A stretch of DNA of 64,000 nt from Martinezella lusitana (GTDB lineage Bacteria > Pseudomonadota > Alphaproteobacteria > Rhizobiales > Rhizobiaceae). Shown piece by piece: positions 1 through 64,000 of this stretch. The translations under genes and the position numbers were made by a program. The DNA lies in assembly GCF_016901135.1 (NCBI RefSeq), contig NZ_JAFEVL010000001.1, forward strand, positions 1-64,000, read 5' to 3'. Each line of letters opens with the position of its first letter. Position 1 is the stretch's first letter. The notes under the pieces were generated by a model, which made no database searches, was not told where the DNA came from, and was given only the letters and a program-made list of their open reading frames with translations.

Positions 1-453
1 GGGAGGCCCTGCGCCAGTCACTATGGCGACGGCTTTCAGCCTGGCAAACGTGCTCCCAGTCACGACAAAAATCTCGGCAATCACACCTGCAAACACCACT
101 CTCGGCCTGCTGGGACTGACAAACGTCGCTGCGATCGGCGGCCCGCCGGAAGATCCGATACACAAAACCCCATAGCTCAGAGACTGCCGACCGCGGGTTC
201 CTGCATGAGAGGCTTTCGTACGCCTGACGGCACCCGAAACCCTTCACCATACCATCCCAGTCGTAGGGCATCCCCTGGCGGAGCCCCGATAGCAGACCTG
301 TGGATCGCGCGGCAGCATGTTGCGCCTCCGACAGGAGGCATTGTGGCTGCCGCAAAACTCCCTATTCTGCGACGTGGCAAAAGTCGGGAAAACAAGTCTC
401 GCTTGAATCGGGAATTTTGCGACAGGGAACTGTTCATTGGAGTCTATCTGCTG
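1..453. other. Left-edge region without a convincing gene
   Basis: No gene is supported here. One plus-strand frame is open from base 2 to a TAG at 173-175 and could be the tail of a protein from outside the window, but its third-position GC is not clearly gene-like. The frame of the following methyltransferase stays open upstream to the window edge; I treat that as chance because codon use before 454 is unlike the gene. Motifs of the type TCGCAAA/TTTGCGA appear near 345-352 and 413-423 and recur around 1341 and 3307-3421. Confidence 0.4.
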
Positions 454-1320
454 ATGACACCGGACGAATTGAAGATCGTGCGTCGAGCTTATGCGAAGCA
501 GATCACGGCGGCTGTTAGAATTGTCGATGAGCGTGTTGAAACAGCTTTTGCCGAAGTGCCGCGAGAAGATTTCCTTGGTCCCGGCCCGTGGCCGATCTTC
601 CGAATGCGAAAAGCCTATGTTTCGACCCCGACCGCCGACCCGGTCTACCTCTATACGGATGACGTTGTTGGTATCGTCCCTGAGCGCCACATCAACAACG
701 GACAACCTTCACTTCATGCCTTCCTGCTTTCGCAGGCCGCCCTGCGAGCAGGCGAGCATATCGTGCATGTTGGCGCTGGTGCCGGCTACTATTCTGCGAT
801 CATGGCGAACCTCGTTGCCGCATCCGGCAGGGTGACGGCGATTGAGTTCGAGCAGGAGCTTGCTGCGCGGGCGAAAGCAAATCTCGCTGCCTATCCGATC
901 GTTTCAGTGGTCCAGGGAGATGGCAGCTCCGTAGCGTTCGATTCAGCCGATGTGATCTATGTGAACGCCGGCGCGACCCGGCCCGCGAATATCTGGCTGG
1001 ACCGGCTCAATAATGGCGGAAGGCTGATCCTACCGCTTACGACCGATCTTGGATTTACCAGCAGCAATTGGAGCAACATGCATCTTCGCGGGGCGGTGTT
1101 CCTCGTGACGCGTAGGGATGAGGAATTTCACGCGCAATGGATTTCGCCGGTGGCCATCTTCCCTTGTGAAGGAATGCGCGACGCGGAATCGGAAAAAGCG
1201 CTCGCGGAGGCATTCGAGAGCGGGGAGCACAAGCGGGTGACGCGGCTGCATCGTACTGATGAGGTGCCGGCCGAGCAATGTTGGGTTCGCGCTCCCGGCT
1301 GGTGCTTGGCCTATGTTTAG
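454..1320 (+). CDS. PCMT-like SAM-dependent O-methyltransferase
   Basis: The 288-residue protein resembles protein-L-isoaspartate O-methyltransferases (PCMT family), which methylate damaged aspartyl residues using S-adenosylmethionine. An N-terminal segment with PREDFLGPGP is followed by a Rossmann core whose SAM-binding loop reads HVGAGAGYYSA, then IEFEQELAARAKANL and a QGDGS segment, as in the family. It is longer than the roughly 210-residue classical Pcm, so the substrate may differ. I chose the ATG at 454, preceded by TTGGAG, although the frame is open upstream; homologous-looking sequence starts at MTPDELKIV. It stands alone, with the next gene 125 bases downstream. The family call is fairly safe; the substrate is unknown. 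Confidence 0.72.
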   Translation: MTPDELKIVRRAYAKQITAAVRIVDERVETAFAEVPREDFLGPGPWPIFRMRKAYVSTPTADPVYLYTDDVVGIVPERHINNGQPSLHAFLLSQAALRAGEHIVHVGAGAGYYSAIMANLVAASGRVTAIEFEQELAARAKANLAAYPIVSVVQGDGSSVAFDSADVIYVNAGATRPANIWLDRLNNGGRLILPLTTDLGFTSSNWSNMHLRGAVFLVTRRDEEFHAQWISPVAIFPCEGMRDAESEKALAEAFESGEHKRVTRLHRTDEVPAEQCWVRAPGWCLAYV

Positions 1321-1445
1321 GCAACGGTCCGGCATCATACTGTCGCAGAAATGCTAACATGTTCTAATTCAGGCTGTAGCCGGAAGTTGATCCCGTTCTC
1401 AAGGTAGAGTCCTCGCCCTTTCTTCCATTTAGTTCTCGAGCACCC

Positions 1446-3299
1446 ATGTCCATTTCAGATGCGATCTACCGCCCCTTCGAAAGCCTGATCCGCCCGCTCG
1501 ACATCCCCTATCGGCCGTTGCCATCGAAGGGGCCGGGCGCCGTTCTCCTGCACTTCATCTCTATGTTTCGCGGCATACTGATCACGCTCGCCCTTTCCAC
1601 TATGGCGATCGAGGCGATGAATCTGACGATCGTTTGGGGACTGTCGGTCATCGTCGATGGCGTAACGCAGCAGGGCGCTCGCGCTTTCCTGCACAATGAC
1701 CGGCTGCTGCTGATTTTCCTCGGCCTGATGCTCTTCCCCGCCATTCCGATCGGCTCCTTCTTCGTCAATACGCTGAACTCGCATACGCTCGGCATCGCCA
1801 TGCCTGCCGCCATTCAGTGGCAGGGCCACAGAGCCGTGGAGCGCCAGGATCTCGCCTTCTTCCATGATCTCTATGCCGGACAAGTCGCCTCGCGCCTGCA
1901 GCAGGTAGCTTCCGCCGTGCAGCAGCAGGTCATCTCGGCTTTCCAGTCCATCCCGCGCTTCGTTATGCAGATGGTTGGCTCCGTCATTCTCCTGACCGCG
2001 CTCTCCTGGCAGCTCGCCCTGCCGACCATCGTCTGGATCACGCTCAACGTCCTGCTCGCCGTCAGGCTGGCGCCTGTCTTCACCGAGCGCTCGCGCCGCT
2101 CCGCCAAGCGCCGCAGCCTGATTTCCGGCGCCATCACTGATGTCTACGCCAATATGCAGATGGTGAAACAATTTGCCGCCGAAGACAGCGAGGCGGGCGC
2201 TATCCGCGGCATCATCGGCAAGGCCATCGAAGCGCAGCAAAGTGAGCAGCGCATCTATCGCACTTCGGAGGTCATCGTCGTTGTTCTTAACATGATGCAC
2301 TGGCTGGCAATCCTGTCGATCGGCTTCACCGGGCTCGTCGATGGTTTCGTCACGATCGGCGAGTTCACTGCCGCCGTTTATGTCCTCTCCCGGCTGTCCG
2401 GCCATACCTTCACGTTCCTGCAGATGGGCCAGCAGATCTTCCAGGCGATCGGCACGATCAAGGACGCCATGCCCGTCATGACGACGCCGCCGACGATCAC
2501 CGACGGGCCGGATGCGGCCGAACTTGTTGTGCATCGGGGCGAGATCCGGTTCGAGAATGTCCGCTTCGCCTACAAGTCGGGCAAACCGGTGATCGACGCC
2601 CTGTCGCTGACCGTGCGGCCCGGCGAGAAGGTGGGCCTCGTTGGCCTTTCTGGAGCTGGCAAGACGACGCTCGCAAACCTGCTTCTGCGCTTCTACGATA
2701 TCAAGGACGGCGTTATCCGGATCGACGGGCAGGATATCCGGGCGGTGACGCAAGCAAGCCTTCGCCGCTCGATCGGCGTCATAGCCCAGGATGTCGCGCT
2801 GCTGCACCGTTCCGTCGGTGACAATATCCGCTACGGCCGGCCGGAGGCGACGCAGGAAGAGATCGAAAGGGTCACGAAGATGGCGAGCGCCGATGGCTTC
2901 ATCGCCGATCTTGCCGACAGCGAGGGCCGCAAGGGCTATGACGCCTTCGTCGGCGATCGCGGCATCAAACTGTCGGGCGGCCAGCGCCAGCGAGTGGCCA
3001 TCGCCCGTGTGCTCCTGAAGGGTGCGCCGATCCTGGTGCTCGACGAGGCGACCTCGGCGCTGGACAGCGAATCCGAGGCCGCCATCCAGGAAAGGCTGAA
3101 CCTCGTGATGGAGGGAAAGACGGTGATCGCCATCGCCCACCGCCTTTCGACCATTACCAGGATGGACCGCATCGTCGTGCTGGATCACGGCCGCATCATT
3201 GAGGAGGGCAGGCCGGAAGAACTGGTCGAGCAGGACGGGCTGTTTGCCCGCTTGTGGAAACGCCAGACGGGCGGCTTTATTCCTGACGACATTAGCTAA
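1446..3299 (+). CDS. ABC exporter, fused permease and ATPase
   Basis: This 617-residue protein is a half-size ABC exporter: an N-terminal transmembrane domain (about residues 35-330) followed by a nucleotide-binding domain. Visible ATPase motifs are Walker A GLSGAGKTT, Q-loop VIAQD, signature LSGGQRQR and Walker B ILVLDEATS, then the H-loop IAHRLS. It should act as a homodimer in the inner membrane. The substrate cannot be read from the sequence; relatives are loosely annotated as multidrug or lipid exporters. No partner gene adjoins it. The gaps on both sides carry a shared 20-base motif (1341-1360 and 3309-3328, 18 of 20 matching). Confidence 0.85.
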   Translation: MSISDAIYRPFESLIRPLDIPYRPLPSKGPGAVLLHFISMFRGILITLALSTMAIEAMNLTIVWGLSVIVDGVTQQGARAFLHNDRLLLIFLGLMLFPAIPIGSFFVNTLNSHTLGIAMPAAIQWQGHRAVERQDLAFFHDLYAGQVASRLQQVASAVQQQVISAFQSIPRFVMQMVGSVILLTALSWQLALPTIVWITLNVLLAVRLAPVFTERSRRSAKRRSLISGAITDVYANMQMVKQFAAEDSEAGAIRGIIGKAIEAQQSEQRIYRTSEVIVVVLNMMHWLAILSIGFTGLVDGFVTIGEFTAAVYVLSRLSGHTFTFLQMGQQIFQAIGTIKDAMPVMTTPPTITDGPDAAELVVHRGEIRFENVRFAYKSGKPVIDALSLTVRPGEKVGLVGLSGAGKTTLANLLLRFYDIKDGVIRIDGQDIRAVTQASLRRSIGVIAQDVALLHRSVGDNIRYGRPEATQEEIERVTKMASADGFIADLADSEGRKGYDAFVGDRGIKLSGGQRQRVAIARVLLKGAPILVLDEATSALDSESEAAIQERLNLVMEGKTVIAIAHRLSTITRMDRIVVLDHGRIIEEGRPEELVEQDGLFARLWKRQTGGFIPDDIS

Positions 3300-3657
3300 C
3301 TCAGCCTTTGTCGCAAAAATCCTAACATTCGCGACAAAATCGGTGAGGCGGAACCTTCAAGGGAATTTGTATCGCAAAACTCAGTCGCAAAATCTGAAGA
3401 TTTGCGACCAGTTTCGCGACATATCTGATATCCGCTTCGAGGCGATCCCGGACCTTCGCGTCGACGCCTCGAATGTCTGCCTTCGCGGTGACCGTCTTAG
3501 CAGCCGACAGTCCCCTTCCGGCCGAAAGTAGTCATTGGTGGCATTGCTACGGAAGGGCGGATATTCAGGGCAGCTCACAGGCCGTCCGCATTTTGCAGGC
3601 CGCCGTTCGCTACTCCTGGGTTTTCTTTTCCGCCCGTCCGGGGCATGGTCTGGCGCA
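3300..3657. other. Gap between ABC exporter and priA, rich in TCGCAAA inverted repeats
   Basis: No gene is seen. At 3307-3314 and 3331-3338 lie perfect 8-base inverted arms (TTTGTCGC / GCGACAAA). A second hairpin has arms GTCGCAAA at 3384-3391 and TTTGCGAC at 3401-3408. Further copies of the core occur at 3371-3379 and 3414-3420. These may be relics of a mobile-element end or protein-binding sites. There is no T-rich tail, so a simple terminator is less likely. The stretch 3430-3657 upstream of priA shows nothing recognisable. Confidence 0.5.
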
Positions 3658-5889
3658 ATGAGTAAAGATTCTTCCGATCTGTTCGGTGCGCTTTTCGAGG
3701 CGGCGCCCGCGAAACCTGTGATGAGCCGCACGGTTCCGGTTTTGGTGCCGCTGCCGGCGCCGAAGGCCTATTCCTATGCGGTGCCTGAGGGGATGGCGGT
3801 CGAGCCCGGTTCCGTCGTGCAGGTGCCGCTCGGGCCAAGGCAGGTCATCGGCGTCGTCTGGGATGGCGATGACGATGATAGCGTCGATCCGAAGAAGCTT
3901 CGGCCGATCACGCGTGTGTTCGATTGCCCACCGCTCGGCAAGCATATGCGTGATTTCATCGATTGGGTCGCGACCTACACGCTGTCGCCGCCGGGGCTGG
4001 TGGCGCGCATGGCGTTGCGTGCGCCGGCCGCCTTCGATCCTGAGCCGATGATCGAGGGGCTGCGCTTCATCGGCGGGCAGCCGGAGCGGCTGACGCCGGC
4101 GCGCGCCAAGGTCATGGAGACTGCCGCCGACGGACTTTCGTGGACGCGCATTGGCCTGGCACATGCGGCGGGCGTTTCCACAAGCGTCGTCGACGGGCTG
4201 ATCTCGCAAGGCATTTTCGAAACCATCTTCCTGCCGCCGCCGCCCGTCGTCGCCCGGCCTGATCCGGATTATATCGGCTCACGGCTGGAGGGGCCGCAGA
4301 AGGAGGCGGCCGACGAGATATTGGTGGATGTGCGCAAGGGCGAATTCTCCGTCTCGCTCATCGACGGCGTCACTGGCTCGGGCAAGACGGAAGTCTATTT
4401 CGAAGCGATTGCCGAAACGCTCAAGCGCGGCAAGCAGGTGCTGATCCTGCTGCCGGAGATCGCGCTGACGGCGAGCTTTCTCGAGCGTTTTCAGGACCGT
4501 TTCGGCGCCAAGCCGGCCGAATGGCATTCCGATCTCGCGCCGCGCATGCGCGAGAAGGTCTGGCGGCAGGCCGTTACCGGCGAGGTGAGGGTCGTGGCCG
4601 GGGCGCGTTCAGCCCTGTTCCTGCCGTTCGAGGATCTCGGTCTCATCATCGTCGACGAAGAGCATGACCCGGCCTACAAGCAGGAGGACCGCGTCTATTA
4701 CAATGCGCGCGACATGGCTGTCGTGCGCGGCCGCATCGGCGATTTTCCCGTCGTGCTGGTCTCCGCCACGCCCTCGGTCGAAAGCCTGGTCAACGGCCAG
4801 AGTGGGCGCTACACCACCATTCACCTGCCGACGCGCTTCGGCGATGCCGCCCTTCCCGACCTGCATCTGGTCGACATGCGCCGGCACGCGCCGGAGCGCG
4901 GCGGCTTCCTCTCGCCGCTGTTGATCCGCGCGATCGGCAAGACGGTCGCCAAGGGCGAGCAGGCGCTGCTGTTCCTCAACAGGCGCGGCTACGCGCCGCT
5001 GACGCTTTGCCGCGTTTGCGGCCATCGTTTCCAGTGCCCGCAATGTTCAAGCTGGCTGGTGGAGCACCGGTTTCGCGGTCAGATCCAGTGCCATCAATGC
5101 GGCTATGCGGAGCGCACGCCTGAGGCGTGCCCCGAATGCGGCACGCTCGATCATCTCGTCGCCTGCGGGCCGGGCGTCGAGCGCATCGCCGAGGAGGTGG
5201 AGCGTCATTTCCCTGAGGCGCGGACGATCATGCTCTCCTCCGACATCATGGGCGGCGTCAAGCGGCTGCGGCTGGAGCTTGAAGCCATCGCCAAGGGCGA
5301 GGCTGATATCGTCATCGGCACGCAGCTCGTCGCCAAGGGACACAATTTTCCGCTGATGACGCTGGTCGGCATCGTCGATGCCGATCTCGGCCTTGCCAAT
5401 GGCGATCCGCGCGCAGCCGAGCGGACGTTCCAGCTGCTGTCTCAGGTGACGGGACGCGCCGGCCGAACCGGGCTGAAGAGCCACGGTCTGCTGCAGACCT
5501 ACCAGCCGCAGCATCCCGTCATGCAGGCGATTGTATCGGGCGATGCTAGCGCCTTTTATGAGCGCGAGATTTCCGAGCGCGAGAGGGCGGTGCTGCCGCC
5601 CTTCGGCCGGCTCGCCTCGATCATCGTTTCGGCCGAAACCCGCCAGGATGCCGAGACCCATGCCCGCGCCATGCGCAGCGCCGCGCCGCAGGTGCAGGGC
5701 ATTTCCGTGCTCGGGCCGGCGGAGGCGCCGCTGGCCTTGGTGCGCGGCCGCCACCGGTTCCGGCTGCTGGTGCACGGCCGGCGCAATTCGGACATGCAGG
5801 GGTTCCTTCGGTCGATGCTGGCGCAATCGCCTAGGGAGCGCGGCTCGGTGCAGGTCCAGCTCGACATCGATCCACAGAGCTTTCTGTGA
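3658..5889 (+). CDS. priA: Primosomal protein N', replication restart helicase PriA
   Basis: PriA (743 residues) is a 3'-to-5' DNA helicase that recognises stalled or D-loop forks and reloads the replisome. The N-terminal DNA-binding region is followed by Walker A GVTGSGKTE and the DEEH box of superfamily 2 helicases (IIVDEEHDPAYKQEDR). A zinc-binding cysteine cluster inserted between the helicase lobes reads CRVCGHRFQCPQCS and continues with CHQCG and CPECG. The length fits the family. The frame is open upstream to 3535, but the ATG at 3658 begins the usual short N-terminus. DUF4345 and atp genes follow, as in other rhizobial genomes. Confidence 0.95.
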   Translation: MSKDSSDLFGALFEAAPAKPVMSRTVPVLVPLPAPKAYSYAVPEGMAVEPGSVVQVPLGPRQVIGVVWDGDDDDSVDPKKLRPITRVFDCPPLGKHMRDFIDWVATYTLSPPGLVARMALRAPAAFDPEPMIEGLRFIGGQPERLTPARAKVMETAADGLSWTRIGLAHAAGVSTSVVDGLISQGIFETIFLPPPPVVARPDPDYIGSRLEGPQKEAADEILVDVRKGEFSVSLIDGVTGSGKTEVYFEAIAETLKRGKQVLILLPEIALTASFLERFQDRFGAKPAEWHSDLAPRMREKVWRQAVTGEVRVVAGARSALFLPFEDLGLIIVDEEHDPAYKQEDRVYYNARDMAVVRGRIGDFPVVLVSATPSVESLVNGQSGRYTTIHLPTRFGDAALPDLHLVDMRRHAPERGGFLSPLLIRAIGKTVAKGEQALLFLNRRGYAPLTLCRVCGHRFQCPQCSSWLVEHRFRGQIQCHQCGYAERTPEACPECGTLDHLVACGPGVERIAEEVERHFPEARTIMLSSDIMGGVKRLRLELEAIAKGEADIVIGTQLVAKGHNFPLMTLVGIVDADLGLANGDPRAAERTFQLLSQVTGRAGRTGLKSHGLLQTYQPQHPVMQAIVSGDASAFYEREISERERAVLPPFGRLASIIVSAETRQDAETHARAMRSAAPQVQGISVLGPAEAPLALVRGRHRFRLLVHGRRNSDMQGFLRSMLAQSPRERGSVQVQLDIDPQSFL

Positions 5890-6002
5890 TTTGACCCGGC
5901 TGATATGGCGGCGATGCCTTTCCCTGATCGGCCGGATCATGCCATAAGTCGGCCGTCTCATTGACGTGATTTGCGCACCGATCGATCTTTTGGGGGCAAC
6001 TG

Positions 6003-6386
6003 ATGGAGCTTTATTTTCCGACCGATTTCGGTGAGCAGCTTGCCTTCTGCTCGGCGGCATTCACGGCGCTTATCGGCATCGTCATGATGTTTGCGCCGGG
6101 CTACACCTATCGTTTCTTTCGATTGCAGGTGCGCGAGGGGCGCTCTGAAGCCTATGCCGAGGCACGTTCGGCGGGCGGCTTCCTTGCCGGCTTCGGGCTT
6201 ATGGCGATCCTGCTCGCCCAGCCGATGATCTATCTGGCGCTTGGCGCCTCCTTCGGCGTTGCGGCGTTCGGCCGCATCCTGGCGATCATGTCGGATCGGG
6301 GAAGTGTATTCTTGAATCTTCTTCTTCTGGTTGTGCAGGCGATTCTGGCTGCTCTACCGCTTCTCTATGGAATGGGCTATATTTGA
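6003..6386 (+). CDS. DUF4345-type small membrane protein
   Basis: A 127-residue hydrophobic protein with about four predicted membrane segments (roughly residues 15-35, 58-75, 78-95 and 102-122). It resembles small integral membrane proteins of the DUF4345 type, a family of unknown function that I recall being placed just upstream of the rhizobial ATP synthase operon. The start ATG at 6003 follows a GGGGGCAAC stretch. It is separated from atpH by 261 bases, so it is probably not in the atp transcript. No catalytic motif is visible. Confidence 0.65.
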   Translation: MELYFPTDFGEQLAFCSAAFTALIGIVMMFAPGYTYRFFRLQVREGRSEAYAEARSAGGFLAGFGLMAILLAQPMIYLALGASFGVAAFGRILAIMSDRGSVFLNLLLLVVQAILAALPLLYGMGYI

Positions 6387-6647
6387 GCAGAAATAGGCTC
6401 GGCGTGGCCTTATTTGCCTGCGCTATCCCCATGCTTTTCGATTTTTGCCATCATAATTTCACCCGAATGGCCTATTCGGTGAATACGCGTGTTGCGAGTC
6501 TCAATATCCTATGTTAGACGAACCCCGAATTTCGGATGAGGTAGGAGAGCACTCCTGCTGATTTCTGGGGGAAATCAAAACGAATTCAAGGGTATATAGT
6601 TTCCGTCTCACGGAAGCTTAGTTCTTGGGTTGAAATCAGGGAATTTT
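6387..6647 (+). promoter_or_regulatory. Upstream region of the ATP synthase operon
   Basis: This 261-base gap should carry the atp promoter. An inverted repeat at 6458-6483 (arms TTCACCCGAAT / ATTCGGTGAA) may end the preceding gene or act in cis. A TATAGT hexamer at 6595-6600 is a possible -10 element, without a convincing -35. The true boundaries are not decided by sequence alone. Confidence 0.35.
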
Positions 6648-7214
6648 GTGCCCGTGGCAGACACATCCCAGCATATTTCTGGTGTTGCAGAACGATATGC
6701 CTCGTCATTGTTCGAATTGGCCCTTGAGGAGGGTGCAGTACCGACAGTGACCGCCGATCTTGATCGGTTCCAAGCCATGCTCGATGACAGCGATGATCTG
6801 AAGCGTTTCGTCCTCAGCCCGGTCTTTTCGGCCGAGGAGCAGGTCGGCGGGGTTCAGGCGCTGGCGGCAAAGGCAGGCTTCGGCGTCTATTTTACCAATT
6901 TTCTCAAGCTTGTGGCCAGCAACCGGCGCCTCTTTGCGCTGCCGGGCATGATCAAGGCTTTCCGCATCATCGCCGCGCAGCATCGTGGCGAGGTTTCCGC
7001 CGAGGTCACCTCGGCGCATGCGCTTACCCAAGCGCAGGAAGATGAATTGAAGGCGGTGCTGAAGGGCGTCACCGGCAAAGACGTGGCGATCGCCGTCACC
7101 GTCGATCCGTCGATCCTCGGCGGCCTGATCGTCAAGATCGGTTCGCGTCAGATCGATACGTCCCTTCGCACCAAACTCTCCACCCTTAAGCTTGCATTGA
7201 AAGAGGTCGGCTGA
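6648..7214 (+). CDS. atpH: ATP synthase F1 delta subunit
   Basis: The delta subunit (188 residues) caps the F1 alpha/beta hexamer and binds subunit b of the peripheral stalk. It shows the typical N-terminal helical domain ([15 protein letters not shown]) and the conserved C-terminal segment [23 protein letters not shown] chose the GTG at 6648, with CAGGGAA about seven bases ahead, rather than the TTG at 6630, because the family begins near this point. The stop overlaps the atpA start (TGATG at 7212), implying translational coupling. F0 genes are not in the window, as expected for rhizobia, where F0 lies elsewhere. Confidence 0.95.
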
Positions 7215-8743
7215 TGGATATCCGCGCCGCGGAAATTTCCGCAATTCTGAAAGATCAGATCAAAAATTTCGGCAAGGAAGCTGAAGTCTCCGAAGTCGGC
7301 CAGGTTCTTTCCGTCGGTGACGGTATCGCCCGTGTCTACGGTCTGGATAACGTCCAGGCCGGCGAAATGGTCGAATTCCCCGGCGGCATCCGCGGCATGG
7401 CGCTGAACCTTGAAGCCGACAACGTCGGTGTGGTCATCTTCGGCTCCGACCGCGACATCAAGGAAGGCGACACCGTCAAGCGTACCGGCGCGATCGTCGA
7501 CGTTCCTGTCGGTCCGGAACTGCTTGGCCGCGTCGTCGACGCGCTCGGCAATCCGATCGACGGCAAGGGCCCGATCAACGCGACGCGCCGTTCGCGCGTC
7601 GACGTCAAGGCTCCGGGCATCATTCCGCGCAAGTCGGTCCATGAGCCGATGTCGACCGGCCTCAAGGCCATCGATGCGCTGATCCCTGTGGGACGCGGCC
7701 AGCGCGAGCTTGTTATCGGCGACCGCCAGACCGGCAAGACCGCCATCCTTCTTGACACGATCCTGAACCAGAAGGCCATCCATGATGCGGGTCCGGACAG
7801 CGAAAAGCTGTACTGCGTCTACGTCGCCGTTGGCCAGAAGCGTTCGACCGTTGCTCAGTTCGTCAAGGTGCTCGAAGAGCGCGGCGCGCTGAAGTATTCG
7901 ATCATCGTCGCCGCCACGGCTTCCGATCCGGCTCCGATGCAGTTCCTGGCGCCATTCGCCGGTTGCGCCATGGGCGAATATTTCCGCGACAACGGCATGC
8001 ATGCGCTGATCGGTTACGACGACCTGTCGAAGCAGGCCGTTTCCTACCGCCAGATGTCGCTGCTGCTGCGCCGCCCGCCGGGCCGCGAAGCCTATCCGGG
8101 CGACGTTTTCTACCTGCATTCGCGTCTCCTCGAGCGCGCTGCCAAGATGAACGATGAATTGGGCGCCGGTTCGCTGACCGCTCTGCCTGTCATCGAAACG
8201 CAGGGCAATGACGTTTCCGCCTTCATTCCGACCAACGTGATCTCGATCACCGACGGCCAGATCTTCCTCGAAACCGACCTGTTCTACCAGGGCATTCGTC
8301 CGGCCGTTAACGTCGGTCTGTCAGTTTCGCGCGTCGGTTCGGCCGCGCAGATCAAGGCGATGAAGCAGGTTGCCGGCTCGATCAAGGGCGAACTCTCGCA
8401 GTATCGCGAAATGGCCGCCTTCGCTCAGTTCGGCTCGGATCTCGATGCCGCAACGCAGCGTCTGCTGAACCGCGGTGCCCGCCTGACCGAACTCCTGAAG
8501 CAGCCGCAGTTCTCGCCGCTGAAGAGCGAAGAGCAGGTTGCGGTGATCTTCGCCGGCGTCAACGGCTACCTCGACAAGATCGCGGTTCCGCAGGTCGGCA
8601 AGTTCGAGCAGGGTCTGCTGTCCTACCTCCGTTCGGAAGGCAAGGAGATCCTCGATACGATCCGTACCGAAAAGGCTATCAGCGACGCGACCAAGGGCAA
8701 GCTTACGGCTGCTCTCGACAGCTACGCCAAGTCTTTCGCCTGA
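7214..8743 (+). CDS. atpA: ATP synthase F1 alpha subunit
   Basis: The 509-residue alpha subunit is the regulatory nucleotide-binding subunit of the F1 hexamer. It has the N-terminal beta-barrel, Walker A GDRQTGKT and the alpha/beta signature [17 protein letters not shown]. Length and order match the family. It overlaps atpH by one base and is followed by atpG after 29 bases. The product works at the cytoplasmic face of the inner membrane, turning proton flow into ATP synthesis together with atpD. Confidence 0.98.
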
Positions 8744-8772
8744 TCGGACCTCACTTCTAGGACGGATACCGG

Positions 8773-11111
<2,339 letters not shown>

Positions 11112-11126
11112 TAAGGCCAATCCATC

Positions 11127-11150
11127 GGCGCGCGGCATTGCCCGCGCGCC
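11127..11150 (+). other. Intercistronic hairpin between atpD and atpC
   Basis: Arms GGCGCGCGG (11127-11135) and CCGCGCGCC (11142-11150) form a perfect 9-bp GC stem. There is no T-run after it, so it is unlikely to stop transcription fully. A role in mRNA 3'-end protection or in lowering epsilon expression relative to beta is plausible but inferred. Confidence 0.5.
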
Positions 11151-11188
11151 CTTGCCTTGCGAATGAGACAATCGAGAAGTGACGGGTC

Positions 11189-11596
11189 ATGGCTGACAAT
11201 TTCAATTTCGAACTGGTTTCTCCGGAGCGCCTGCTCCTGTCGGAGCAGGTCATCGATGTCGTCATCCCCGCCTCGGAAGGCGAGATGACTGTCATGGCTC
11301 ATCACGCGCCGACCATGACCACCATCAAGCCGGGTGTCGTCAAGGTGCATCTGGCCTCGGGCAAGAAGCAGGATTATGTCGTGTTCGGCGGTTTCGCCGA
11401 CATCCTGCCGACCGGCTGCACGCTGCTGGCTGAGTCTGCCGTTACCGTCGAGGACATGAGCCGCGACGAGCTGGAGCGCCGCATCAATGCTGCCAAGGCC
11501 GAGCTTGAAGATGCCGAGCATCACGAGCACAAGTCGCGCCTTGAGCATTTCATCATGGAACTCTCGCATCTGCGCGGCTCGATCCCGCAGGATTGA
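11189..11596 (+). CDS. atpC: ATP synthase F1 epsilon subunit
   Basis: The 135-residue epsilon subunit binds gamma and can inhibit ATP hydrolysis. The N-terminal beta-sandwich is clear (FELVSPERLLLSEQVIDVVIPASEGEMTVMAHHAPTMTTIKPGVV), with the GGFADILPTGCTLLAESA segment and a short helical C-terminus. It closes the operon and is followed 28 bases later by an intrinsic terminator. The start ATG at 11189 comes after GTGACGGGTC with a purine-rich stretch upstream. Confidence 0.95.
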   Translation: MADNFNFELVSPERLLLSEQVIDVVIPASEGEMTVMAHHAPTMTTIKPGVVKVHLASGKKQDYVVFGGFADILPTGCTLLAESAVTVEDMSRDELERRINAAKAELEDAEHHEHKSRLEHFIMELSHLRGSIPQD

Positions 11597-11624
11597 GCTT
11601 CATCTCAGTCCCGATTTTGATTGT

Positions 11625-11650
11625 GAGCGGCCTTCGGGCCGCTCTTTTCG
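11625..11650 (+). terminator. Intrinsic terminator of the atp operon
   Basis: Arms GAGCGGCC (11625-11632) and GGCCGCTC (11637-11644) with a stable TTCG tetraloop, followed by TTTTCGTTT. This is a textbook rho-independent terminator placed right after atpC and before the convergent lysR gene. Confidence 0.9.
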
Positions 11651-11692
11651 TTTGAGCCGGGTCTTGTCCGTGAGCTGTAATTGCGGTGCTTC

Positions 11693-12601
11693 TCATTCGT
11701 TTTGCGCTTCGCCCAGCAGGTGCCGGTGCAGTTGTCCGGCCTCCGCCGAGAGGGTGCGGAAGCGCGGTACGCCGAGATAATAGCCGAAGCCGCTTTCGAT
11801 CCGATCATTGCCGATGGTGACCAGCGCGCCGGAGCGTAGCTGCTCCTCGATCAGCCCGAGGCTGCCAAGCGCGATGCCTTCGCCGCGAAGTGCCGCCTCG
11901 ACCGCCATGATATAGGTGGAGAAGGTAAGCCGCGGCCGGGGCAACTTGCCCTTCAGCGGACTGCCGATGCGGCCGAACCATTGGCGAAAGCTGATCCAGT
12001 GGGCATTGGCGCGCTCGTAGTCGATCAGATCCAGCGTCGCGATATCGGCTGATGTCAGTGTCTGCGGCTCCAGGCCCCGACTTGCCAGGTAATCGGGCGA
12101 TGCGATGGGCACCAGGACTTCCTTCATCAGCAGCGTCAGGTTCCAGCGCGGATGTTCGCCGGTGGAATAGATGATGATGAGATCGTGGGTCTCAGACGCA
12201 AGTTCCGAGTGTGCATCCGTGGTCAACAGGCGAACGGAGACGCCCGGATTTTCCTTGCCGAAATCCCTGAGCCTCTTTCCGAGCCAAAGATGCGAGACCG
12301 AACCGCTGGCGGCGATCGAGATGATCTCGCCCGTGCCGGCGCGGAAGGGTTCCAGGCTCTCCTCCAGATATTCGAGCGTGGCGCGCACGCGCTGGAACAG
12401 CCGCTCTCCCTCCGGCGTCAGTGCCAGGTTTCGTCCGCGCCTGGTGAAGAGCGTCGCGCCGAGGTGATCTTCCAGCCCTTTGATACGGCGGCTGACGGCC
12501 GCCTGGGTGATGTTCAGCTCTCGGCCGGCGCGGGAGAAATTCATCGCGCGGGCGGCGGCGTCGAAGACGCGGAAGGCTTCCAGGGGTATTTTCTCGAGCA
12601 T
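11693..12601 (-). CDS. LysR-type transcriptional regulator
   Basis: A 302-residue LysR-type regulator with an N-terminal winged helix-turn-helix (FRVFDAAARAMNFSRAGRELNITQAAVSRRIKGLEDHLGATLF) and a C-terminal periplasmic-binding-like effector domain. It is of the GcvA-like subgroup by its DNA-binding domain. It is divergent from the alcohol/aldehyde dehydrogenase operon, 116 bases away, so it probably controls that operon in response to a substrate or intermediate. An inverted repeat with arms TTCAGATC and GATCTGAA lies between the genes. The effector is unknown. Confidence 0.85.
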   Translation of the reverse strand: MLEKIPLEAFRVFDAAARAMNFSRAGRELNITQAAVSRRIKGLEDHLGATLFTRRGRNLALTPEGERLFQRVRATLEYLEESLEPFRAGTGEIISIAASGSVSHLWLGKRLRDFGKENPGVSVRLLTTDAHSELASETHDLIIIYSTGEHPRWNLTLLMKEVLVPIASPDYLASRGLEPQTLTSADIATLDLIDYERANAHWISFRQWFGRIGSPLKGKLPRPRLTFSTYIMAVEAALRGEGIALGSLGLIEEQLRSGALVTIGNDRIESGFGYYLGVPRFRTLSAEAGQLHRHLLGEAQNE

Positions 12602-12615
12602 TGGCTCTCCATGAC

Positions 12616-12663
12616 TTCAGATCATCAATATTCCCGATAATTGCCCGGATTTGAAGATCTGAA
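12616..12663. promoter_or_regulatory. Candidate LysR operator between regulator and dehydrogenase operon
   Basis: Perfect 8-base inverted arms TTCAGATC (12616-12623) and GATCTGAA (12656-12663), with centres about four helical turns apart, lie in the divergent intergenic region. LysR proteins often bind two sites in such gaps, so this is a reasonable candidate, but it is inference from position only. Confidence 0.35.
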
Positions 12664-12717
12664 ATTGTGATGCAGGATCACGACATCGTATCAGCCGCAT
12701 TTATCAGGGGATCCCCC

Positions 12718-13863
12718 GTGTCCTTTTCCATTTCCGCCATCCCAGACATTCGTTTCGGCGACGGCGCCCTGTCCGACCTTCCCGCCGCAGTCAAATCCTT
12801 CGATGGTGTCGGAGCTGTTCTGCTTGTCATCGACGCCTTCCTGGCGCAGTCGGGCCTTGCCGGCAAGATCAGCGCTGAGCTCGCGGAAGCCGGTGTAATG
12901 ACGCAGGTCTTCTCGGACTTCTCCGGCGAGCCGAAGCTCGCGCATCTGCAGGCCGCCATTCAGGTCGCCGAGGGAGCGGATATGGTGATCGGCATCGGCG
13001 GCGGTTCGGCGCTGGATATCGCCAAGATCGTCGCCTGCTGCGCGGCCTCCGGCGAGGACCCGATGCACTACGCGCTGGCCGCCAACCCGCTGCCGAAGAA
13101 CCCGCTGAAGAAGATCATGGTGCCCACCACCGCCGGCACGGGCTCGGAGACGTCGGCGACGAACATCTTTGCCGGCCCCGAAGGCAAGAAGCTCTGGATC
13201 TGGGGTCCGGAAACGAAGGCGGATCTCGTCATTCTCGACGCGGCGCTGACGAAGACGTTGCCGGCCAACCTGACGGCATGGTGCGGCCTCGATGCCTTCA
13301 TCCACGCTTTCGAAGCGGCGACGAACCGCAACACCCATCGCGGCGCGCAATTCTATGCGCATCAAGCGCTGCGGCTGATCACAGGTGCTCTGGAGACGGC
13401 GGTCAAGCAGCCGGATGCCATCGCCGCCCGTGGCGATGTGCTGCTCGGTTCCTGCTTTGCCGGTATCGCCATCGACAATTGCGGCACGGCGATCGCCCAT
13501 AATGTCAGCCATGCGCTGGCGGGTCTGGCGCCCGTCCATCATGGTCTTGCGACCGCGCTCGGCTTCGAGGCGACGCTTGGCTGGCTCGTCGAGGCGGATA
13601 CGGCGGAGCTGAATGCGGCGGCAAAGGCCTGCGGCGTCGCCAGCGCCGCCGAACTGCCTGGCTTCGTCTCCGATTGGATGGATCGTTGCGGGATCACGCG
13701 GTCACTGCCATCAGCCTTCAAGCCGTTCGACGCCACTGATCTTGCCCGCGAGATGCGCGCACCGGAAAACCTGCCGATGCGGCGCTCGACGATCCGCGAT
13801 GTGACGGATGCCGACATCGACCGCTTTGCCGCTGCCGTCATGGCGCTGCCGAAAGGAATTTGA
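12718..13863 (+). CDS. Iron-containing (class III) alcohol dehydrogenase
   Basis: A 381-residue group III alcohol dehydrogenase, which uses NAD(P) and a divalent metal to oxidise an alcohol or hydroxyacid. The nucleotide-binding GIGGGSALDIAK motif, the TTAGTGSE segment, and metal-ligand histidines in HNVSHALAGLAPVHHGLAT are visible. I chose the GTG at 12718, preceded by AGGGG, over ATG 12667, because the family begins close to SISAIPDIRFGDGAL. It is the first gene of an operon with an aldehyde dehydrogenase that starts two bases after its stop, suggesting sequential alcohol to aldehyde to acid oxidation. The substrate is not known. Confidence 0.85.
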   Translation: MSFSISAIPDIRFGDGALSDLPAAVKSFDGVGAVLLVIDAFLAQSGLAGKISAELAEAGVMTQVFSDFSGEPKLAHLQAAIQVAEGADMVIGIGGGSALDIAKIVACCAASGEDPMHYALAANPLPKNPLKKIMVPTTAGTGSETSATNIFAGPEGKKLWIWGPETKADLVILDAALTKTLPANLTAWCGLDAFIHAFEAATNRNTHRGAQFYAHQALRLITGALETAVKQPDAIAARGDVLLGSCFAGIAIDNCGTAIAHNVSHALAGLAPVHHGLATALGFEATLGWLVEADTAELNAAAKACGVASAAELPGFVSDWMDRCGITRSLPSAFKPFDATDLAREMRAPENLPMRRSTIRDVTDADIDRFAAAVMALPKGI

Positions 13864-13864
13864 G

Positions 13865-15364
13865 ATGACCAAGGAATACACGCGCGACTATTGGGAAAAT
13901 GTTCTCTCCAGCCTGAAGCTCGAGGGGCGTCACTTCATTGATGGCGCCTATCGCGCTTCCTCTTCCGGCGACACCTTCACCCGCATCCGCCCGATGGACG
14001 GCAAGCCAGGCGCGCAGCTGGCACGCGGCAACGCCGCCGATATCGACGCTGCCGTCGCTGCTGCTCGCGCCGCCTTCGAAAGTGGTGTCTGGCGCAGGAA
14101 GGAGCCGCTGGAAAAGAAGAGGATCATGCTGAAATGGGCCGAGCTCATTCGCGCCCATGGCGACGAGCTTGCCATGCTGGAGACGCTGGATGTCGGCAAG
14201 CCGGTCATGGCCTCGCTTGGCGTCGACGTGCGCCTCTGCGCCGAAGGCATCCAGTTCTATGGCGAAATGATCGACAAGATGTATGACGAGATCGCCCCGA
14301 CCGGCCCGAATGCCCGCGCCCTGGTGCGCAAGGTGCCGATCGGCGTGATCGGCGCGATCACGCCCTGGAATTATCCGATGATCATCGATGCCTGGAAGCT
14401 CGGGCCGTCTATCGCCGCCGGCAATTCCGTGGTGCTGAAGCCGGCCGAGCAATCCTCGCTTTCGGCGATCCGCCTGGCTGAACTTGGCTTCGAAGCGGGC
14501 CTGCCCGCCGGTGTCCTCAATGTCGTCACCGGTTACGGCGAGGAAACGGGCAAGCCGCTGGCGCTGCACATGGATGTCGACATGATCGCGTTTACCGGCT
14601 CGACCGAAGTCGGCAAGCTGATCATGGGCTATGCGGCGCAATCGAACGTCAAGCGCGTGGCGCTGGAACTCGGCGGCAAGTCGCCGCTCGTCGTCTTCGA
14701 GGATGCCGATCTCGATGCCGCCGCGGTCGCCGCCGCCTGGGGCTGTTTCTACAATTCCGGCGAGACCTGCCATGCCTCGACGCGCCTGATCGTGCAGCGC
14801 TCGGTGCAGGACAAGCTGATCGAGAAGATCGAGGCGGTGACGCGCTCGGATATCGCGCTGAAGCATCCGCTCGATCCCACCGCCCAGATCGGCGCGCTGA
14901 TCGAGGAGGAGCACATGAATAAGGTGCTGGCGATGATCTCGGCCGGCGAGAAGGAGGGTGCGCGCCGCGTCTTCGGAGCCGAGCGTGTGCTCAGCGAGAC
15001 CGGCGGCTATTATGTTTCGCCAGGTGTCTTCGTCGACATGACCAACGATATGAGCCTGGCGCGGCAGGAGATCTTCGGACCCGTACTCGCCGCCATTCCC
15101 TTCGATACGGAGGAGGAAGCGCTCAGAATCGCCAACGACACGATCTACGGGCTCGCCGGCGCCGTCTTCACCAAGGACATGGATCGGGCGCATCGCTTTT
15201 CCGAAGAGATCCATGCGGGTACGGTGTGGATCAACGCCTATGACATGTCGAACTTCGCGACACCTTTCGGTGGCTTCAAGCAGTCGGGCTTCGGCCGGGA
15301 CCGATCGGTGCATGCGATCGACAAATATTGCGACTACAAGACCATCTGGCAGCAGTTCGGCTGA
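13865..15364 (+). CDS. NAD(P)-dependent aldehyde dehydrogenase
   Basis: A 499-residue aldehyde dehydrogenase. The catalytic glutamate lies in ALELGGKSP and the catalytic cysteine in NSGETCHAST; the cofactor loop FTGSTEVGKLIM is also present. It resembles the PuuC/AldA-type group acting on gamma-glutamyl-aminobutyraldehyde and similar aldehydes, but specificity cannot be set from motifs. The start ATG 13865 is one base after the TGA of the upstream alcohol dehydrogenase, so the two are translationally linked. The pair probably oxidises the same carbon chain in two steps. Confidence 0.87.
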   Translation: MTKEYTRDYWENVLSSLKLEGRHFIDGAYRASSSGDTFTRIRPMDGKPGAQLARGNAADIDAAVAAARAAFESGVWRRKEPLEKKRIMLKWAELIRAHGDELAMLETLDVGKPVMASLGVDVRLCAEGIQFYGEMIDKMYDEIAPTGPNARALVRKVPIGVIGAITPWNYPMIIDAWKLGPSIAAGNSVVLKPAEQSSLSAIRLAELGFEAGLPAGVLNVVTGYGEETGKPLALHMDVDMIAFTGSTEVGKLIMGYAAQSNVKRVALELGGKSPLVVFEDADLDAAAVAAAWGCFYNSGETCHASTRLIVQRSVQDKLIEKIEAVTRSDIALKHPLDPTAQIGALIEEEHMNKVLAMISAGEKEGARRVFGAERVLSETGGYYVSPGVFVDMTNDMSLARQEIFGPVLAAIPFDTEEEALRIANDTIYGLAGAVFTKDMDRAHRFSEEIHAGTVWINAYDMSNFATPFGGFKQSGFGRDRSVHAIDKYCDYKTIWQQFG

Positions 15365-15377
15365 GACATGAAAATCG

Positions 15378-15417
15378 GCATGATCTCGAAAGCCGCTCAC
15401 GTTTTTCGGGATCATGC
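15378..15417. repeat. Rhizobial palindromic repeat, family B copy 1
   Basis: A 40-base imperfect palindrome whose ends read GCATGATC and GATCATGC, with inner TCGAAA and TTTTTCG arms. Related copies sit at 26141-26184 and 36056-36088. It lies between the aldehyde dehydrogenase and the enolase-superfamily gene, ahead of the latter's ribosome site. Confidence 0.7.
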
Positions 15418-15438
15418 TTGGGGAAGAGGGACGCCACC

Positions 15439-16560
15439 ATGAGCAAGATCGTTTCCATAGAAATCACCCATCATCGTCTGCCGCTCGATCCGGCGTTCAA
15501 GGCGAGCTGGGACGGCCGGCCGCGCCGGCACTTCGATGCGACCATCGTGCGCGTCAGGGATGACGAGGGCCGCGAAGGCATCGGTTCCGGCGATCTCATG
15601 AAGGGCTTCGAGGGCCATGAGGATCTGTTCATCGGGCGGGACCCTCGGCATCTCGAGCGCCACTACGAAGTGCTGTCGCATATCAACTTCCATTATGGCC
15701 GCTGCTGGCCGATGGATCTGGCGCTATGGGATCTTTCCGGCAAGGTCACCGGCGAGCCGGTCTGGCGCATGCTGGGCGGTCGCGCCAGCCGCGTACGGCT
15801 CTATGCATCATCCGGCGTGCTGCGCGAACCGTCTGCGATGGCCGATCAGGCGGAACGCTATATCGAGGAAGGCTTTCCGGCGATGAAGGTGCGCTTCTCC
15901 TCGTCGGCGGGTGGCCGTGGCGGCTGGCGCGAGGACGTCAAGGCGCTGGAAGCGATCCGAGCCCGCGTCGGCGACAGGCTGGAGCTCATGGTTGATTGCA
16001 ACCAAGGTTGGCGCATGCCCTGGGATACGACGCTCTCCTGGACCTTCAAGGATGCGTTGACGGTAGCGAGAGAACTGGAACGTCTCGGCGTCTACTGGAT
16101 GGAAGAGCCGCTACATCGTTCCGATCGCAAGGGCATGAAGGAGCTGAAGCAGGCGACGTCGCTGCGCATTGCCGGCGGCGAGATGACGCGTGAGCTCTAT
16201 GAGTTCCGCGACATCATCGAGGAGCGCGCCTTCGATGTCGTGCAGCCCGACGTGGCGCTGGTTGGCGGCATCACTGGCTGCCGGCGCCTCGTCTATCAGG
16301 CGCGCGAGGCGGGCGTGCAGTTCACGCCGCATTCGTGGACGAACGGCATCGGTGTTCTCGCCAATGCGCATCTGAGTGCTGGGGTCGGCGATGTCGCCTG
16401 GCTCGAATATCCCTACGACAATCCGGAATGGAGCGAAGCACGCCGCGACTATCCGATGGCATCGCCGCTGAAGCATGAAGCGGGCTGGCTGGATCTCGGG
16501 GAAGCGCCGGGTCTCGGCATCGTTCTCGATGAGGAGCGTCTGAAGGCGACGCGGATCTAA
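15439..16560 (+). CDS. Mandelate racemase/muconate lactonizing-type enolase superfamily enzyme
   Basis: A 373-residue member of the MR/MLE branch of the enolase superfamily, which abstracts a proton alpha to a carboxylate, usually in sugar-acid dehydration or racemisation. Visible catalytic features are the MKVR segment on beta-strand two, metal ligands in DCNQGW, MEEPL and AGGEM, and a late TPHSW histidine. I chose ATG 15439, after a GGGAAGAGGG ribosome site, not the upstream frame opening at 15328. It probably shares the operon with the alcohol and aldehyde dehydrogenases, though the palindromic repeat lies between. A sugar-acid or hydroxyacid pathway is a guess. Confidence 0.82.
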   Translation: MSKIVSIEITHHRLPLDPAFKASWDGRPRRHFDATIVRVRDDEGREGIGSGDLMKGFEGHEDLFIGRDPRHLERHYEVLSHINFHYGRCWPMDLALWDLSGKVTGEPVWRMLGGRASRVRLYASSGVLREPSAMADQAERYIEEGFPAMKVRFSSSAGGRGGWREDVKALEAIRARVGDRLELMVDCNQGWRMPWDTTLSWTFKDALTVARELERLGVYWMEEPLHRSDRKGMKELKQATSLRIAGGEMTRELYEFRDIIEERAFDVVQPDVALVGGITGCRRLVYQAREAGVQFTPHSWTNGIGVLANAHLSAGVGDVAWLEYPYDNPEWSEARRDYPMASPLKHEAGWLDLGEAPGLGIVLDEERLKATRI

Positions 16561-16602
16561 GGTTGCTTCCGATGGGGTGTCCTGTCTGGTTTTCTCGTCC
16601 CG

Positions 16603-17814
16603 TCACGCAGTGGCGGGACGCTTCGCAAGGTGTTCCCGGGTGCGAGCCCAGCGCATGACGGGGCGCTCCAGAAGCACATAGCTCAGCGTGCCGATGACAA
16701 AGATGATGGCGGTCGCAACCAGGCTCGAGACAATCCAGCCGCCGAACACATTGTCGGAGCCGACGCCGAACGTCCAGGGAAACAGCTGCTGCATCAATGT
16801 CAGGACGATGTCCTGCCAGATATAGACGCCAAAGGAGACGGTGGCGATATAGCGACTGAGGCGGTTGTCGAGCAGCCTTCCGAGGAGGGCCGACTGGGGC
16901 AGGGCGCAAAGCGCCACGGCAACGCCAAGCGGAAAGAGCGGAAAGCGATAGGGTATGTCGAGCCAGCCATAGCCTTCTCCCTCGCCGCCGAGGGATAACG
17001 GCAACTGTGATGCGCTCATCACAATTGCAAGCACTCCGACGAGATCGTAAATCACTGAGCGCCTTGCCGGGATCATGGTCTGGATGCCTGCCGCCAGGAT
17101 GCCGATGGCGAATATCGCAAAGAAGCCGATGGGGTTGTAGCGCGGCATCCATTGCTTGGCGCCGCCCTGAAAACCATATTCCCATCCCCGGCCGACACTG
17201 TCGGTCGGCAGATAGGTGACAACAAGCCAATGGCCGACCAGCGATGCCGCGATAAGGCCGACCCAAAAGAGGCGGCTGAAGAGGGCGGAGCGCCATCCCA
17301 GCTTGAGACGAAACAGGAGCAAAAAGCCGATCGGCAGAAGCACGTAACAGGTCGTCTCGAAGGGGATCGACCATAACGGCCCGTCACCCTGCACCGGGAA
17401 GAAGGTACGCCAGTGCCATTGGCTCATCAGGAAGAAGCCGGCGATGTAGCGGCCGGCCAGTTCGCCATCGAGCGGAAAACCATAGATCGTGAAGCTCAGT
17501 ACGAAGCCGACCGTCAGGGCAAACCAGAAGCCCGGCAGGATGCGGGCCGCGCGGCGCATGGCATAAATTTTCAGCGATGGTGATGGCTGGTTGCCGTCCA
17601 GCGCCAGCCAGAACGGGCGCGACAGAAGAAAGCCGCTGAGAACGAAGAAGACCGAGACGCCGTAATTGCCGTAGCGTACGAGATAAAAGGTCAGCGCCAA
17701 ATCGTCGGGAACGTGGTTGAAATTCATGCGAAGCACGAGATGGTGGCCAAGCACCATCAGGCATGCGACTGCGCGCATGAAATCCGCTCCTCCCAGACGC
17801 GCGGTCTTATCCAT
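16603..17814 (-). CDS. Acyltransferase 3 family membrane protein (OafA/YrhL-like)
   Basis: A 403-residue integral membrane O-acyltransferase with about ten membrane segments. The N-terminal DFMRAVACLMVLGHH segment supplies the catalytic-type arginine and histidine typical of the family (R-x10-H in helix one), and FFVLSGFLLSRPFW is also diagnostic. Family members acetylate or succinylate surface polysaccharides, Nod factors or antibiotics; here no polysaccharide genes adjoin, so the acceptor is unknown. It converges on the preceding operon; a hairpin with arms CGTCCCG/CGGGACG overlaps its 3' end. Confidence 0.85.
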   Translation of the reverse strand: MDKTARLGGADFMRAVACLMVLGHHLVLRMNFNHVPDDLALTFYLVRYGNYGVSVFFVLSGFLLSRPFWLALDGNQPSPSLKIYAMRRAARILPGFWFALTVGFVLSFTIYGFPLDGELAGRYIAGFFLMSQWHWRTFFPVQGDGPLWSIPFETTCYVLLPIGFLLLFRLKLGWRSALFSRLFWVGLIAASLVGHWLVVTYLPTDSVGRGWEYGFQGGAKQWMPRYNPIGFFAIFAIGILAAGIQTMIPARRSVIYDLVGVLAIVMSASQLPLSLGGEGEGYGWLDIPYRFPLFPLGVAVALCALPQSALLGRLLDNRLSRYIATVSFGVYIWQDIVLTLMQQLFPWTFGVGSDNVFGGWIVSSLVATAIIFVIGTLSYVLLERPVMRWARTREHLAKRPATA

Positions 17815-18010
17815 CAGCCTCCCCGCCGAAATCTCCTCCGTAGTGGGTTAAGCCATCGATGCGGCATCGGCAAGCACAAGCGCTATCCTCTGTCCGTGAT
17901 GGCGCTGATGCAGGGGAGTGGCAGACGCCCGAACCATGATGGCAGGCCCGGGCGTCGAGCCGGTCTTCCGCACCTGCCAGAAACGGAAAACCGGATTCGG
18001 ATGTTGCGGA

Positions 18011-18586
18011 TCAGGCAGCGACCGAGCGATAGGGGCGGGTGACGCGGGCCGGTTTCAGGGCAGCGCTCCACCAGTTCAGCCGCGCGATCAATAGAACCAG
18101 CGATTGACGCGCCTCGATTGGATTTTCGAGTGAGCCGTCCTCGGCAAACCTGCCCCAGGGATTGGCGAAGCTCACCGTGTCGCGCACGGTCACGGCATGC
18201 AGTTCGGCAAAGACCAGCCGCAACTGCTCAACGGCGCGCAGGCCGCCGGAGATGCCGCCATAGGAAACGAAGGCGACGGGTTTGCCGTGCCATGGCTCGT
18301 AGACGAGATCGAGCACGAATTTCAGCGAGGCCGTGAAACTGTGATTGTATTCGGGCGTGACGATAATGAAGGCATCGGCCTGCGAAAGCCGGGCGGAAAG
18401 GGCGGCGGCTCCGGCGTGCTCGCGGTCATGCTGGAACGGCAGATCGAATTCGAGGGGATCGATGATGTCGATCTCGATGAGGGGATAGTGCACCAGTTCC
18501 CGGGCGACCCAATTGACCACCCGGTCACATAGGCGGCCCGGACGTGTGCTGCCATAGATGATCGCCAGCCTGGTTGATTCCGTCAT
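18011..18586 (-). CDS. NADPH-dependent FMN reductase, SoxR-regulated
   Basis: A 191-residue flavodoxin-like reductase. The phosphate-binding loop IYGSTRPGRLCDRV and the TPEYNHSFTASLKFVLD motif are those of the NADPH-dependent FMN reductase/ArsH-ChrR family, which reduce flavins, quinones or metals. It is divergent from soxR, and its promoter contains a near-perfect SoxR box with the 19-base spacer typical of SoxR-activated promoters. I infer induction by redox-cycling compounds. This matches soxR circuits in non-enteric bacteria, where SoxR controls a few oxidoreductases directly instead of SoxS. Confidence 0.85.
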   Translation of the reverse strand: MTESTRLAIIYGSTRPGRLCDRVVNWVARELVHYPLIEIDIIDPLEFDLPFQHDREHAGAAALSARLSQADAFIIVTPEYNHSFTASLKFVLDLVYEPWHGKPVAFVSYGGISGGLRAVEQLRLVFAELHAVTVRDTVSFANPWGRFAEDGSLENPIEARQSLVLLIARLNWWSAALKPARVTRPYRSVAA

Positions 18587-18620
18587 ATCTTGCTCCTGCT
18601 TTACGCGGTTTGGAGCTTGG

Positions 18621-18651
18621 GTTATAGAACCTCAAGTAAAGTTGAGGTCAA
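18621..18651 (-). promoter_or_regulatory. SoxR box and SoxR-type promoter of the flavin reductase gene
   Basis: The 18-base palindrome CCTCAAGTAAAGTTGAGG at 18630-18647 closely matches the SoxR box known from enterics and pseudomonads. On the minus strand it lies between TTGACC (-35, 18646-18651) and TATAAC (-10, 18621-18626) with a 19-base spacer, the overlong spacing that MerR-family activators correct by twisting DNA. The promoter faces the reductase gene. Confidence 0.88.
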
Positions 18652-18660
18652 TAGCCTATC

Positions 18661-19125
18661 ATGGGAAAAATCGAGCTAGGCCAATTTTCCAAGTTGCTGA
18701 CGGTCGGCGAGGTTTCGGCGCGAAGCGGCGTGGCGGTTTCGGCGCTGCATTTCTACGAGGCGAAAGGGCTGATCGACAGCCATCGCAGCCGTGGCAACCA
18801 GCGGCGTTATCCGCGCGAGGTGCTGCGCCGGGTCGCCGTCATCAAGGTGGCGCAGCGGATCGGCATTCCCCTTGCCGAAGTTCAGGCGGCGCTCGAGGCG
18901 CTGCCGCAGGGGCGCACCCCGACGGCAGCCGACTGGAAAGCGCTTTCGAAACGATGGAAGAATGATCTCGATGCACGGATCCGGCGCCTGCAAGGCCTGC
19001 GCGATCAGCTCGATGGCTGCATCGGTTGCGGCTGCCTCTCGCTGGAAAGCTGTCCGCTGCGAAATCCCTGGGACAGGCTTTCCGAAGAGGGGGCGGGGCC
19101 GCGCTTGCTCGACCCCGAAGATTGA
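18661..19125 (+). CDS. soxR: Redox-sensitive activator SoxR
   Basis: A 154-residue MerR-family regulator. The N-terminal helix-turn-helix reads [26 protein letters not shown], followed by a dimerisation helix and the [2Fe-2S]-binding CX2CXCX5C cluster at Cys120, 123, 125 and 131 ([12 protein letters not shown]). Oxidation of the cluster by redox-active compounds switches SoxR to an activator. It is divergent from the flavin reductase, with the SoxR box only 13 bases upstream of its start codon, so it probably also represses or tunes itself. Its start ATG is at 18661. Confidence 0.95.
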
Positions 19126-19136
19126 GGCGAAAGCAT

Positions 19137-19236
19137 AGAGCGGTTTCGTGTTTCACAGAATAGCTTTGGTGCTCCATGCTATTGCCTTCACGCAATTCCA
19201 GACGGAAAACCGCTACGCACTTTTCCTGGAGTTGCT
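19137..19236. repeat. Rhizobial palindromic repeat, family A copy 1
   Basis: An intergenic element with a palindromic core at 19192-19235 whose ends are GCAATTCC and GGAGTTGC. The core matches, in opposite orientation, the core at 37058-37100 with about nine of ten bases shared. An AGAGCGGTTT flank also recurs there. It lies between soxR and glpD, reaching up to the glpD stop codon. Confidence 0.75.
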
Positions 19237-20748
19237 TTATGCGTGGACGCGGCTCTCAGCCATGTAGCCGTCAAGTGCGGCGGCTTCTTCCTTCGAGAGG
19301 TAAAGGCCCTTCTTCGAGCGGCGCCAGAGAATGTCTGCGGCTGAATAGGCCCATTCGTGTTCCATCAGATAGCGCACTTCCGCCTCATAGAGATCGCTTC
19401 CGAAGCAGCGGCCGAGATCGGCGATCGTCTTTGCGTCGCCAAGGATCGTCGCGGCACGCGTGCCGTAGCGGCGCACCAGCCGGCGCGCATGCTGATCGGC
19501 AAGGAAGGGATAGCGTGACTTCAGCTTGGCGACTTCGGCATCATAGCCGCGAGCCGGGAAGTCGCCGCCCGGCAGCGAGCTCTTCGCCGTCCATGGCGTT
19601 CCCTTGAGGCCGATGGCCTCGCCGATCTTCTCCAGCGCATGTTCGCCCAGACGGCGATAGGTCGTGAGCTTGCCGCCGAAGACGTTGAGCAGCGGCGCCT
19701 GGCCTTCCTCGCCTTCCACCTTCAGCACGTAATCGCGTGTTGCCTCCTGCGCCTTCGAGGCGCCGTCGTCGTAGAGCGGGCGCACGGCCGAATAGGTCCA
19801 GACGATATCCTCTGATCGTACCGGCTCCTTGAAATATTCGCTGGCGGCATTGCACAGATAAGTGGTTTCCTCATCGCTGATCTTCACATCCTTCGGGTCG
19901 TCCTTGTAGTCGCGATCCGTGGTGCCGATCAGGGTGAAATCCTGTTCGTAAGGAATGGCAAAGATGATGCGATTGTCCGGGTTCTGGAAGAAATAGGCGC
20001 GGGGATCGGAGAATTTTTTTCGCACGATGATGTGGCTGCCCTGAACCAGGCGGACATTGTGCACCTGGTTCTTGCCGAAAGCGTCGGACAGAACGTGATC
20101 GACCCAGGGGCCGGCGGCATTGACCAGCAGGCGCGACCGGAACAAACGCTTCTCGCCGGTGATCGTGTTTTCCGTTTCGATTGCCCAGACCGCGCCTTCG
20201 CGGCGGGCTGAGATCACCTTCGTCCGCGGCATGATCGTCGCGCCGCGGTCGGCCGCATCGCGGGCATTCAGCACCACCATGCGGGCGTCATCCACCCAGC
20301 CGTCCGAATATTCGAAAGCCTTGGTGAAGAGCGCCTTCAGCGGTTTGCCGGCCGGATCGGTCTTCATGTTCAGCGTCGCCGTCGGCGGCAGCAGCTTTCG
20401 GCCGCCGAGATGATCGTAAAGGAATAGGCCGAGGCGAATGAGCCAGGCCGGACGGATACCGCCCTTATGATAGGGGAGAACGAAGCGCATCGGCCAGATG
20501 ATATGCGGTGCCATCGCCCACAGCACTTCGCGCTCCATCAGGGATTCGCGCACGAGCCGGAATTCGTAATGTTCCAGGTAACGCAAGCCACCATGGATGA
20601 GTTTGGTGGCGCCGGACGATGTGCCGGAGGCGAAATCGTTCATTTCGGCGAGCGCGACCTTGTAGCCGCGTCCGGTCGCATCGCGGGCGATACCGCAACC
20701 ATTGATGCCGCCGCCAATAACGAAAATGTCGTAGATCTGCTCGCTCAC
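19237..20748 (-). CDS. glpD: Aerobic glycerol-3-phosphate dehydrogenase
   Basis: A 503-residue FAD-dependent glycerol-3-phosphate dehydrogenase that passes electrons to ubiquinone at the inner membrane. The dinucleotide fold IFVIGGGINGCGIARDA lies at the N-terminus, followed by the family signatures GTSSGATKLIHGGLRYLE and NAAGPWVD. I chose the GTG at 20748, seven bases after a GGAGGGGC ribosome site, rather than the ATG at 20802. It lies downstream of a DeoR-type regulator on the same strand, 116 bases away. Glycerol uptake and kinase genes are not in the window. Confidence 0.95.
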   Translation of the reverse strand: MSEQIYDIFVIGGGINGCGIARDATGRGYKVALAEMNDFASGTSSGATKLIHGGLRYLEHYEFRLVRESLMEREVLWAMAPHIIWPMRFVLPYHKGGIRPAWLIRLGLFLYDHLGGRKLLPPTATLNMKTDPAGKPLKALFTKAFEYSDGWVDDARMVVLNARDAADRGATIMPRTKVISARREGAVWAIETENTITGEKRLFRSRLLVNAAGPWVDHVLSDAFGKNQVHNVRLVQGSHIIVRKKFSDPRAYFFQNPDNRIIFAIPYEQDFTLIGTTDRDYKDDPKDVKISDEETTYLCNAASEYFKEPVRSEDIVWTYSAVRPLYDDGASKAQEATRDYVLKVEGEEGQAPLLNVFGGKLTTYRRLGEHALEKIGEAIGLKGTPWTAKSSLPGGDFPARGYDAEVAKLKSRYPFLADQHARRLVRRYGTRAATILGDAKTIADLGRCFGSDLYEAEVRYLMEHEWAYSAADILWRRSKKGLYLSKEEAAALDGYMAESRVHA

Positions 20749-20864
20749 CCGCCCCTCCGCAAAGGTCAGCCCATCTCGTGAAGATGGAAATTCGAAAATC
20801 AATCCATCTAAAGCGAAATAGATACGAATGTCAAACGAACGTTTTTTGACAGAAAGCGAGCCGG

Positions 20865-21638
20865 TCAGATCTGTCGGCGGGAGGTTTCCACGAGGCGAAC
20901 GTCATGCTCCGCCGCGGTTGTCCGCACAGATTCGACGCGACATTCGTCGGTGACGAAAGTGTGCACTTGCGACAGATGGCCGATGCGCACCGGAGCGGTA
21001 CGTTCGAACTTGGTGCTGTCGGCGACGAGAATGACATGCCGGGCATTGGCGATGATCGCCTGCGCCACTTTCACTTCACGAAAATCGAAATCCAGAAGCG
21101 CGCCATCGCCATCAATCGCCGAGGCGCCGATGACGGCGTAGTCGACCTTGAACTGCTTAATGAAGTCGACAGCTGCCTCGCCGACGATCCCGCCATCGGA
21201 ACCGCGTACGACGCCGCCGGCAATGACGACCTCGATCGATGGGAATATTCGTAACTTATTGGCAACATTGATGTTATTGGTGATCACCATCAGTTCGTGA
21301 TGACCGAGAAGCGCCTCGCCAACGGCCTCTGTCGTCGTGCCGATATTGATGAAAAGCGAGCTGTTATTGGGGATGAGGCCGGCGGCGGCGCGACCGATCG
21401 CCTGCTTTTCGAGCGCGGCGATCGAGCGGCGCGCCTCGTATTTCACGTTTTCGGTTCCGCCGGGGAAGATTGCGCCGCCATGCACGCGCGACAGCACGCG
21501 ACCGTCGCAGAGATCGTTGAGGTCCTTGCGGATGGTTTGCGGCGTCACCGAAAAGCGCAGCGCCAGTTCCTCTACCTGTACGCGCCCCTCCGCCTTGGCG
21601 ATGTCGAGTATCTCCGTCTGGCGTCCGGATAGGAACAT
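20865..21638 (-). CDS. glpR: DeoR-family glycerol-3-phosphate regulon repressor
   Basis: A 257-residue DeoR regulator: N-terminal helix-turn-helix (QVEELALRFSVTPQTIRKDLNDLCDGRVLSRVHGGA, the DeoR signature) and a C-terminal sugar-phosphate isomerase-like sensor domain (INIGTTTEAVGEALL, VADSTKFERTAPVRIG). DeoR proteins bind phosphorylated sugars or polyols. Its position directly upstream of glpD on the same strand supports the GlpR assignment. It is divergent from an SDR gene, 98 bases away. Confidence 0.85.
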   Translation of the reverse strand: MFLSGRQTEILDIAKAEGRVQVEELALRFSVTPQTIRKDLNDLCDGRVLSRVHGGAIFPGGTENVKYEARRSIAALEKQAIGRAAAGLIPNNSSLFINIGTTTEAVGEALLGHHELMVITNNINVANKLRIFPSIEVVIAGGVVRGSDGGIVGEAAVDFIKQFKVDYAVIGASAIDGDGALLDFDFREVKVAQAIIANARHVILVADSTKFERTAPVRIGHLSQVHTFVTDECRVESVRTTAAEHDVRLVETSRRQI

Positions 21639-21736
21639 GATCTTCGCTCCCTTTCTTTCGTTTTTTTTGTCATCATATGATAAAGTGAAAATTCCGCAAT
21701 TACCGACGCGCGGATTGTGTGATTGGGGAGGTCGTC

Positions 21737-22507
21737 GTGTTTCATCCGAAGCTGTTCGAAAATCGCAACGTCGTGGTCACCGGCGCCGGTCGCGGCATCG
21801 GGCTGGAAGTGGCCAGGCAGTTTCTCGATTGCGGTGCCCATGTTCTCGTCCATATCGGGCGCAACTCCGCACGCGACTTGCCCGATTTCCTGATGGAGGC
21901 GGAAGCCGACCGCCGCGCCTTTCTGATCTCAGGCGATTTCGCCGCCGGCAACGGTACGCGGGATTTCGTTAGTGCCGCCAGCGAGCGATTCGATCGCGTC
22001 GATGTGCTGGTCAACAATGCGGGCACCATGGTCGGCCGCTTTCCCGCAGGCGAACTGACGGACGAGCAATATGAAAGAATCGTCCACCTCAATCAGACCG
22101 CTGTCATGGAGGTGACGAGAGGATTGTTGCCGCTGCTCAGGGCCGCAGGGCAGGCCGCGATCGTCAACACCGTATCGATTTCCGCTCTGACCGGCGGCAG
22201 TCCCGGCTCTGCCATCTATTCCGCGTCGAAGGCTTTCGTTACCACCTATTCGAAGGCCTTGGCGCGAGAGCTGGCGCCTGACGGCATCCGGGTAAATTGC
22301 GTCTCGCCCGGCACGATATCAACCGATTTCCATGAGCGTTACTCCTCAAGGGAGAAACTGGAGCAGACGCGCCGGTCGATTCCGCTTCAGCGTTTGGGTA
22401 CACCGGAAGATTGTGCCCCCGCCTATCTCTTCCTCGCAGCGCCGACGCTCTCCGGCTACGTCACCGGGCAAGTGATCGAGATCAATGGCGGGCAGCTTAT
22501 CTGCTGA
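21737..22507 (+). CDS. Short-chain dehydrogenase/reductase
   Basis: A 256-residue classical SDR oxidoreductase. The cofactor loop TGAGRGIG, the NNAG motif, the catalytic serine region VSISALTG and the active-site YSASK are all present, and the C-terminal VTGQVIEINGGQLIC is typical. I chose the GTG at 21737, five bases after GGGGAGG, rather than the ATG at 21719. It is divergent from glpR, so a polyol or 3-ketoacyl-like substrate is possible, but the specificity is unknown. Confidence 0.82.
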   Translation: MFHPKLFENRNVVVTGAGRGIGLEVARQFLDCGAHVLVHIGRNSARDLPDFLMEAEADRRAFLISGDFAAGNGTRDFVSAASERFDRVDVLVNNAGTMVGRFPAGELTDEQYERIVHLNQTAVMEVTRGLLPLLRAAGQAAIVNTVSISALTGGSPGSAIYSASKAFVTTYSKALARELAPDGIRVNCVSPGTISTDFHERYSSREKLEQTRRSIPLQRLGTPEDCAPAYLFLAAPTLSGYVTGQVIEINGGQLIC

Positions 22508-22609
22508 GAAATCGGACCTTTTTTGGTCTCCGTGTCTTTTGAATCAGCTTGCGAATTCATAATATTATAAGCATATCCCTATGTGAGTTCTCACCAGAGG
22601 CTGTGTGAT

Positions 22610-22948
22610 ATGTCGTCGTCTCCACCGCAAGGCGGTGCCGCAGAGCATGATATCGAGGAAATGACGGGGAAGGCGCGCAATGCGAGCGTCTTGCTGAAGG
22701 CGCTCTCGCATGAGACCAGGCTGGTGATTTTGTTCATGCTCGCCAAGCGCGAAAAAACCGTGATGGAACTCGAGGCGCTTCTTAACTTGCCGCAGGCCGT
22801 GGTTTCCCAGCATCTGGCGCGGCTGCGCCTGGAAAAGCTGGTCGATACGCGCCGGGAAGGGCGGCTCATTCACTATGCCGTCGCCCGTTCGGAAATCTGC
22901 ACCGTGGTCAATTGGCTGCAGGAGGCCTTCTGTCAGAGCGATTGTTGA
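22610..22948 (+). CDS. ArsR/SmtB-family regulator
   Basis: A 112-residue winged-helix repressor. The core ALSHETRLVILFMLAKREKTVMELEALLNLPQAVVSQHLARLRLEKLVDTRREGR is typical of the ArsR family. The metal-binding ELCV-type box of ArsR is not present; the only cysteines are in the C-terminal half, including a terminal CQSDC. This may be a redox or sulfur sensor, or a non-metal regulator like rhizobial NolR, but nothing decides it. A GTG nine codons upstream (22583) is an alternative start. Confidence 0.75.
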   Translation: MSSSPPQGGAAEHDIEEMTGKARNASVLLKALSHETRLVILFMLAKREKTVMELEALLNLPQAVVSQHLARLRLEKLVDTRREGRLIHYAVARSEICTVVNWLQEAFCQSDC

Positions 22949-23177
22949 TCGTTTTTGGCGGGCGTGTCGGCTGACGACGGAACGCCGCCGCCTTCCTCGG
23001 AACGTCGGGTACGGCGAACTTTTTGCCCTAAAGGCCGAGGTGAACGGCGACAAGAAGCTCGGAAATCCCTTAGCCTCGTTTTGGCCTTCAATTCATCATT
23101 GTATCGTCAACTGCACGACACGACAGTGTTATGCGGGAGCGCTAATACGCCTTCATGGCATTGAAGGAGAATAGTCC

Positions 23178-23381
23178 GTGCAGAATAGTGAAATGACGAT
23201 GTCGGAAGTTTTGCGAGACCCGGTGATCCGGAAAATGCTTCGTGCCGATCGCGTGTCGTTGAGCGAATTTGCGAAGCTTCTGGAAAAAACGGCCCGCGCA
23301 AGACATGCGGCCTTTGCCGAAGAGCATGCAATGCCGCTCATCCCTCGTATTCTCATTGAACGTCCATCTGCCGGTAAATGA
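23178..23381 (+). CDS. Small conserved-looking protein of unknown function
   Basis: A 67-residue soluble protein, mostly helical by composition (MSEVLRDPVIRKMLRADRVSLSEFAKLLEKTARARH), with a basic C-terminus. It has a good GAAGGAG ribosome site about eight bases ahead of the GTG start, which supports translation. No domain is recognised. It may be in the same transcript as the ArsR gene, though 229 bases apart. Weak resemblance to small rhizobial hypothetical proteins is from memory only. Confidence 0.55.
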   Translation: MQNSEMTMSEVLRDPVIRKMLRADRVSLSEFAKLLEKTARARHAAFAEEHAMPLIPRILIERPSAGK

Positions 23382-23526
23382 GGTAGGTCACTGAGAGTTT
23401 TCGGAGAGGCGCCGCCGCAAGCGAAATGATTCCTGCCGGCGATAGCAGAAGAGATAGTGAGCTAGCCCAAGGTTTGGCGAAACAGCTCCTCGGCTACATT
23501 AACTTGTGCCTCTAGGTCCGTCGCTC

Positions 23527-24012
23527 CTACGCAGTTGGAGGATCCTCGTTCAATGCATCGGCAAGTTTTCGCATGAGCCTGACAAGCTCGTCGATGTCAT
23601 TGATATCCCAAGCTCCAAGGATCGAACTGCCGATCCTGTCACGCGCAGCGTCCACCGCGTCCGTCATGAGCTTTCCCTTTGGCGCAATAACAGCCTCACG
23701 CACACGGCGGTCCGCAGCACCGGCTTGCCGGGCAACAAGATCGAGGCTCTCAAGCTTCGCGACCTGGCGACTGACGGTCGTATAGTCGCGGCCGATGCGA
23801 TCCGCCAGATCGACCACGCCGATCGGACCGAAGCGCTCAATTGAGACCAGCAGGGGAAAAAGCGCCCGCTCGAGCGGAATTCCGGCCTCCTTGATGAGCA
23901 CCTCGTCGCGCTGCGGTCGGTTTATCACGCTGACGATATCCAGCACTGCTGCATGAAGCTTCCGGAATTGCAGCTGTATATGTGTATTTTGCACATTATT
24001 TCTTGACGCCAT
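23527..24012 (-). CDS. MarR-family regulator
   Basis: A 161-residue MarR-type winged-helix regulator with the DNA-binding segment IGVVDLADRIGRDYTTVSRQVAKLESLDLVAR and the wing AADRRVREAVIAPKGK. I chose the ATG at 24012, preceded by GGGAGA; the longer frame to 24240 overlaps the divergent gene. It is divergent from a zinc-independent quinone oxidoreductase gene, and two copies of a 20-base direct repeat flank its start codon, so it probably represses both genes and is released by a quinone or aromatic ligand. Confidence 0.85.
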   Translation of the reverse strand: MASRNNVQNTHIQLQFRKLHAAVLDIVSVINRPQRDEVLIKEAGIPLERALFPLLVSIERFGPIGVVDLADRIGRDYTTVSRQVAKLESLDLVARQAGAADRRVREAVIAPKGKLMTDAVDAARDRIGSSILGAWDINDIDELVRLMRKLADALNEDPPTA

Positions 24013-24050
24013 CGCAGGTCTCCCATATGGGTGTATTATGCACATAATTT
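23982..24050. promoter_or_regulatory. Paired operator: 20-base direct repeat for the MarR regulator
   Basis: Two direct repeats, GTGTATTTTGCACATTATTT (23982-24001) and GTGTATTATGCACATAATTT (24031-24050), match at 18 of 20 bases, with starts 49 bases apart. Each has an inner partial dyad (GTGTAT/TGCAC). One lies inside the first codons of marR, the other just upstream of the oxidoreductase start. I infer MarR sites for joint repression. Confidence 0.7.
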
Positions 24051-24075
24051 GGATGATCAAAAAGGAAAATATGCG

Positions 24076-25041
24076 ATGAAAGCTGCAATCGTATTGAATG
24101 CCGGGCAAGTCCCAATCTTTGGTGATTTCGAGACGCCTGTCCCATCCGCCGACGAGAGGCTTGTTTCCGTCAGCGCCGCCGCGATCAGTCAAGTCGTGAA
24201 GAGCCGGGCGTCGGGAAAGCACTACAGCTCCGGCAATCAATTTCCCTTCATCGTGGGGATCGACGGCGTGGGCCGGCTTGACGACGGTCGGCGGGTTTAT
24301 TTCGTTCTGCCGAACGCACCTTATGGCAGCATGGCTGAGCTTGCCGCGGTGCGATCTGCCCAGTGCATTGAACTGCCCGAGGAGCTCGACGATGTTACGG
24401 CGGCGGCTATCGCCAATCCCGGAATGTCATCATGGGCGGCCTATCAAGAGCGGGCCAAGCTCAAATCCGGAGAGACCATTTTGATCAACGGCGCAACCGG
24501 GACCTCGGGTCGGCTGGCTGTTCAGATCGCTAGATATCTCGGAGCGAGCAAAGTCATTGCGACGGGTCGAAATTCCGACAGTCTCAAAGCCTTGGAAGGG
24601 CTTGGCGCTGATGTGACCATTCCGCTCGTTCAGGATAAATCGGCTGTGGAAGATGCATTCAAGGAGCAGTTCGCGTCCGGTGTGGATGTCGTCATCGATT
24701 ATCTATGGGGTGAAAGTGCGGAAAGCCTTCTCATCGCGGCCGCCAAGGCCGGCAAGGATGCGGTACCGGTCCGTTATGTCCAGATCGGCTCGATTAGCGG
24801 CTCGGAGATAAGCCTGCCAAGCGCCGTGCTGCGTTCGTCAGCCATCACGCTGATGGGCAGCGGTATAGGAAGCATCGCGCTCGACCGCATCATCAACGCG
24901 ACTGCCGAGTTGCTCCGGGCAACAGTGCCGGGAAACTTCAAGATTGCCTCTAAAACCATTCCACTTTCCGACGTCGAAAATGCCTGGCCTCTTGATGACA
25001 GCAATCGGCGCACCGTCTTCGACATCGGCGGCGGCGCATGA
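24076..25041 (+). CDS. MDR-family quinone oxidoreductase / alcohol dehydrogenase-like protein
   Basis: A 321-residue medium-chain dehydrogenase/reductase of the quinone-oxidoreductase type, using NADPH. The cofactor-binding loop LINGATGTSGRLAVQIARYLGASKVIATGR is clear. The structural zinc cysteines of alcohol dehydrogenases are absent. I chose the ATG at 24076, after AAGGAAAA. Together with the divergent MarR regulator and its operators, this looks like a small inducible detoxification unit for quinones or enones, a known pairing in bacteria. Confidence 0.8.
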   Translation: MKAAIVLNAGQVPIFGDFETPVPSADERLVSVSAAAISQVVKSRASGKHYSSGNQFPFIVGIDGVGRLDDGRRVYFVLPNAPYGSMAELAAVRSAQCIELPEELDDVTAAAIANPGMSSWAAYQERAKLKSGETILINGATGTSGRLAVQIARYLGASKVIATGRNSDSLKALEGLGADVTIPLVQDKSAVEDAFKEQFASGVDVVIDYLWGESAESLLIAAAKAGKDAVPVRYVQIGSISGSEISLPSAVLRSSAITLMGSGIGSIALDRIINATAELLRATVPGNFKIASKTIPLSDVENAWPLDDSNRRTVFDIGGGA

Positions 25042-25140
25042 TTGCCAGTGGGGTGCGGTGATCCGGCCTATGCCGCACTCCTCTTTCCGATGTTGCGCTC
25101 ACGACGCGGCCCATTTAACTGTCTCATTCGGGAGAGTTAA

Positions 25141-26037
25141 ATGATCGACAAGCTGGAATTCTTCATCGCGCTTGCCAACCAGAAGCATTTTGGCCGCGCC
25201 GCCGAGGAATGCGGCGTGACGCAGCCGACCTTGTCTGCGGCGATCCGGCAATTGGAGGATCAGCTCGGCGTCATGCTCGTCAGTCGCGGCTCGCGCTTTC
25301 AGGGGCTGACGCCGGAGGGGCAGCGCGTGCTGGAATGGGCACGGCGCATCGTCGGCGACAGCCGAACCATGCGCGAGGAAATGCGGGCGGCGCGCAAGGG
25401 CCTTGCCGGCCATATCCGGATCGCCGCCATTCCGACGGCGCTTGCCATGGTGTCGAAGATCACCACGCCTTTCCAGGAAAGGCACCCCGACGTCACCTTC
25501 TCCATCACATCGCGCAATTCGCTGCAGGTTCTGAGCCTGCTCGAAAATCTCGAGATCGATGCCGGCATCACCTATCTGGAAAACGAGCCGCTTGGCCGCG
25601 TCACCAGCGTACCGCTCTATGCCGAGCGTTATCACCTGATCACCGCGGCGGGCAGCCCACTTTCCGAGCGTGAGAGTGTCACCTGGAGGGAAGTCGGGGA
25701 TCTTCGGCTTTGTCTATTGACGGCTGACATGCAGAATCGCCGCATCATCAACCGGCATCTGGCGGAAGCCGGCACGGTGGCTAAGCCGACGCTGGAATCC
25801 AATTCGATGATCGTGCTGTTTTCTCATGTCCAGACTGGGCGCTGGGCAAGCATCATGCCGAAGAATATCGCCGATTCCTTCGGCTTTCCGGCCGATATCC
25901 GCAAGATCCCGATCACAGAGCCGGATGCCGAACATCTCGTCGGCCTGGTCGCCACGCATCGCGAACCCTTTACACCGCTCGTCTCGGCTCTGTTGCATGA
26001 GGCGAGATTGCTCGCGGAAGGCGATAAGAATCGATAG
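25141..26037 (+). CDS. LysR-type regulator of the formate dehydrogenase operon
   Basis: A 298-residue LysR-type regulator (DNA-binding helix FFIALANQKHFGRAAEECGVTQPTLSAAIRQLEDQLGVMLV). It lies directly upstream of fdsG on the same strand, the arrangement of FdsR in bacteria with soluble NAD-dependent formate dehydrogenase. A perfect 8-3-8 palindrome of T-N11-A form lies across its stop codon. I infer control of fds by formate, oxidative or C1 metabolism. Confidence in the family is high, in the regulon moderate. Confidence 0.83.
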   Translation: MIDKLEFFIALANQKHFGRAAEECGVTQPTLSAAIRQLEDQLGVMLVSRGSRFQGLTPEGQRVLEWARRIVGDSRTMREEMRAARKGLAGHIRIAAIPTALAMVSKITTPFQERHPDVTFSITSRNSLQVLSLLENLEIDAGITYLENEPLGRVTSVPLYAERYHLITAAGSPLSERESVTWREVGDLRLCLLTADMQNRRIINRHLAEAGTVAKPTLESNSMIVLFSHVQTGRWASIMPKNIADSFGFPADIRKIPITEPDAEHLVGLVATHREPFTPLVSALLHEARLLAEGDKNR

Positions 26038-26050
26038 AAATCTTCTATCG
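26032..26050. promoter_or_regulatory. Candidate LysR (FdsR) binding palindrome
   Basis: CGATAGAA at 26032-26039 and TTCTATCG at 26043-26050 form a perfect dyad with a three-base centre. It contains a T-N11-A LysR box (ATAG-N7-CTAT) and overlaps the lysR stop codon, 150 bases before fdsG. Confidence 0.6.
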
Positions 26051-26140
26051 AACGACGGGACTGCCTTATTGATCCTTAGCCTCCTCCCTGCAACTCTCAT
26101 CCTAGGCGTGCGTCGATCGCGCACCCACGGAGGAAATGCC

Positions 26141-26184
26141 GCATAAGCGTTTCCGAAAATCGCCAGCGGTTTTCGGGGTTATGC
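26141..26184. repeat. Rhizobial palindromic repeat, family B copy 2
   Basis: A 44-base palindrome with ends GCATAA and TTATGC and inner CCGAAAA/TTTTCGG arms, related to 15378-15417 and 36056-36088. It ends one base before the fdsG ribosome site, so it lies in the leader of the fds mRNA. Confidence 0.75.
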
Positions 26185-26198
26185 GCAGGAGGCTGCTT

Positions 26199-26678
26199 AT
26201 GAGTTTGAATTTGGGCGCGGCCGATATCGCGACCCGTGCCGGCGTTATCATCGACACCATGAAGTCGATGGAAGGGCCGCTTCTGCCGATCCTGCATGGG
26301 ATTCAGGAAGAATTTGGCTATGTGCCGCAGGACACGCTGCCGCTGATCGCTAGGGCACTGAACCTTTCACGCGCCGAAGTGCACGGCGTCATGACCTTTT
26401 ATCACGATTATCGCGACCATCCCGCTGGCCGTCATGTCCTGAAGCTCTGTCGCGCCGAGGCCTGTCAGTCGATGGGTGGCGATGCTCTTGCCGAGCGCGT
26501 CAAGCAGCTGTTGGGCATCGATTTTCATCAGACGACGCTGGATGGCATCGTGACGCTGGAGCCTGTCTACTGTCTCGGCCTTTGCGCCTGCGCGCCAGCG
26601 GCAATGCTGGATGGCGAACTTTATGGGCGGCTTGACGACGAGAGCGCCGAAGACCTCGTGAAGGAGGCGCGCCAGTGA
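26199..26678 (+). CDS. fdsG: NAD-dependent formate dehydrogenase gamma subunit
   Basis: A 159-residue thioredoxin-like [2Fe-2S] protein related to NuoE. The four cluster cysteines are in LCRAEACQSMGG and VYCLGLCACAPA. In the soluble FdsABG enzyme it relays electrons to the NAD-binding subunit. I chose the ATG at 26199, preceded by AGGAGG, rather than the upstream frame opening at 26136, which runs through the palindromic repeat. The fdsB GTG overlaps its stop, so the two are translationally coupled. Confidence 0.93.
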   Translation: MSLNLGAADIATRAGVIIDTMKSMEGPLLPILHGIQEEFGYVPQDTLPLIARALNLSRAEVHGVMTFYHDYRDHPAGRHVLKLCRAEACQSMGGDALAERVKQLLGIDFHQTTLDGIVTLEPVYCLGLCACAPAAMLDGELYGRLDDESAEDLVKEARQ

Positions 26679-28231
26679 CCTTGACCATCTATGTTCCCCG
26701 CGATGCCGCCGCCCTCTCGCTCGGGGCTGAAAAGGTCGCCAAGGCCATTGCGCAGGAAGTCGCCAAACGCGGCCTCGATGCGCGGATTGTGCGTAACGGC
26801 TCGCGCGGCATGTTCTGGCTGGAGCCTTTGGTCGAAGTCGAGATCGGCGGCAAGCGCGTCGGCTACGGGCCGGTGAAGGCCAAGGATGTTCCCGCACTAT
26901 TCGACGCCGGGCTCGCCGAAGGCGGCAAGCATCCGCTCTGTCTTGGGGAGGTCGAAAACCTCCCATTCCTGAAAGAGCAGACCCGTCTGACCTTTGCCCG
27001 CTGCGGCATTACCGATCCCCTTTCACTGGGAGATTATGAGGCCCATGGCGGCCTTAGGGGTCTGCGCCGCGCCATCGGCATGGCAGCGGCCGACATCGTC
27101 AAGGACGTCACGGACTCCGGCCTGCGCGGCCGGGGCGGGGCGGGTTTCCCGACCGGCATCAAATGGAAGACGGTGCTCGATGCGCCAGGCGACCGCAAAT
27201 ATATCGTCTGCAATGCCGACGAGGGCGACAGCGGCACATTCGCCGACCGGATGATCATGGAGGGCGATCCCTTCGTGCTGATCGAGGGCATGGTGATCGC
27301 TGGCCTGGCGACCGGCGCGACCAAGGGCTTCGTATACACGCGCTCGGAATATCCGCATGCGATCGCCGCGATGACCGTAGCGGTCGAAATCGCGCGGAAA
27401 GCCGGCGTTCTCGGGGCTTCGGTTCTCGGCTCGGGCAAGGCTTTCGATATGGAGATCCGTACCGGCGCTGGTGCCTATGTCTGCGGCGAGGAGACGGCGC
27501 TACTGAACAGCCTCGAGGGCAAGCGCGGCATCGTGCGCGCCAAGCCGCCGCTGCCGGCGCACAAGGGCCTGTTCAACTGCCCCACAGTCATCAACAACGT
27601 AATTTCGCTCGCCTCCGTGCCCGTCATCATGGACAAGGGTGCGGCCTTCTATCGCGATTTCGGCATGGGCCGCTCGCGCGGCACGATCCCGCTGCAGATT
27701 GCCGGCAATGTCAAATACAGTGGTCTTTACGAGACGGCCTTCGGCCTTTCCCTCGGCGATATCGTCGACAGGATCGGCGGCGGCACGGCAACGGGGCGGC
27801 CGGTGAAAGCCGTGCAGGTGGGTGGACCGCTCGGCGCCTACTTTCCGCGCGCCTTGTTCGATACGCCATTCGACTATGAATCCTTCGCGGCCAAGGACGG
27901 TCTGATCGGTCATGCCGGCATTGTCGTCTTCGATGATACCGCCGACATGCTGAAGCAGGCGCGTTTCGCCATGGAGTTCTGTGCGGTCGAAAGCTGCGGC
28001 AAGTGCACCCCCTGCCGCATCGGCTCGACCCGCGGCGTTGAGACGGCAGACAAGATCGCCCGCGGTATCGAGCCCGAGAAGAACAGGGTTCTGCTCGCCG
28101 ATCTCTGCAACACCATGAAGTTCGGCTCGCTCTGCGCGCTCGGCGGTTTCACGCCCTATCCCGTCATGAGCGCGATGACCCATTTCCCGGAGGATTTCTC
28201 TCCGGTTCCCTTGATTGAAGCGGCGGAGTAA
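26675..28231 (+). CDS. fdsB: NAD-dependent formate dehydrogenase beta subunit
   Basis: A 518-residue subunit related to NuoF, holding FMN, a [4Fe-4S] cluster and the NAD site. Typical segments are the NADH-binding GRGGAGFPTGIKWK, the FMN-binding NADEGDSGTFADR and the cluster motif ESCGKCTPCRIGSTRG. An N-terminal NuoE-like thioredoxin fold (about residues 1-100) precedes it. It starts at GTG 26675, overlapping the fdsG stop. It passes electrons from formate to NAD. Confidence 0.95.
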   Translation: MTLTIYVPRDAAALSLGAEKVAKAIAQEVAKRGLDARIVRNGSRGMFWLEPLVEVEIGGKRVGYGPVKAKDVPALFDAGLAEGGKHPLCLGEVENLPFLKEQTRLTFARCGITDPLSLGDYEAHGGLRGLRRAIGMAAADIVKDVTDSGLRGRGGAGFPTGIKWKTVLDAPGDRKYIVCNADEGDSGTFADRMIMEGDPFVLIEGMVIAGLATGATKGFVYTRSEYPHAIAAMTVAVEIARKAGVLGASVLGSGKAFDMEIRTGAGAYVCGEETALLNSLEGKRGIVRAKPPLPAHKGLFNCPTVINNVISLASVPVIMDKGAAFYRDFGMGRSRGTIPLQIAGNVKYSGLYETAFGLSLGDIVDRIGGGTATGRPVKAVQVGGPLGAYFPRALFDTPFDYESFAAKDGLIGHAGIVVFDDTADMLKQARFAMEFCAVESCGKCTPCRIGSTRGVETADKIARGIEPEKNRVLLADLCNTMKFGSLCALGGFTPYPVMSAMTHFPEDFSPVPLIEAAE

Positions 28232-28236
28232 GACCC

Positions 28237-31116
28237 ATGTCTCTCGTTCCAGAAATCGACTACGGCACACCCGCCTCCCGCTCCGAAACCATGGTGACGC
28301 TGACCGTCGACGGCCGCCCGATTACCGTGCCCGAGGGCACATCGATCATGCGCGCCTCGATGGAAGCCGGCATAAAGGTGCCGAAGCTCTGCGCCACCGA
28401 CATGGTCGATGCCTTCGGTTCCTGCCGCCTCTGTCTCGTCGAGATCGAAGGCCGTAACGGCACGCCTTCATCCTGCACGACACCGGTTTCTCCGGGCATG
28501 GTGGTGCACACGCAAACCAACCGGCTCAAGGATATCCGTCGCGGCGTGATGGAGCTTTATATCTCCGACCACCCGCTAGACTGTCTGACCTGCGCCGCCA
28601 ACGGAGATTGCGAGCTGCAGGACATGGCCGGTGCCGTCGGCCTGCGCGACGTACGCTACGGTTATGAGGGCGACAATCATGTCAAGGCGCGCTCGAACAG
28701 CGACATCAATCTGAAATGGATGCCGAAGGACGAGTCCAATCCCTATTTCACCTATGATCCTTCGAAATGCATCGTCTGCTCCCGTTGCGTGCGGGCCTGC
28801 GAGGAAGTGCAGGGCACCTTCGCGCTGACCATCGAGGGCCGGGGCTTCGGCTCACGCGTCTCGCCTGGCATGCATGAGCATTTCATCGACAGCGAATGCG
28901 TCTCCTGCGGCGCCTGCGTGCAGGCCTGCCCGACGGCGACTCTGACGGAAAAATCGGTGATTGCTATCGGCCAGCCAGAGCATTCGGTCGTCACCACCTG
29001 CGCCTATTGCGGCGTCGGCTGTTCCTTCAAGGCGGAGATGCGCGGCGAGGAACTGGTGCGAATGGTGCCCTGGAAGGACGGCCAGGCCAATCGCGGCCAC
29101 TCCTGCGTCAAGGGCCGCTTCGCCTATGGTTATTCGACCCACAAGGACCGCATTCTCAACCCGATGGTGCGCGAAAAGATCAGCGATCCCTGGCGGGAAG
29201 TCACCTGGGACGAGGCTTTTGCCCATATCGCCACCGAGTTCAAGCGCCTTCAATATCAGTATGGCCGCGAATCCGTCGGCGGCATCACCTCGTCGCGCTG
29301 CACCAATGAGGAGACCTTCCTGGTGCAGAAGCTGGTGCGCGCCGGCTTCGGCAACAACAATGTCGATACCTGCGCCCGTGTCTGCCACTCGCCAACAGGC
29401 TATGGCCTCGGCCAGGCATTCGGCACCTCTGCCGGCACGCAGAATTTCGACAGCGTCGAGCATTCCGATGTTGTCCTCGTCATCGGCGCCAACCCGACGG
29501 ACGGCCATCCGGTCTTCGCTTCGCGCCTGAAGAAGCGGTTGCGCCAGGGTGCGAAGCTCATCGTCATCGATCCGCGCCGCATCGATCTGGTGCGCACGCC
29601 GCATGTCGAGGCAAGCTATCACCTGCCGCTGCAGCCCGGCACCAATGTCGCCATTCTGACGGCGCTCGCCCATGTCATCGTCACCGAGGGCCTGTTCGAC
29701 GAAAAGTTCATCCGCGAACGCTGCGACTGGTCGGAGTTCGAAGATTGGGCGGCTTTCGTCGCCGAGCCGCAGCATAGCCCTGAGGAAACGGAAAAATACA
29801 CCGGCGTTCCCGCCGATCTCGTGCGCGGTGCCGCCCGCCTTTTTGCCGAGGGCGGCAACGGCGCGATCTATTACGGCCTCGGTGTCACCGAACACAGCCA
29901 GGGCTCGACGACCGTCATGGCGATCGCCAATCTCGCCATGGTGACCGGCAATATCGGCCGGCCGGGCGTTGGCGTGAACCCGCTGCGCGGCCAGAACAAT
30001 GTGCAGGGCTCGTGCGACATGGGCTCCTTCCCGCACGAGCTGCCGGGCTATCGCCATGTCTCCGACGATGCGACGCGCGATATCTTCGAAAAGCTCTGGG
30101 GCGTGAAGCTCGACAAGGAGCCGGGCCTGCGCATCCCCAACATGCTCGATGCCGCCGTCGACGGCACGTTCAAGGGCCTCTACATCCAGGGCGAGGACAT
30201 CCTGCAGTCCGACCCGGACACCAAGCATGTCGCCGCCGGCCTTGCCGCGATGGAATGCGTCGTCGTCCACGACCTCTTCCTGAACGAGACGGCGAATTAC
30301 GCCCATGTCTTCCTGCCGGGCTCGACGTTCCTGGAAAAGGACGGCACCTTCACCAATGCCGAGCGCCGCATCAACCGCGTGCGCAAGGTCATGAGCCCGC
30401 GCAACGGCTATGCCGACTGGGAAGTGACGCAGAAGATGGCGCAGGCCATGGGTCTCGGCTGGAACTACACGCATCCGTCTGAGATTATGGACGAGATCGC
30501 CGCGACGACACCGAGCTTTGCTATGGTCTCCTACGACTATCTGGACAAGATGGGCTCGGTGCAGTGGCCCTGCAACGAGAAGACGCCGCTCGGTTCGCCG
30601 ATCATGCATGTCGATGGCTTCGTGCGCGGCAAGGGCAAGTTCATCCGCACGGAATATGTCGCGACCGACGAACGCACCGGCCCGCGCTTCCCGCTGTTGC
30701 TGACGACCGGACGCATCCTCAGCCAGTACAATGTCGGCGCGCAGACGCGGCGAACGGAGAATGTCGTCTGGCACGCAGAGGACCTTCTGGAGATGCATCC
30801 GCACGATGCTGAGCAACGCGGCATTCTCGACGGCGACTGGATCAAGCTGACAAGCCGCTCCGGCGACACGACGCTCCGGGCGCTGATCACCGACCGCGTT
30901 GCTCCGGGCGTCGTCTACACGACCTTCCATCACCCGGACACGCAGGCGAACGTCATCACAACAGATTATTCCGACTGGGCGACGAACTGCCCGGAATACA
31001 AGGTGACGGCGGTACAGGTCTCGCCGTCCAATGGTCCGTCACAGTGGCAGGTCGATTATGACGAGCAGGCCCGGCAGTCGCGTCGTATCGCCGGGAAAAT
31101 GGAGGCTGCGGAGTGA
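28237..31116 (+). CDS. fdsA: NAD-dependent formate dehydrogenase alpha (catalytic) subunit
   Basis: The 959-residue catalytic subunit oxidises formate to CO2 at a molybdenum bis-MGD centre. Visible cofactor sites in order: N-terminal [2Fe-2S] cysteines at about 52, 63, 66 and 80; a His/Cys cluster (H112, C116, C119, C125); two ferredoxin-type [4Fe-4S] motifs CIVCSRCVRAC and CVSCGACVQAC; and a Mo-domain cluster CAYCGVGC plus HSC. The molybdenum ligand is a cysteine, here in RVCHSP at about residue 383, so it is not a selenocysteine enzyme and tolerates oxygen better in this class. It lies between fdsB and fdhD in one operon. Confidence 0.96.
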   Translation: MSLVPEIDYGTPASRSETMVTLTVDGRPITVPEGTSIMRASMEAGIKVPKLCATDMVDAFGSCRLCLVEIEGRNGTPSSCTTPVSPGMVVHTQTNRLKDIRRGVMELYISDHPLDCLTCAANGDCELQDMAGAVGLRDVRYGYEGDNHVKARSNSDINLKWMPKDESNPYFTYDPSKCIVCSRCVRACEEVQGTFALTIEGRGFGSRVSPGMHEHFIDSECVSCGACVQACPTATLTEKSVIAIGQPEHSVVTTCAYCGVGCSFKAEMRGEELVRMVPWKDGQANRGHSCVKGRFAYGYSTHKDRILNPMVREKISDPWREVTWDEAFAHIATEFKRLQYQYGRESVGGITSSRCTNEETFLVQKLVRAGFGNNNVDTCARVCHSPTGYGLGQAFGTSAGTQNFDSVEHSDVVLVIGANPTDGHPVFASRLKKRLRQGAKLIVIDPRRIDLVRTPHVEASYHLPLQPGTNVAILTALAHVIVTEGLFDEKFIRERCDWSEFEDWAAFVAEPQHSPEETEKYTGVPADLVRGAARLFAEGGNGAIYYGLGVTEHSQGSTTVMAIANLAMVTGNIGRPGVGVNPLRGQNNVQGSCDMGSFPHELPGYRHVSDDATRDIFEKLWGVKLDKEPGLRIPNMLDAAVDGTFKGLYIQGEDILQSDPDTKHVAAGLAAMECVVVHDLFLNETANYAHVFLPGSTFLEKDGTFTNAERRINRVRKVMSPRNGYADWEVTQKMAQAMGLGWNYTHPSEIMDEIAATTPSFAMVSYDYLDKMGSVQWPCNEKTPLGSPIMHVDGFVRGKGKFIRTEYVATDERTGPRFPLLLTTGRILSQYNVGAQTRRTENVVWHAEDLLEMHPHDAEQRGILDGDWIKLTSRSGDTTLRALITDRVAPGVVYTTFHHPDTQANVITTDYSDWATNCPEYKVTAVQVSPSNGPSQWQVDYDEQARQSRRIAGKMEAAE

Positions 31117-31134
31117 TCCGGAGCGTGCGGAGAG

Positions 31135-31327
31135 ATACCCCCCTCTGTCACTATCGTGACATCTCCCCCACAAGGGGGGAGATCGTTGGGAGTTTGCCGC
31201 TTGTCACTGGTAAGACAATAAACTGCGATTTCAGCAGAGTCGATGTTCGCTTTAGGCAAGAGAGTGCTGCGAGCTACCAATCTCCCCCCTTGTGGGGGAG
31301 ATGTCACAAAGTGACAGAGGGGGGTAT
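31135..31327. repeat. Long inverted repeat between fdsA and fdhD
   Basis: The arms 31135-31183 and 31280-31327 are almost perfect inverted copies of each other: each begins or ends with ATACCCCCCTCTGTCAC and carries an internal ATCTCCCCC...GGGGGAGAT hairpin. The 96-base spacer holds nothing recognisable. Such C/G-rich elements occur widely in rhizobial genomes. It can form a large stem-loop in the operon mRNA before fdhD. Confidence 0.85.
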
Positions 31328-31345
31328 TCCACGCCCCGTCACTCA

Positions 31346-32173
31346 ATGACCCCCTTCGAACCCACCACGACCGTCCCCGAGACCGCATGCCGTAACGGCG
31401 TCGTCCACTCGGGCTCCCGCATCGTCCCCGAGGAGGTGCCGATCGCCTTTTCCTATGGCGGCTCGTCACATGCCGTCATGATGGGAACGCCCGCTGATCT
31501 CGAGGACTTTGCCATCGGCTTCAGCCTGACAGAGGGCATCATTACGAATATCGACCAGATCGCCGCCGTCGAACCGATCGAGGACGAGCAGGGGATCGAT
31601 GTGCAGATCACCCTGGTCGATGATGCGGCTGACGCGCTGCGCCTGCGCCGTCGTCACATGGCTGGGCCTGTCGGCTGCGGTCTGTGCGGCATCGAATCGA
31701 TTGAGCAGGCGGTGCGCAAGGTGCCTGATGTTTCCGGAGTTGCGCTGTCGCTCTCGCATGCGGATATCGTCCGCGCCATCGCTCTCCTCAATGACGCCCA
31801 GCCACTGCACCGCGAAACGCGCGCCGTGCATGGGGCGGGCTTCTACGTTCCGGCCAAGGGATTGATTGCCGTGCGCGAGGATGTCGGGCGGCATAATGCG
31901 CTGGACAAGCTCTGCGGTGCGGTCATCCGGTCTGGCCATAAGGGTGGGGAGGGCGTGGTGGCCGTCACCAGCCGGCTATCCGTCGAGATGGTGCAGAAGG
32001 CTGCCATATTGGGCAGTTCAGTGCTGGTCGCCATCTCCGCGCCGACGGCGCTCGCCATCCGCACGGCCGACGAGGCCGGCATGACGCTGGTGGCGCTGGT
32101 GCGCGGCGACGACTTTGAGATTTTCACCCATCCGCATCGCATTATCACGGGGAGCATCGCCGATGTCGCCTGA
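31346..32173 (+). CDS. fdhD: Formate dehydrogenase sulfurtransferase accessory protein
   Basis: A 275-residue FdhD family protein, which transfers sulfur to the molybdenum cofactor before it is inserted into formate dehydrogenase. The conserved cysteine motif is GPVGCGLCGIESIEQA, and REDVGRHNALDKLCG is diagnostic. I chose the ATG at 31346 because the upstream frame passes through the inverted repeat. It overlaps the fdsD start by 11 bases. It is required for an active FdsA, which fits its place in the operon. Confidence 0.93.
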   Translation: MTPFEPTTTVPETACRNGVVHSGSRIVPEEVPIAFSYGGSSHAVMMGTPADLEDFAIGFSLTEGIITNIDQIAAVEPIEDEQGIDVQITLVDDAADALRLRRRHMAGPVGCGLCGIESIEQAVRKVPDVSGVALSLSHADIVRAIALLNDAQPLHRETRAVHGAGFYVPAKGLIAVREDVGRHNALDKLCGAVIRSGHKGGEGVVAVTSRLSVEMVQKAAILGSSVLVAISAPTALAIRTADEAGMTLVALVRGDDFEIFTHPHRIITGSIADVA

Positions 32174-32429
32174 CGACAAGCCGCATGGCAAGACCGAAAC
32201 GAAGCTCATCTATATGGCGAACCAGATCGCGACCTTCTTCAAGACGCAGCCCGCAGGCGAAGCGGTGAATGGTGTCGCCACGCATATCAACAAATTCTGG
32301 GAGCCGCGCATGCGACGCCAGCTTTTCGAGATCATCGATCATGGCGATAGCGGGTTGAGCCCTCTCGTGCTGGAGGCCGCTTCGCTGATCCACAGGCCGG
32401 CTCCGGCCGAAATAATTAAGCCGGCTTAG
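32163..32429 (+). CDS. fdsD: Formate dehydrogenase delta subunit
   Basis: An 88-residue protein with the family segment MANQIATFFKTQPAGEAVNGVATHINKFWEPRMRRQL. FdsD is encoded at the end of fds operons and is thought to help bis-MGD insertion or maturation rather than being a stable subunit. The start ATG 32163 overlaps fdhD. It is the last recognisable fds gene before the MFS carrier. Confidence 0.9.
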   Translation: MSPDDKPHGKTETKLIYMANQIATFFKTQPAGEAVNGVATHINKFWEPRMRRQLFEIIDHGDSGLSPLVLEAASLIHRPAPAEIIKPA

Positions 32430-32537
32430 TATCTGGGCTGACAAGGGCAATGGGATGGAGGCGGGAGAATCCATCCGCGAATGCAATTCCCACAAAAGGG
32501 TTTAGGTGCCGGTCTTCGAAATGAGGAGGAGTTGTTC

Positions 32538-34199
32538 ATGACGGCTGCGTATACGAATATTTCCAGGGAAGCGGCGACAGCGGGTCTGCTCGATCGCGAG
32601 CGCATTATCGCCAAGCCCGGCTTCAACAGATGGCTGGTGCCGCCGGCGGCGCTGGCGATCCATCTCTGCATCGGCATGGCCTATGGTTTCAGCGTCTTCT
32701 GGCTGCCGCTGTCCAAGGCGCTCGGCACGCCGACGCTTGCTCCAGCCGAATGCGCCAGCCTCAATCTCCTCTCCGCGCTGTTCACGACAAGCTGCGACTG
32801 GCGCGTCAGCGATCTCGGCTGGATCTATACGCTGTTCTTCGTTTTGCTCGGCTCTTCCGCCGCCATCTGGGGCGGCTGGCTGGAGCGTGCCGGCCCGCGC
32901 AAGGCCGGTGTCGTCTCCGCCTGCTGCTGGTGCGGCGGTATCCTGATTGCCGCGATCGGCGTCATCTTCCACCAGCTCTGGCTGATGTGGATCGGTGCGG
33001 GCGTCATCGGCGGCATCGGGCTCGGTCTCGGCTACATCTCGCCGGTGTCGACGCTGATCAAATGGTTTCCCGACCGGCGCGGCATGGCGACGGGCATGGC
33101 GATCATGGGCTTCGGCGGCGGCGCCATGATCGGCGCGCCGCTCGCCAATCTCCTGATGACCAACTTCCGCGTCGACGGTTCGGTCGGCGTCTGGCAGACC
33201 TTCATCGTCATGGGGGCGATCTATTTCGTTTTCATGATGGGCGGAGCTTTCGGCTATCGCCTGCCGCCGACCGGCTGGCGTCCGGAAGGCTGGACAGCAC
33301 CTGCCGCCAAAAGCACGATGATCACGACGAAGCATGTGCATCTGCGCGACGCTCACAAGACCAAGCAGTTCTGGCTCATCTGGGCCGTGTTGTGCCTCAA
33401 TGTCTCGGCCGGTATCGGTGTCATCGGCATGGCCTCGCCGATGCTGCAGGAAATCTTCGGTGGCGCGCTGATCGGCCTGCCGGACCTTGGGTTTGCCGCC
33501 TTGAGCAAGGATCAGGTGGCCGCCGTCGCGGCGATCGCCGCCGGTTTTGCCGGCCTGTTGTCCCTGTTCAATATCGGCGGACGTTTCTTCTGGGCATCGC
33601 TCTCCGACAAGATCGGCCGCAAGAACACCTATTACTGCTTCTTTCTCATCGGTATCGTGCTCTACCTGCTCGCCCCCTGGGCGGCCGGCATTCACAGCAA
33701 GATTCTGTTCGTCGGCGCCTTCTGCATCATCCTCTCGATGTATGGTGGCGGCTTCGCGACCATTCCGGCCTATCTCGCCGATATCTTCGGCACACAGTTC
33801 GTCGGCGCGATCCATGGCCGGCTGCTGACGGCATGGGCGACGGCCGGGATCATCGGCCCCGTGGTGGTCAACTATATCCGCGAGGCACAGAAGGCCGCCG
33901 GCGTCGAAGGCGCGCAGCTCTATACCTTCACCATGTATATCCTCGCCGGCATGCTGGCGCTGGGCCTCATCGCCAATTCGCTGGTCAAGCCGCTTTCGGA
34001 CAAATGGTTCATGTCGGATGAGGAAGTGGCCGCCTTGCAGGCAAAGACGGCTGCCGCCAATGCCGGTCCGACCGGCTCCTTCGGCATAGGCAAGGGCGGG
34101 TTCGACGGCAAGGCACTTATTGCCTGGGCTCTCGTCGGCATCCCGCTGCTCTGGGGCGTTTGGGTGACGATCAGGAGCACGTACGCGCTGTTCGGCTGA
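32538..34199 (+). CDS. OxlT-like MFS transporter (oxalate/formate antiporter family)
   Basis: A 553-residue major facilitator with about 12 membrane segments, related to oxalate:formate antiporters such as OxlT (GMAYGFSVFWLPLSKALG at the N-terminus, IKWFPDRRGMATGMAIMGFGGGAMIGAPL). The first extracytoplasmic loop is long, with several cysteines. I chose the ATG 32538, after AGGAGG. Its place 109 bases after fdsD on the same strand suggests supply of formate or exchange of carboxylates for the fds enzyme, but no oxalate-degradation genes are present, so the substrate is uncertain. Confidence 0.8.
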   Translation: MTAAYTNISREAATAGLLDRERIIAKPGFNRWLVPPAALAIHLCIGMAYGFSVFWLPLSKALGTPTLAPAECASLNLLSALFTTSCDWRVSDLGWIYTLFFVLLGSSAAIWGGWLERAGPRKAGVVSACCWCGGILIAAIGVIFHQLWLMWIGAGVIGGIGLGLGYISPVSTLIKWFPDRRGMATGMAIMGFGGGAMIGAPLANLLMTNFRVDGSVGVWQTFIVMGAIYFVFMMGGAFGYRLPPTGWRPEGWTAPAAKSTMITTKHVHLRDAHKTKQFWLIWAVLCLNVSAGIGVIGMASPMLQEIFGGALIGLPDLGFAALSKDQVAAVAAIAAGFAGLLSLFNIGGRFFWASLSDKIGRKNTYYCFFLIGIVLYLLAPWAAGIHSKILFVGAFCIILSMYGGGFATIPAYLADIFGTQFVGAIHGRLLTAWATAGIIGPVVVNYIREAQKAAGVEGAQLYTFTMYILAGMLALGLIANSLVKPLSDKWFMSDEEVAALQAKTAAANAGPTGSFGIGKGGFDGKALIAWALVGIPLLWGVWVTIRSTYALFG

Positions 34200-34276
34200 G
34201 AGTTCGTCCGCACGAAAGCGCTATCGGTCAGCAACCGCCGCCTATGAGGAGCCTGCAGAGATAAGGCTCCTGGATT

Positions 34277-34319
34277 TTTGGGTGTCCCGTTCGTCAATAC
34301 GACGTGCGGGACACCCAAA
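34277..34319. terminator. Bidirectional hairpin between the MFS and AlaRS-like genes
   Basis: Perfect 13-base arms TTTGGGTGTCCCG (34277-34289) and CGGGACACCCAAA (34307-34319) with a 17-base loop, flanked by T-rich and A-rich stretches. It sits between two converging genes and can end transcription from either side. Confidence 0.75.
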
Positions 34320-34327
34320 TCATTGCA

Positions 34328-35209
34328 TCAGATTCCGTAAGACGAAATCGTCTCCGGATCGATGCCGTGGGTGTCGAACCACCACTCCATGGACTTGCCG
34401 GGATGCCTGTGACGGAGCCGCTCGTACTTTCGCACGAGGCGGTTTTGACGCTCCACCTCTTCCTGGAAGAACGGGTGGTCCAGCGTGCCGCCAAGGGAGT
34501 GGACCCGGCGCAGAAGCTTGCGAAGCACGTAGCCCTGTTCCTTGTTCCCCGGACGATAGCCACTTTCGATGATCTTTAGAGCCGTGCCGCAGAGCGTCTC
34601 GAGAGCGTTCTCCGGCAAAGTCCCGTTCGAAAGCATGTCGAGGCGTTCAGCTCCGAAACCGGCGTCGATACAGGTGCCGAGCGGATTGACGATGTTGCCG
34701 ATCTCGATCCCGTCCTTGTAGAACTCTGTACAGTATCCGCTGATGCTGCCGTCGCTCCACGTGCATTCCGGATCCGCGACGATGGGAATACGACCGCGAT
34801 AGAGCGGCGTCCATTCGTCGATCCTGTCCGGATGGATCGTGACATGGTCTGGCCACACCCCGATTTGCTCGAGGAATTCAAGCCAGAACTCGATGGCCTC
34901 GGACAGCGTCATCTCCCGGAAGGAGAATAGCCCAAGCATTGTGAAGTGGAGGAAGTGTGTGCCGTCGCCAATCTCATCGAGGTCTCCCATCCGCAGGCAA
35001 GCCTGACTGTTCGAGACAGTACCCTTATGGGAAGGATTGGAGAAGAGCGGCTTGTACTGCTGCATGCCAGCGCTGCAGAAGAGCGTGGTATCGTCGTGCG
35101 GCCGTACGGATTGAAAGCATGCGTAATCGATGCCTTTGGAAAGGCAGTAGTCACGGTAGTCGTGTATCAGGCGTCCCGCGATGTCATAGGCAACCTCCTT
35201 TTGGTTCAT
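34328..35209 (-). CDS. Stand-alone alanyl-tRNA synthetase-like catalytic domain protein
   Basis: A 293-residue protein that matches only the class II catalytic core of alanyl-tRNA synthetase. Motif-like segments are PHDDTTLFCSAGMQQYKPLF, SNSQACLRMGDLDEIGDGTHFLHFTMLG and the motif-3-type GFGAERLDML. Full AlaRS is about 880 residues; the tRNA-recognition, editing and C-Ala domains are missing. It may charge an amino acid onto something other than tRNA, as shown for some SerRS-like carrier-protein ligases, or be regulatory. No biosynthetic partner adjoins it; a truncated chemoreceptor and cheW lie just upstream. The ATG at 35209 lacks a strong ribosome site. Confidence 0.7.
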   Translation of the reverse strand: MNQKEVAYDIAGRLIHDYRDYCLSKGIDYACFQSVRPHDDTTLFCSAGMQQYKPLFSNPSHKGTVSNSQACLRMGDLDEIGDGTHFLHFTMLGLFSFREMTLSEAIEFWLEFLEQIGVWPDHVTIHPDRIDEWTPLYRGRIPIVADPECTWSDGSISGYCTEFYKDGIEIGNIVNPLGTCIDAGFGAERLDMLSNGTLPENALETLCGTALKIIESGYRPGNKEQGYVLRKLLRRVHSLGGTLDHPFFQEEVERQNRLVRKYERLRHRHPGKSMEWWFDTHGIDPETISSYGI

Positions 35210-35280
35210 ATGCCCAGGCGGAAAATAGAGAGGCCGCGCCGGGATTGCAAGAAGAGCGATTTGGCAAGGCAGTTCCTTGC

Positions 35281-35400
35281 GTAGACGATGTCTTGGATGT
35301 TGCCGACCTGGGTGACGATCTGCTCAAGGGCCTTGCCCGTCTGGCCGGCAGGGGCCGCCTCGACGCCGGATTTCAATGGCCGCAATCCATCGTTCTGCGG
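35281..35400 (-). pseudogene. C-terminal relic of a methyl-accepting chemotaxis protein
   Basis: Read on the minus strand, this stretch encodes TGKALEQIVTQVGNIQDIV, the helical signalling-domain hairpin flank typical of chemoreceptors, followed by unrelated codons. The rest of the receptor is absent on both sides. It lies 41 bases downstream of cheW on the same strand, suggesting a cheW-mcp operon that lost most of mcp at a junction near 35281, where sequence carrying the AlaRS-like gene begins. Confidence 0.6.
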
Positions 35401-35440
35401 CCTTTGCCGAAGGCTATCCCCACCTACCGTTCCGCTAGAA

Positions 35441-35917
35441 CTATGCGGCGAGTTCTTCCGCTTCGCTTTCCTTGAACATCTTGGCGAGGTTCAGGAAGCA
35501 GATCATGCCGTTCTCGGTGGCGATGATGCCTTCGCAATAGGCGCGGTCGAAGGATGCGGTGACTTCCGGAACCGGCTGCACCTGGCTGGAGGCGATCGTG
35601 AGGATGTCGGAGACGCGATCGACCAGCATGCCGATGACCATGTTGTGGACTTCCGCGACAACGATGGCGCTGCGTTCGTTGGCGACCGTGCTCTGCATGC
35701 CGAGCTTGTAGGCAAGATCGATGATCGGGATGACCGAGCCGCGCAGGTTCATGACGCCGATGACATCGGCCGGCGCGTGCGGGATCGGCGTGGACGGCGC
35801 CCAGCCGCGGATTTCGCGGATCGTGGTGGTCTTGACGCAGAATTCCTGCTCATGAAGGCGAAAGGCAATGATCTCCAGAGTATCGCCGCTGAAGCTGGTG
35901 GAATTGATCGTGGCCAT
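35441..35917 (-). CDS. cheW: Chemotaxis coupling protein CheW
   Basis: A 158-residue CheW that bridges chemoreceptors and the kinase CheA. The SH3-like fold shows IAFRLHEQEFCVKTTTIREI, VIGVMNLRGSVIPIIDLAYKLG and VVAEVHNMVIGMLVDRVSDI. I chose the ATG 35917 rather than 35932. It is isolated from the main chemotaxis cluster, with only a receptor relic downstream, so it presumably serves receptors encoded elsewhere. Confidence 0.93.
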   Translation of the reverse strand: MATINSTSFSGDTLEIIAFRLHEQEFCVKTTTIREIRGWAPSTPIPHAPADVIGVMNLRGSVIPIIDLAYKLGMQSTVANERSAIVVAEVHNMVIGMLVDRVSDILTIASSQVQPVPEVTASFDRAYCEGIIATENGMICFLNLAKMFKESEAEELAA

Positions 35918-36055
35918 GAACGTTCTTCCCATTTGAAACGTGACGCCAGATTCGGCGTATTACCGTGACGATAGAGGAAGAACATTGCTTAAACCTAAAC
36001 CTATACAAGCGGTTTCGACAGTAAGAGGACGAAACGCGCCTTTCCGCCGAAACGG

Positions 36056-36088
36056 GCATGATCCCGAATACGTTGTTCCGGGATCATG
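36056..36088. repeat. Rhizobial palindromic repeat, family B copy 3
   Basis: A palindrome with arms CATGATCCCGAA and TTCCGGGATCATG, related to 15378-15417 and 26141-26184. It lies just past the arginase stop and is a good hairpin that may protect or end the arginase transcript. Confidence 0.7.
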
Positions 36089-36099
36089 AAAATGCGCGA

Positions 36100-37035
36100 C
36101 TATGCAGCTCTTGTCGGACGATCGAAGATGCGCCGGCCGAAGAGGCTTGCCGCCATTTCCACGAGGACGCGGGCGCTCTTGCCGCGATCATCGAGGAAAG
36201 GATTGAGCTCGACCAGATCGAGGGACGAAACCAGGCTGCTGTCGGAGAGCATTTCCATGATGAGATGGGCCTCGCGATAGGTCGTGCCACCCGGCACCGT
36301 CGTTCCGACGCCCGGCGCTATCTCCGGATCGAGGAAATCGACGTCGAAGCTGACATGCAGCAGGCCATTGGCGGCGCTGACCGTGTCGAGCACCTTGCGT
36401 ATGATGGCGGCCACGCCCTGTTCGTCGAGCGAGCGCATGTCGAAGACGTTGACACCATGTTCGCGGATTTCCTCGCGCTCGTGCGCGTCGACGGAACGGA
36501 TACCGACCTGGAAAACCTTCGTCGGATCGACCAGCGGCCTGCCTGCCGGCAGAACGCCTGCTATTTCAGCCTCGCCGCAGAAGAAGGCGACGGGCATGCC
36601 GTGAATATTGCCCGACGGCGATGTAGCGGGCGAATTGAAATCGGAATGCGCGTCCAGCCAGAGCACGAAAAGCGGCCGACCGACCTCTGCCGCATGGCGC
36701 ACCATGCCGGAGACGCTGCCCATGGACAGGCTGTGGTCGCCGCCAAGGATCAGCGGAAAGCTTCCGGACGATGCGACGTCATAGACCTTGGCCTCGAGCG
36801 CGCGTGTGAAGGCGCCGACGATCTTCAGGTTGTGGGCATGCGGATGTTCCGGCAGGTCGGCGGCGGGAGCGGGATGCAGGTCGCCGCTGTCGGTGACGCG
36901 ATGGCCGAGTTCGATCAGCGTCGTTTCGATGCCGGCGATGCGGAGCGCCGTCGGGCCCATGCCGGCGCCGCGGCGGCCGGAGCCTTCCTCAAGGGGAACG
37001 CCGATCAATGTGATGGGTGTGGATTGCGTATTCAT
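36100..37035 (-). CDS. rocF: Arginase
   Basis: A 311-residue arginase that splits arginine to ornithine and urea with a binuclear manganese centre. The metal-ligand motifs ILGGDHSLSMG, LWLDAHSDFN and SFDVDFLDPEIAPGVGT are complete, which distinguishes it from agmatinase-like relatives together with its length. I chose the ATG at 37035; the longer frame runs into a palindromic repeat. It is divergent from an Lrp-family regulator, as in agrobacterial and rhizobial arginase loci, implying induction by arginine or ornithine. Confidence 0.92.
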   Translation of the reverse strand: MNTQSTPITLIGVPLEEGSGRRGAGMGPTALRIAGIETTLIELGHRVTDSGDLHPAPAADLPEHPHAHNLKIVGAFTRALEAKVYDVASSGSFPLILGGDHSLSMGSVSGMVRHAAEVGRPLFVLWLDAHSDFNSPATSPSGNIHGMPVAFFCGEAEIAGVLPAGRPLVDPTKVFQVGIRSVDAHEREEIREHGVNVFDMRSLDEQGVAAIIRKVLDTVSAANGLLHVSFDVDFLDPEIAPGVGTTVPGGTTYREAHLIMEMLSDSSLVSSLDLVELNPFLDDRGKSARVLVEMAASLFGRRIFDRPTRAA

Positions 37036-37054
37036 CGGCGTCGCTCCGAGGGTT

Positions 37055-37155
37055 AGAGCAATTCCAGGAAAAGTGCGCAGCGTTTTCCGTCCGGAATTGC
37101 GTGAAGACAATGAGATAGAGCGGTTCAGAGATTCGGTGAAGAGCTGAACCGCCCT
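37055..37155. repeat. Rhizobial palindromic repeat, family A copy 2
   Basis: A palindromic core at 37058-37100 (ends GCAATTCC and GGAATTGC) matches the core at 19192-19235 in opposite orientation. A second, smaller dyad follows (GCGGTTCAG at 37119-37127 against CTGAACCGC at 37144-37152). It lies in the divergent gap between arginase and the Lrp regulator. Confidence 0.75.
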
Positions 37156-37272
37156 GGAAGCTGTCGGGCCGCATTATTGATTGTCTGCGTGACAGCAAAA
37201 AGATGGAAAATTGTCGAAAATAGATTAGCTTTCGACAGATTGATCAATGCGATTTAGCAGAATGATAAGCAT

Positions 37273-37701
37273 ATGGATGACCTTGACCGCGACCTCCTCA
37301 GTGCTCTGCGCAACAACGGGCGCATCTCCGTTTCGTCCCTGGCAGCAGCAACCGGCGCTTCGCGCGCCACTGTCGCGGCGCGGATAGAGCGGCTGGTGGA
37401 AAACGGCACCATCGCGGCCTTCACCATCCGAACCGGCCACGAAACCCGCGCCGCCGGTGTCAGGGCCATCGTGCTCATCGAGGTGCTCGGCAAGTTGGCG
37501 GACAAGGTCGCCGACCAGCTTCGCGGCCTGCCGCAGGTGAGGGCGCTGCACAGCACCAACGGCAAATGGGACTTCATCGCCGAACTCGAGGATCGCGACC
37601 TCGCCTCCTTCGACGAGACGCTTCGCCGGATCCGGCTGATCAATGGCATCAATACGACGGAATCCAATATATTGCTGAAGACCAGCAAGATGGGATTTTA
37701 A
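37273..37701 (+). CDS. Lrp/AsnC-family regulator of arginase
   Basis: A 142-residue Lrp/AsnC regulator with N-terminal helix-turn-helix LDRDLLSALRNNGRISVSSLAAATGASRATVAARIERL and a C-terminal RAM ligand-binding fold. It is divergent from arginase, 237 bases away, and probably activates it in response to arginine or ornithine, by analogy to ArcR-like regulators of Agrobacterium. The ATG at 37273 is preceded by AGAATGATAAG, a weak ribosome site. Confidence 0.85.
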   Translation: MDDLDRDLLSALRNNGRISVSSLAAATGASRATVAARIERLVENGTIAAFTIRTGHETRAAGVRAIVLIEVLGKLADKVADQLRGLPQVRALHSTNGKWDFIAELEDRDLASFDETLRRIRLINGINTTESNILLKTSKMGF

Positions 37702-37870
37702 GAGAATTCCCCTTCTCCCCTTGGGGAGAAGGTGCCCGAAGGGCGGATGAGGGGGAGACGCGAAACTGCACCGGGATTGAACGCCAAGCGAAAGACAACT
37801 TTCCAGTAGCGCTCCCTCACCCGGCGCTGTCGCGCCACCCTCTCCCCGTTGGGGCGAGGGAGTTTTACCT
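37702..37870. repeat. Two C/G-rich repeat elements between Lrp gene and tamB
   Basis: The first, from 37709, has a perfect 10-base hairpin CCTTCTCCCC/GGGGAGAAGG (37711-37732) and then the GTGCCCGAAGGGCGGATGAG stretch common in alphaproteobacterial intergenic repeats. The second, 37812-37864, is a related element in inverted sense whose hairpin is followed by TTTT and can end transcription. They separate two converging genes. Confidence 0.65.
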
Positions 37871-40800
37871 TCAATACTCGTGCTCGTAGACGATGCCGGC
37901 TTCGCCAGCGCCGTCCGAGCCCGCGGCGCCGCGCAGCTTCACGCCGCGCCCGACATCGAGATTGATGATCGCCTTGGTGTTGTTGGCGGCGCCTTGCTGC
38001 AGCTCGATATAGGTACGCTTGTTCAGATATTTCCCGGCTCCGACCTGTGCCTGGCCGTTCGCATCCGTCGAGATGTCCAGATCGTCGACGCCGAGATGGC
38101 TGCGCAGGCCCTCGAACAGTGAGGTGGAACGCCCGCCGGCCAGCTGGCTTGCGGCATCGGCGAGCTGGGCGATCTGCATGGCTGATAGTTTCGACATGGA
38201 CTGACCGAAGATGAGCTGCGCCAGAACTTCGTCCTGCGGCAGGGCAGGTGAGGAGGAGAAGCCGATCTGCGGGTCGGTGGCAAGACCCGTGACATCGACG
38301 GTGATGGTGGTGGAGCTTACCGACGACGTGGCTTCCATGTTGAGCGCCGGGATCAGGTCCCCCCCGAAGGTGATCTTGCTGGTGTCGGTGAAATCCAGCC
38401 GGCGGCTGAGGATGGTCAGGCGTCCGCGCCGCATGGTGAAGCCGCCGGATACGACCGGTTCTGACGCGGTGCCGCGGACTGAGATATTGCCGCCGAGTTC
38501 GGCATCGATGCCGCGGCCGCGCACGAAAATCTGCGATGGCGCTTCCAGTTGCAGGTCGATGCCCAGCGTCGTCGATTTGCTCCTCGGCGCTTCCGGCTTC
38601 TGGTCCTTGAACTGGGCATTGACCGCAGCCGAAGCATTCTTGTGCTTGATGTTGATCTCGGACAGCGAGGCGGGCAGCTTTTCTGGAACGGTGATCGACG
38701 CCTTGTTGATCCTGAGATTGCCCGTCAGCATCGGGGCTGTCAGCATCGGACCCTTGATGCCGAGCGTGCCGTTGACGGTTGCTGCCACCAGGGTTCCGTC
38801 GACATAGGTCGCATTGTTGAACTTCACCTGGATGTCTGCCGGGAAGCCGCTGTCCGGGGTTATGCCGACCGTACCGCTGCCCGATATGCTGCCGCCGCTG
38901 GCGAGATTGCTGCTCAGTCGCGAGATGACAGCCTGCCTGCCGTCGAGCGTCACGGTCAGGGCGAGGCCGTTGAGGGTCAGGTTTCGGCGGACATCGACGA
39001 GCTTGGTGCCGTCGGTGGAAATCGTGCCCGTGACGGCAGGGGCTGCCGTCGTGCCTGCGACCTGTATGTCGATCCTTGCCGTACCCGTCATGACCATGCC
39101 TTGGGCGGCAAGCTGGCCGGCAAGGGCGTCGAACGGCAGATTGCCGGAAAATTTCAGCGCCATTGCCTTGCTGCCGGCGATGGCGACGGTGCCGCCGCCA
39201 TTGAGCGCCAGGCCATTCTGGCCGGTCAGGTTGGTGTTGATCGTGACGACATTGTCGGCGAATTTACCATCAGCCTTGATGCCGAGCGGCGCAAGGCCGG
39301 CGGATTTCGTCTGGCTGGTTGCCGCGCCCGACCAATTGGTCTGGAAGGCGACGACAGGCGAGGTGGCCTTGCCGGTAACCGTCACCGTGCCGGAGATGAC
39401 GCCTTCGGCTGCGAGCGTCGGCGCCAAGACATTGGCGAGGCTTGCCGGCAGGTTTGCGATTTTGGCGGTTATGTTCAGAGCCTGACCGGCTGTGCCGTCG
39501 ACGGTGACCGAGCCGCCACCTGTCTGGATCGTCAGCCCGTTGAGCGAGGCCGCACCGTCCTTGACGACGATCTTGGTCGGCGATGCCAGTTTTACCGGTA
39601 TCGTCCGCGGCGCACCGGCGAAAGTGTCGAGGCTTATTGTGGTCTGGACACCGGCGGTTTCGACATTGCCGCTCGCGGTCAGGGGCGCGTTGTCATAGGT
39701 CGATTTCAGATCGAAATCCGTGCGGCTGCCTTGCTGGGTAAAGGTCAGCCCAAGGTCGGCGATACGGTTCGAGCCGGAGGCAATTGTGGCGGCGCGGATG
39801 CTGCCATTGGCGGAGAATGCCTTGAGGTCGTCGACGCTGAGGGCCACGGCCGGCTTGCTGATGACGAGATCGTCGCGGCGGATGCCGTTGCCGCTGGCGT
39901 TCACCTTCAATCCGATCTTGCCATTGGCGCTCGCTATATCGAGCGAGCCCTTGAGGTCGCCCTCGGCCTTCTGTCCGGCCAGCGCCGCGAGCAGGCTGAG
40001 ATCGGGCAGATCGAATGTCAGCGCGCCTGATGGTTCGAAACTCGGCGACAGATCCAGCTTGCCCTGCAGTTTGTTCGCGCCGATTTCAGCTGATAGCGAG
40101 GGAATGCTGGTGCGGCCGTCCTTGGAAACGGCGTCGGCGGTGATGCGGATCGGCTTCCCGTCGATCGCGCCGCTGGCCTGGATGTTTGCCTGCGGAGCGT
40201 TGGGGTCGGCGGTCCCGGTCACGTCGATATCGAGCGTATCGAGAAGCCGTCCGGCGAGCTTGACGTTGACGGCCTTTACCGTCGCATCGATGCCGAGCGC
40301 GGTGAGCGGCCCCTTGGCCTTGAGGCCGATGTCGGCCTGACCTTCGGCATTCGGGATGAGCTTGGAAAGATCGAGCAGCTTGCCGGAAAGATCCGATGTC
40401 AGCGACTGGTCGTTGAGCGCGACATTGCCGCTGATCTCGGCAACGTTCGATTTCACCGCCAGATTGGAGAGCGTCATCTTGGTCGGCACCGTGCCGCCAA
40501 CCTGGCCCTCCACTGAAATCGTCCCTTCGAACTTGTTCGATACGCTGTCCGGCAGCACGCCGGGCAGGGCGAACAGCTTGAAATTGCCCGTCAGCGCCTT
40601 CGTCGACAGCGTATATTTGCCATTGACCGTGCCGCCGATGCTGGCGCTTTCCAGCGTCGTATTGTTGAAGCCGATCGTATCGGGTGAAAGCTGCAAAGGT
40701 GCAGTGAGCGAGATCGGTGCTCGGATCAGCCGATTGAGATCCGGGCTGACGAAGGCCGTCTGGCCGACGACGAGACGCAGTTGCAGCGGCCCTGACATGG

Positions 40801-42058
40801 TCGCCAGATTGAAGGCATCGCTCCTGGCGCTGAGGTTCACCTGGCCGATCTGGCCCTGCGGCGCACTGGCGCTCTCAAGCGCGGCCTTGGCATCGATCCT
40901 CACCGATTGCGCCGCACCCGTCAGCGCGATATCGACGCGCGAAATCAAGGCGCGGACCTCACCGTCCTCCATCGGCCAGCGAAAGTCGACAGGGCCTGAT
41001 GTGCCGATCAGGTTGGCGTTGAGGCTGTTGTTGCCGGCGGCATCGAGCGTGCCTGATGCGGCGATGACGACGCTGCCGGTGGCAAGATTGCCCGTCTGAA
41101 TGTCGATCTTGCCCTTGCCGTCGAAGGTTGCCGAAAGATCGATCGTCGTCTGGCCGGTAAAGAGCGGACGCATGGTCGGCGGCAGCAGCGAATCCACGTC
41201 TCCGCCGCCCTTGACGTCTATGTGGTGCAGGCCATCAGCGGAAAGGCTGTGATGGCCGTTGATGGCGACCGTCGGCTTGCCGTCGAGTGCGGCCTGCAGC
41301 TTGCCGGCCCAGTTGGAAAGCGGGCCTTCGCCCGAAAGGTCGATATTGATCGCGGGGCCGCCCGGCAGGTGCAGGAGGCCGGCCAGCATGCCGTCGCGCG
41401 GTTCGCTGATCTGCGTCTTGAGCTTCAACTGGTTCTCGGCCGGTGCGAAGGCGATGTCGGCGGAGAACTTGGCGTCGGGCACATCATGGCGGTTCGCATT
41501 GAGCGTAAGGCCCATGCCGCCGCTGTTCGCCTTGACGCTGCCGTCGGCGGCCAGGATGAAGTCCTGACCGGCCACGGCCTGGCCGATGCGAAGGTCGGGC
41601 AGGGCGAGGGCGCCGATATCGATGGCGATGGGCAGGGAAAAGCCGCCGCTGCTGCTTGCGGCCAGCGGTTCCTGTGCGGGTGCTGCCGTCGAGACCGGCA
41701 AGCGCTGGAGGTCGACCAACTCGGCCGCGACGCGATCGGCTTGAAACGTGCCCGTCAGCAGCGACATCGGCGACCAGTCCACCGCAAGGTTCTGCACCTT
41801 GGCGAAAACGCCCTTGGTGTCGGCGACCGTGATCGAGCCTACCCGCAGATTGCCGTTCAGGAGGCCCGAAGGCGCTGTTATTGTGATGGTGTGGTCGGGT
41901 GTCGAGGCGAGCTTTGCCACTTGATCGACGGCATAGCCGGTTGCGGAAGGTACCAGGCCGACCACGAGCACAGCCGCGATCACGAGCAAGAGGATCGCCA
42001 CGACCGCGTAGGCGATCCAGCGTGCCAATTTCCCGAGAATTCGAATCAATATGCTCAT
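37871..42058 (-). CDS. tamB: Translocation and assembly module protein TamB
   Basis: A 1395-residue AsmA/TamB-type protein (DUF490 at the C-terminus) with a single N-terminal membrane anchor (about residues 12-37) and a long periplasmic beta-taco. TamB works with TamA, an outer-membrane Omp85 protein, in envelope homeostasis and probably carries phospholipids between membranes. The gene follows tamA on the same strand with a 66-base gap. The C-terminal part RRGRLTILSRRLDFTDTSKITFGG and the end GEAGIVYEHEY are as expected. The length is typical. Confidence 0.93.
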   Translation of the reverse strand: MSILIRILGKLARWIAYAVVAILLLVIAAVLVVGLVPSATGYAVDQVAKLASTPDHTITITAPSGLLNGNLRVGSITVADTKGVFAKVQNLAVDWSPMSLLTGTFQADRVAAELVDLQRLPVSTAAPAQEPLAASSSGGFSLPIAIDIGALALPDLRIGQAVAGQDFILAADGSVKANSGGMGLTLNANRHDVPDAKFSADIAFAPAENQLKLKTQISEPRDGMLAGLLHLPGGPAINIDLSGEGPLSNWAGKLQAALDGKPTVAINGHHSLSADGLHHIDVKGGGDVDSLLPPTMRPLFTGQTTIDLSATFDGKGKIDIQTGNLATGSVVIAASGTLDAAGNNSLNANLIGTSGPVDFRWPMEDGEVRALISRVDIALTGAAQSVRIDAKAALESASAPQGQIGQVNLSARSDAFNLATMSGPLQLRLVVGQTAFVSPDLNRLIRAPISLTAPLQLSPDTIGFNNTTLESASIGGTVNGKYTLSTKALTGNFKLFALPGVLPDSVSNKFEGTISVEGQVGGTVPTKMTLSNLAVKSNVAEISGNVALNDQSLTSDLSGKLLDLSKLIPNAEGQADIGLKAKGPLTALGIDATVKAVNVKLAGRLLDTLDIDVTGTADPNAPQANIQASGAIDGKPIRITADAVSKDGRTSIPSLSAEIGANKLQGKLDLSPSFEPSGALTFDLPDLSLLAALAGQKAEGDLKGSLDIASANGKIGLKVNASGNGIRRDDLVISKPAVALSVDDLKAFSANGSIRAATIASGSNRIADLGLTFTQQGSRTDFDLKSTYDNAPLTASGNVETAGVQTTISLDTFAGAPRTIPVKLASPTKIVVKDGAASLNGLTIQTGGGSVTVDGTAGQALNITAKIANLPASLANVLAPTLAAEGVISGTVTVTGKATSPVVAFQTNWSGAATSQTKSAGLAPLGIKADGKFADNVVTINTNLTGQNGLALNGGGTVAIAGSKAMALKFSGNLPFDALAGQLAAQGMVMTGTARIDIQVAGTTAAPAVTGTISTDGTKLVDVRRNLTLNGLALTVTLDGRQAVISRLSSNLASGGSISGSGTVGITPDSGFPADIQVKFNNATYVDGTLVAATVNGTLGIKGPMLTAPMLTGNLRINKASITVPEKLPASLSEINIKHKNASAAVNAQFKDQKPEAPRSKSTTLGIDLQLEAPSQIFVRGRGIDAELGGNISVRGTASEPVVSGGFTMRRGRLTILSRRLDFTDTSKITFGGDLIPALNMEATSSVSSTTITVDVTGLATDPQIGFSSSPALPQDEVLAQLIFGQSMSKLSAMQIAQLADAASQLAGGRSTSLFEGLRSHLGVDDLDISTDANGQAQVGAGKYLNKRTYIELQQGAANNTKAIINLDVGRGVKLRGAAGSDGAGEAGIVYEHEY

Positions 42059-42124
42059 GAAAGCGATAGTAACCTCAGTTTTGTAACCGTGTGCTGAAGC
42101 GTCCGCGACAACTGTAGGTTTTGG

Positions 42125-44050
42125 TCAGAAGGCCTGGCCGATGCCGGCATAGATGCCATAGGCCGTGCCGTCGGGATATTTCTTCAACGGAACGGCGACA
42201 TCGAGCCTGATCGGACCGAATGGCGTAGCGTAGCGCAGGCCGACGCCCGCGCCAATGCGCAGATCGGAAAAGTCCGGGAAGGCGGTATCGGTGACGCTGC
42301 CCATATCGACGAAAGGCACGATGCCGATCGTGTCGGTGATCTTCACGCGGGCTTCGAACGAGGCTGTCGTGTAGGAGCGTCCGCCGAGCGCATCCCCATT
42401 GGAATTGTAGGGCGATATCTCCTGATAGCCGTAGCCGCGGACCGAGCCACCGCCGCCGGCATAGAAGCGCCGGGTGGCGGGAATATCCTCGATACTGTTC
42501 GCGCCCAGCAGCGAGCCAACGGCAAGCTTGCCGGCGAAGACGACGTTGTTGTTGGCGCCGACACCCTGATAGCCGGTGATCGAGCCTTCGAAGGAGCTGA
42601 ACACCGTGCCGCCCATTGCCTCATAGCTCGGCTTTGCGAGGACTGAGGCACGGTAGCCTTCCGTCGGGTCGAGCTTATTGTCACGCGTATCGCGAACGTA
42701 TTCGAGCGGGATCGCCACCGTCAGATAGTTGTGCTTTCCGAAGGCATCGGTCGTGTCTGACTCGTAGCTTACCTCGCCGCCGGCGGAGACGGTGTTCTGA
42801 TCGTTCAATTCGTAGGCAAGACCGGCGCTCGCCGTGACGGTGTCCGCATCATAGGCATCCGGATGCAGGCTCTGCATCTTCAGCCCGGTGGTCAAGGTTG
42901 CCGCGGGATAGAAGGTTGCGGGCCTGACGTAGGTGATGCCGGCGCTATAGTCGAGCTGGCCGACATCGGTCGTTTCGCCGAGGCGGGAGACGGATCCTTC
43001 GATGCGCAGCGAATCCGCGCGTCCCGTCAGATTGCGGTGTCCCCAATAGCCCTGCAGGCCGAAGCCGTCGATGGTGGAATATTGCGCGCCGACGCCGAAA
43101 TAGCGCTGCTTGCCTTCGGATACTTCGATGGTCGTGGGGATGCTGCCGTCCGGCGCCAGCTTGTCGGCCTCGCGAATGGTGATGCTGGAAAAGACGCCGA
43201 GTTTTCTCAGGCGGTCCGAGGCCTTCTTCAGCTCGTCGGGCGAATAGGGCTTGCCTTCGTTGATGCGGGCGTAGCGCTTGATGAAATCCGGATCGACCGA
43301 CTTCTGGCCGGTGACGGCGACATTGCCGAAAGGGGCGACGGGGCCGCTATCGACCCTCATCGACACATCGACCGTATTGGTCGCATGATCGGCGACGACG
43401 TCGCGCTTGTTCAACCTGGCAAGCGGATGGCCTTCATTCTTGAAGTCGGCGACGATCTTGTCTGCGGCCTTCAGGATGGTCAGCGAGCCTGCGTCTCCAC
43501 CGCGCACCAGCCCATAGCGCGATGCATCCAGACCGGCGGCATCGCCAAGCAGGTTGATCGTGCCGAGCTTGAAGAGCGGACCGGGATCGACGCTGATGGT
43601 GACGGTAACGGGCTTGGAGCGATCGAAGGTCGGCGTCGGCGGCAACGCGTCGAGGTTGGTGCCATTGATGGTAATGGTGACCACGCCGCCATAGCGGGCT
43701 TTCTCATAAAGGGTGGCAATGAGCCGGTCCCGGTCGTCGCGTGCCTTGACGACGACGCCAAGGTCGCCGGACACGGGCTTGTCCTTGTCGGAAATCAGCA
43801 TCGAGCTGCTGCTCAAGGCTTCCTTCATATCCTTGTCGAGATTGTCCGCCTTCAGATCGACCGTGTAGCGGACGGGATCGGAAACCTGATCCGCCGTTTC
43901 GTCCTTGCCCCACAACTTTATGCCGAAAATCTTGAAAGCAAAGGCATTTTCAACGCAAATTGGCCCGAGCGCAAGCGCTGCCGCAACCGCTGCAACGGTT
44001 CCTGCTTGCCGATACGCAATACTCTTCCTCGGTCCAGTTCTTTTATGCAT
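42125..44050 (-). CDS. tamA: Outer-membrane translocation and assembly module protein TamA
   Basis: A 641-residue Omp85/BamA-family outer-membrane barrel with three periplasmic POTRA domains (about residues 60-330) and a C-terminal 16-strand barrel. The family ends in an aromatic residue, here GIGQAF, and the barrel segment with RFYAGGGGSVRGYGYQ is diagnostic. The start is followed by a Sec signal with a long N-region (cleavage near ENAFAFK). It is paired with tamB downstream, so the two form the TAM complex. Confidence 0.93.
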   Translation of the reverse strand: MHKRTGPRKSIAYRQAGTVAAVAAALALGPICVENAFAFKIFGIKLWGKDETADQVSDPVRYTVDLKADNLDKDMKEALSSSSMLISDKDKPVSGDLGVVVKARDDRDRLIATLYEKARYGGVVTITINGTNLDALPPTPTFDRSKPVTVTISVDPGPLFKLGTINLLGDAAGLDASRYGLVRGGDAGSLTILKAADKIVADFKNEGHPLARLNKRDVVADHATNTVDVSMRVDSGPVAPFGNVAVTGQKSVDPDFIKRYARINEGKPYSPDELKKASDRLRKLGVFSSITIREADKLAPDGSIPTTIEVSEGKQRYFGVGAQYSTIDGFGLQGYWGHRNLTGRADSLRIEGSVSRLGETTDVGQLDYSAGITYVRPATFYPAATLTTGLKMQSLHPDAYDADTVTASAGLAYELNDQNTVSAGGEVSYESDTTDAFGKHNYLTVAIPLEYVRDTRDNKLDPTEGYRASVLAKPSYEAMGGTVFSSFEGSITGYQGVGANNNVVFAGKLAVGSLLGANSIEDIPATRRFYAGGGGSVRGYGYQEISPYNSNGDALGGRSYTTASFEARVKITDTIGIVPFVDMGSVTDTAFPDFSDLRIGAGVGLRYATPFGPIRLDVAVPLKKYPDGTAYGIYAGIGQAF

Positions 44051-44350
44051 ACGCCGCTTTACGGTTACATGAGAACTTACTCAGGTTGACGTTTCCCCCG
44101 GGTTAACGCGCGGGCACCATAGAGGCAAAAGTTCCTCAGGTGTACCGTTTTGGAGTCAAAAACCTGGAAAAGATGACCGCCGAGGGGCGAACGCCCGGAT
44201 TTCCGGTAGGGTTCCGGCATGTCTGGATGAGCTTTGCGGCGACGCGCAGGAGTTGTCGTCGCCATGTCGAAGCCAAGGCATTTCGCCTGGCTGGAATCAA
44301 AAAGTCCCGGACGTGTGGTCCGGGACTTCGGTATCTCGATCGAGGATCGA

Positions 44351-44650
44351 TCAGTAACCGCCGTAGCCGCCACCATAACCGCCGCGATAGCCGCCGCGCG
44401 GGCAATCGTCGATATAGCGACGACCGTACCTGTCGCGATAGTAGCACTGGCCGGGCTGCTCCTGGACACTGCCGATGACGGCACCTGAAACACCGCCGAT
44501 GGCCGCGCCGACGGCAGCGCCGCGGACGTTGCCGGTAACTGCACCGCCGATGATGGCGCCAGATGCGGCACCGATGCCTGCACCCTGTTCTGTCGGCGTG
44601 CAGCTTGCGATAGACAAGCCGACCAATGCGAGCATAAGAACTTTCTTCAT
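44351..44650 (-). CDS. Glycine-zipper lipoprotein
   Basis: A 99-residue outer-membrane-type lipoprotein. The signal peptide ends in a lipobox (SIASC, cysteine about 17), followed by glycine-zipper repeats (GAGIGAASGAIIGGAVTG, AAVGAAIGGVSGAVIG) and a glycine/tyrosine/arginine-rich C-terminus (YRGGYGGGYGGY). Such proteins occur in the envelope with a presumed structural role. It has a good GGAGAG ribosome site. The nearest neighbour is tamA on the same strand, 300 bases away, without evident coupling. Confidence 0.82.
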   Translation of the reverse strand: MKKVLMLALVGLSIASCTPTEQGAGIGAASGAIIGGAVTGNVRGAAVGAAIGGVSGAVIGSVQEQPGQCYYRDRYGRRYIDDCPRGGYRGGYGGGYGGY

Positions 44651-44946
44651 TTACTCTCTCCAACGTTAGTTAAGCCGAACCCGGCCAACGTCGTCCCAAT
44701 TCTTCAGCTCCACCAGGATGGGCTGTCTCTACAGTCCTGCAACTATAAAAAATATCGTGCAAAATATGATTGTCCATTGGGCGCCGGCAGTTTTTTTGTT
44801 GCTGAACAAAGGCGGCTTCTTATTCGGGCAATAAAACAATCCTTGCGGCATAGAAAATCTGCCAGCTTTCTAAAGTAGAGGTTGATTGGACTGCAAAAAA
44901 GTCAAATGATGCTCTTTGCCTCTGGAGGAGAGGCGAGGAGGAAAAT
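44651..44946. other. Gap between the lipoprotein gene and the molybdenum hydroxylase operon
   Basis: This 296-base divergent region must hold both promoters. It is notably A/T-rich around 44740-44830. The ribosome site GGAGGAGAGGCGAGGAGG lies at 44921-44941, ahead of the small hydroxylase subunit. I see no clear operator. Confidence 0.4.
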
Positions 44947-45435
44947 ATGGCAAAAGTGACTTTGACGGTGAATGGCCGTGCGGTCAGTGGCGAGTGCGAG
45001 GATCGCACGCTGCTTGTCCATTTCATCAGGGAAAAGCTTGGCCTCACCGGAACCCATGTCGGTTGCGACACGAGCCAATGCGGCGCCTGCGTCATCCACA
45101 TGGACGGTAAGTCGATCAAGAGCTGTTCGATCCTGGCCGTGCAGGCTTCCGGCTCCAAGATCACAACCATCGAGGGTCTGGCCGCCAATGGCGAGCTGCA
45201 TCCGGTTCAGGCTGCCTTCAAGGAGCATCACGGCCTGCAATGCGGCTTCTGCACGCCGGGCATGGTGATGACGGCCGTCGACATGATCAATCGTCATGGC
45301 GGAGCGCTGGACGAGAAGACGGTGCGCAGCGAGCTTGAAGGCAATATCTGTCGATGCACCGGCTATCACAATATCGTCCAGGCGGTGCTATCAGCCAATG
45401 CCGAAATGCACGCCGCCAATCGGGCGGCCGAATAG
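44947..45435 (+). CDS. Molybdenum hydroxylase iron-sulfur subunit (CoxS-like)
   Basis: The 162-residue small subunit of a xanthine-oxidase-type molybdenum hydroxylase. It binds two [2Fe-2S] clusters: a plant-type cluster from [15 protein letters not shown] plus SC, and a helical-domain cluster from CGFCTPGMV and CRCTGYHNI. It is first in the order small-large-medium. Annotated as carbon-monoxide dehydrogenase small subunit in many genomes, but the large subunit is of form II (see next gene). Confidence 0.9.
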
Positions 45436-45516
45436 AATTTCACCGAGATCGTCTGGCGAAGCGCCTCGACCGTTATCTTGGCGTTTGCCGGCCCCGGAAC
45501 CCCAATGGAGGATGTG

Positions 45517-47862
45517 ATGGGCGTTGAAGGCATTGGTGCGCGGGTTGCGCGCAAGGAAGACAAGCGATTTTTGATGGGCAAGGGGCGCTACACCGATGAT
45601 ATGGTGACGCCGGGTATGAAATATGCATTTTTTGTCCGCAGCCCGCATGCGCATGCAAAGATCAGGAGCATCGACATAGCGGCAGCCCTGGCTATGCCGG
45701 GCGTGATCGGCGTGCTCGAAGGTAAGCAATTGCTTGCCGATGGCATAGGTAATCTGATCTGCGGCTGGATGATCCATTCCAAGGATGGTTCGCCGATGAA
45801 TATGGGGGCCTGGCGGCCGCTGGCAATCGATACGGTTCGCTATGTCGGCGATGCCGTCGCCATCGTCGTCGCCGATAGTCTTGGCGAAGCGCGCGATGCG
45901 GCCGAGGCCGTGGCGGTCGATTATGAGGAACTGCCGGCAGTCGTCCAAGCCGTGGACGCGCTGAAAGCCGGCGCGCCGCAGATACACCCTGAAGCCGCAG
46001 GCAATCTGATCTTCGACTGGGAGCTTGGTGACGAAGCCGCAACCGACAAGGCGATTGCCGAGGCCGCGCATGTCACCGAGATCGAGCTCTACAACAACCG
46101 GCTTTCGCCGAATGCCATGGAGCCGCGCGCCACGCTCGGGATCTATGATTCAGCCGAAGACCATTACACTTGCTACACGACGAGCCAGAACCCGCATGTG
46201 GCGCGGCTCGTCATGAGCGCCTTCTACAATGTCGCGCCGGAAAACAAGCTACGCGTCATCGCGCCGGATGTCGGCGGCGGCTTCGGCTCGAAGATCTACA
46301 TCTATCCCGAAGAGATCGTCTGCCTCTGGGCGTCGAAGAAGACCGGCGTGCCGGTCAAGTGGACGGCTGATCGCACCGAAGCGTTTCTCACCGATGCACA
46401 TGGCCGCGACCATATCTCCAAAGTGAAGATGGCCTTCGACGCGCAGAACCGGATTATAGGGCTGAAGGTCGATACGATCGCCAATCTCGGCGCTTATATG
46501 TCGCTGTTCTCCTCGGCGGTGCCGACCTATCTCTATGCGACGCTGCTGTCGGGCCAGTACGCCATTCCCGCGATCCACGCCAATGTCCGCACGGTCTATA
46601 CCAATACCGTGCCGGTCGATGCCTATCGCGGCGCCGGCCGTCCGGAAGCGACCTATCTGCTGGAGCGCACCGTGGAAACGGCTGCCCGCGAACTCGGTGT
46701 TTCGCCGGCGGAACTGCGGCGGATCAACTTCATCCGCTCGTTCCCCCATCAGACGCCGGTCATCATGAATTATGACGCCGGCGATTACGAAGCCTCACTC
46801 AATGCCGCGATGCAACAGGCAGACTGGAACGGTTTCCCAGTCCGGAAGGCGGCGGCCGCCCGGCGCGGCATGAAGCGCGGCATCGGCATGAGCTGCTACA
46901 TCGAGGCGTGCGGCATAGCGCCGTCACAGGCGGTGGGGTCTCTCGGTGCGGGCGTCGGCTTGTGGGAATCAGCCGAGGTGCGCGTGAATGCCGTGGGAAC
47001 GGTGGAAGTGCTCACGGGTTCGCACAGCCACGGCCAAGGGCATGAGACCACCTTTGCGCAGCTCGTCGCCGACCGGTTCGGCGTGCCGATCGACAGCGTC
47101 TCCATCGTCCATGGAGATACCGACAAGGTGCAGATGGGCATGGGCACCTATGGCTCCCGCTCGGGCGCCGTCGGCATGTCCGCCGTGGTCAAGGCGCTCG
47201 ACAAGGTGGAGGCGAAGGCGAAGAAAATCGCCGCGCATCTGATGGAAGCCGACGAAAGCGATATCGTCATCGAGAATGGCGAATTGAAGGTCGCCGGCAC
47301 CGACAAGGCGTTGCCCTGGTTCCAGGTGGCGCTCGCTTCCTACACGGCGCACAATCTGCCCGCCGGCATGGAGCCGGGACTGAAGGAAACCGCCTTCTAC
47401 GATCCGGCAAACTTCACCTTTCCAGCCGGCTGCTATATCTGCGAGGTCGAAGTCGATCCGGAAACCGGCAAGACCGAGATCATCCAGTTCGTCGCGGCTG
47501 ACGATTTCGGCAACATCATCAATCCGATGATCGTCGAGGGACAGGTGCATGGCGGCATCGCCCAGGGCATCGGCCAGGCGCTGCTGGAAGCCGTGCATTA
47601 CGATGAGAGCGGCCAGCTTCTGACGGCAAGCTTCATGGATTACACCATGCCGCGGGCCGACGACCTGCCGTCCTTCAAGCTCTCGCACCAGAACACGCCT
47701 TGCCCGAGCAATCCCCTAGGGATCAAGGGGTGCGGCGAGGCGGGCGCCATCGGTTCGCCGCCGGCGCTGATGAATGCCATCACCGATGCCATCGGTAACA
47801 ATGCGCTTACCATGCCGGCCACACCGCTCAAGGTATGGGAAGCGGCGCGGGCCGTGGCCTGA
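45517..47862 (+). CDS. Molybdenum hydroxylase large subunit, form II CO dehydrogenase-like
   Basis: The 781-residue molybdopterin cytosine dinucleotide subunit. The active-site loop at about residue 369 reads AYRGAGRPEA, the form II signature, instead of the AYRCSFR loop of true (form I) CO dehydrogenase. The QGHETTFAQ segment and the C-terminal GEAGAIGSPPA with the catalytic glutamate are present. Form II enzymes are of unproven substrate; CO is doubtful. I chose the ATG at 45517, five bases after GGAGG, over the ATG at 45505. It lies between the iron-sulfur and flavin subunits. Confidence 0.88.
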   Translation: MGVEGIGARVARKEDKRFLMGKGRYTDDMVTPGMKYAFFVRSPHAHAKIRSIDIAAALAMPGVIGVLEGKQLLADGIGNLICGWMIHSKDGSPMNMGAWRPLAIDTVRYVGDAVAIVVADSLGEARDAAEAVAVDYEELPAVVQAVDALKAGAPQIHPEAAGNLIFDWELGDEAATDKAIAEAAHVTEIELYNNRLSPNAMEPRATLGIYDSAEDHYTCYTTSQNPHVARLVMSAFYNVAPENKLRVIAPDVGGGFGSKIYIYPEEIVCLWASKKTGVPVKWTADRTEAFLTDAHGRDHISKVKMAFDAQNRIIGLKVDTIANLGAYMSLFSSAVPTYLYATLLSGQYAIPAIHANVRTVYTNTVPVDAYRGAGRPEATYLLERTVETAARELGVSPAELRRINFIRSFPHQTPVIMNYDAGDYEASLNAAMQQADWNGFPVRKAAAARRGMKRGIGMSCYIEACGIAPSQAVGSLGAGVGLWESAEVRVNAVGTVEVLTGSHSHGQGHETTFAQLVADRFGVPIDSVSIVHGDTDKVQMGMGTYGSRSGAVGMSAVVKALDKVEAKAKKIAAHLMEADESDIVIENGELKVAGTDKALPWFQVALASYTAHNLPAGMEPGLKETAFYDPANFTFPAGCYICEVEVDPETGKTEIIQFVAADDFGNIINPMIVEGQVHGGIAQGIGQALLEAVHYDESGQLLTASFMDYTMPRADDLPSFKLSHQNTPCPSNPLGIKGCGEAGAIGSPPALMNAITDAIGNNALTMPATPLKVWEAARAVA

Positions 47863-47882
47863 AAAGAGAGGAGGAGAAGATC

Positions 47883-48677
47883 ATGTACGCAACAAACTAT
47901 CATCGCGCCTCCTCGGTCGACGAAGCCGTCAAGCTTCTGTCGGGCGTCGACGAGGGCAAATACGTCTCCGGTGGAATGACGCTGATCGCCACCATGAAGC
48001 AACGTCTGGCCTCGCCGAGCGATCTCGTCGATCTCAGGCATATTCCCTCGCTGAAGGGCATTCGTGTCGACGGTCGCAGGGTCACCATCGGGGCGGCGAC
48101 CACCCATGCCGAGGTTGCTTCTTCGGCTGCGATCCGCTCTGTCTGTCCCGCGCTCTGCGAGCTCGCCGGCATGATCGGCGATCCGCATGTCCGCCATATG
48201 GGCACGATCGGCGGATCCGTCGCCAATAATGATCCGGCGGCGGACTATCCATCCGCCATGCTGGCGCTCAACGCCACCATCGTCACCGACCGGCGTCAGA
48301 TCGCGGCTGAAGACTTCTTCGAAGGATTGTTCGAGACGGCGTTGAAAGGCGGCGAATTGATCACCGCCGTCACCTTCGAGGCGCCGGAAAAGGCGGGTTA
48401 CGCCAAATTCCCCAATCCGGCCTCGCGCTACGCCATGACCGGTGTCTTCGTCGCCAGGAGCGAGGCAGGCGTGCGCGTCGCGGTCACGGGTGCCGGCGCG
48501 GACGGTGTATTCCGTCAAACTGACATGGAACAGGAACTTGCGGCGAACTGGTTGCCGGATGCCATCACGAGCGTGACCGTCGATCCCGCGGCTTTGCTGT
48601 CCGACCTGCATGCGACGGCGGAATACCGCGCCAATCTGGTCAAGGTCATGGCCAAGCGCGCCGTGGCCGCCGCATAG
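47883..48677 (+). CDS. Molybdenum hydroxylase FAD subunit (CoxM-like)
   Basis: The 264-residue FAD-binding subunit of the same enzyme. The two flavin motifs are YVSGGMTLIATMKQRL and TIGGSVANNDPAADYP. It starts 20 bases after the large subunit behind GAGAGGAGGAGAAG, closing the three-gene operon; a terminator follows 16 bases on. The maturation and MCD-insertion genes (coxDEFG type) are not in the window, so the enzyme depends on genes elsewhere. Confidence 0.88.
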   Translation: MYATNYHRASSVDEAVKLLSGVDEGKYVSGGMTLIATMKQRLASPSDLVDLRHIPSLKGIRVDGRRVTIGAATTHAEVASSAAIRSVCPALCELAGMIGDPHVRHMGTIGGSVANNDPAADYPSAMLALNATIVTDRRQIAAEDFFEGLFETALKGGELITAVTFEAPEKAGYAKFPNPASRYAMTGVFVARSEAGVRVAVTGAGADGVFRQTDMEQELAANWLPDAITSVTVDPAALLSDLHATAEYRANLVKVMAKRAVAAA

Positions 48678-48693
48678 GCCCGCTATGAAAAAT

Positions 48694-48730
48694 GCCGGAG
48701 CGGCGGCTTGAACCTCCGCTCCGGCTCTTT
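48694..48730 (+). terminator. Intrinsic terminator of the molybdenum hydroxylase operon
   Basis: Perfect 10-base arms GCCGGAGCGG (48694-48703) and CCGCTCCGGC (48716-48725), followed by TCTTTC. Confidence 0.8.
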
Positions 48731-48892
48731 CGAGCATGGTTTGGATTGTCAATTTGACGTGATCATTTATTCTTGTCTGGAATTGTTCAAAATTATGGGC
48801 CATTTGCCGCAGTGGCGCGCGAAAGCGATACGGAGGGGTTGACGTGCAGACCGGCATTTATGAAAAACGGTTGCATGGTTCTGGAGCAGATG

Positions 48893-50104
48893 ATGGATTT
48901 CGAAGCATTTTTTAAGGGCGAGCTGGACGGCCTGCACGATGAAGGCCGCTACCGTGTGTTCGCCGATCTGGAACGCCGCCGGGGCAATTTTCCGCGCGCA
49001 ACGCGCTATACGCCCGACGGCCCGCAGGAAGTGACCGTCTGGTGTTCCAACGACTATCTCGGCATGGGCCAGCATCCGAAAGTGATCGAGGCGATGAAAC
49101 AAGCCATCGATCACTGTGGCGCGGGTGCGGGAGGCACCCGGAATATTTCTGGCACCAACCATTACCATGTTCTTCTGGAGCAAGAGCTCGCCGATCTGCA
49201 CGGCAAGGAAGCCGCGCTGATCTTCACGTCAGGCTATATTTCCAACTGGGCGACGCTCGGCACGCTCGGCGCGCGCATTCCCGGCCTCATCATCTTCTCG
49301 GATGCGCTGAACCACGCCTCGATGATCGAAGGCATTCGCTATGCGAAGTGCGACAAGGTCATCTGGAAGCATAACGACCTGCATGATCTCGAAGCCAAGC
49401 TGAAGGCTGCCGATCCGAAGGCGCCGAAGCTGATCGCTTTCGAATCCGTCTATTCCATGGATGGCGATATCGCCCCCATCAAGGAAATCTGCGATCTTGC
49501 CGACAGGTACGGCGCGATGACCTATCTCGACGAAGTGCATGCCGTTGGCATGTACGGCCCGCGCGGCGGCGGCATTGCCGAACGCGAAGGCCTGATGGAT
49601 CGTTTGACCGTCATCGAGGGCACGCTCGGTAAGGCATTCGGCGTCATGGGCGGCTATATCGCCGCTTCCACAGCGCTCTGCGACTTCATCCGTTCCTTCG
49701 CGTCCGGCTTCATCTTCACGACGTCGCTGCCGCCGGCTCTGGCGGCAGGTGCAGTCGCCTCGATCCAGCACCTGAAGGTCAGCCAGTTCGAACGCATGCG
49801 CCATCAGGACCGCGTGCGCAGGCTGCGTGCGCAGCTCGATGCCGCCGGCATCCCGCACATGCCGAACCCGAGCCATGTCGTGCCGGTCCTGGTCGGCGAT
49901 GCGGCCAAATGCAAGTGGATTTCCGATCTGCTGCTTGACAGCGGCGTCTATGTCCAGCCGATCAACTACCCCACAGTGCCGAAGAAAACCGAGCGCCTGC
50001 GCATCACGCCGACGCCGCTGCATTCGGATGGCGATATCGAGCATCTGGTCGGTGCGCTGCATGCGCTCTGGTCGCGCTGTGCGCTGGCTCGCGCGGTCGC
50101 CTGA
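48893..50104 (+). CDS. hemA: 5-aminolevulinate synthase
   Basis: The 403-residue PLP enzyme joins glycine and succinyl-CoA to make 5-aminolevulinate, the first step of haem synthesis in alphaproteobacteria. The PLP lysine is in EGTLGKAFG (about residue 247); [10 protein letters not shown]-type and [12 protein letters not shown] segments are also visible. I chose the ATG at 48893 (MDFEAFF), as in rhizobial HemA, with TGGAG ahead; the frame is open to 48773. In rhizobia this gene is controlled by oxygen and iron, but no clear FixK or Irr box was found upstream. Confidence 0.95.
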
Positions 50105-50130
50105 AGCGGCCGCTTACGCTTAACCTTAGG

Positions 50131-50160
50131 AAGGCCGCGGCTTACGCGGCCTTTTCTTTT
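50131..50160. terminator. Terminator between hemA and dxr
   Basis: Perfect 9-base arms AAGGCCGCG (50131-50139) and CGCGGCCTT (50145-50153), followed by TTCTTTTT. It ends hemA transcription and overlaps the last codons and stop of the converging dxr gene, so the hemA terminator is encoded in dxr coding sequence. Confidence 0.85.
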
Positions 50161-51335
50161 TGTGCGACAAGCGCGGCCGCGCGGCTGCGGGCTTCCTCGT
50201 CGGCGGCAAAGACGGCGTCCATGGTTTCGGCGCTGCCTGTCGCGATCATCTGATCCATGACGGCCTCGGCGATGTCGGCCATCTCCAGGAAGCCGATGCG
50301 GCCGTCCACGAAGGCATGGAAGGCGATTTCCTCGGCCGCGTTCATGATCGCGCCCTGCAGGCCGCCGCGCTCGAGAGCGGTGCGGGCAAGACGCAGCGCC
50401 GGGAAGCGAACCTCGTCCGGCGCCTCGAAATCCAGCCGCGCCAGCTTGGCGAAATCCAGCCGATCGACGCTGAGCTTCGTGCGGGCGGGGTAGGTGAGCG
50501 CGTAGCCGATGGCCGTGCGCATATCGGGACAGCCGAGCTGCGCCAGCACCGAACCATCGCTGTAGCCGACCATGGAATGAATGACGGATTGTGGGTGAAC
50601 GACGACTTCGATCTGGTCGGGGCGGACGTTGAACAGGTGCTTGGCCTCGATCATCTCCAGCGCCTTGTTGAACATCGAGGCGCTGCCGATGGAGATCTTG
50701 AAGCCCATGGACCAATTGGGATGGGCGCGGGCAATCGTCGGCGTGACATTGGCCATCTGCTCGCGCGACCAGGTGCGGAAAGGGCCGCCGGACGCGGTGA
50801 TGATGATGCGCTCCACCGCATGCTGCTGATCATCCTCCAGCGCCTGGAAAATGGCGCTGTGCTCGCTGTCGACCGGGATCAGCCGGCCGCCGCCTTCGGC
50901 AACGGCACGCACGAAAAGTTCGCCGGCCGAGACGAGACATTCCTTGTTGGCAAGGGCGATATCGGCGCCGCGCCGGGCGGCCGCCAGTGTCGGGGCGAGG
51001 CCGGCCGTGCCGACGATCGCCGCCATCACCCAGTCCGATGGTATGGAGGCGGCCTCGATCAGGGCATTTCTGCCGGCACCAACAGCGATGCCGGTACCAA
51101 CAAGCGCGTCTTTCAGTGCCTGATAGCGATCCTCATTCGCGGTAACCGCGAAAGCCGCGCCGCAGGCTTTGGCCTGCTCGGCCAAGAGGTCGATATTGTC
51201 ATGCCCGGTGATCGCGGCGATGTCGAAGGCTTCACGTCCGCCCAGCTGCGCAATGACATCGAGCGTATTCTGGCCGATCGAGCCGGTCGAACCCAATATC
51301 GTCAGGCGGCGCCGCCCCTTGCTGCCGGTGGTCAT
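50142..51335 (-). CDS. dxr: 1-deoxy-D-xylulose 5-phosphate reductoisomerase
   Basis: A 397-residue enzyme converting DXP to 2-C-methyl-D-erythritol 4-phosphate, the first committed step of the non-mevalonate isoprenoid pathway. The NADPH loop ILGSTGSIGQNTLDV opens the protein; the metal-ligand and substrate region VDSEHSAIFQ and the loop GPFRTWSREQM are present. It stands alone, converging on hemA. In most rhizobia a single dxr of this type is found in the core genome, so this is an orienting marker. Confidence 0.96.
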   Translation of the reverse strand: MTTGSKGRRRLTILGSTGSIGQNTLDVIAQLGGREAFDIAAITGHDNIDLLAEQAKACGAAFAVTANEDRYQALKDALVGTGIAVGAGRNALIEAASIPSDWVMAAIVGTAGLAPTLAAARRGADIALANKECLVSAGELFVRAVAEGGGRLIPVDSEHSAIFQALEDDQQHAVERIIITASGGPFRTWSREQMANVTPTIARAHPNWSMGFKISIGSASMFNKALEMIEAKHLFNVRPDQIEVVVHPQSVIHSMVGYSDGSVLAQLGCPDMRTAIGYALTYPARTKLSVDRLDFAKLARLDFEAPDEVRFPALRLARTALERGGLQGAIMNAAEEIAFHAFVDGRIGFLEMADIAEAVMDQMIATGSAETMDAVFAADEEARSRAAALVAQKEKAA

Positions 51336-51535
51336 TCAGGTATCCGCATATTGCCGAAATTCCCTAAGGCTCTACAGGGGAACGCGAAGTGCGGCAAGTG
51401 TGATGCCATGCAACCCCACTTGCCCGCCGATGCGCGTTTAAGGCGAAACCACTGATTCGATGATATTTTCAGCCAATTATTGAACCAAATGCGAAGTGCT
51501 GCGTTTTCCGTCCACTCGAATGCGGAGGGTAGTGG

Positions 51536-51802
51536 ATGGTTTTCAAAGCGGCGACATTTCACGGCATGGAGCTCGATCTGGAAAGTGAGCAGTCCAGACG
51601 CTCGGCACTGGAATCCACAGTTGCCAATGCGCTCGCCGTCGCCGGCGGGATCGATGCGTCCGATGTCACGGTGACTGCCGCCGGCCAGGAGATCCGCCTG
51701 GACGGCACCGTCGCCACCCTGCAGGAAGTGAAGCGGGCGACTACGGTGGCGGAGTCGATCCCCGGCGTCAGGCTGGTGAGGAACAGGATCGCGGTGGGGT
51801 GA
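51536..51802 (+). CDS. BON-domain protein
   Basis: An 88-residue protein consisting almost wholly of one BON domain: ALESTVANALAVAGGIDASDVTVTAAGQEIRLDGTVATLQEVKRATTVAESIPGVRLVRNRI, with the conserved glycine in IRLDGTV. BON domains bind phospholipids or osmotic-stress envelope components. It has no signal peptide. GGAGGG lies 8 bases ahead of the ATG. No partner gene adjoins it. Confidence 0.78.
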   Translation: MVFKAATFHGMELDLESEQSRRSALESTVANALAVAGGIDASDVTVTAAGQEIRLDGTVATLQEVKRATTVAESIPGVRLVRNRIAVG

Positions 51803-52183
51803 TATCCCGCTCGTGCCCTTGTCTTTCGCTGAACATGGGTTCGCGATTCATCTCATTTTTCTGAGGGGAAACTCATGGGAAAGATGATGGCGGCCGTCGC
51901 GCTGGCGGGCATCCTCGTGGGCGCTCCATCAGTATAGCGCAGAAGGTTCACGTGATGAGCGCCTGCAAGCAGCATAATTGCGGCTCGGAGCGGATCGCCG
52001 TCATGTACAATACAGAAATGCGGTAGCGTTCAATGGCGGTTATCGTTGGCTCTGCGTGCCACCGGGCCGGCAGCCACGACCAACCACACCCTGCGGAAAG
52101 AGTGGAAAACCTCGCAGCGTCACTTGCCGAGCCAGCCCTTTCGGTGCCCCGCTGATTTGTAATTGTGGCGGAGGGTCAAGCTG
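51803..52183. other. Gap holding an Ivy-like relic
   Basis: No intact gene is visible in this 381-base gap. It contains the decayed lysozyme-inhibitor-like sequence listed next and the ribosome site (GGAGGG at 52166) of the following gene. Confidence 0.5.
51875..52026 (+). pseudogene. Relic of an Ivy-like lysozyme inhibitor
   Basis: A good ribosome site (GAGGGGAAACTC) and the ATG at 51875 begin a signal-peptide-like MGKMMAAVALAGILVGAPSV that meets a stop at 51935. In another frame, from 51940, comes HVMSACKQHNCGSERIAVMY, which resembles the CKPHDC motif of Ivy lysozyme inhibitors, ended by TAG at 52024. The middle of the protein is missing. I infer an internal deletion plus frameshift. The family match is by motif only. 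Confidence 0.5.
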
Positions 52184-52753
52184 ATGTACCGAACGACGAC
52201 AGAAGAAGAGCGCGAATTCCTAGCGCTGTTTGGCCTGGTTGTGATGGACTGGAATGTTCTTGAGGCAGCCATTGAACTGATCACTTACCGTCTCGCAGGT
52301 GGCGGCGGCCACATAGAGGTACTGACCGGTCATCTGGGCGCGCTCGGCATGAATGAAGCTATGAAGACTTTGTCGACTGAGTTCGGCCCTGCGGATCTAC
52401 GTAACGATATTGCCCACCTTGCTGAAATGTTCGACCGCCTTCGGGAATACAGGAACTATTATGTCCATGGAATCAGGCTGCTAGGAGCGGGAGGTGATAG
52501 CGGTCCGGTGATCGGGCTTAGTCAGAGCACAACATCCAAATCTCGACTGAAGCTACATCAGGCCATTGTTACGAAGGACGAGTTGATGGTCCTGTCTGGG
52601 CAACTCGATGAATGCAAGCGTTTTGCCGATTGGCTCACCGTCAAATTATATGGGATCGAAGGGCCAGAGATGCCGATCTTACCCCGCCCGGACACGCCTG
52701 CGTTGCCGGTTAGATTAAAAAAGCCAACGATCTTTCTGACTGACCAAAGATAG
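52184..52753 (+). CDS. Hypothetical protein with HEPN-like motif
   Basis: A 189-residue soluble, largely helical protein. Its central segment MFDRLREYRNYYVHGIRLL contains R-N-x3-H (RNYYVH), a HEPN-type Rx4-6H motif, and the length and helix pattern are compatible with a HEPN-like fold. HEPN proteins are often RNases in defence or toxin systems, but no antitoxin partner is next to it. GGAGGG stands about 13 bases before the ATG at 52184. It lies in the accessory stretch between core genes and the transposon. Confidence 0.5.
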   Translation: MYRTTTEEEREFLALFGLVVMDWNVLEAAIELITYRLAGGGGHIEVLTGHLGALGMNEAMKTLSTEFGPADLRNDIAHLAEMFDRLREYRNYYVHGIRLLGAGGDSGPVIGLSQSTTSKSRLKLHQAIVTKDELMVLSGQLDECKRFADWLTVKLYGIEGPEMPILPRPDTPALPVRLKKPTIFLTDQR

Positions 52754-52846
52754 CTGCGGCGCACAGTGAGCGATAAGCCTGTCAAAACACTAGCGCGCCC
52801 GTGAGCAGGCCTACGAGAGCGCCTATGCCCTGAAACGCTTCCCACA

Positions 52847-53046
52847 TCAGTGAAAACCATCTCCAGCATGATCCATGCAGCGATCGGCGCGCCGAACATA
52901 GGTCTCAACCGTGCGGGGATCTCGATGCCGGTCACTTCCATGATGTGCGATATGCTGGCCCGGTTCTCCGCGGCCGACGCGAAGAAGCCGGCGCGCAGCG
53001 AGTGCCCAGAAGCTTCTCGACATCGAGGCCGGCCGTCTTAGCGCGG
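52847..53046 (-). pseudogene. C-terminal relic of a tyrosine recombinase
   Basis: On the minus strand two frames together read AGLDVEKLLG, then HSLRAGFFASAAENRASISH, then TVETYVRRADRCMDHAGDGF and a stop. These are the box-II arginine/histidine region (HSLRAGF) and the tyrosine region (VETYVRRA) of phage-type integrases. At least two frameshifts interrupt it, and the N-terminal catalytic half is missing. It marks an older integration event near the site now next to the Tn7-like element. Confidence 0.75.
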
Positions 53047-53053
53047 AAAGCCT

Positions 53054-53353
53054 TTATCCAGATAGTACCCGAACGCTTGGCAGAATGTGTTTTTGTGTTC
53101 GATTTTTCTGGATATCGGCGACGATCTGGTGAGCGCGCTTCCTTGCACGAGAAATGACCGCATCTTTGCTGATCGCATACTGGATCATTGCTGAGCCAAT
53201 AGTGATCTGCATAGTTTCGTCGTTTAGTTGCATTCCGCAGACGCCTTGACCGACGGCCAGAATGGCGACCTTTTCAATCCATAACGATTCCGGCTTCGCG
53301 AGCGCTGGCATGGCGACCAGTGCAAATCCTATGCCCAAAATAGCAGCTCGCAT
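53054..53353 (-). CDS. Small predicted secreted protein
   Basis: A 99-residue protein with a clear Sec signal (MRAAILGIGFALVAMPALA) and a mature part with one cysteine, GVCGMQLNDETMQITIGSAM, and a basic C-terminus. GGAGGAGAG lies just ahead of the ATG. No family is recognised. Its 3' end abuts the integrase relic, so the last codons may not be original. Confidence 0.6.
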   Translation of the reverse strand: MRAAILGIGFALVAMPALAKPESLWIEKVAILAVGQGVCGMQLNDETMQITIGSAMIQYAISKDAVISRARKRAHQIVADIQKNRTQKHILPSVRVLSG

Positions 53354-53394
53354 CTACTCTCCTCCATCGCCTTATGGAGCAACGTGGCTGAGCA

Positions 53395-53479
53395 TGTCGC
53401 ATGTTGCAATTCATGTCGCATAGATTCGCGGTGATTCGCCGGGAAACCAACGGGGGCCAGTTGCAACAAGAATGCGACA
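53395..53479. repeat. Cluster of TGTYGCA motifs at the presumed element end
   Basis: TGTCGCA at 53395-53401 and 53414-53420, TGTTGCA at 53402-53408, and inverted TGCAACA at 53462-53468 and TGCGACA at 53473-53479. Tn7/Tn402-type elements start with TGT and carry repeated transposase sites, so this cluster may be the terminus. The inverted pair TGTTGCAA/TTGCAACA at 53402-53409 and 53461-53468 adds a dyad. Confidence 0.5.
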
Positions 53480-53492
53480 CGAGCTGGAGCGG

Positions 53493-53595
53493 TTTAATAG
53501 GTTTGTCCCAGAGGGGATAGATCGTAGTTGATTTTGTTGCGTTTTTTACCCTCGTTTAATTTGATATGTCCCTGACGCTTTAATAGGTCTGTCCC
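53493..53595 (+). repeat. Three direct repeats, candidate TnsB-binding sites
   Basis: TTTAATAGGTTTGTCCC (53493-53509), TTTAATTTGATATGTCCC (53555-53572) and TTTAATAGGTCTGTCCC (53579-53595); the last two are followed by TGA. The spacing of 62 and 24 bases resembles the separated transposase-binding sites at one end of Tn7. This is inferred; no counterpart was seen at 59-64 kb. Confidence 0.6.
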
Positions 53596-53621
53596 TGAAA
53601 TCGCCCCCAGAATTAGGGCAA

Positions 53622-53648
53622 TAAAAAAAGGCTCCGAATCGGAGCCTT
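53622..53648 (-). terminator. Intrinsic terminator of the transposition operon
   Basis: On the minus strand AAGGCTCCGA pairs with TCGGAGCCTT (arms 53628-53637 and 53639-53648), followed by a run of seven T. It sits 28 bases beyond the tniQ stop, as expected for the end of the tnsABC-tniQ transcript. Confidence 0.85.
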
Positions 53649-53675
53649 CGAAAACGTCGTAAGATGATGGTGGCG

Positions 53676-55520
53676 CTAAGTCGTTACTCGGTCAAAAGTG
53701 AACTTGTCCAGATCGCTCCGCCAATAGTACCTTCCTGGCCGGGACCCGGGGTCGAAGCTTGGCTCAATGCCGAGCAATTCCATGCGTCGCGCAACGACAT
53801 CGGCACGTGTGCCATAAATCGAGGCGATTTCGGCAACCGAAATATGAACGCGCTGAAAATCCTCGAGAGCCTTCGGTTCGATGAACGACTGCATCTGGCG
53901 CGACGACCGATTGAGTCTCCTGACCGACGAAAGGACCCCGCTCGCGACAAGAGGGTAGGCTTTGTACTTCGTGGTATTCAATAAATTGGCGGCTTCCGCG
54001 ATCGTTAGAAGATCGGGACCAATCTCCTGCTTGACTAAAAGACGTCGCTTCTCTTGGGCCTCCTTCAAATTCACGAAGAGATTGACGAACGTGGGGCCGG
54101 TGCCGGTCCGGGCAACACCATGAATTTGGCCGTCCAGAATCATTTCAACAACTTCATTTAGCTGGCAGTTGCACCTGTGGGCCACCCTCAAGATTGGCAG
54201 GTAGCCATCGAGATCGATCGCCGTCTGAGCCCGTTCAAACAGGCGACTTTGAAAGTCGGTCAGCTCTTGCCTCCTGATGCGGGTGTAGATGCGAAGACCG
54301 CCACGATCTGCCTCGACGCGAGGCAAAAAACCGGCATCGATAATCTCGTGCAGCCTTGGCCCCCTCAAATCCAGAATGGCCGCCGCCTCGGTAAGGGATA
54401 GCGTATCCTGCGCTGCCTTCAGGATGGGCTTCGCCAGCTCCGCGTCGAAGGAAACCCTTGCCGTTGTTGCCGTTCTCGCTTTCAGAAGTCCGGCTTTCGT
54501 CAAAAGCTCTACGATGCGCGGTTCCCTCAGGCCGTATTCGACACTCGCTGAGCGTACGGTGTGACGGTAGCGCCTGCGCGTGGGCAGAATACAGATGTGG
54601 CCTTCACCCAATGGCATGTTTCTTTCCGCCAGGTCCTGAAATAGCTCGACGAGGGTTGTATAGGCCGGAACATCGCGATTGCGACGAAGCCAGCACAAGA
54701 TTGGTTCCATCGGGGCCGCCTCGTCTTCCAAGGCGGGGCTTTCACCGAGCACAAGTTCCGAAACCAATTCCGAGATGTAGGCTTCGCCCAGCTTTACGGC
54801 GTTGAATCCGTACTCCGCATCGTCAAGGTGCTCGAACGAGCCATTTTCGCTAACCGCAGCGCCGCGATATCGACGCAGAAAGCGGCCGAAATGCTTGCTA
54901 AGGTCGGCGACTACATACGCCTCGAGACCATCAAGGAAAGGAAATGACCTCCCTCCCCGGATGCGGCTGGTGAGATAGATGTCCAGCTCCCTCGGACGAT
55001 CGCCGTCGGCATCCCGATCATTGTTGGCAAACTCTTGTGGATGGGACCGAACGAAAGAAGCGAAATCGTCCTGGCCGTCATCACAGGCCACTTCCGTGAT
55101 GCGCGACCCGTGGAGTGGGCAGGTTCGAATTGCCTTGGTTTCCCACCATGCTCGCACATAAGGGCGGGAGCCGATGCGGCCTTCTCCCGCCCGAAAGTCG
55201 TTCTCGACGCAACTGACACAGAAGCGGTGAGTCTTTCCGCGGCGATACTCGCGGCTGAACACCGCATCGCCCAACCCGAAGCAAAGCTTCTTGTCGAGCG
55301 TTCGCGAAGCGTAGCGAGCAAGTTTTGTGTGGTCTTCTCCAGACCATTCAGCCAGGAGAGCCATGGCAACGGAATCGCCGCGGGAGATCGCGAACGCTGT
55401 TGTTTCCGTGCAGTCCAGGAATGCCTCAAGCGAGGGATAGCCGTTTGCCGTGGAGAGGCGGGATGCGAAACCAAGCGGCGTTTCACATTCGTGAAACATG
55501 ATCGAGATCGGCAGTTTCAT
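53676..55520 (-). CDS. TniQ/TnsD-like target selector
   Basis: A 614-residue TniQ-family protein. The N-terminal TniQ domain (about residues 1-150) begins ISIMFHECETPLGFASRLS and includes a zinc-type motif C101-V-S-C104...C134-P-L-H137. The C-terminal part has repeated helix-turn-helix-like segments (LSLTEAAAILDLRGPRLHEIIDAG, LTIAEAANLLNTTKYKAYPLV, HISVAEIASIYGTRADVVARRME), as expected of a sequence-specific DNA-binding target selector. TnsD-type proteins direct Tn7 to an attachment site. It starts 25 bases after tnsC and is last in the operon. Confidence 0.85.
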   Translation of the reverse strand: MKLPISIMFHECETPLGFASRLSTANGYPSLEAFLDCTETTAFAISRGDSVAMALLAEWSGEDHTKLARYASRTLDKKLCFGLGDAVFSREYRRGKTHRFCVSCVENDFRAGEGRIGSRPYVRAWWETKAIRTCPLHGSRITEVACDDGQDDFASFVRSHPQEFANNDRDADGDRPRELDIYLTSRIRGGRSFPFLDGLEAYVVADLSKHFGRFLRRYRGAAVSENGSFEHLDDAEYGFNAVKLGEAYISELVSELVLGESPALEDEAAPMEPILCWLRRNRDVPAYTTLVELFQDLAERNMPLGEGHICILPTRRRYRHTVRSASVEYGLREPRIVELLTKAGLLKARTATTARVSFDAELAKPILKAAQDTLSLTEAAAILDLRGPRLHEIIDAGFLPRVEADRGGLRIYTRIRRQELTDFQSRLFERAQTAIDLDGYLPILRVAHRCNCQLNEVVEMILDGQIHGVARTGTGPTFVNLFVNLKEAQEKRRLLVKQEIGPDLLTIAEAANLLNTTKYKAYPLVASGVLSSVRRLNRSSRQMQSFIEPKALEDFQRVHISVAEIASIYGTRADVVARRMELLGIEPSFDPGSRPGRYYWRSDLDKFTFDRVTT

Positions 55521-55545
55521 CGGAACTTCCTTTCGAATGCCGTTA

Positions 55546-56511
55546 TCAGGCGAGGTCCGCAAGTGCATGACGGGGGACGAGATCGCGCCAGCGGGCGGCG
55601 GTAAAGACGTTGTCACGGGGCATGCACCCGGTGTCGCGTTCGTAGTTCCGCGCGAACTCCTTGAGCGAGAGCGACTTTCGCCCTCGCTCAAGCGCACGGA
55701 AGCATGCCTCCTGCACCATCGCGATCATCGAGCCGAACGCGCCGTTGCCCGCCAGACACAGCTTCTCCGGGAAGTCGTCTTCCAGAAGCTCTGCGGACAA
55801 GCCCAGGCCGCATCCTTCGGTGGTTACCTTCGCCAAAATGCCGGTGATCCACTGCGTGTCCGCGGGGCAGTTAAGTGCGTCGTAGCGCAGGACGCGGGAA
55901 CGGTTGGCAAGCTGGGGGTCGCCCCTGAGCAGTTCCGCCAGCTCGGGAACGCCGGAATAGATCGTGTGCAGAGGCCAGTCGGCAATCTGGATCAAGCTTT
56001 TCAGCGTGTCCTGCACATGGCGGATGGCCGTCGCAGTGTTGTGCCGCATGACGTGTTGCATTTCGTCGATATGGAGGTACTTCACGCCACGCTCGCGAAG
56101 CTGGACCTTGAGGACCGCAAAGAGCGTGTGTTCTGTCATTCGCTCCTTTGTGGGCAATCCCAAAGCCGTTAGGATCGCGATCGCCAAGGCCTTCGTGTTG
56201 CAAGGCCGCGGCGCGTCGATGCTCAGCACTGGCGAGACGGTCTCGCCGTGCTCGTTTAGGTACGGACGGAATTCCGGCATCGTTTCGAAGTGGTGCTGGA
56301 GCGAGCGGGTCTTCCCGCTACCCGAATCCCCGATAACAAACAGGGCGCGCCGTTTGGAACCAGCACCCAGTTCGCAGTCTTCGACGTTGACGGCCATCTC
56401 CCGGAGATAGGAAGCCAGCTTCGTGTCGCGGCCCGTCGTGAAATAGCTACCGCGAACGCCAGCCTTGAGGGCCGCGAAGTCGGAAGTTTCGTTGGACTTG
56501 GCGTTGGTCAT
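55546..56511 (-). CDS. tnsC: TnsC/TniB-like AAA+ transposition regulator
   Basis: A 321-residue AAA+ ATPase that links target selection to the transposase. Walker A GDSGSGKTRS lies at residues 61-70 and Walker B YLHIDEMQHV at about 145-154; sensor-1-type TIYSGVPEL follows. It forms ATP-dependent filaments on DNA in Tn7 and Tn402 relatives. Its ATG is two bases downstream of the tnsB stop and TniQ follows 25 bases on, so all are coupled. It is shorter than Tn7 TnsC (555 residues) and of TniB size. Confidence 0.93.
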   Translation of the reverse strand: MTNAKSNETSDFAALKAGVRGSYFTTGRDTKLASYLREMAVNVEDCELGAGSKRRALFVIGDSGSGKTRSLQHHFETMPEFRPYLNEHGETVSPVLSIDAPRPCNTKALAIAILTALGLPTKERMTEHTLFAVLKVQLRERGVKYLHIDEMQHVMRHNTATAIRHVQDTLKSLIQIADWPLHTIYSGVPELAELLRGDPQLANRSRVLRYDALNCPADTQWITGILAKVTTEGCGLGLSAELLEDDFPEKLCLAGNGAFGSMIAMVQEACFRALERGRKSLSLKEFARNYERDTGCMPRDNVFTAARWRDLVPRHALADLA

Positions 56512-56512
56512 G

Positions 56513-58696
56513 TCAGTCGTCCTCGTTGTAGTCGAGAGTGGAAACGATAGGGGCCGGCCGCGACGGAGGACCTTGCTCGGTCGTGGGTGCGTTCGCGCCA
56601 GGGGTGGATTTCAGGTGGTCGATGGGCAAGGCGCGCCTCGGCGGCCCGCGGAGGGGATCGGCGGGAAGTGCAATCTCCGACACGAGTTCGGGCAAGGTGC
56701 CGGATCGACGGGTGCCTGGCTTCCAGCCGCGCATGACTTCACGCTCCATGCGCTCACGTTCTTCGGCATCGGGAATGGCGGGGTTCAGATGGGCGCGGAT
56801 GGTCGCCGATTCTCCGGCGCGCCGAAGCTTGTTGACGGCTCCGTACATCGCTGCCATCCCGTCTTCCGCCTCGGCGGCATTGTGCGCGAGTTCCTCCTTG
56901 CGGGCCGCGATCCACTCAGCGAGCGAAATGTCATCGTTGATGCCGACGGTGTTTTCGACGGTGAACCAGCCTTCGTTGCCTTTCACCGCGATCCAGCGGA
57001 CGTTCTCGGGATCGGTCTTGATCTCGAACTCATTCTTGCCGTGGTGCATGCGCTGGACGTTGAGTTCGTCGCTTCCGTAGGTGATGCACTGGTAGGTGAT
57101 CCCGTCGTCTGAGATCGGCCGCTTCGAAGGCTCGCCGAAAACGTGGAGCATTTCCTCGTCCGACGGCACCTGCCGAACGCGATACTCCTGCGTGGCGCGG
57201 ACCCAGGCATTGTGCGGGGAATTCCCGCCGAGCGAGGCATGTGGCTTGTTGTGGTAGATGTCGCAGATCGCGTAGGTGAACATCCGGACGAACTCGTCCG
57301 TGGTTACCGCGGCAAATTCTTCCGGATCGTAGTCCCCCTTCTCGGCAACCGAACCAAAGGTGCGACCATCGAAGAACTGGGCGATCATCGGGCCGACGGA
57401 ATGGAAAAGGCTCTCGATGAACGGACGGCGCGCGGGGTCGCCTGCGGGCGGACAGGTCGGGTTCACGAGGGCGGCCTTGAAGACCGTGCGCGTGCGGTCG
57501 GCGATGAACGCCGATCCGTTGTCGGAATAGACTTCCTTCGGTCTCAGCATGCCGATCCAGGGCGTTTTTGCGCCCACCGATTGCGAAAGCAACCGCTTGT
57601 CCGTCATGATCATGCGAAGCGCCGCGATGGCGGCGTTTGCAGTCGGATTGAATGTTGCCCTGAGCGCGAGGACATAACGGGTCGCAACGTCGATCGCCGC
57701 CACGAACCAGATACGCACCTTCGGAATGTTCGCGCGCACCTTCTCTGGGAGGCCCTCGTATAGACCCGTTTCCACGAGCAGCGTCATGAGGTCGACATTG
57801 ACTTCGTCAATCTCGACACGCTGTCCGGGAGCCAGGATGTCGTAGGTCCGCAGGTTTCTGGAGTACTTGTCGACCGCCCACTTTTCGCCGTGACGGCTGG
57901 CGTCTTTCTCGAACTCGTCGAACCGGTTGATCATCGATTCGAACTTGGTTCTCGAAACCTTGTGCAGCTTCGTGGTCCGCGTCTGGTTGATCTCGAAAAG
58001 CTCGGCGCAATACAGCAGGTAGCAGTGAGCCTTCGTGGGTTTCTTGCGCGACAGATACCGACGCGCGCCACGGTGGGCGACCGCCATGCTCTCGGGGCAG
58101 CTCATGAAGAGGCGCTTGCCGGGGCCGTGATGACGATGCGCCAGCGCGAGCGTCTTCCTGCCGCATCCCATGTAATCGGCATAGTCGCGGTTGAACTGGC
58201 GCACCGACGGCGCACCGAACGAGATGGCCCCCTGATCCCCCCGCTTGCGGCGCTCGCCCTTCGTACCCTTTTCGATTTCATCCGCCCACTGGTCGAGCAG
58301 AGGCTGAAGCTTCTCTTCGGAGCGCGGGAGCGACTTTCCGGCTCTGAGGCACTCGTCCTCGTAACGCAGGATAAGCTTCTCGCGAAAGCTCGGCAGGGCG
58401 CGTTTCTCGGGATCGAGGCCTTCGAAGGTCTCGTCGCCCCAGATGAGGCGCAGTTTCTGTTCCGGGATGCTGTTGTAGCGATAGCGGATCGCCGCCCGCT
58501 TTTCCGTCAGTTGGCGGTGGATTTCCGCATGGCTCATAAAGACCTCGCGCCCGTCATCTTCGTGACGCACTACGTAGCCGTCCCCATCGGCGCGCAACGG
58601 AATGTAATTCTGGTTGGCGCAGGTGAAGAGGTCGGTGTCATCCATCTCGACAATGGAGTGGTGGTAGACGAGCGCAGGCAGGGCGTGGTTCGGCAT
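56513..58696 (-). CDS. tnsB: TnsB/TniA-like DDE transposase
   Basis: A 727-residue DDE transposase of the Mu/TnsB family, which cuts and joins the 3' transposon ends. The catalytic acidic residues are at about D297 (VEIDEVNVD), D392 (YSDNGSAF) and E428 (PFIESLF) on an RNase H fold, followed by a Mu-type beta-barrel and a proline/charged C-terminal tail that would contact TnsC. The N-terminal 1-250 is a helical end-binding region. The gene has the order and spacing (51 bases after tnsA) of Tn7-like modules. Confidence 0.93.
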   Translation of the reverse strand: MPNHALPALVYHHSIVEMDDTDLFTCANQNYIPLRADGDGYVVRHEDDGREVFMSHAEIHRQLTEKRAAIRYRYNSIPEQKLRLIWGDETFEGLDPEKRALPSFREKLILRYEDECLRAGKSLPRSEEKLQPLLDQWADEIEKGTKGERRKRGDQGAISFGAPSVRQFNRDYADYMGCGRKTLALAHRHHGPGKRLFMSCPESMAVAHRGARRYLSRKKPTKAHCYLLYCAELFEINQTRTTKLHKVSRTKFESMINRFDEFEKDASRHGEKWAVDKYSRNLRTYDILAPGQRVEIDEVNVDLMTLLVETGLYEGLPEKVRANIPKVRIWFVAAIDVATRYVLALRATFNPTANAAIAALRMIMTDKRLLSQSVGAKTPWIGMLRPKEVYSDNGSAFIADRTRTVFKAALVNPTCPPAGDPARRPFIESLFHSVGPMIAQFFDGRTFGSVAEKGDYDPEEFAAVTTDEFVRMFTYAICDIYHNKPHASLGGNSPHNAWVRATQEYRVRQVPSDEEMLHVFGEPSKRPISDDGITYQCITYGSDELNVQRMHHGKNEFEIKTDPENVRWIAVKGNEGWFTVENTVGINDDISLAEWIAARKEELAHNAAEAEDGMAAMYGAVNKLRRAGESATIRAHLNPAIPDAEERERMEREVMRGWKPGTRRSGTLPELVSEIALPADPLRGPPRRALPIDHLKSTPGANAPTTEQGPPSRPAPIVSTLDYNEDD

Positions 58697-58747
58697 CGAG
58701 GTCTCTTGACTCCGTTGAAAACGATAGGGCAGCGCGGGAAAGGACAG

Positions 58748-59599
58748 TCAGGACGGCACGGTCAGCCAGCTCAGGTCCGAAATGCGCCCCCGGGAGAGCG
58801 GGACCAGATGGCCACGATCAATCAGTTGCCACACGGCATCGCGCCGACTTCCGACATGGCGGCAGCCTCGGAGCAATTCGCCGAACCGGAAACGACCGGC
58901 GAGACGTTTCGCGATCGATAGGGTGGTTTCGTACTCGATCGTGTCGAAATGCTCGCGGGCGCGCAGGATGTCGTGGGCGTTATAGAAAGCCTCGTAGGTC
59001 GCATCCTCTTCCGTCATGAGGCGCAGGTCGTCCGCCACATGGGAAAAGTCTTGTCTGGCGATCCTGTTGAACATTTCGAGGATTTGCGCCTGCTTGCGGG
59101 CGTGTTTCACCGCGATGGCCACGCGGAAACCGTCGTTGAACACCACGTAGTAATCGAAGGTATGGTCGTGGATCACGCCATCGTCGTCGGAGAACGAGAG
59201 GACGGGGAACTGAGAATGAAGTTCCCGTACATCGGCGCGCCCCTGCATGATCGTCGAGACACGGTGTTCCAGCTCGCTCTCGTGGAACACCACGGTGCCG
59301 TTGAAGATCGTGAAACCGCGCGCCGTCTTCGCCTGGCGAAGCGCCGGACGCCGCGTCGCGTGTCCTTCGGTCGGCTCGTTCCAGAAGAGTGGGATGTCGC
59401 CGCGCTGGCTGGTGCGGCCGCGGTATTTACAGTCCTCCGTCTCGGTGCGGCCGTGCTTACCCTTCAGCTGGATTACGGGGGCTTCGTATTGCCGAGAAGA
59501 CGCAGCCATAGGCGCAGGCGCACGGCGACGGTCGACAAGAAAGCCGAGTCTGGCCTTCTTGAGCGCGATATTACGGGCAACCGTGTGGGCGATGTTCAT
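58748..59599 (-). CDS. tnsA: TnsA-like endonuclease subunit of the transposase
   Basis: A 283-residue protein with the TnsA restriction-like nuclease fold at about residues 100-170: acidic HESELEH (E107-E111), D149 (HDHTFDYYVV) and the later AIAVK lysine (K165), the E-D-(A/Q)-x-K arrangement of TnsA. In Tn7, TnsA cuts the 5' ends, giving cut-and-paste transposition. A C-terminal helical region (NAHDILRAREHF to LTVPS) probably contacts TnsB or TnsC. The N-terminal 1-95 is basic and not recognised. A palindrome lies 20 bases upstream. TnsA presence distinguishes it from Tn402-type elements. Confidence 0.8.
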   Translation of the reverse strand: MNIAHTVARNIALKKARLGFLVDRRRAPAPMAASSRQYEAPVIQLKGKHGRTETEDCKYRGRTSQRGDIPLFWNEPTEGHATRRPALRQAKTARGFTIFNGTVVFHESELEHRVSTIMQGRADVRELHSQFPVLSFSDDDGVIHDHTFDYYVVFNDGFRVAIAVKHARKQAQILEMFNRIARQDFSHVADDLRLMTEEDATYEAFYNAHDILRAREHFDTIEYETTLSIAKRLAGRFRFGELLRGCRHVGSRRDAVWQLIDRGHLVPLSRGRISDLSWLTVPS

Positions 59600-59618
59600 G
59601 CTCGGCTCCTTCCACCTT

Positions 59619-59631
59619 GTCGCTAAGCGAC
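59619..59631. promoter_or_regulatory. Palindrome upstream of tnsA
   Basis: GTCGCTAAGCGAC is a perfect dyad (six bases each side of one) 20 bases before the tnsA ATG. Its 11-base core TCGCTAAGCGA recurs at 60649-60659 as TCGCTTAGCGA. A shared repressor or transposase site is inferred. Confidence 0.45.
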
Positions 59632-59775
59632 CTGCAAGATTGGCTGGAGGAGATGCCTTTTCGGAAGAGGACTAGCCTCGTTTCGAGAAGTCAAAACCTG
59701 CCATTCGCAGTGTGGTTCCGCCGTCCGCGGGGACGGTGATCCCCGCGTCAGGCAGCTATCTTCCGGTTGCTGTGC

Positions 59776-59934
59776 TTACAGGCCGTGGCGGCCCGGGCGG
59801 TCGGATACGGAGCAGATCATGCGGGCGATCTCCTCCTCCAACGGGATGGTCGTCAGGTCGTCGAGGGTGGGAAGATCGATGTCGGCCGTTCCGATAAAGA
59901 AAGCGGAATCGAGAATGTGTTTGGACAGATACAT
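59776..59934 (-). CDS. Small protein of 52 residues upstream of tnsA
   Basis: An open frame beginning MYLSKHILDSAFFIGTADID, acidic in the middle (DLPTLDDLTTIPLEEEIARMI) and ending GRHGL. An AGGAG ribosome site is 10 bases ahead of the ATG, and the third codon positions look gene-like. It was too short for the usual length cut-offs. Its position just upstream of tnsA on the same strand suggests part of the element, perhaps a regulator, but no motif supports that. Confidence 0.5.
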   Translation of the reverse strand: MYLSKHILDSAFFIGTADIDLPTLDDLTTIPLEEEIARMICSVSDRPGRHGL

Positions 59935-60312
59935 GGGCGCACTTCTCCTGTGGCCGCTCGCGTAGGCGGCGGCGTGCGTTGAAACGGATTGGAAAGCGGA
60001 GCTCCGTCCGGCGTCTACCTAGACCGGCCAGCAGGAGCAAATGCAGTCAGGCGTCGCCGCCTGGCTATTCGCTCCGGTTCACGGGCGGTGGGGCAGATGG
60101 TTTCCGGGGCAAGATGTGCCCCGGAAACCGACGTCCGGCGTGCGGGAGAACGCGGATCGACGATCGCCGTTAACGCTTTACGCGTCATACGGCGATGTGG
60201 GCCGGTTTTCCGTTTGATTTCCGGGGCGTGCCCATCTACAAGTACGTCATGGCTTAAATCCTCAAATGTGGGCCATAGGCTGACACCTGCGCTAACGGGT
60301 CCAGCCACTCCA

Positions 60313-60342
60313 AAACGGACCGCTCTGAACAGCGGTCCGTTT
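60313..60342 (-). terminator. Terminator downstream of the FtsH-like gene
   Basis: Perfect 12-base arms AAACGGACCGCT (60313-60324) and AGCGGTCCGTTT (60331-60342), with TTTT beyond the stem on the minus strand. It likely ends the transcript of the AAA+ protease gene and any downstream frame. Confidence 0.75.
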
Positions 60343-60561
60343 CTATCTCCGGCACCAGACAACTGGCACCGTTGAGTGGCATGTAGCCCTACACCCCCGG
60401 CAATATCAAGACCCCAACCTTGAGCGAAAAATGCCGATCGCGGCCGAGATTCAACTCTGACGCGTCCAGCCGATTTTCGACTCATCAGCTCTCCGCTGCA
60501 GACGGGCAAGCGACGCGCAAGGAAATTCGCGGAAAACCGGAGGCCACTGATTTCCTTGGAA

Positions 60562-60951
60562 AATTCTAGAACTCGTTGGTGAATCCTTGGAGAGGCAAAA
60601 GAGCAGCTGCGACGCGCAGGTGTCGCAAGGATTCGATGGTCCAAGGTCTCGCTTAGCGAGTTCTTGAATTCTCGTTTTGGATGTACCGGGCCTCTGTTCT
60701 CGCAGACGGCGTCGAGAAGCCAAGAAGCCTTGCGTGGTCTCGATTTCGAAGGCGTCGACACTTGACATGTGCCTTCCGAGAAAGATTGCCAGACCAGCGC
60801 GAGCCGTCTGCATTTTCCCGAGTTATCCGGAGAGCTCGCGTTAGCCAAACCCTCAGCGAATTCCTTGATTTCATGTCTTGCCATGACGCGATCTCCTTTC
60901 TTTGCCAAGGATTCGGGAAAGGATTCCCGATTTTAATAATTCAAGAACTCG
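60562..60951. repeat. Three copies of AATTCWAGAACTCG
   Basis: AATTCTAGAACTCG at 60562-60575, its inverted form at 60657-60670 and AATTCAAGAACTCG at 60938-60951. Related CAAGGATT/AATCCTTG pieces lie nearby. The function is unknown; options are protein-binding sites or old element ends. Confidence 0.55.
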
Positions 60952-61093
60952 ATGCGGCAATTGATCGAGATTTCCTTTGCTCAGGCGTGTTGGCGGACTG
61001 ACTTGAGCGGAGGTTCATTCGACAGCTCCGCGCAACCTATGCCGGTAGATGCAAAAATTAACCTTTCTGAAATCACTCGTAAAAAAAGCGATT

Positions 61094-63067
61094 TCAGGCT
61101 CTTCGAAGGCCAGGTGGCTCATTCAAACAGCCGGTTGCGTCGCTCGAAGCGGCATCTTGCAATGCGGTGCGAACGTCATCCGCCGAGAGCATACGCTCCT
61201 TCATGAGCCTTTCGTGCAGGGTCAACAGGACGCTTCGATGGTCTTGGAGCAGGGACTTTGCTCTGTCGAACTGCGTTTTCAGCATGGCGTCCACCGCCTG
61301 CCGGAGACCCTTTCGCTGCGATCGGAACGCCGACAGTCGTTCGGGAGTATCGGCCGTTTCCACCGCGAGGCTGCCGCCCAAGCCCCATTTGATTTCCATC
61401 ATCGTCGCCAACTCGGTTGCCTGGTTCAGGTCCGCGTGCGGGTGACCGGCCGCTGCGGTCTCGAAGTCTCCGAACATCAGCTCCTCGGCCGCGGCTCCCG
61501 CGAGCAGCACCGCGATCTTGTTCTGGAAGTAAGTCGATGTTTTTCGGGCGAACATCCGTTCCTGGAACCTGGCCCCTCCCAGGGGCTGGACGACCAAGTC
61601 CTCTCGAACGGTTTTGTTGATCGAAACGGAGATCAGGGGATCGGCATCAACCAGCACACCGACGATGGCGTGGCCGAGCTCGTGGACGGCAACGAGTCGC
61701 TGCATGGCAATCGGGATCGTCCGAGTGGGTGGCAATGCTCCCTTGACGTCGGAAAGGATAATATCGCGGCCCTGCCGGCGAGCGCTACGTCGGGCCTGCC
61801 GGACACCCTTTTCGATATCCGCTCCAGACCACCCTTCCGACGCCGAAGCGACGATCCGGATTTCCTCGTCCGAAAGGCGGTCGCCAAGGTAGAAGCGGAA
61901 GATGCCCGAACGGGTTTCCTCGTCGGGAAGACCGATTTCGAAATGGCGTTCGAGGCGGCCGGAGCGCAGCAATGCGGCATCGATCAGATGAGGATAGTTC
62001 GTAGCGCCAATGACGATGACGCCGTCACGAGCTTGCCCTCCGTCCAAAAGCTCGAGGAGGCTATTGATCACCTGACGAGCATAGGACGAGTTGCGACCCG
62101 CGTCCTCGGTCCGGCTCCCGATGGAATCGAGCTCGTCGATCAACAGGATGCTCGGCTTCGCAGCTTCGGCGTCTGCGAAGCTCTTCCGCATAGCCGTCAG
62201 CATGTCGCCAAGGTAGCCGGAACCCGAGGATTGCCACTGAGCCGCCGATGCGTAGACGAACTTCGCTCCGCAGGTGCGCGCCAAGGCTGACCCGAACGAG
62301 GTTTTGCCCGAACCCGGCGGACCATACAGAAGGACGCCGCGATCAATGTCGTCCCAGGTGATCTTTCCGTCACGCCACGCTTCCACGTCGTCAGAGAGTT
62401 CCAGTCCCCAAGACTTCGCGTCACCGTAACCCGAGAGTTCGTGCAGGGTCGGCCCGGAAGGGACGTCCGTCGAAACACCCGTATTGGGATACAGACGCAG
62501 CCTCCGAAGAGCGGCAGGCAACGGACGCCCGTGTCGAACGGCGATCGCTGCGTGGATCGGGGGCTGACTGGCGAGGAGAGCAGCGTCTTCGTCGGTGAGA
62601 TTCCCGAAGCCCATGTTGCGTGCTGCGATGCGGTGATCGTCGGCCGAAGGAGATGGTAGCTCCGCGACGACGTCTGCCGCGAGCCGGATTTCGTTGGCCA
62701 AGAGTTTCTTGTCGGCTACCAGAATGATAGCGCGTCTGAGCCTCTTTAGTTTCCTGAATTCCATGAACCCTTCATCCACGTCGGTCTCGTCAAGGACCGG
62801 GACGACGTAGTTGTAGCCTTCCACTTTGCTCAGTGGCAGGGTTCCCTCGAGCAGAAATCTGGCCGCGCGTTGGTACGCATTGAAGTTGCCGCCCGGTGGC
62901 AACGCGAATGCCACCACGAAACCCGATCGCTTCTTGAGGAAGTGCCGGATAACCCGGGACATGGTGATGACCGCCAGATGGGTAGGCAGCGACAGTGCGT
63001 CGCTATCCTCGTCGTCAAAGGGGTCGATGTATGTTTTAGGGAAGCGTCTGCTTTTCTTGATGGTCAT
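61094..63067 (-). CDS. Membrane-less FtsH-like AAA+ zinc metalloprotease
   Basis: A 657-residue AAA+ protease. Walker A GPPGSGKTS lies at 249-257, Walker B ILLIDELDS at 307-315, and the second region of homology GATNYPHLIDAALLRSGRLER carries the arginine fingers. The M41 peptidase site HELGH is at 462-466 and the third zinc ligand in HADLNQAT (about 545-552). Unlike FtsH, no membrane segment is visible and the N-terminal 230 residues are novel, presumably substrate-binding. It follows the TnsA-like paralogue gene by 39 bases on the same strand. A role in remodelling a transposition complex or in defence is inferred. Confidence 0.8.
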   Translation of the reverse strand: MTIKKSRRFPKTYIDPFDDEDSDALSLPTHLAVITMSRVIRHFLKKRSGFVVAFALPPGGNFNAYQRAARFLLEGTLPLSKVEGYNYVVPVLDETDVDEGFMEFRKLKRLRRAIILVADKKLLANEIRLAADVVAELPSPSADDHRIAARNMGFGNLTDEDAALLASQPPIHAAIAVRHGRPLPAALRRLRLYPNTGVSTDVPSGPTLHELSGYGDAKSWGLELSDDVEAWRDGKITWDDIDRGVLLYGPPGSGKTSFGSALARTCGAKFVYASAAQWQSSGSGYLGDMLTAMRKSFADAEAAKPSILLIDELDSIGSRTEDAGRNSSYARQVINSLLELLDGGQARDGVIVIGATNYPHLIDAALLRSGRLERHFEIGLPDEETRSGIFRFYLGDRLSDEEIRIVASASEGWSGADIEKGVRQARRSARRQGRDIILSDVKGALPPTRTIPIAMQRLVAVHELGHAIVGVLVDADPLISVSINKTVREDLVVQPLGGARFQERMFARKTSTYFQNKIAVLLAGAAAEELMFGDFETAAAGHPHADLNQATELATMMEIKWGLGGSLAVETADTPERLSAFRSQRKGLRQAVDAMLKTQFDRAKSLLQDHRSVLLTLHERLMKERMLSADDVRTALQDAASSDATGCLNEPPGLRRA

Positions 63068-63106
63068 CGTGGCCTCGGTGTTCGGAATTGGAGCGCGGAC
63101 TAAAGG

Positions 63107-63718
63107 TCACGCACATATCCGTCTCACCGTGGTCTCAGGACCGATCAGGCCAGCATCGAGGTCCACCGAGATGAAGCCCTGAATGATCAGGCTTGCAAAC
63201 CCGGCCACCGCTTTCGTTTCCGTGAAGGCCGCCAGGCTTTCCGCAACGGTCAGGGTACCGTTTTCGTCGAGCCCGGCGAGCAAACGTAGCCGATCTCCGA
63301 GCGGCACCTGGTAGTTGGTGTACCTTAGGAGGTCCTTCGCGTTTCGAAGTCTCGGCCCGCCATAGATTTCATCCCGCCGAAGCTGGCGGTAGGACATCCC
63401 CATTTTGCGTGCGGAAGCCGCCAGCAGGTCGATGTCGACATCCCTGTCCGGCGCGTCAACGAGTTCGAGGCAGCCATCGGCATCGAGGATTTCGAAATCC
63501 GGCACGTGAGCTTCGTCCCCGTAAGGAAGCGAGGACGGCAGGCATTTCCAATGAATGATGGCAGGATCGAAATCGAAAATACAGGCGGCGTCACGCGACA
63601 CCTGCGATCGGTAGATGGTGACACCGTTACACTTGATGGTACCAGCTGGATAATAGGTTCGGATCGACGCGGTTTTTCTATTGGCGCGCAACGTCAGCGC
63701 GCGGGACGCAATACCCAT
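63107..63718 (-). CDS. TnsA-like paralogue lacking the usual catalytic lysine
   Basis: A 203-residue protein that parallels the second half of the 283-residue TnsA-like protein. A nuclease-like segment HVPDFEILDADGCLELVDAP (D74; the lysine after the second strand is missing) is followed by RNAKDLLRYTNYQVPLGDRL and IIQGFISVDLDAGLIGPETT, matching in order NAHDILRA and LIDRGHLVPLSRGRIS of the first TnsA. I infer a diverged TnsA paralogue, probably not a nuclease. GAGGTGCTCTT precedes the ATG. It is first in a transcript with the FtsH-like protease, so it may be its adaptor. Confidence 0.55.
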   Translation of the reverse strand: MGIASRALTLRANRKTASIRTYYPAGTIKCNGVTIYRSQVSRDAACIFDFDPAIIHWKCLPSSLPYGDEAHVPDFEILDADGCLELVDAPDRDVDIDLLAASARKMGMSYRQLRRDEIYGGPRLRNAKDLLRYTNYQVPLGDRLRLLAGLDENGTLTVAESLAAFTETKAVAGFASLIIQGFISVDLDAGLIGPETTVRRICA

Positions 63719-63818
63719 AAGAGCACCTCAATGACCTAATAGATGATCGGAGCCGCCGACGGGCGGTTCGAAGATCAACGTATTCGTATGAGGGCGGCGC
63801 GCTGTTTCATGACGTGAA

Positions 63819-63847
63819 CATTTAGAGAACATCGCGTGCACCGTCAA
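63819..63847 (-). promoter_or_regulatory. Candidate promoter for the TnsA-paralogue/protease pair
   Basis: On the minus strand TTGACG (63842-63847) and TAAATG (63819-63824) are 17 bases apart, an acceptable sigma-70 arrangement. It gives a leader of about 100 bases before the ATG at 63718. Confidence 0.45.
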
Positions 63848-63918
63848 GAGGTCGCACGCGGAAAAGTTGAATTTTGTTGCCATTCAAGGTGCGAGGTTAC
63901 TGTCTGACAATCCGCGAC

Positions 63919-64000
63919 CTATGACAAAAACGGTGCGTCAGGCATATCAAACACCGTCTCGAACTCCCAACTCTCTTGCCAAGCGGAATCGATGTCGAGC
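63919..64000 (-). CDS. C-terminal end of a gene from the right edge (partial)
   Basis: A minus-strand frame enters from the window edge and ends at a TAG (63919-63921), encoding LDIDSAWQESWEFETVFD then MPDAPFLS. Residue composition and GC3 are gene-like. No family can be named from 26 residues. It lies on the same strand as the rest of the element. Confidence 0.45.
   Translation of the reverse strand, partial: LDIDSAWQESWEFETVFDMPDAPFLS

Follow-up and report, generated by a model that had tools for sequence, protein, structure and literature searches.

Most of the Tn7-like elements sampled in rhizobia carry a gene for an FtsH-like protease beside a gene for a TnsA-like protein. The pair analysed here comes from Martinezella lusitana, and in the window, which is the whole stretch of 64,000 nucleotides under analysis, it sits inside a delimited 28.1-kb Tn7-like element. 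As far as literature searching went, this two-gene protease module is undescribed, and the earlier note, made from the letters of the window, had likewise named no system of this composition. No paper came up when full texts were searched for FtsH together with TnsA, TnsB and transposon, and further searching of titles and the starts of abstracts, with supplements and most subscription papers outside its scope, returned no such system. Regarding two surveys of Tn7, the words "protease" and "peptidase" are absent from the main text of one (PMC8649781), and in the other (PMC10293859) "protease" occurs only as a reagent.

The gene pair and its carrier element

Both genes of the pair lie on the minus strand and together span 63718–61094. 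The open reading frame of the 203-aa TnsA paralogue (63107–63718) is followed after 39 bp by that of the 657-aa soluble FtsH-type AAA+/M41 zinc protease (61094–63067), an arrangement that the earlier note had read correctly from the list of open reading frames. A gap of 1.5 kb separates the pair from the tns genes in the window, and the two groups share no operon. Compared with the copies at two other loci (L024 and L025), dN/dS is 0.11–0.16, so that both genes are under purifying selection.

The protease matches Pfam AAA at residues 245–379 (E 3e-33) and Peptidase_M41 at residues 454–633 (E 2e-18), and scores 184.7 bits against the NCBIfam FtsH model, which is under the equivalog cut-off of 600. 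The Walker A motif GPPGSGKT of an active AAA+ domain (residues 249–256; 62300–62323, minus strand) and the zinc site HELGH (residues 462–466; 61670–61684, minus strand), both with coordinates derived from the open reading frame, were recognised as motifs, the latter also by alignment. Among 35 aligned sequences (alignment A11), the Walker A lysine, D311 and E312 of Walker B and the arginine fingers R368 and R371 are invariant, as are H462, E463, H466 and D546, the last of which we take to be the third zinc ligand (Asp) of the M41 site; judged by these residues, the AAA+ and M41 zinc active sites are intact. The protease therefore resembles FtsH in its AAA+ and M41 domains and in HExxH with a third ligand, and the best fold matches of its AlphaFold model (pLDDT 85.9, pTM 0.58) are soluble FtsH fragments (2ce7: Z 30.4, rmsd 7.4, 390 residues). 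It differs from FtsH in the score given above, in its carriage by a transposon, in an extra N-terminal part and in the lack of a membrane helix. No N-terminal transmembrane helices were found by hydropathy in the 657-aa protein, its Kyte–Doolittle maximum over 19-residue stretches being 1.44 versus 2.36 in the FtsH of the same genome, and a membrane FtsH is thereby ruled out as its identity; the protease is a soluble FtsH-like one, as had been proposed from the letters.

The same proposal included a new N-terminus of 230 residues, of which the extra N-terminal part stands and the length does not, since this part covers about residues 1–205. Assessed within the full-length model and the full-length fold search, it resembles a second AAA+ domain that is degenerate and lacks Walker A. 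This reading is inferred from the alternation of strands with helices in the model at residues 25–195 and from five of the matches listed, all with proteins that have two AAA domains (two with Rix7 and one each with NVL, p97 and Cdc48), in which the alignment begins at protease residues 21–27. Twelve PHROGs families match the protease; the function of the best one (E 4e-49, residues 239–639) is unknown, and the remaining matches are confined to the AAA+ part, while no PHROGs family matched the TnsA-like partner. In addition, the IetA model of PADLOC, from the IetAS anti-phage system, matches the AAA+ domain (E 2.5e-28, residues 243–430). The IetAS system includes a subtilisin-type protease partner, whereas here M41 is fused to the AAA+ domain and no subtilisin gene adjoins the protease, whose neighbour is the TnsA-like protein. 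A known PADLOC system was rejected as the identity of the protease because the matches cover the AAA+ part only.

The 203-aa partner is, judged by its modelled fold, a paralogue of TnsA. NCBIfam TnsA_like_Actin matches it weakly (E 3e-5, under the cut-off of the model), and a profile comparison with the TnsA proteins of these elements gave 62% probability (E 7.5e-5); a PDB sequence search with the TnsA-like profile returned nothing convincing (best E 0.31), and the fold search did find TnsA. The AlphaFold model (pLDDT 90.4, pTM 0.83) comprises a nuclease-fold N domain and a winged-helix-like C domain, and its best match is TnsA of Tn7 (Foldseek E 2e-7; VIA Z 9.4 over 187 residues), with 187–198 residues aligned at rmsd 4.3–5.8 and both domains covered. 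All four PDB matches with E below 0.001 are Tn7 TnsA, the best being 9bw1, 1t0f and 1f1z. Structure prediction, which the earlier note had suggested for this protein, therefore bears out a TnsA paralogue, and the loss of the catalytic lysine that had been noticed extends to a second residue. The catalytic motif of the TnsA endonuclease consists of Glu, Asp and Lys; in the alignments, both the Glu and the Lys positions are replaced in the 203-aa protein and the Asp is kept as D74, and the protein is predicted to be nuclease-dead. Because D43 and D88 are also invariant in the alignment, a residual or changed nuclease site may be present. Apart from the missing Glu and Lys, the protein differs from Tn7 TnsA in lying beside a protease and in being additional to the element's own TnsA.

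The element encodes all four Tn7-type genes together at 59599–53676 on the minus strand, namely TnsA (58748–59599; weak model matches, with the ESxLE and VK motifs kept), the transposase TnsB (56513–58696), TnsC, which is a TniB-type AAA+ regulator (55546–56511), and the target selector TniQ (53676–55697), the last three recognised by model matches. The left transposon end is at 53485–53600 (plus strand), with repeated TTTAATAGGTYTGTCCC sites at 53493 and 53579; when up to 3 mismatches are allowed, the window contains these two sites, versus 0.02 expected, and the same sequence occurs inverted and less exact at C5:81505 (2 mismatches) and C5:81548 (4 mismatches). The element starts with TGGA and ends with TCCA, its right end being at C5:81572, outside the window, and it is bordered by a 5-bp target-site duplication, CGAGC, at 53480–53484 (plus strand), with the second copy directly after C5:81572. 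From 53485 to C5:81572 it measures 28,088 bp and adjoins a tRNA-Arg gene. Inverted ends with repeated sites and a 5-bp duplication mark it as a Tn7-like transposon, and a position of the pair outside the element is ruled out, both ends having been located. Moreover, homology to Rhizobium freirei PRF 81 (95.7% over 10.5 kb of compared sequence) starts exactly at 53485. A joined empty site was sought in 11 genomes and none was found; the tRNA side was matched in 11/11, whereas the complete left flank was matched in no genome other than that of the window, with one 51-base partial left-flank match in G788. No Rfam RNA reached the gathering threshold at 51300–64000 of the window. Upstream of the pair is a gene for a 353-aa metallophosphoesterase (C5:63919–64980, minus strand; its 3' part lies in the window at 63919–64000), and HEPN_AbiU2-like and OLD/Gabija-like genes follow it as further cargo of the same element. 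Metallophosphoesterase genes recur beside the pair in other loci as well.

Association with Tn7-type loci

The frequency of the pair was examined in a census of 39 rhizobial Tn7-type TniB loci, which were chosen by Pfam TniB and not by the pair, among the matches listed with E up to 3.9e-14. An upper limit of 92 bits was set by the author to exclude Tn5053-type TniB, and ten fragment rows were left out by hand (G059:C3, three of G384, two of G050, G086, G226:C324, G373:C2 and G264). Within a fixed window of 36 kb upstream and 4 kb downstream of TniB, TnsC was found in 39 loci, TnsB and TniQ in 38 each and TnsA in 33, together with the protease in 25, the TnsA-like protein in 21 and a metallophosphoesterase in 6. 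Of the 32 loci whose cargo side extends for 13 kb or more, 25 have the protease, the seven loci too short for this count having been named by hand. A first count over the 39 loci, which used extra sequence for G372, G316:C9 and G154, where the pair was already known, gave 27 proteases and 24 TnsA-like proteins. Next among the cargo clusters of the first count came PIN (18), followed by a mixed methyltransferase/unknown cluster (9), a DUF6634-like one (8) and metallophosphoesterase (7), and no real cargo cluster besides PIN is above 9 in the cluster count of the 39 loci, the smaller clusters being partly annotated. Unlabelled clusters of 20, 12, 11, 10 and 10 were rejected as cargo, as they are antisense shadows of TnsB, TnsC and the protease.

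The association was also seen at the level of whole genomes. Among 394 genomes of the family, the TnsA-like protein was found in 58 and TnsA in 52, with both in 40 (Fisher p 5e-30), the TnsA-like protein only in 18 and TnsA only in 12; this count leans to co-occurrence, because the TnsA profile (A3) was built from TnsAs adjacent to the pair, which does not apply to the TniB census. In genome contigs, 59 pair loci were found, of which about 40 lie at most 35 kb from tns genes: 29 have tns genes within 10 kb (three by TnsA alone) and 11 share a contig with tns genes at distances of up to about 35 kb, the 29-locus count and the distances beyond 10 kb having been worked out by hand and the contig of L082 assumed. 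At three further loci (L047, L068 and L073), TnsC is on the same contig at 69–151 kb; two others (L046 and L080) are in genomes without a TnsC match, and several other pair loci end at contig ends. A chance neighbourhood of the pair and the tns genes is ruled out by the co-occurrence in the 394 genomes and by the TniB census, so that the link with a Tn7-like module, which had been drawn from this one locus, is statistical and not accidental. Frequent occurrence of the pair far from Tn7-like elements, which the earlier note had regarded as evidence against its reading, was for the most part not seen in the Rhizobiaceae sampled, and wider relatives of the protease are often without tns genes nearby.

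For the bacterial order, 63 specific protease rows were picked by hand among the matches listed for 387 genomes, and 18/28 of the stronger Tn7-type TnsC matches have the protease within 30 kb. In 16/40 order-level regions, the protease shares the strand of tnsA or tnsB and is 0.6–3.2 kb upstream of that gene (13/16 within 1.9 kb); these 16 regions come from Rhizobiaceae and five other families, and the TnsA-like partner is present in 8/16. Over 69 elements, 67 proteases are found on the side of tnsA; 38 share the strand of tns and 29 are on the opposite one, and the position of the protease alone proves little because cargo lies on the tnsA side anyway. Divergent TnsA-like partners are represented at this level by five sequences (hhalign 97%, E 1e-10). 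As for plasmids, 16 records have a TnsA-like match, and the protease usually follows the TnsA-like gene in the plasmid loci examined, the exceptions being L022 and L023.

Protease loci apart from tns genes also occur: of the 44 loci without a TnsC match, 25 were inspected, and around 20 of these 25 the neighbouring 10 kb or so is free of tns genes. Of 46 order-level and plasmid protease loci, 25 are without tns genes nearby, and the TnsA-like partner is present in 9/21 of the tns-adjacent loci versus 1/25 of the others (Fisher p 0.0027). A broader count requiring 7 kb of context on both sides gave 30 and 37 versus 8 and 24 (p 0.08), and among all 157 protease sequences 41/113 of those with the TnsA-like partner are near tns (41 and 72) versus 16/44 of those without it (16 and 28; p 1.0), a lack of difference that is perhaps due to many loci being cut short.

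Exchange of the pair between elements

In a test of distance agreement, which ignores host kinship, the core subunits of 63 elements are closely congruent (TnsB with TnsC r 0.89; TnsB with TniQ r 0.86 in 60 elements), and between the protease and the TnsA-like partner the agreement is r 0.76 (43 elements). The value is 0.18 for TnsB with the protease, which is weak yet above all 199 shuffles, and -0.05 for TnsB with the TnsA-like protein. The census alone gave 0.92 for TnsC with TnsB (38), 0.03 for the protease with TnsB (27) and 0.64 for the protease with its partner (23). Individual loci follow the same course: compared with the window, the pair of L025 is 85% and 71% shared and its TnsB, TnsC and TniQ 19–24% (TnsB 19%), and in L028 TnsB, TnsC and TniQ are 77–89% shared and the pair 53% and 39%. 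Because the two genes co-evolve with each other and hardly with TnsB, the pair is, on these comparisons, one exchangeable unit, recruited repeatedly and swapped between tns lineages. Little or no congruence with TnsB rules out a lineage-bound core tns subunit.

Possible roles of the pair

With regard to function, the best-supported reading, which we put forward tentatively, is that the pair acts as an accessory of the element: by way of its TnsA-fold partner it would remove or limit complexes on DNA, most probably those of transposition. Tn7-like transposons of rhizobia and related families recruit the pair again and again, and the TnsA-fold partner, having lost its nuclease residues, would serve as an adaptor of the protease, binding DNA or transposition intermediates and passing the proteins bound there, through a presumed physical interaction, to the AAA+ motor. 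The motor would pull these proteins off and the protease would degrade them as its putative substrates, with the outcome that transposition complexes would be cleared or limited, as the host's ClpX does for MuA and is hypothesised to do for CRISPR-associated transposases. If an adaptor and its machine are encoded together, one would expect what is seen here, a dead TnsA copy next to an intact unfoldase-protease. Recognition of the target would more likely proceed via DNA structure or a shared feature than via one particular TnsB, given that elements whose TnsB proteins are unrelated carry almost the same pair. A TnsB-specific adaptor role is weakened by the exchange between unrelated tns lineages, and weakened also by the protease relatives that lack tns genes in the surrounding 10 kb or so. 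Against the reading as a whole stand the small extent to which the module diversifies together with the transposase, the defence genes beside several loci, the equal share of proteases near tns with and without the partner in the pooled set and, in the window, the 1.5-kb gap that sets the pair apart from a tns operon.

ClpX acts on MuA and clears its transposition complex. Like the motor of the protease, ClpX, linked to MuA and to type I-F CRISPR-associated transposases, is an AAA+ unfoldase, the link to transposition complexes being only a proposal for the pair; unlike the transposon-carried protease, it is a host protein and of another AAA+ class. Passages of PMC12326709 report that, in human cells, integration by wild-type PseCAST increased about 4-fold with ClpX, hypothesise that this effect is disassembly of the post-transposition complex, and describe tool builders as dependent on cytotoxic ClpX until ClpX-independent transposases were evolved. 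In both Tn7-like and CRISPR-associated transposition, it is poorly understood how so stable a complex is disassembled; with a protease and its TnsA-fold partner encoded by the transposon itself, this step becomes open to direct tests, and a dedicated factor for it could be gained. It is quite possible, if short of probable, that an interchangeable unfoldase-protease of the transposon's own, aimed by a nuclease-dead TnsA copy, strips or destroys the element's own post-integration complexes or those of competitors and replaces the need for host ClpX. If such complex stripping is true, a protein-degradation module would be a standard transposon accessory across a bacterial order.

Nearly as likely as action on transposition complexes, and likewise a possibility to be taken seriously without being favoured, is a defence module carried as preferred cargo. 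Here, the TnsA-fold protein would sense foreign DNA (ends, branches) and switch on the protease, which would destroy phage or host proteins, with the metallophosphoesterase and PIN as further effectors. The HEPN_AbiU2 and OLD/Gabija-like genes in the same element as the pair would suit this role, and at several loci the neighbours are annotated as defence genes, such as CBASS with HORMA (L014), an S8 peptidase with an ATPase and a KwaB-like protein (L017), and TIR and SIR2 (L184). Exchange between elements is normal for cargo, and Benler 2021 (PMC8649781) describes many defence systems that are, like the pair, carried inside Tn7-like elements. However, a defence role alone accounts less readily for a protease in 25/39 elements when no other cargo cluster but PIN, among clusters of which the smaller ones are partly annotated, is above 9, or for a partner that is a TnsA paralogue and is concentrated near tns in order-level loci, though not in the pooled set; the restriction of the PADLOC matches to the AAA+ part also argues against it.

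An exclusion device against other Tn7-like elements would explain why TnsA is mimicked, why so many of the sampled Tn7-like elements carry the pair and why the pair co-evolves so weakly with the TnsB of its own element. In such a device the dead TnsA copy would enter the complexes of competitors and deliver them to the protease, and the resident element would be protected from insertion or takeover; such a device predicts avoidance of self, and we consider it unlikely. If defence or exclusion applies instead of complex stripping, the protease would still be the commonest cargo family in the 39 rhizobial Tn7-type loci examined. Least probable is a stabilising or regulatory cargo without a transposition role, for instance a toxin-antitoxin-like set with PIN and the metallophosphoesterase: a PIN-domain gene is present in 18/39 elements and metallophosphoesterase genes recur, but the congruence of PIN is weak with the protease (r 0.22, p 0.03) and higher with TnsB (0.39; 18 elements), and PIN therefore does not travel with the pair as the genes of the pair do with each other.

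Tn7-like element of the window

The complete Tn7-like element of the window spans 28.1 kb, from window position 53485 to C5:81572 on the same contig, and is accompanied by a 5-bp duplication, CGAGC. It is adjoined by tRNA-Arg(cct) (L003:1612-1688). Rhizobium freirei PRF 81 (L024) carries 10.5 kb with 95.7% identity to it, starting exactly at the left end of the element. The element also carries an AbiU2-like HEPN protein (L002:6806-7642) and an OLD/Gabija-like ATPase with a TOPRIM domain (L002:13735-15762).

Recurrent cargo and neighbours of the protease

Among the rhizobial Tn7-type loci of the census, the pair of TnsA-like protein and soluble AAA+/M41 protease ranks first as cargo, followed by a PIN-domain family present in 18 of the 39 census elements (for example, G157:C3:39238-39780), whose C-terminal end reads FPLPGLYxP...W. 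Calcineurin-like metallophosphoesterase genes repeatedly adjoin or neighbour the protease on either side, in Rhizobiaceae and beyond (loci L013-L018, L041, L062, L065, L066, L068, L072-L076, L078, L079, L082, L184-L186 and L189). Moreover, a small DUF6634-like protein immediately precedes or follows the protease in many loci, with the TnsA-like partner present or absent; it matched Pfam DUF6634 at L225:8660-8989, was recognised by eye in L211, L221 and L227, and was placed by clustering in 8 census elements. On rhizobial plasmids, the module is adjoined by CBASS genes in L014 (9188-11965) and by KwaB-like, ATPase and S8 peptidase genes in L017 (10866-19938).

Other tns types and loci

In a second tns type, an unrecognised protein occupies the TnsA position before TnsB (L025:14186-14956 and L053:13258-14001). 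The L025 protein had no match in a Pfam search, and it presents a PD...E-Y-V motif with the usual lysine missing. As well, the window's own genome contains three more TniA/TniB-type loci, on contigs C4, C12 and C17.
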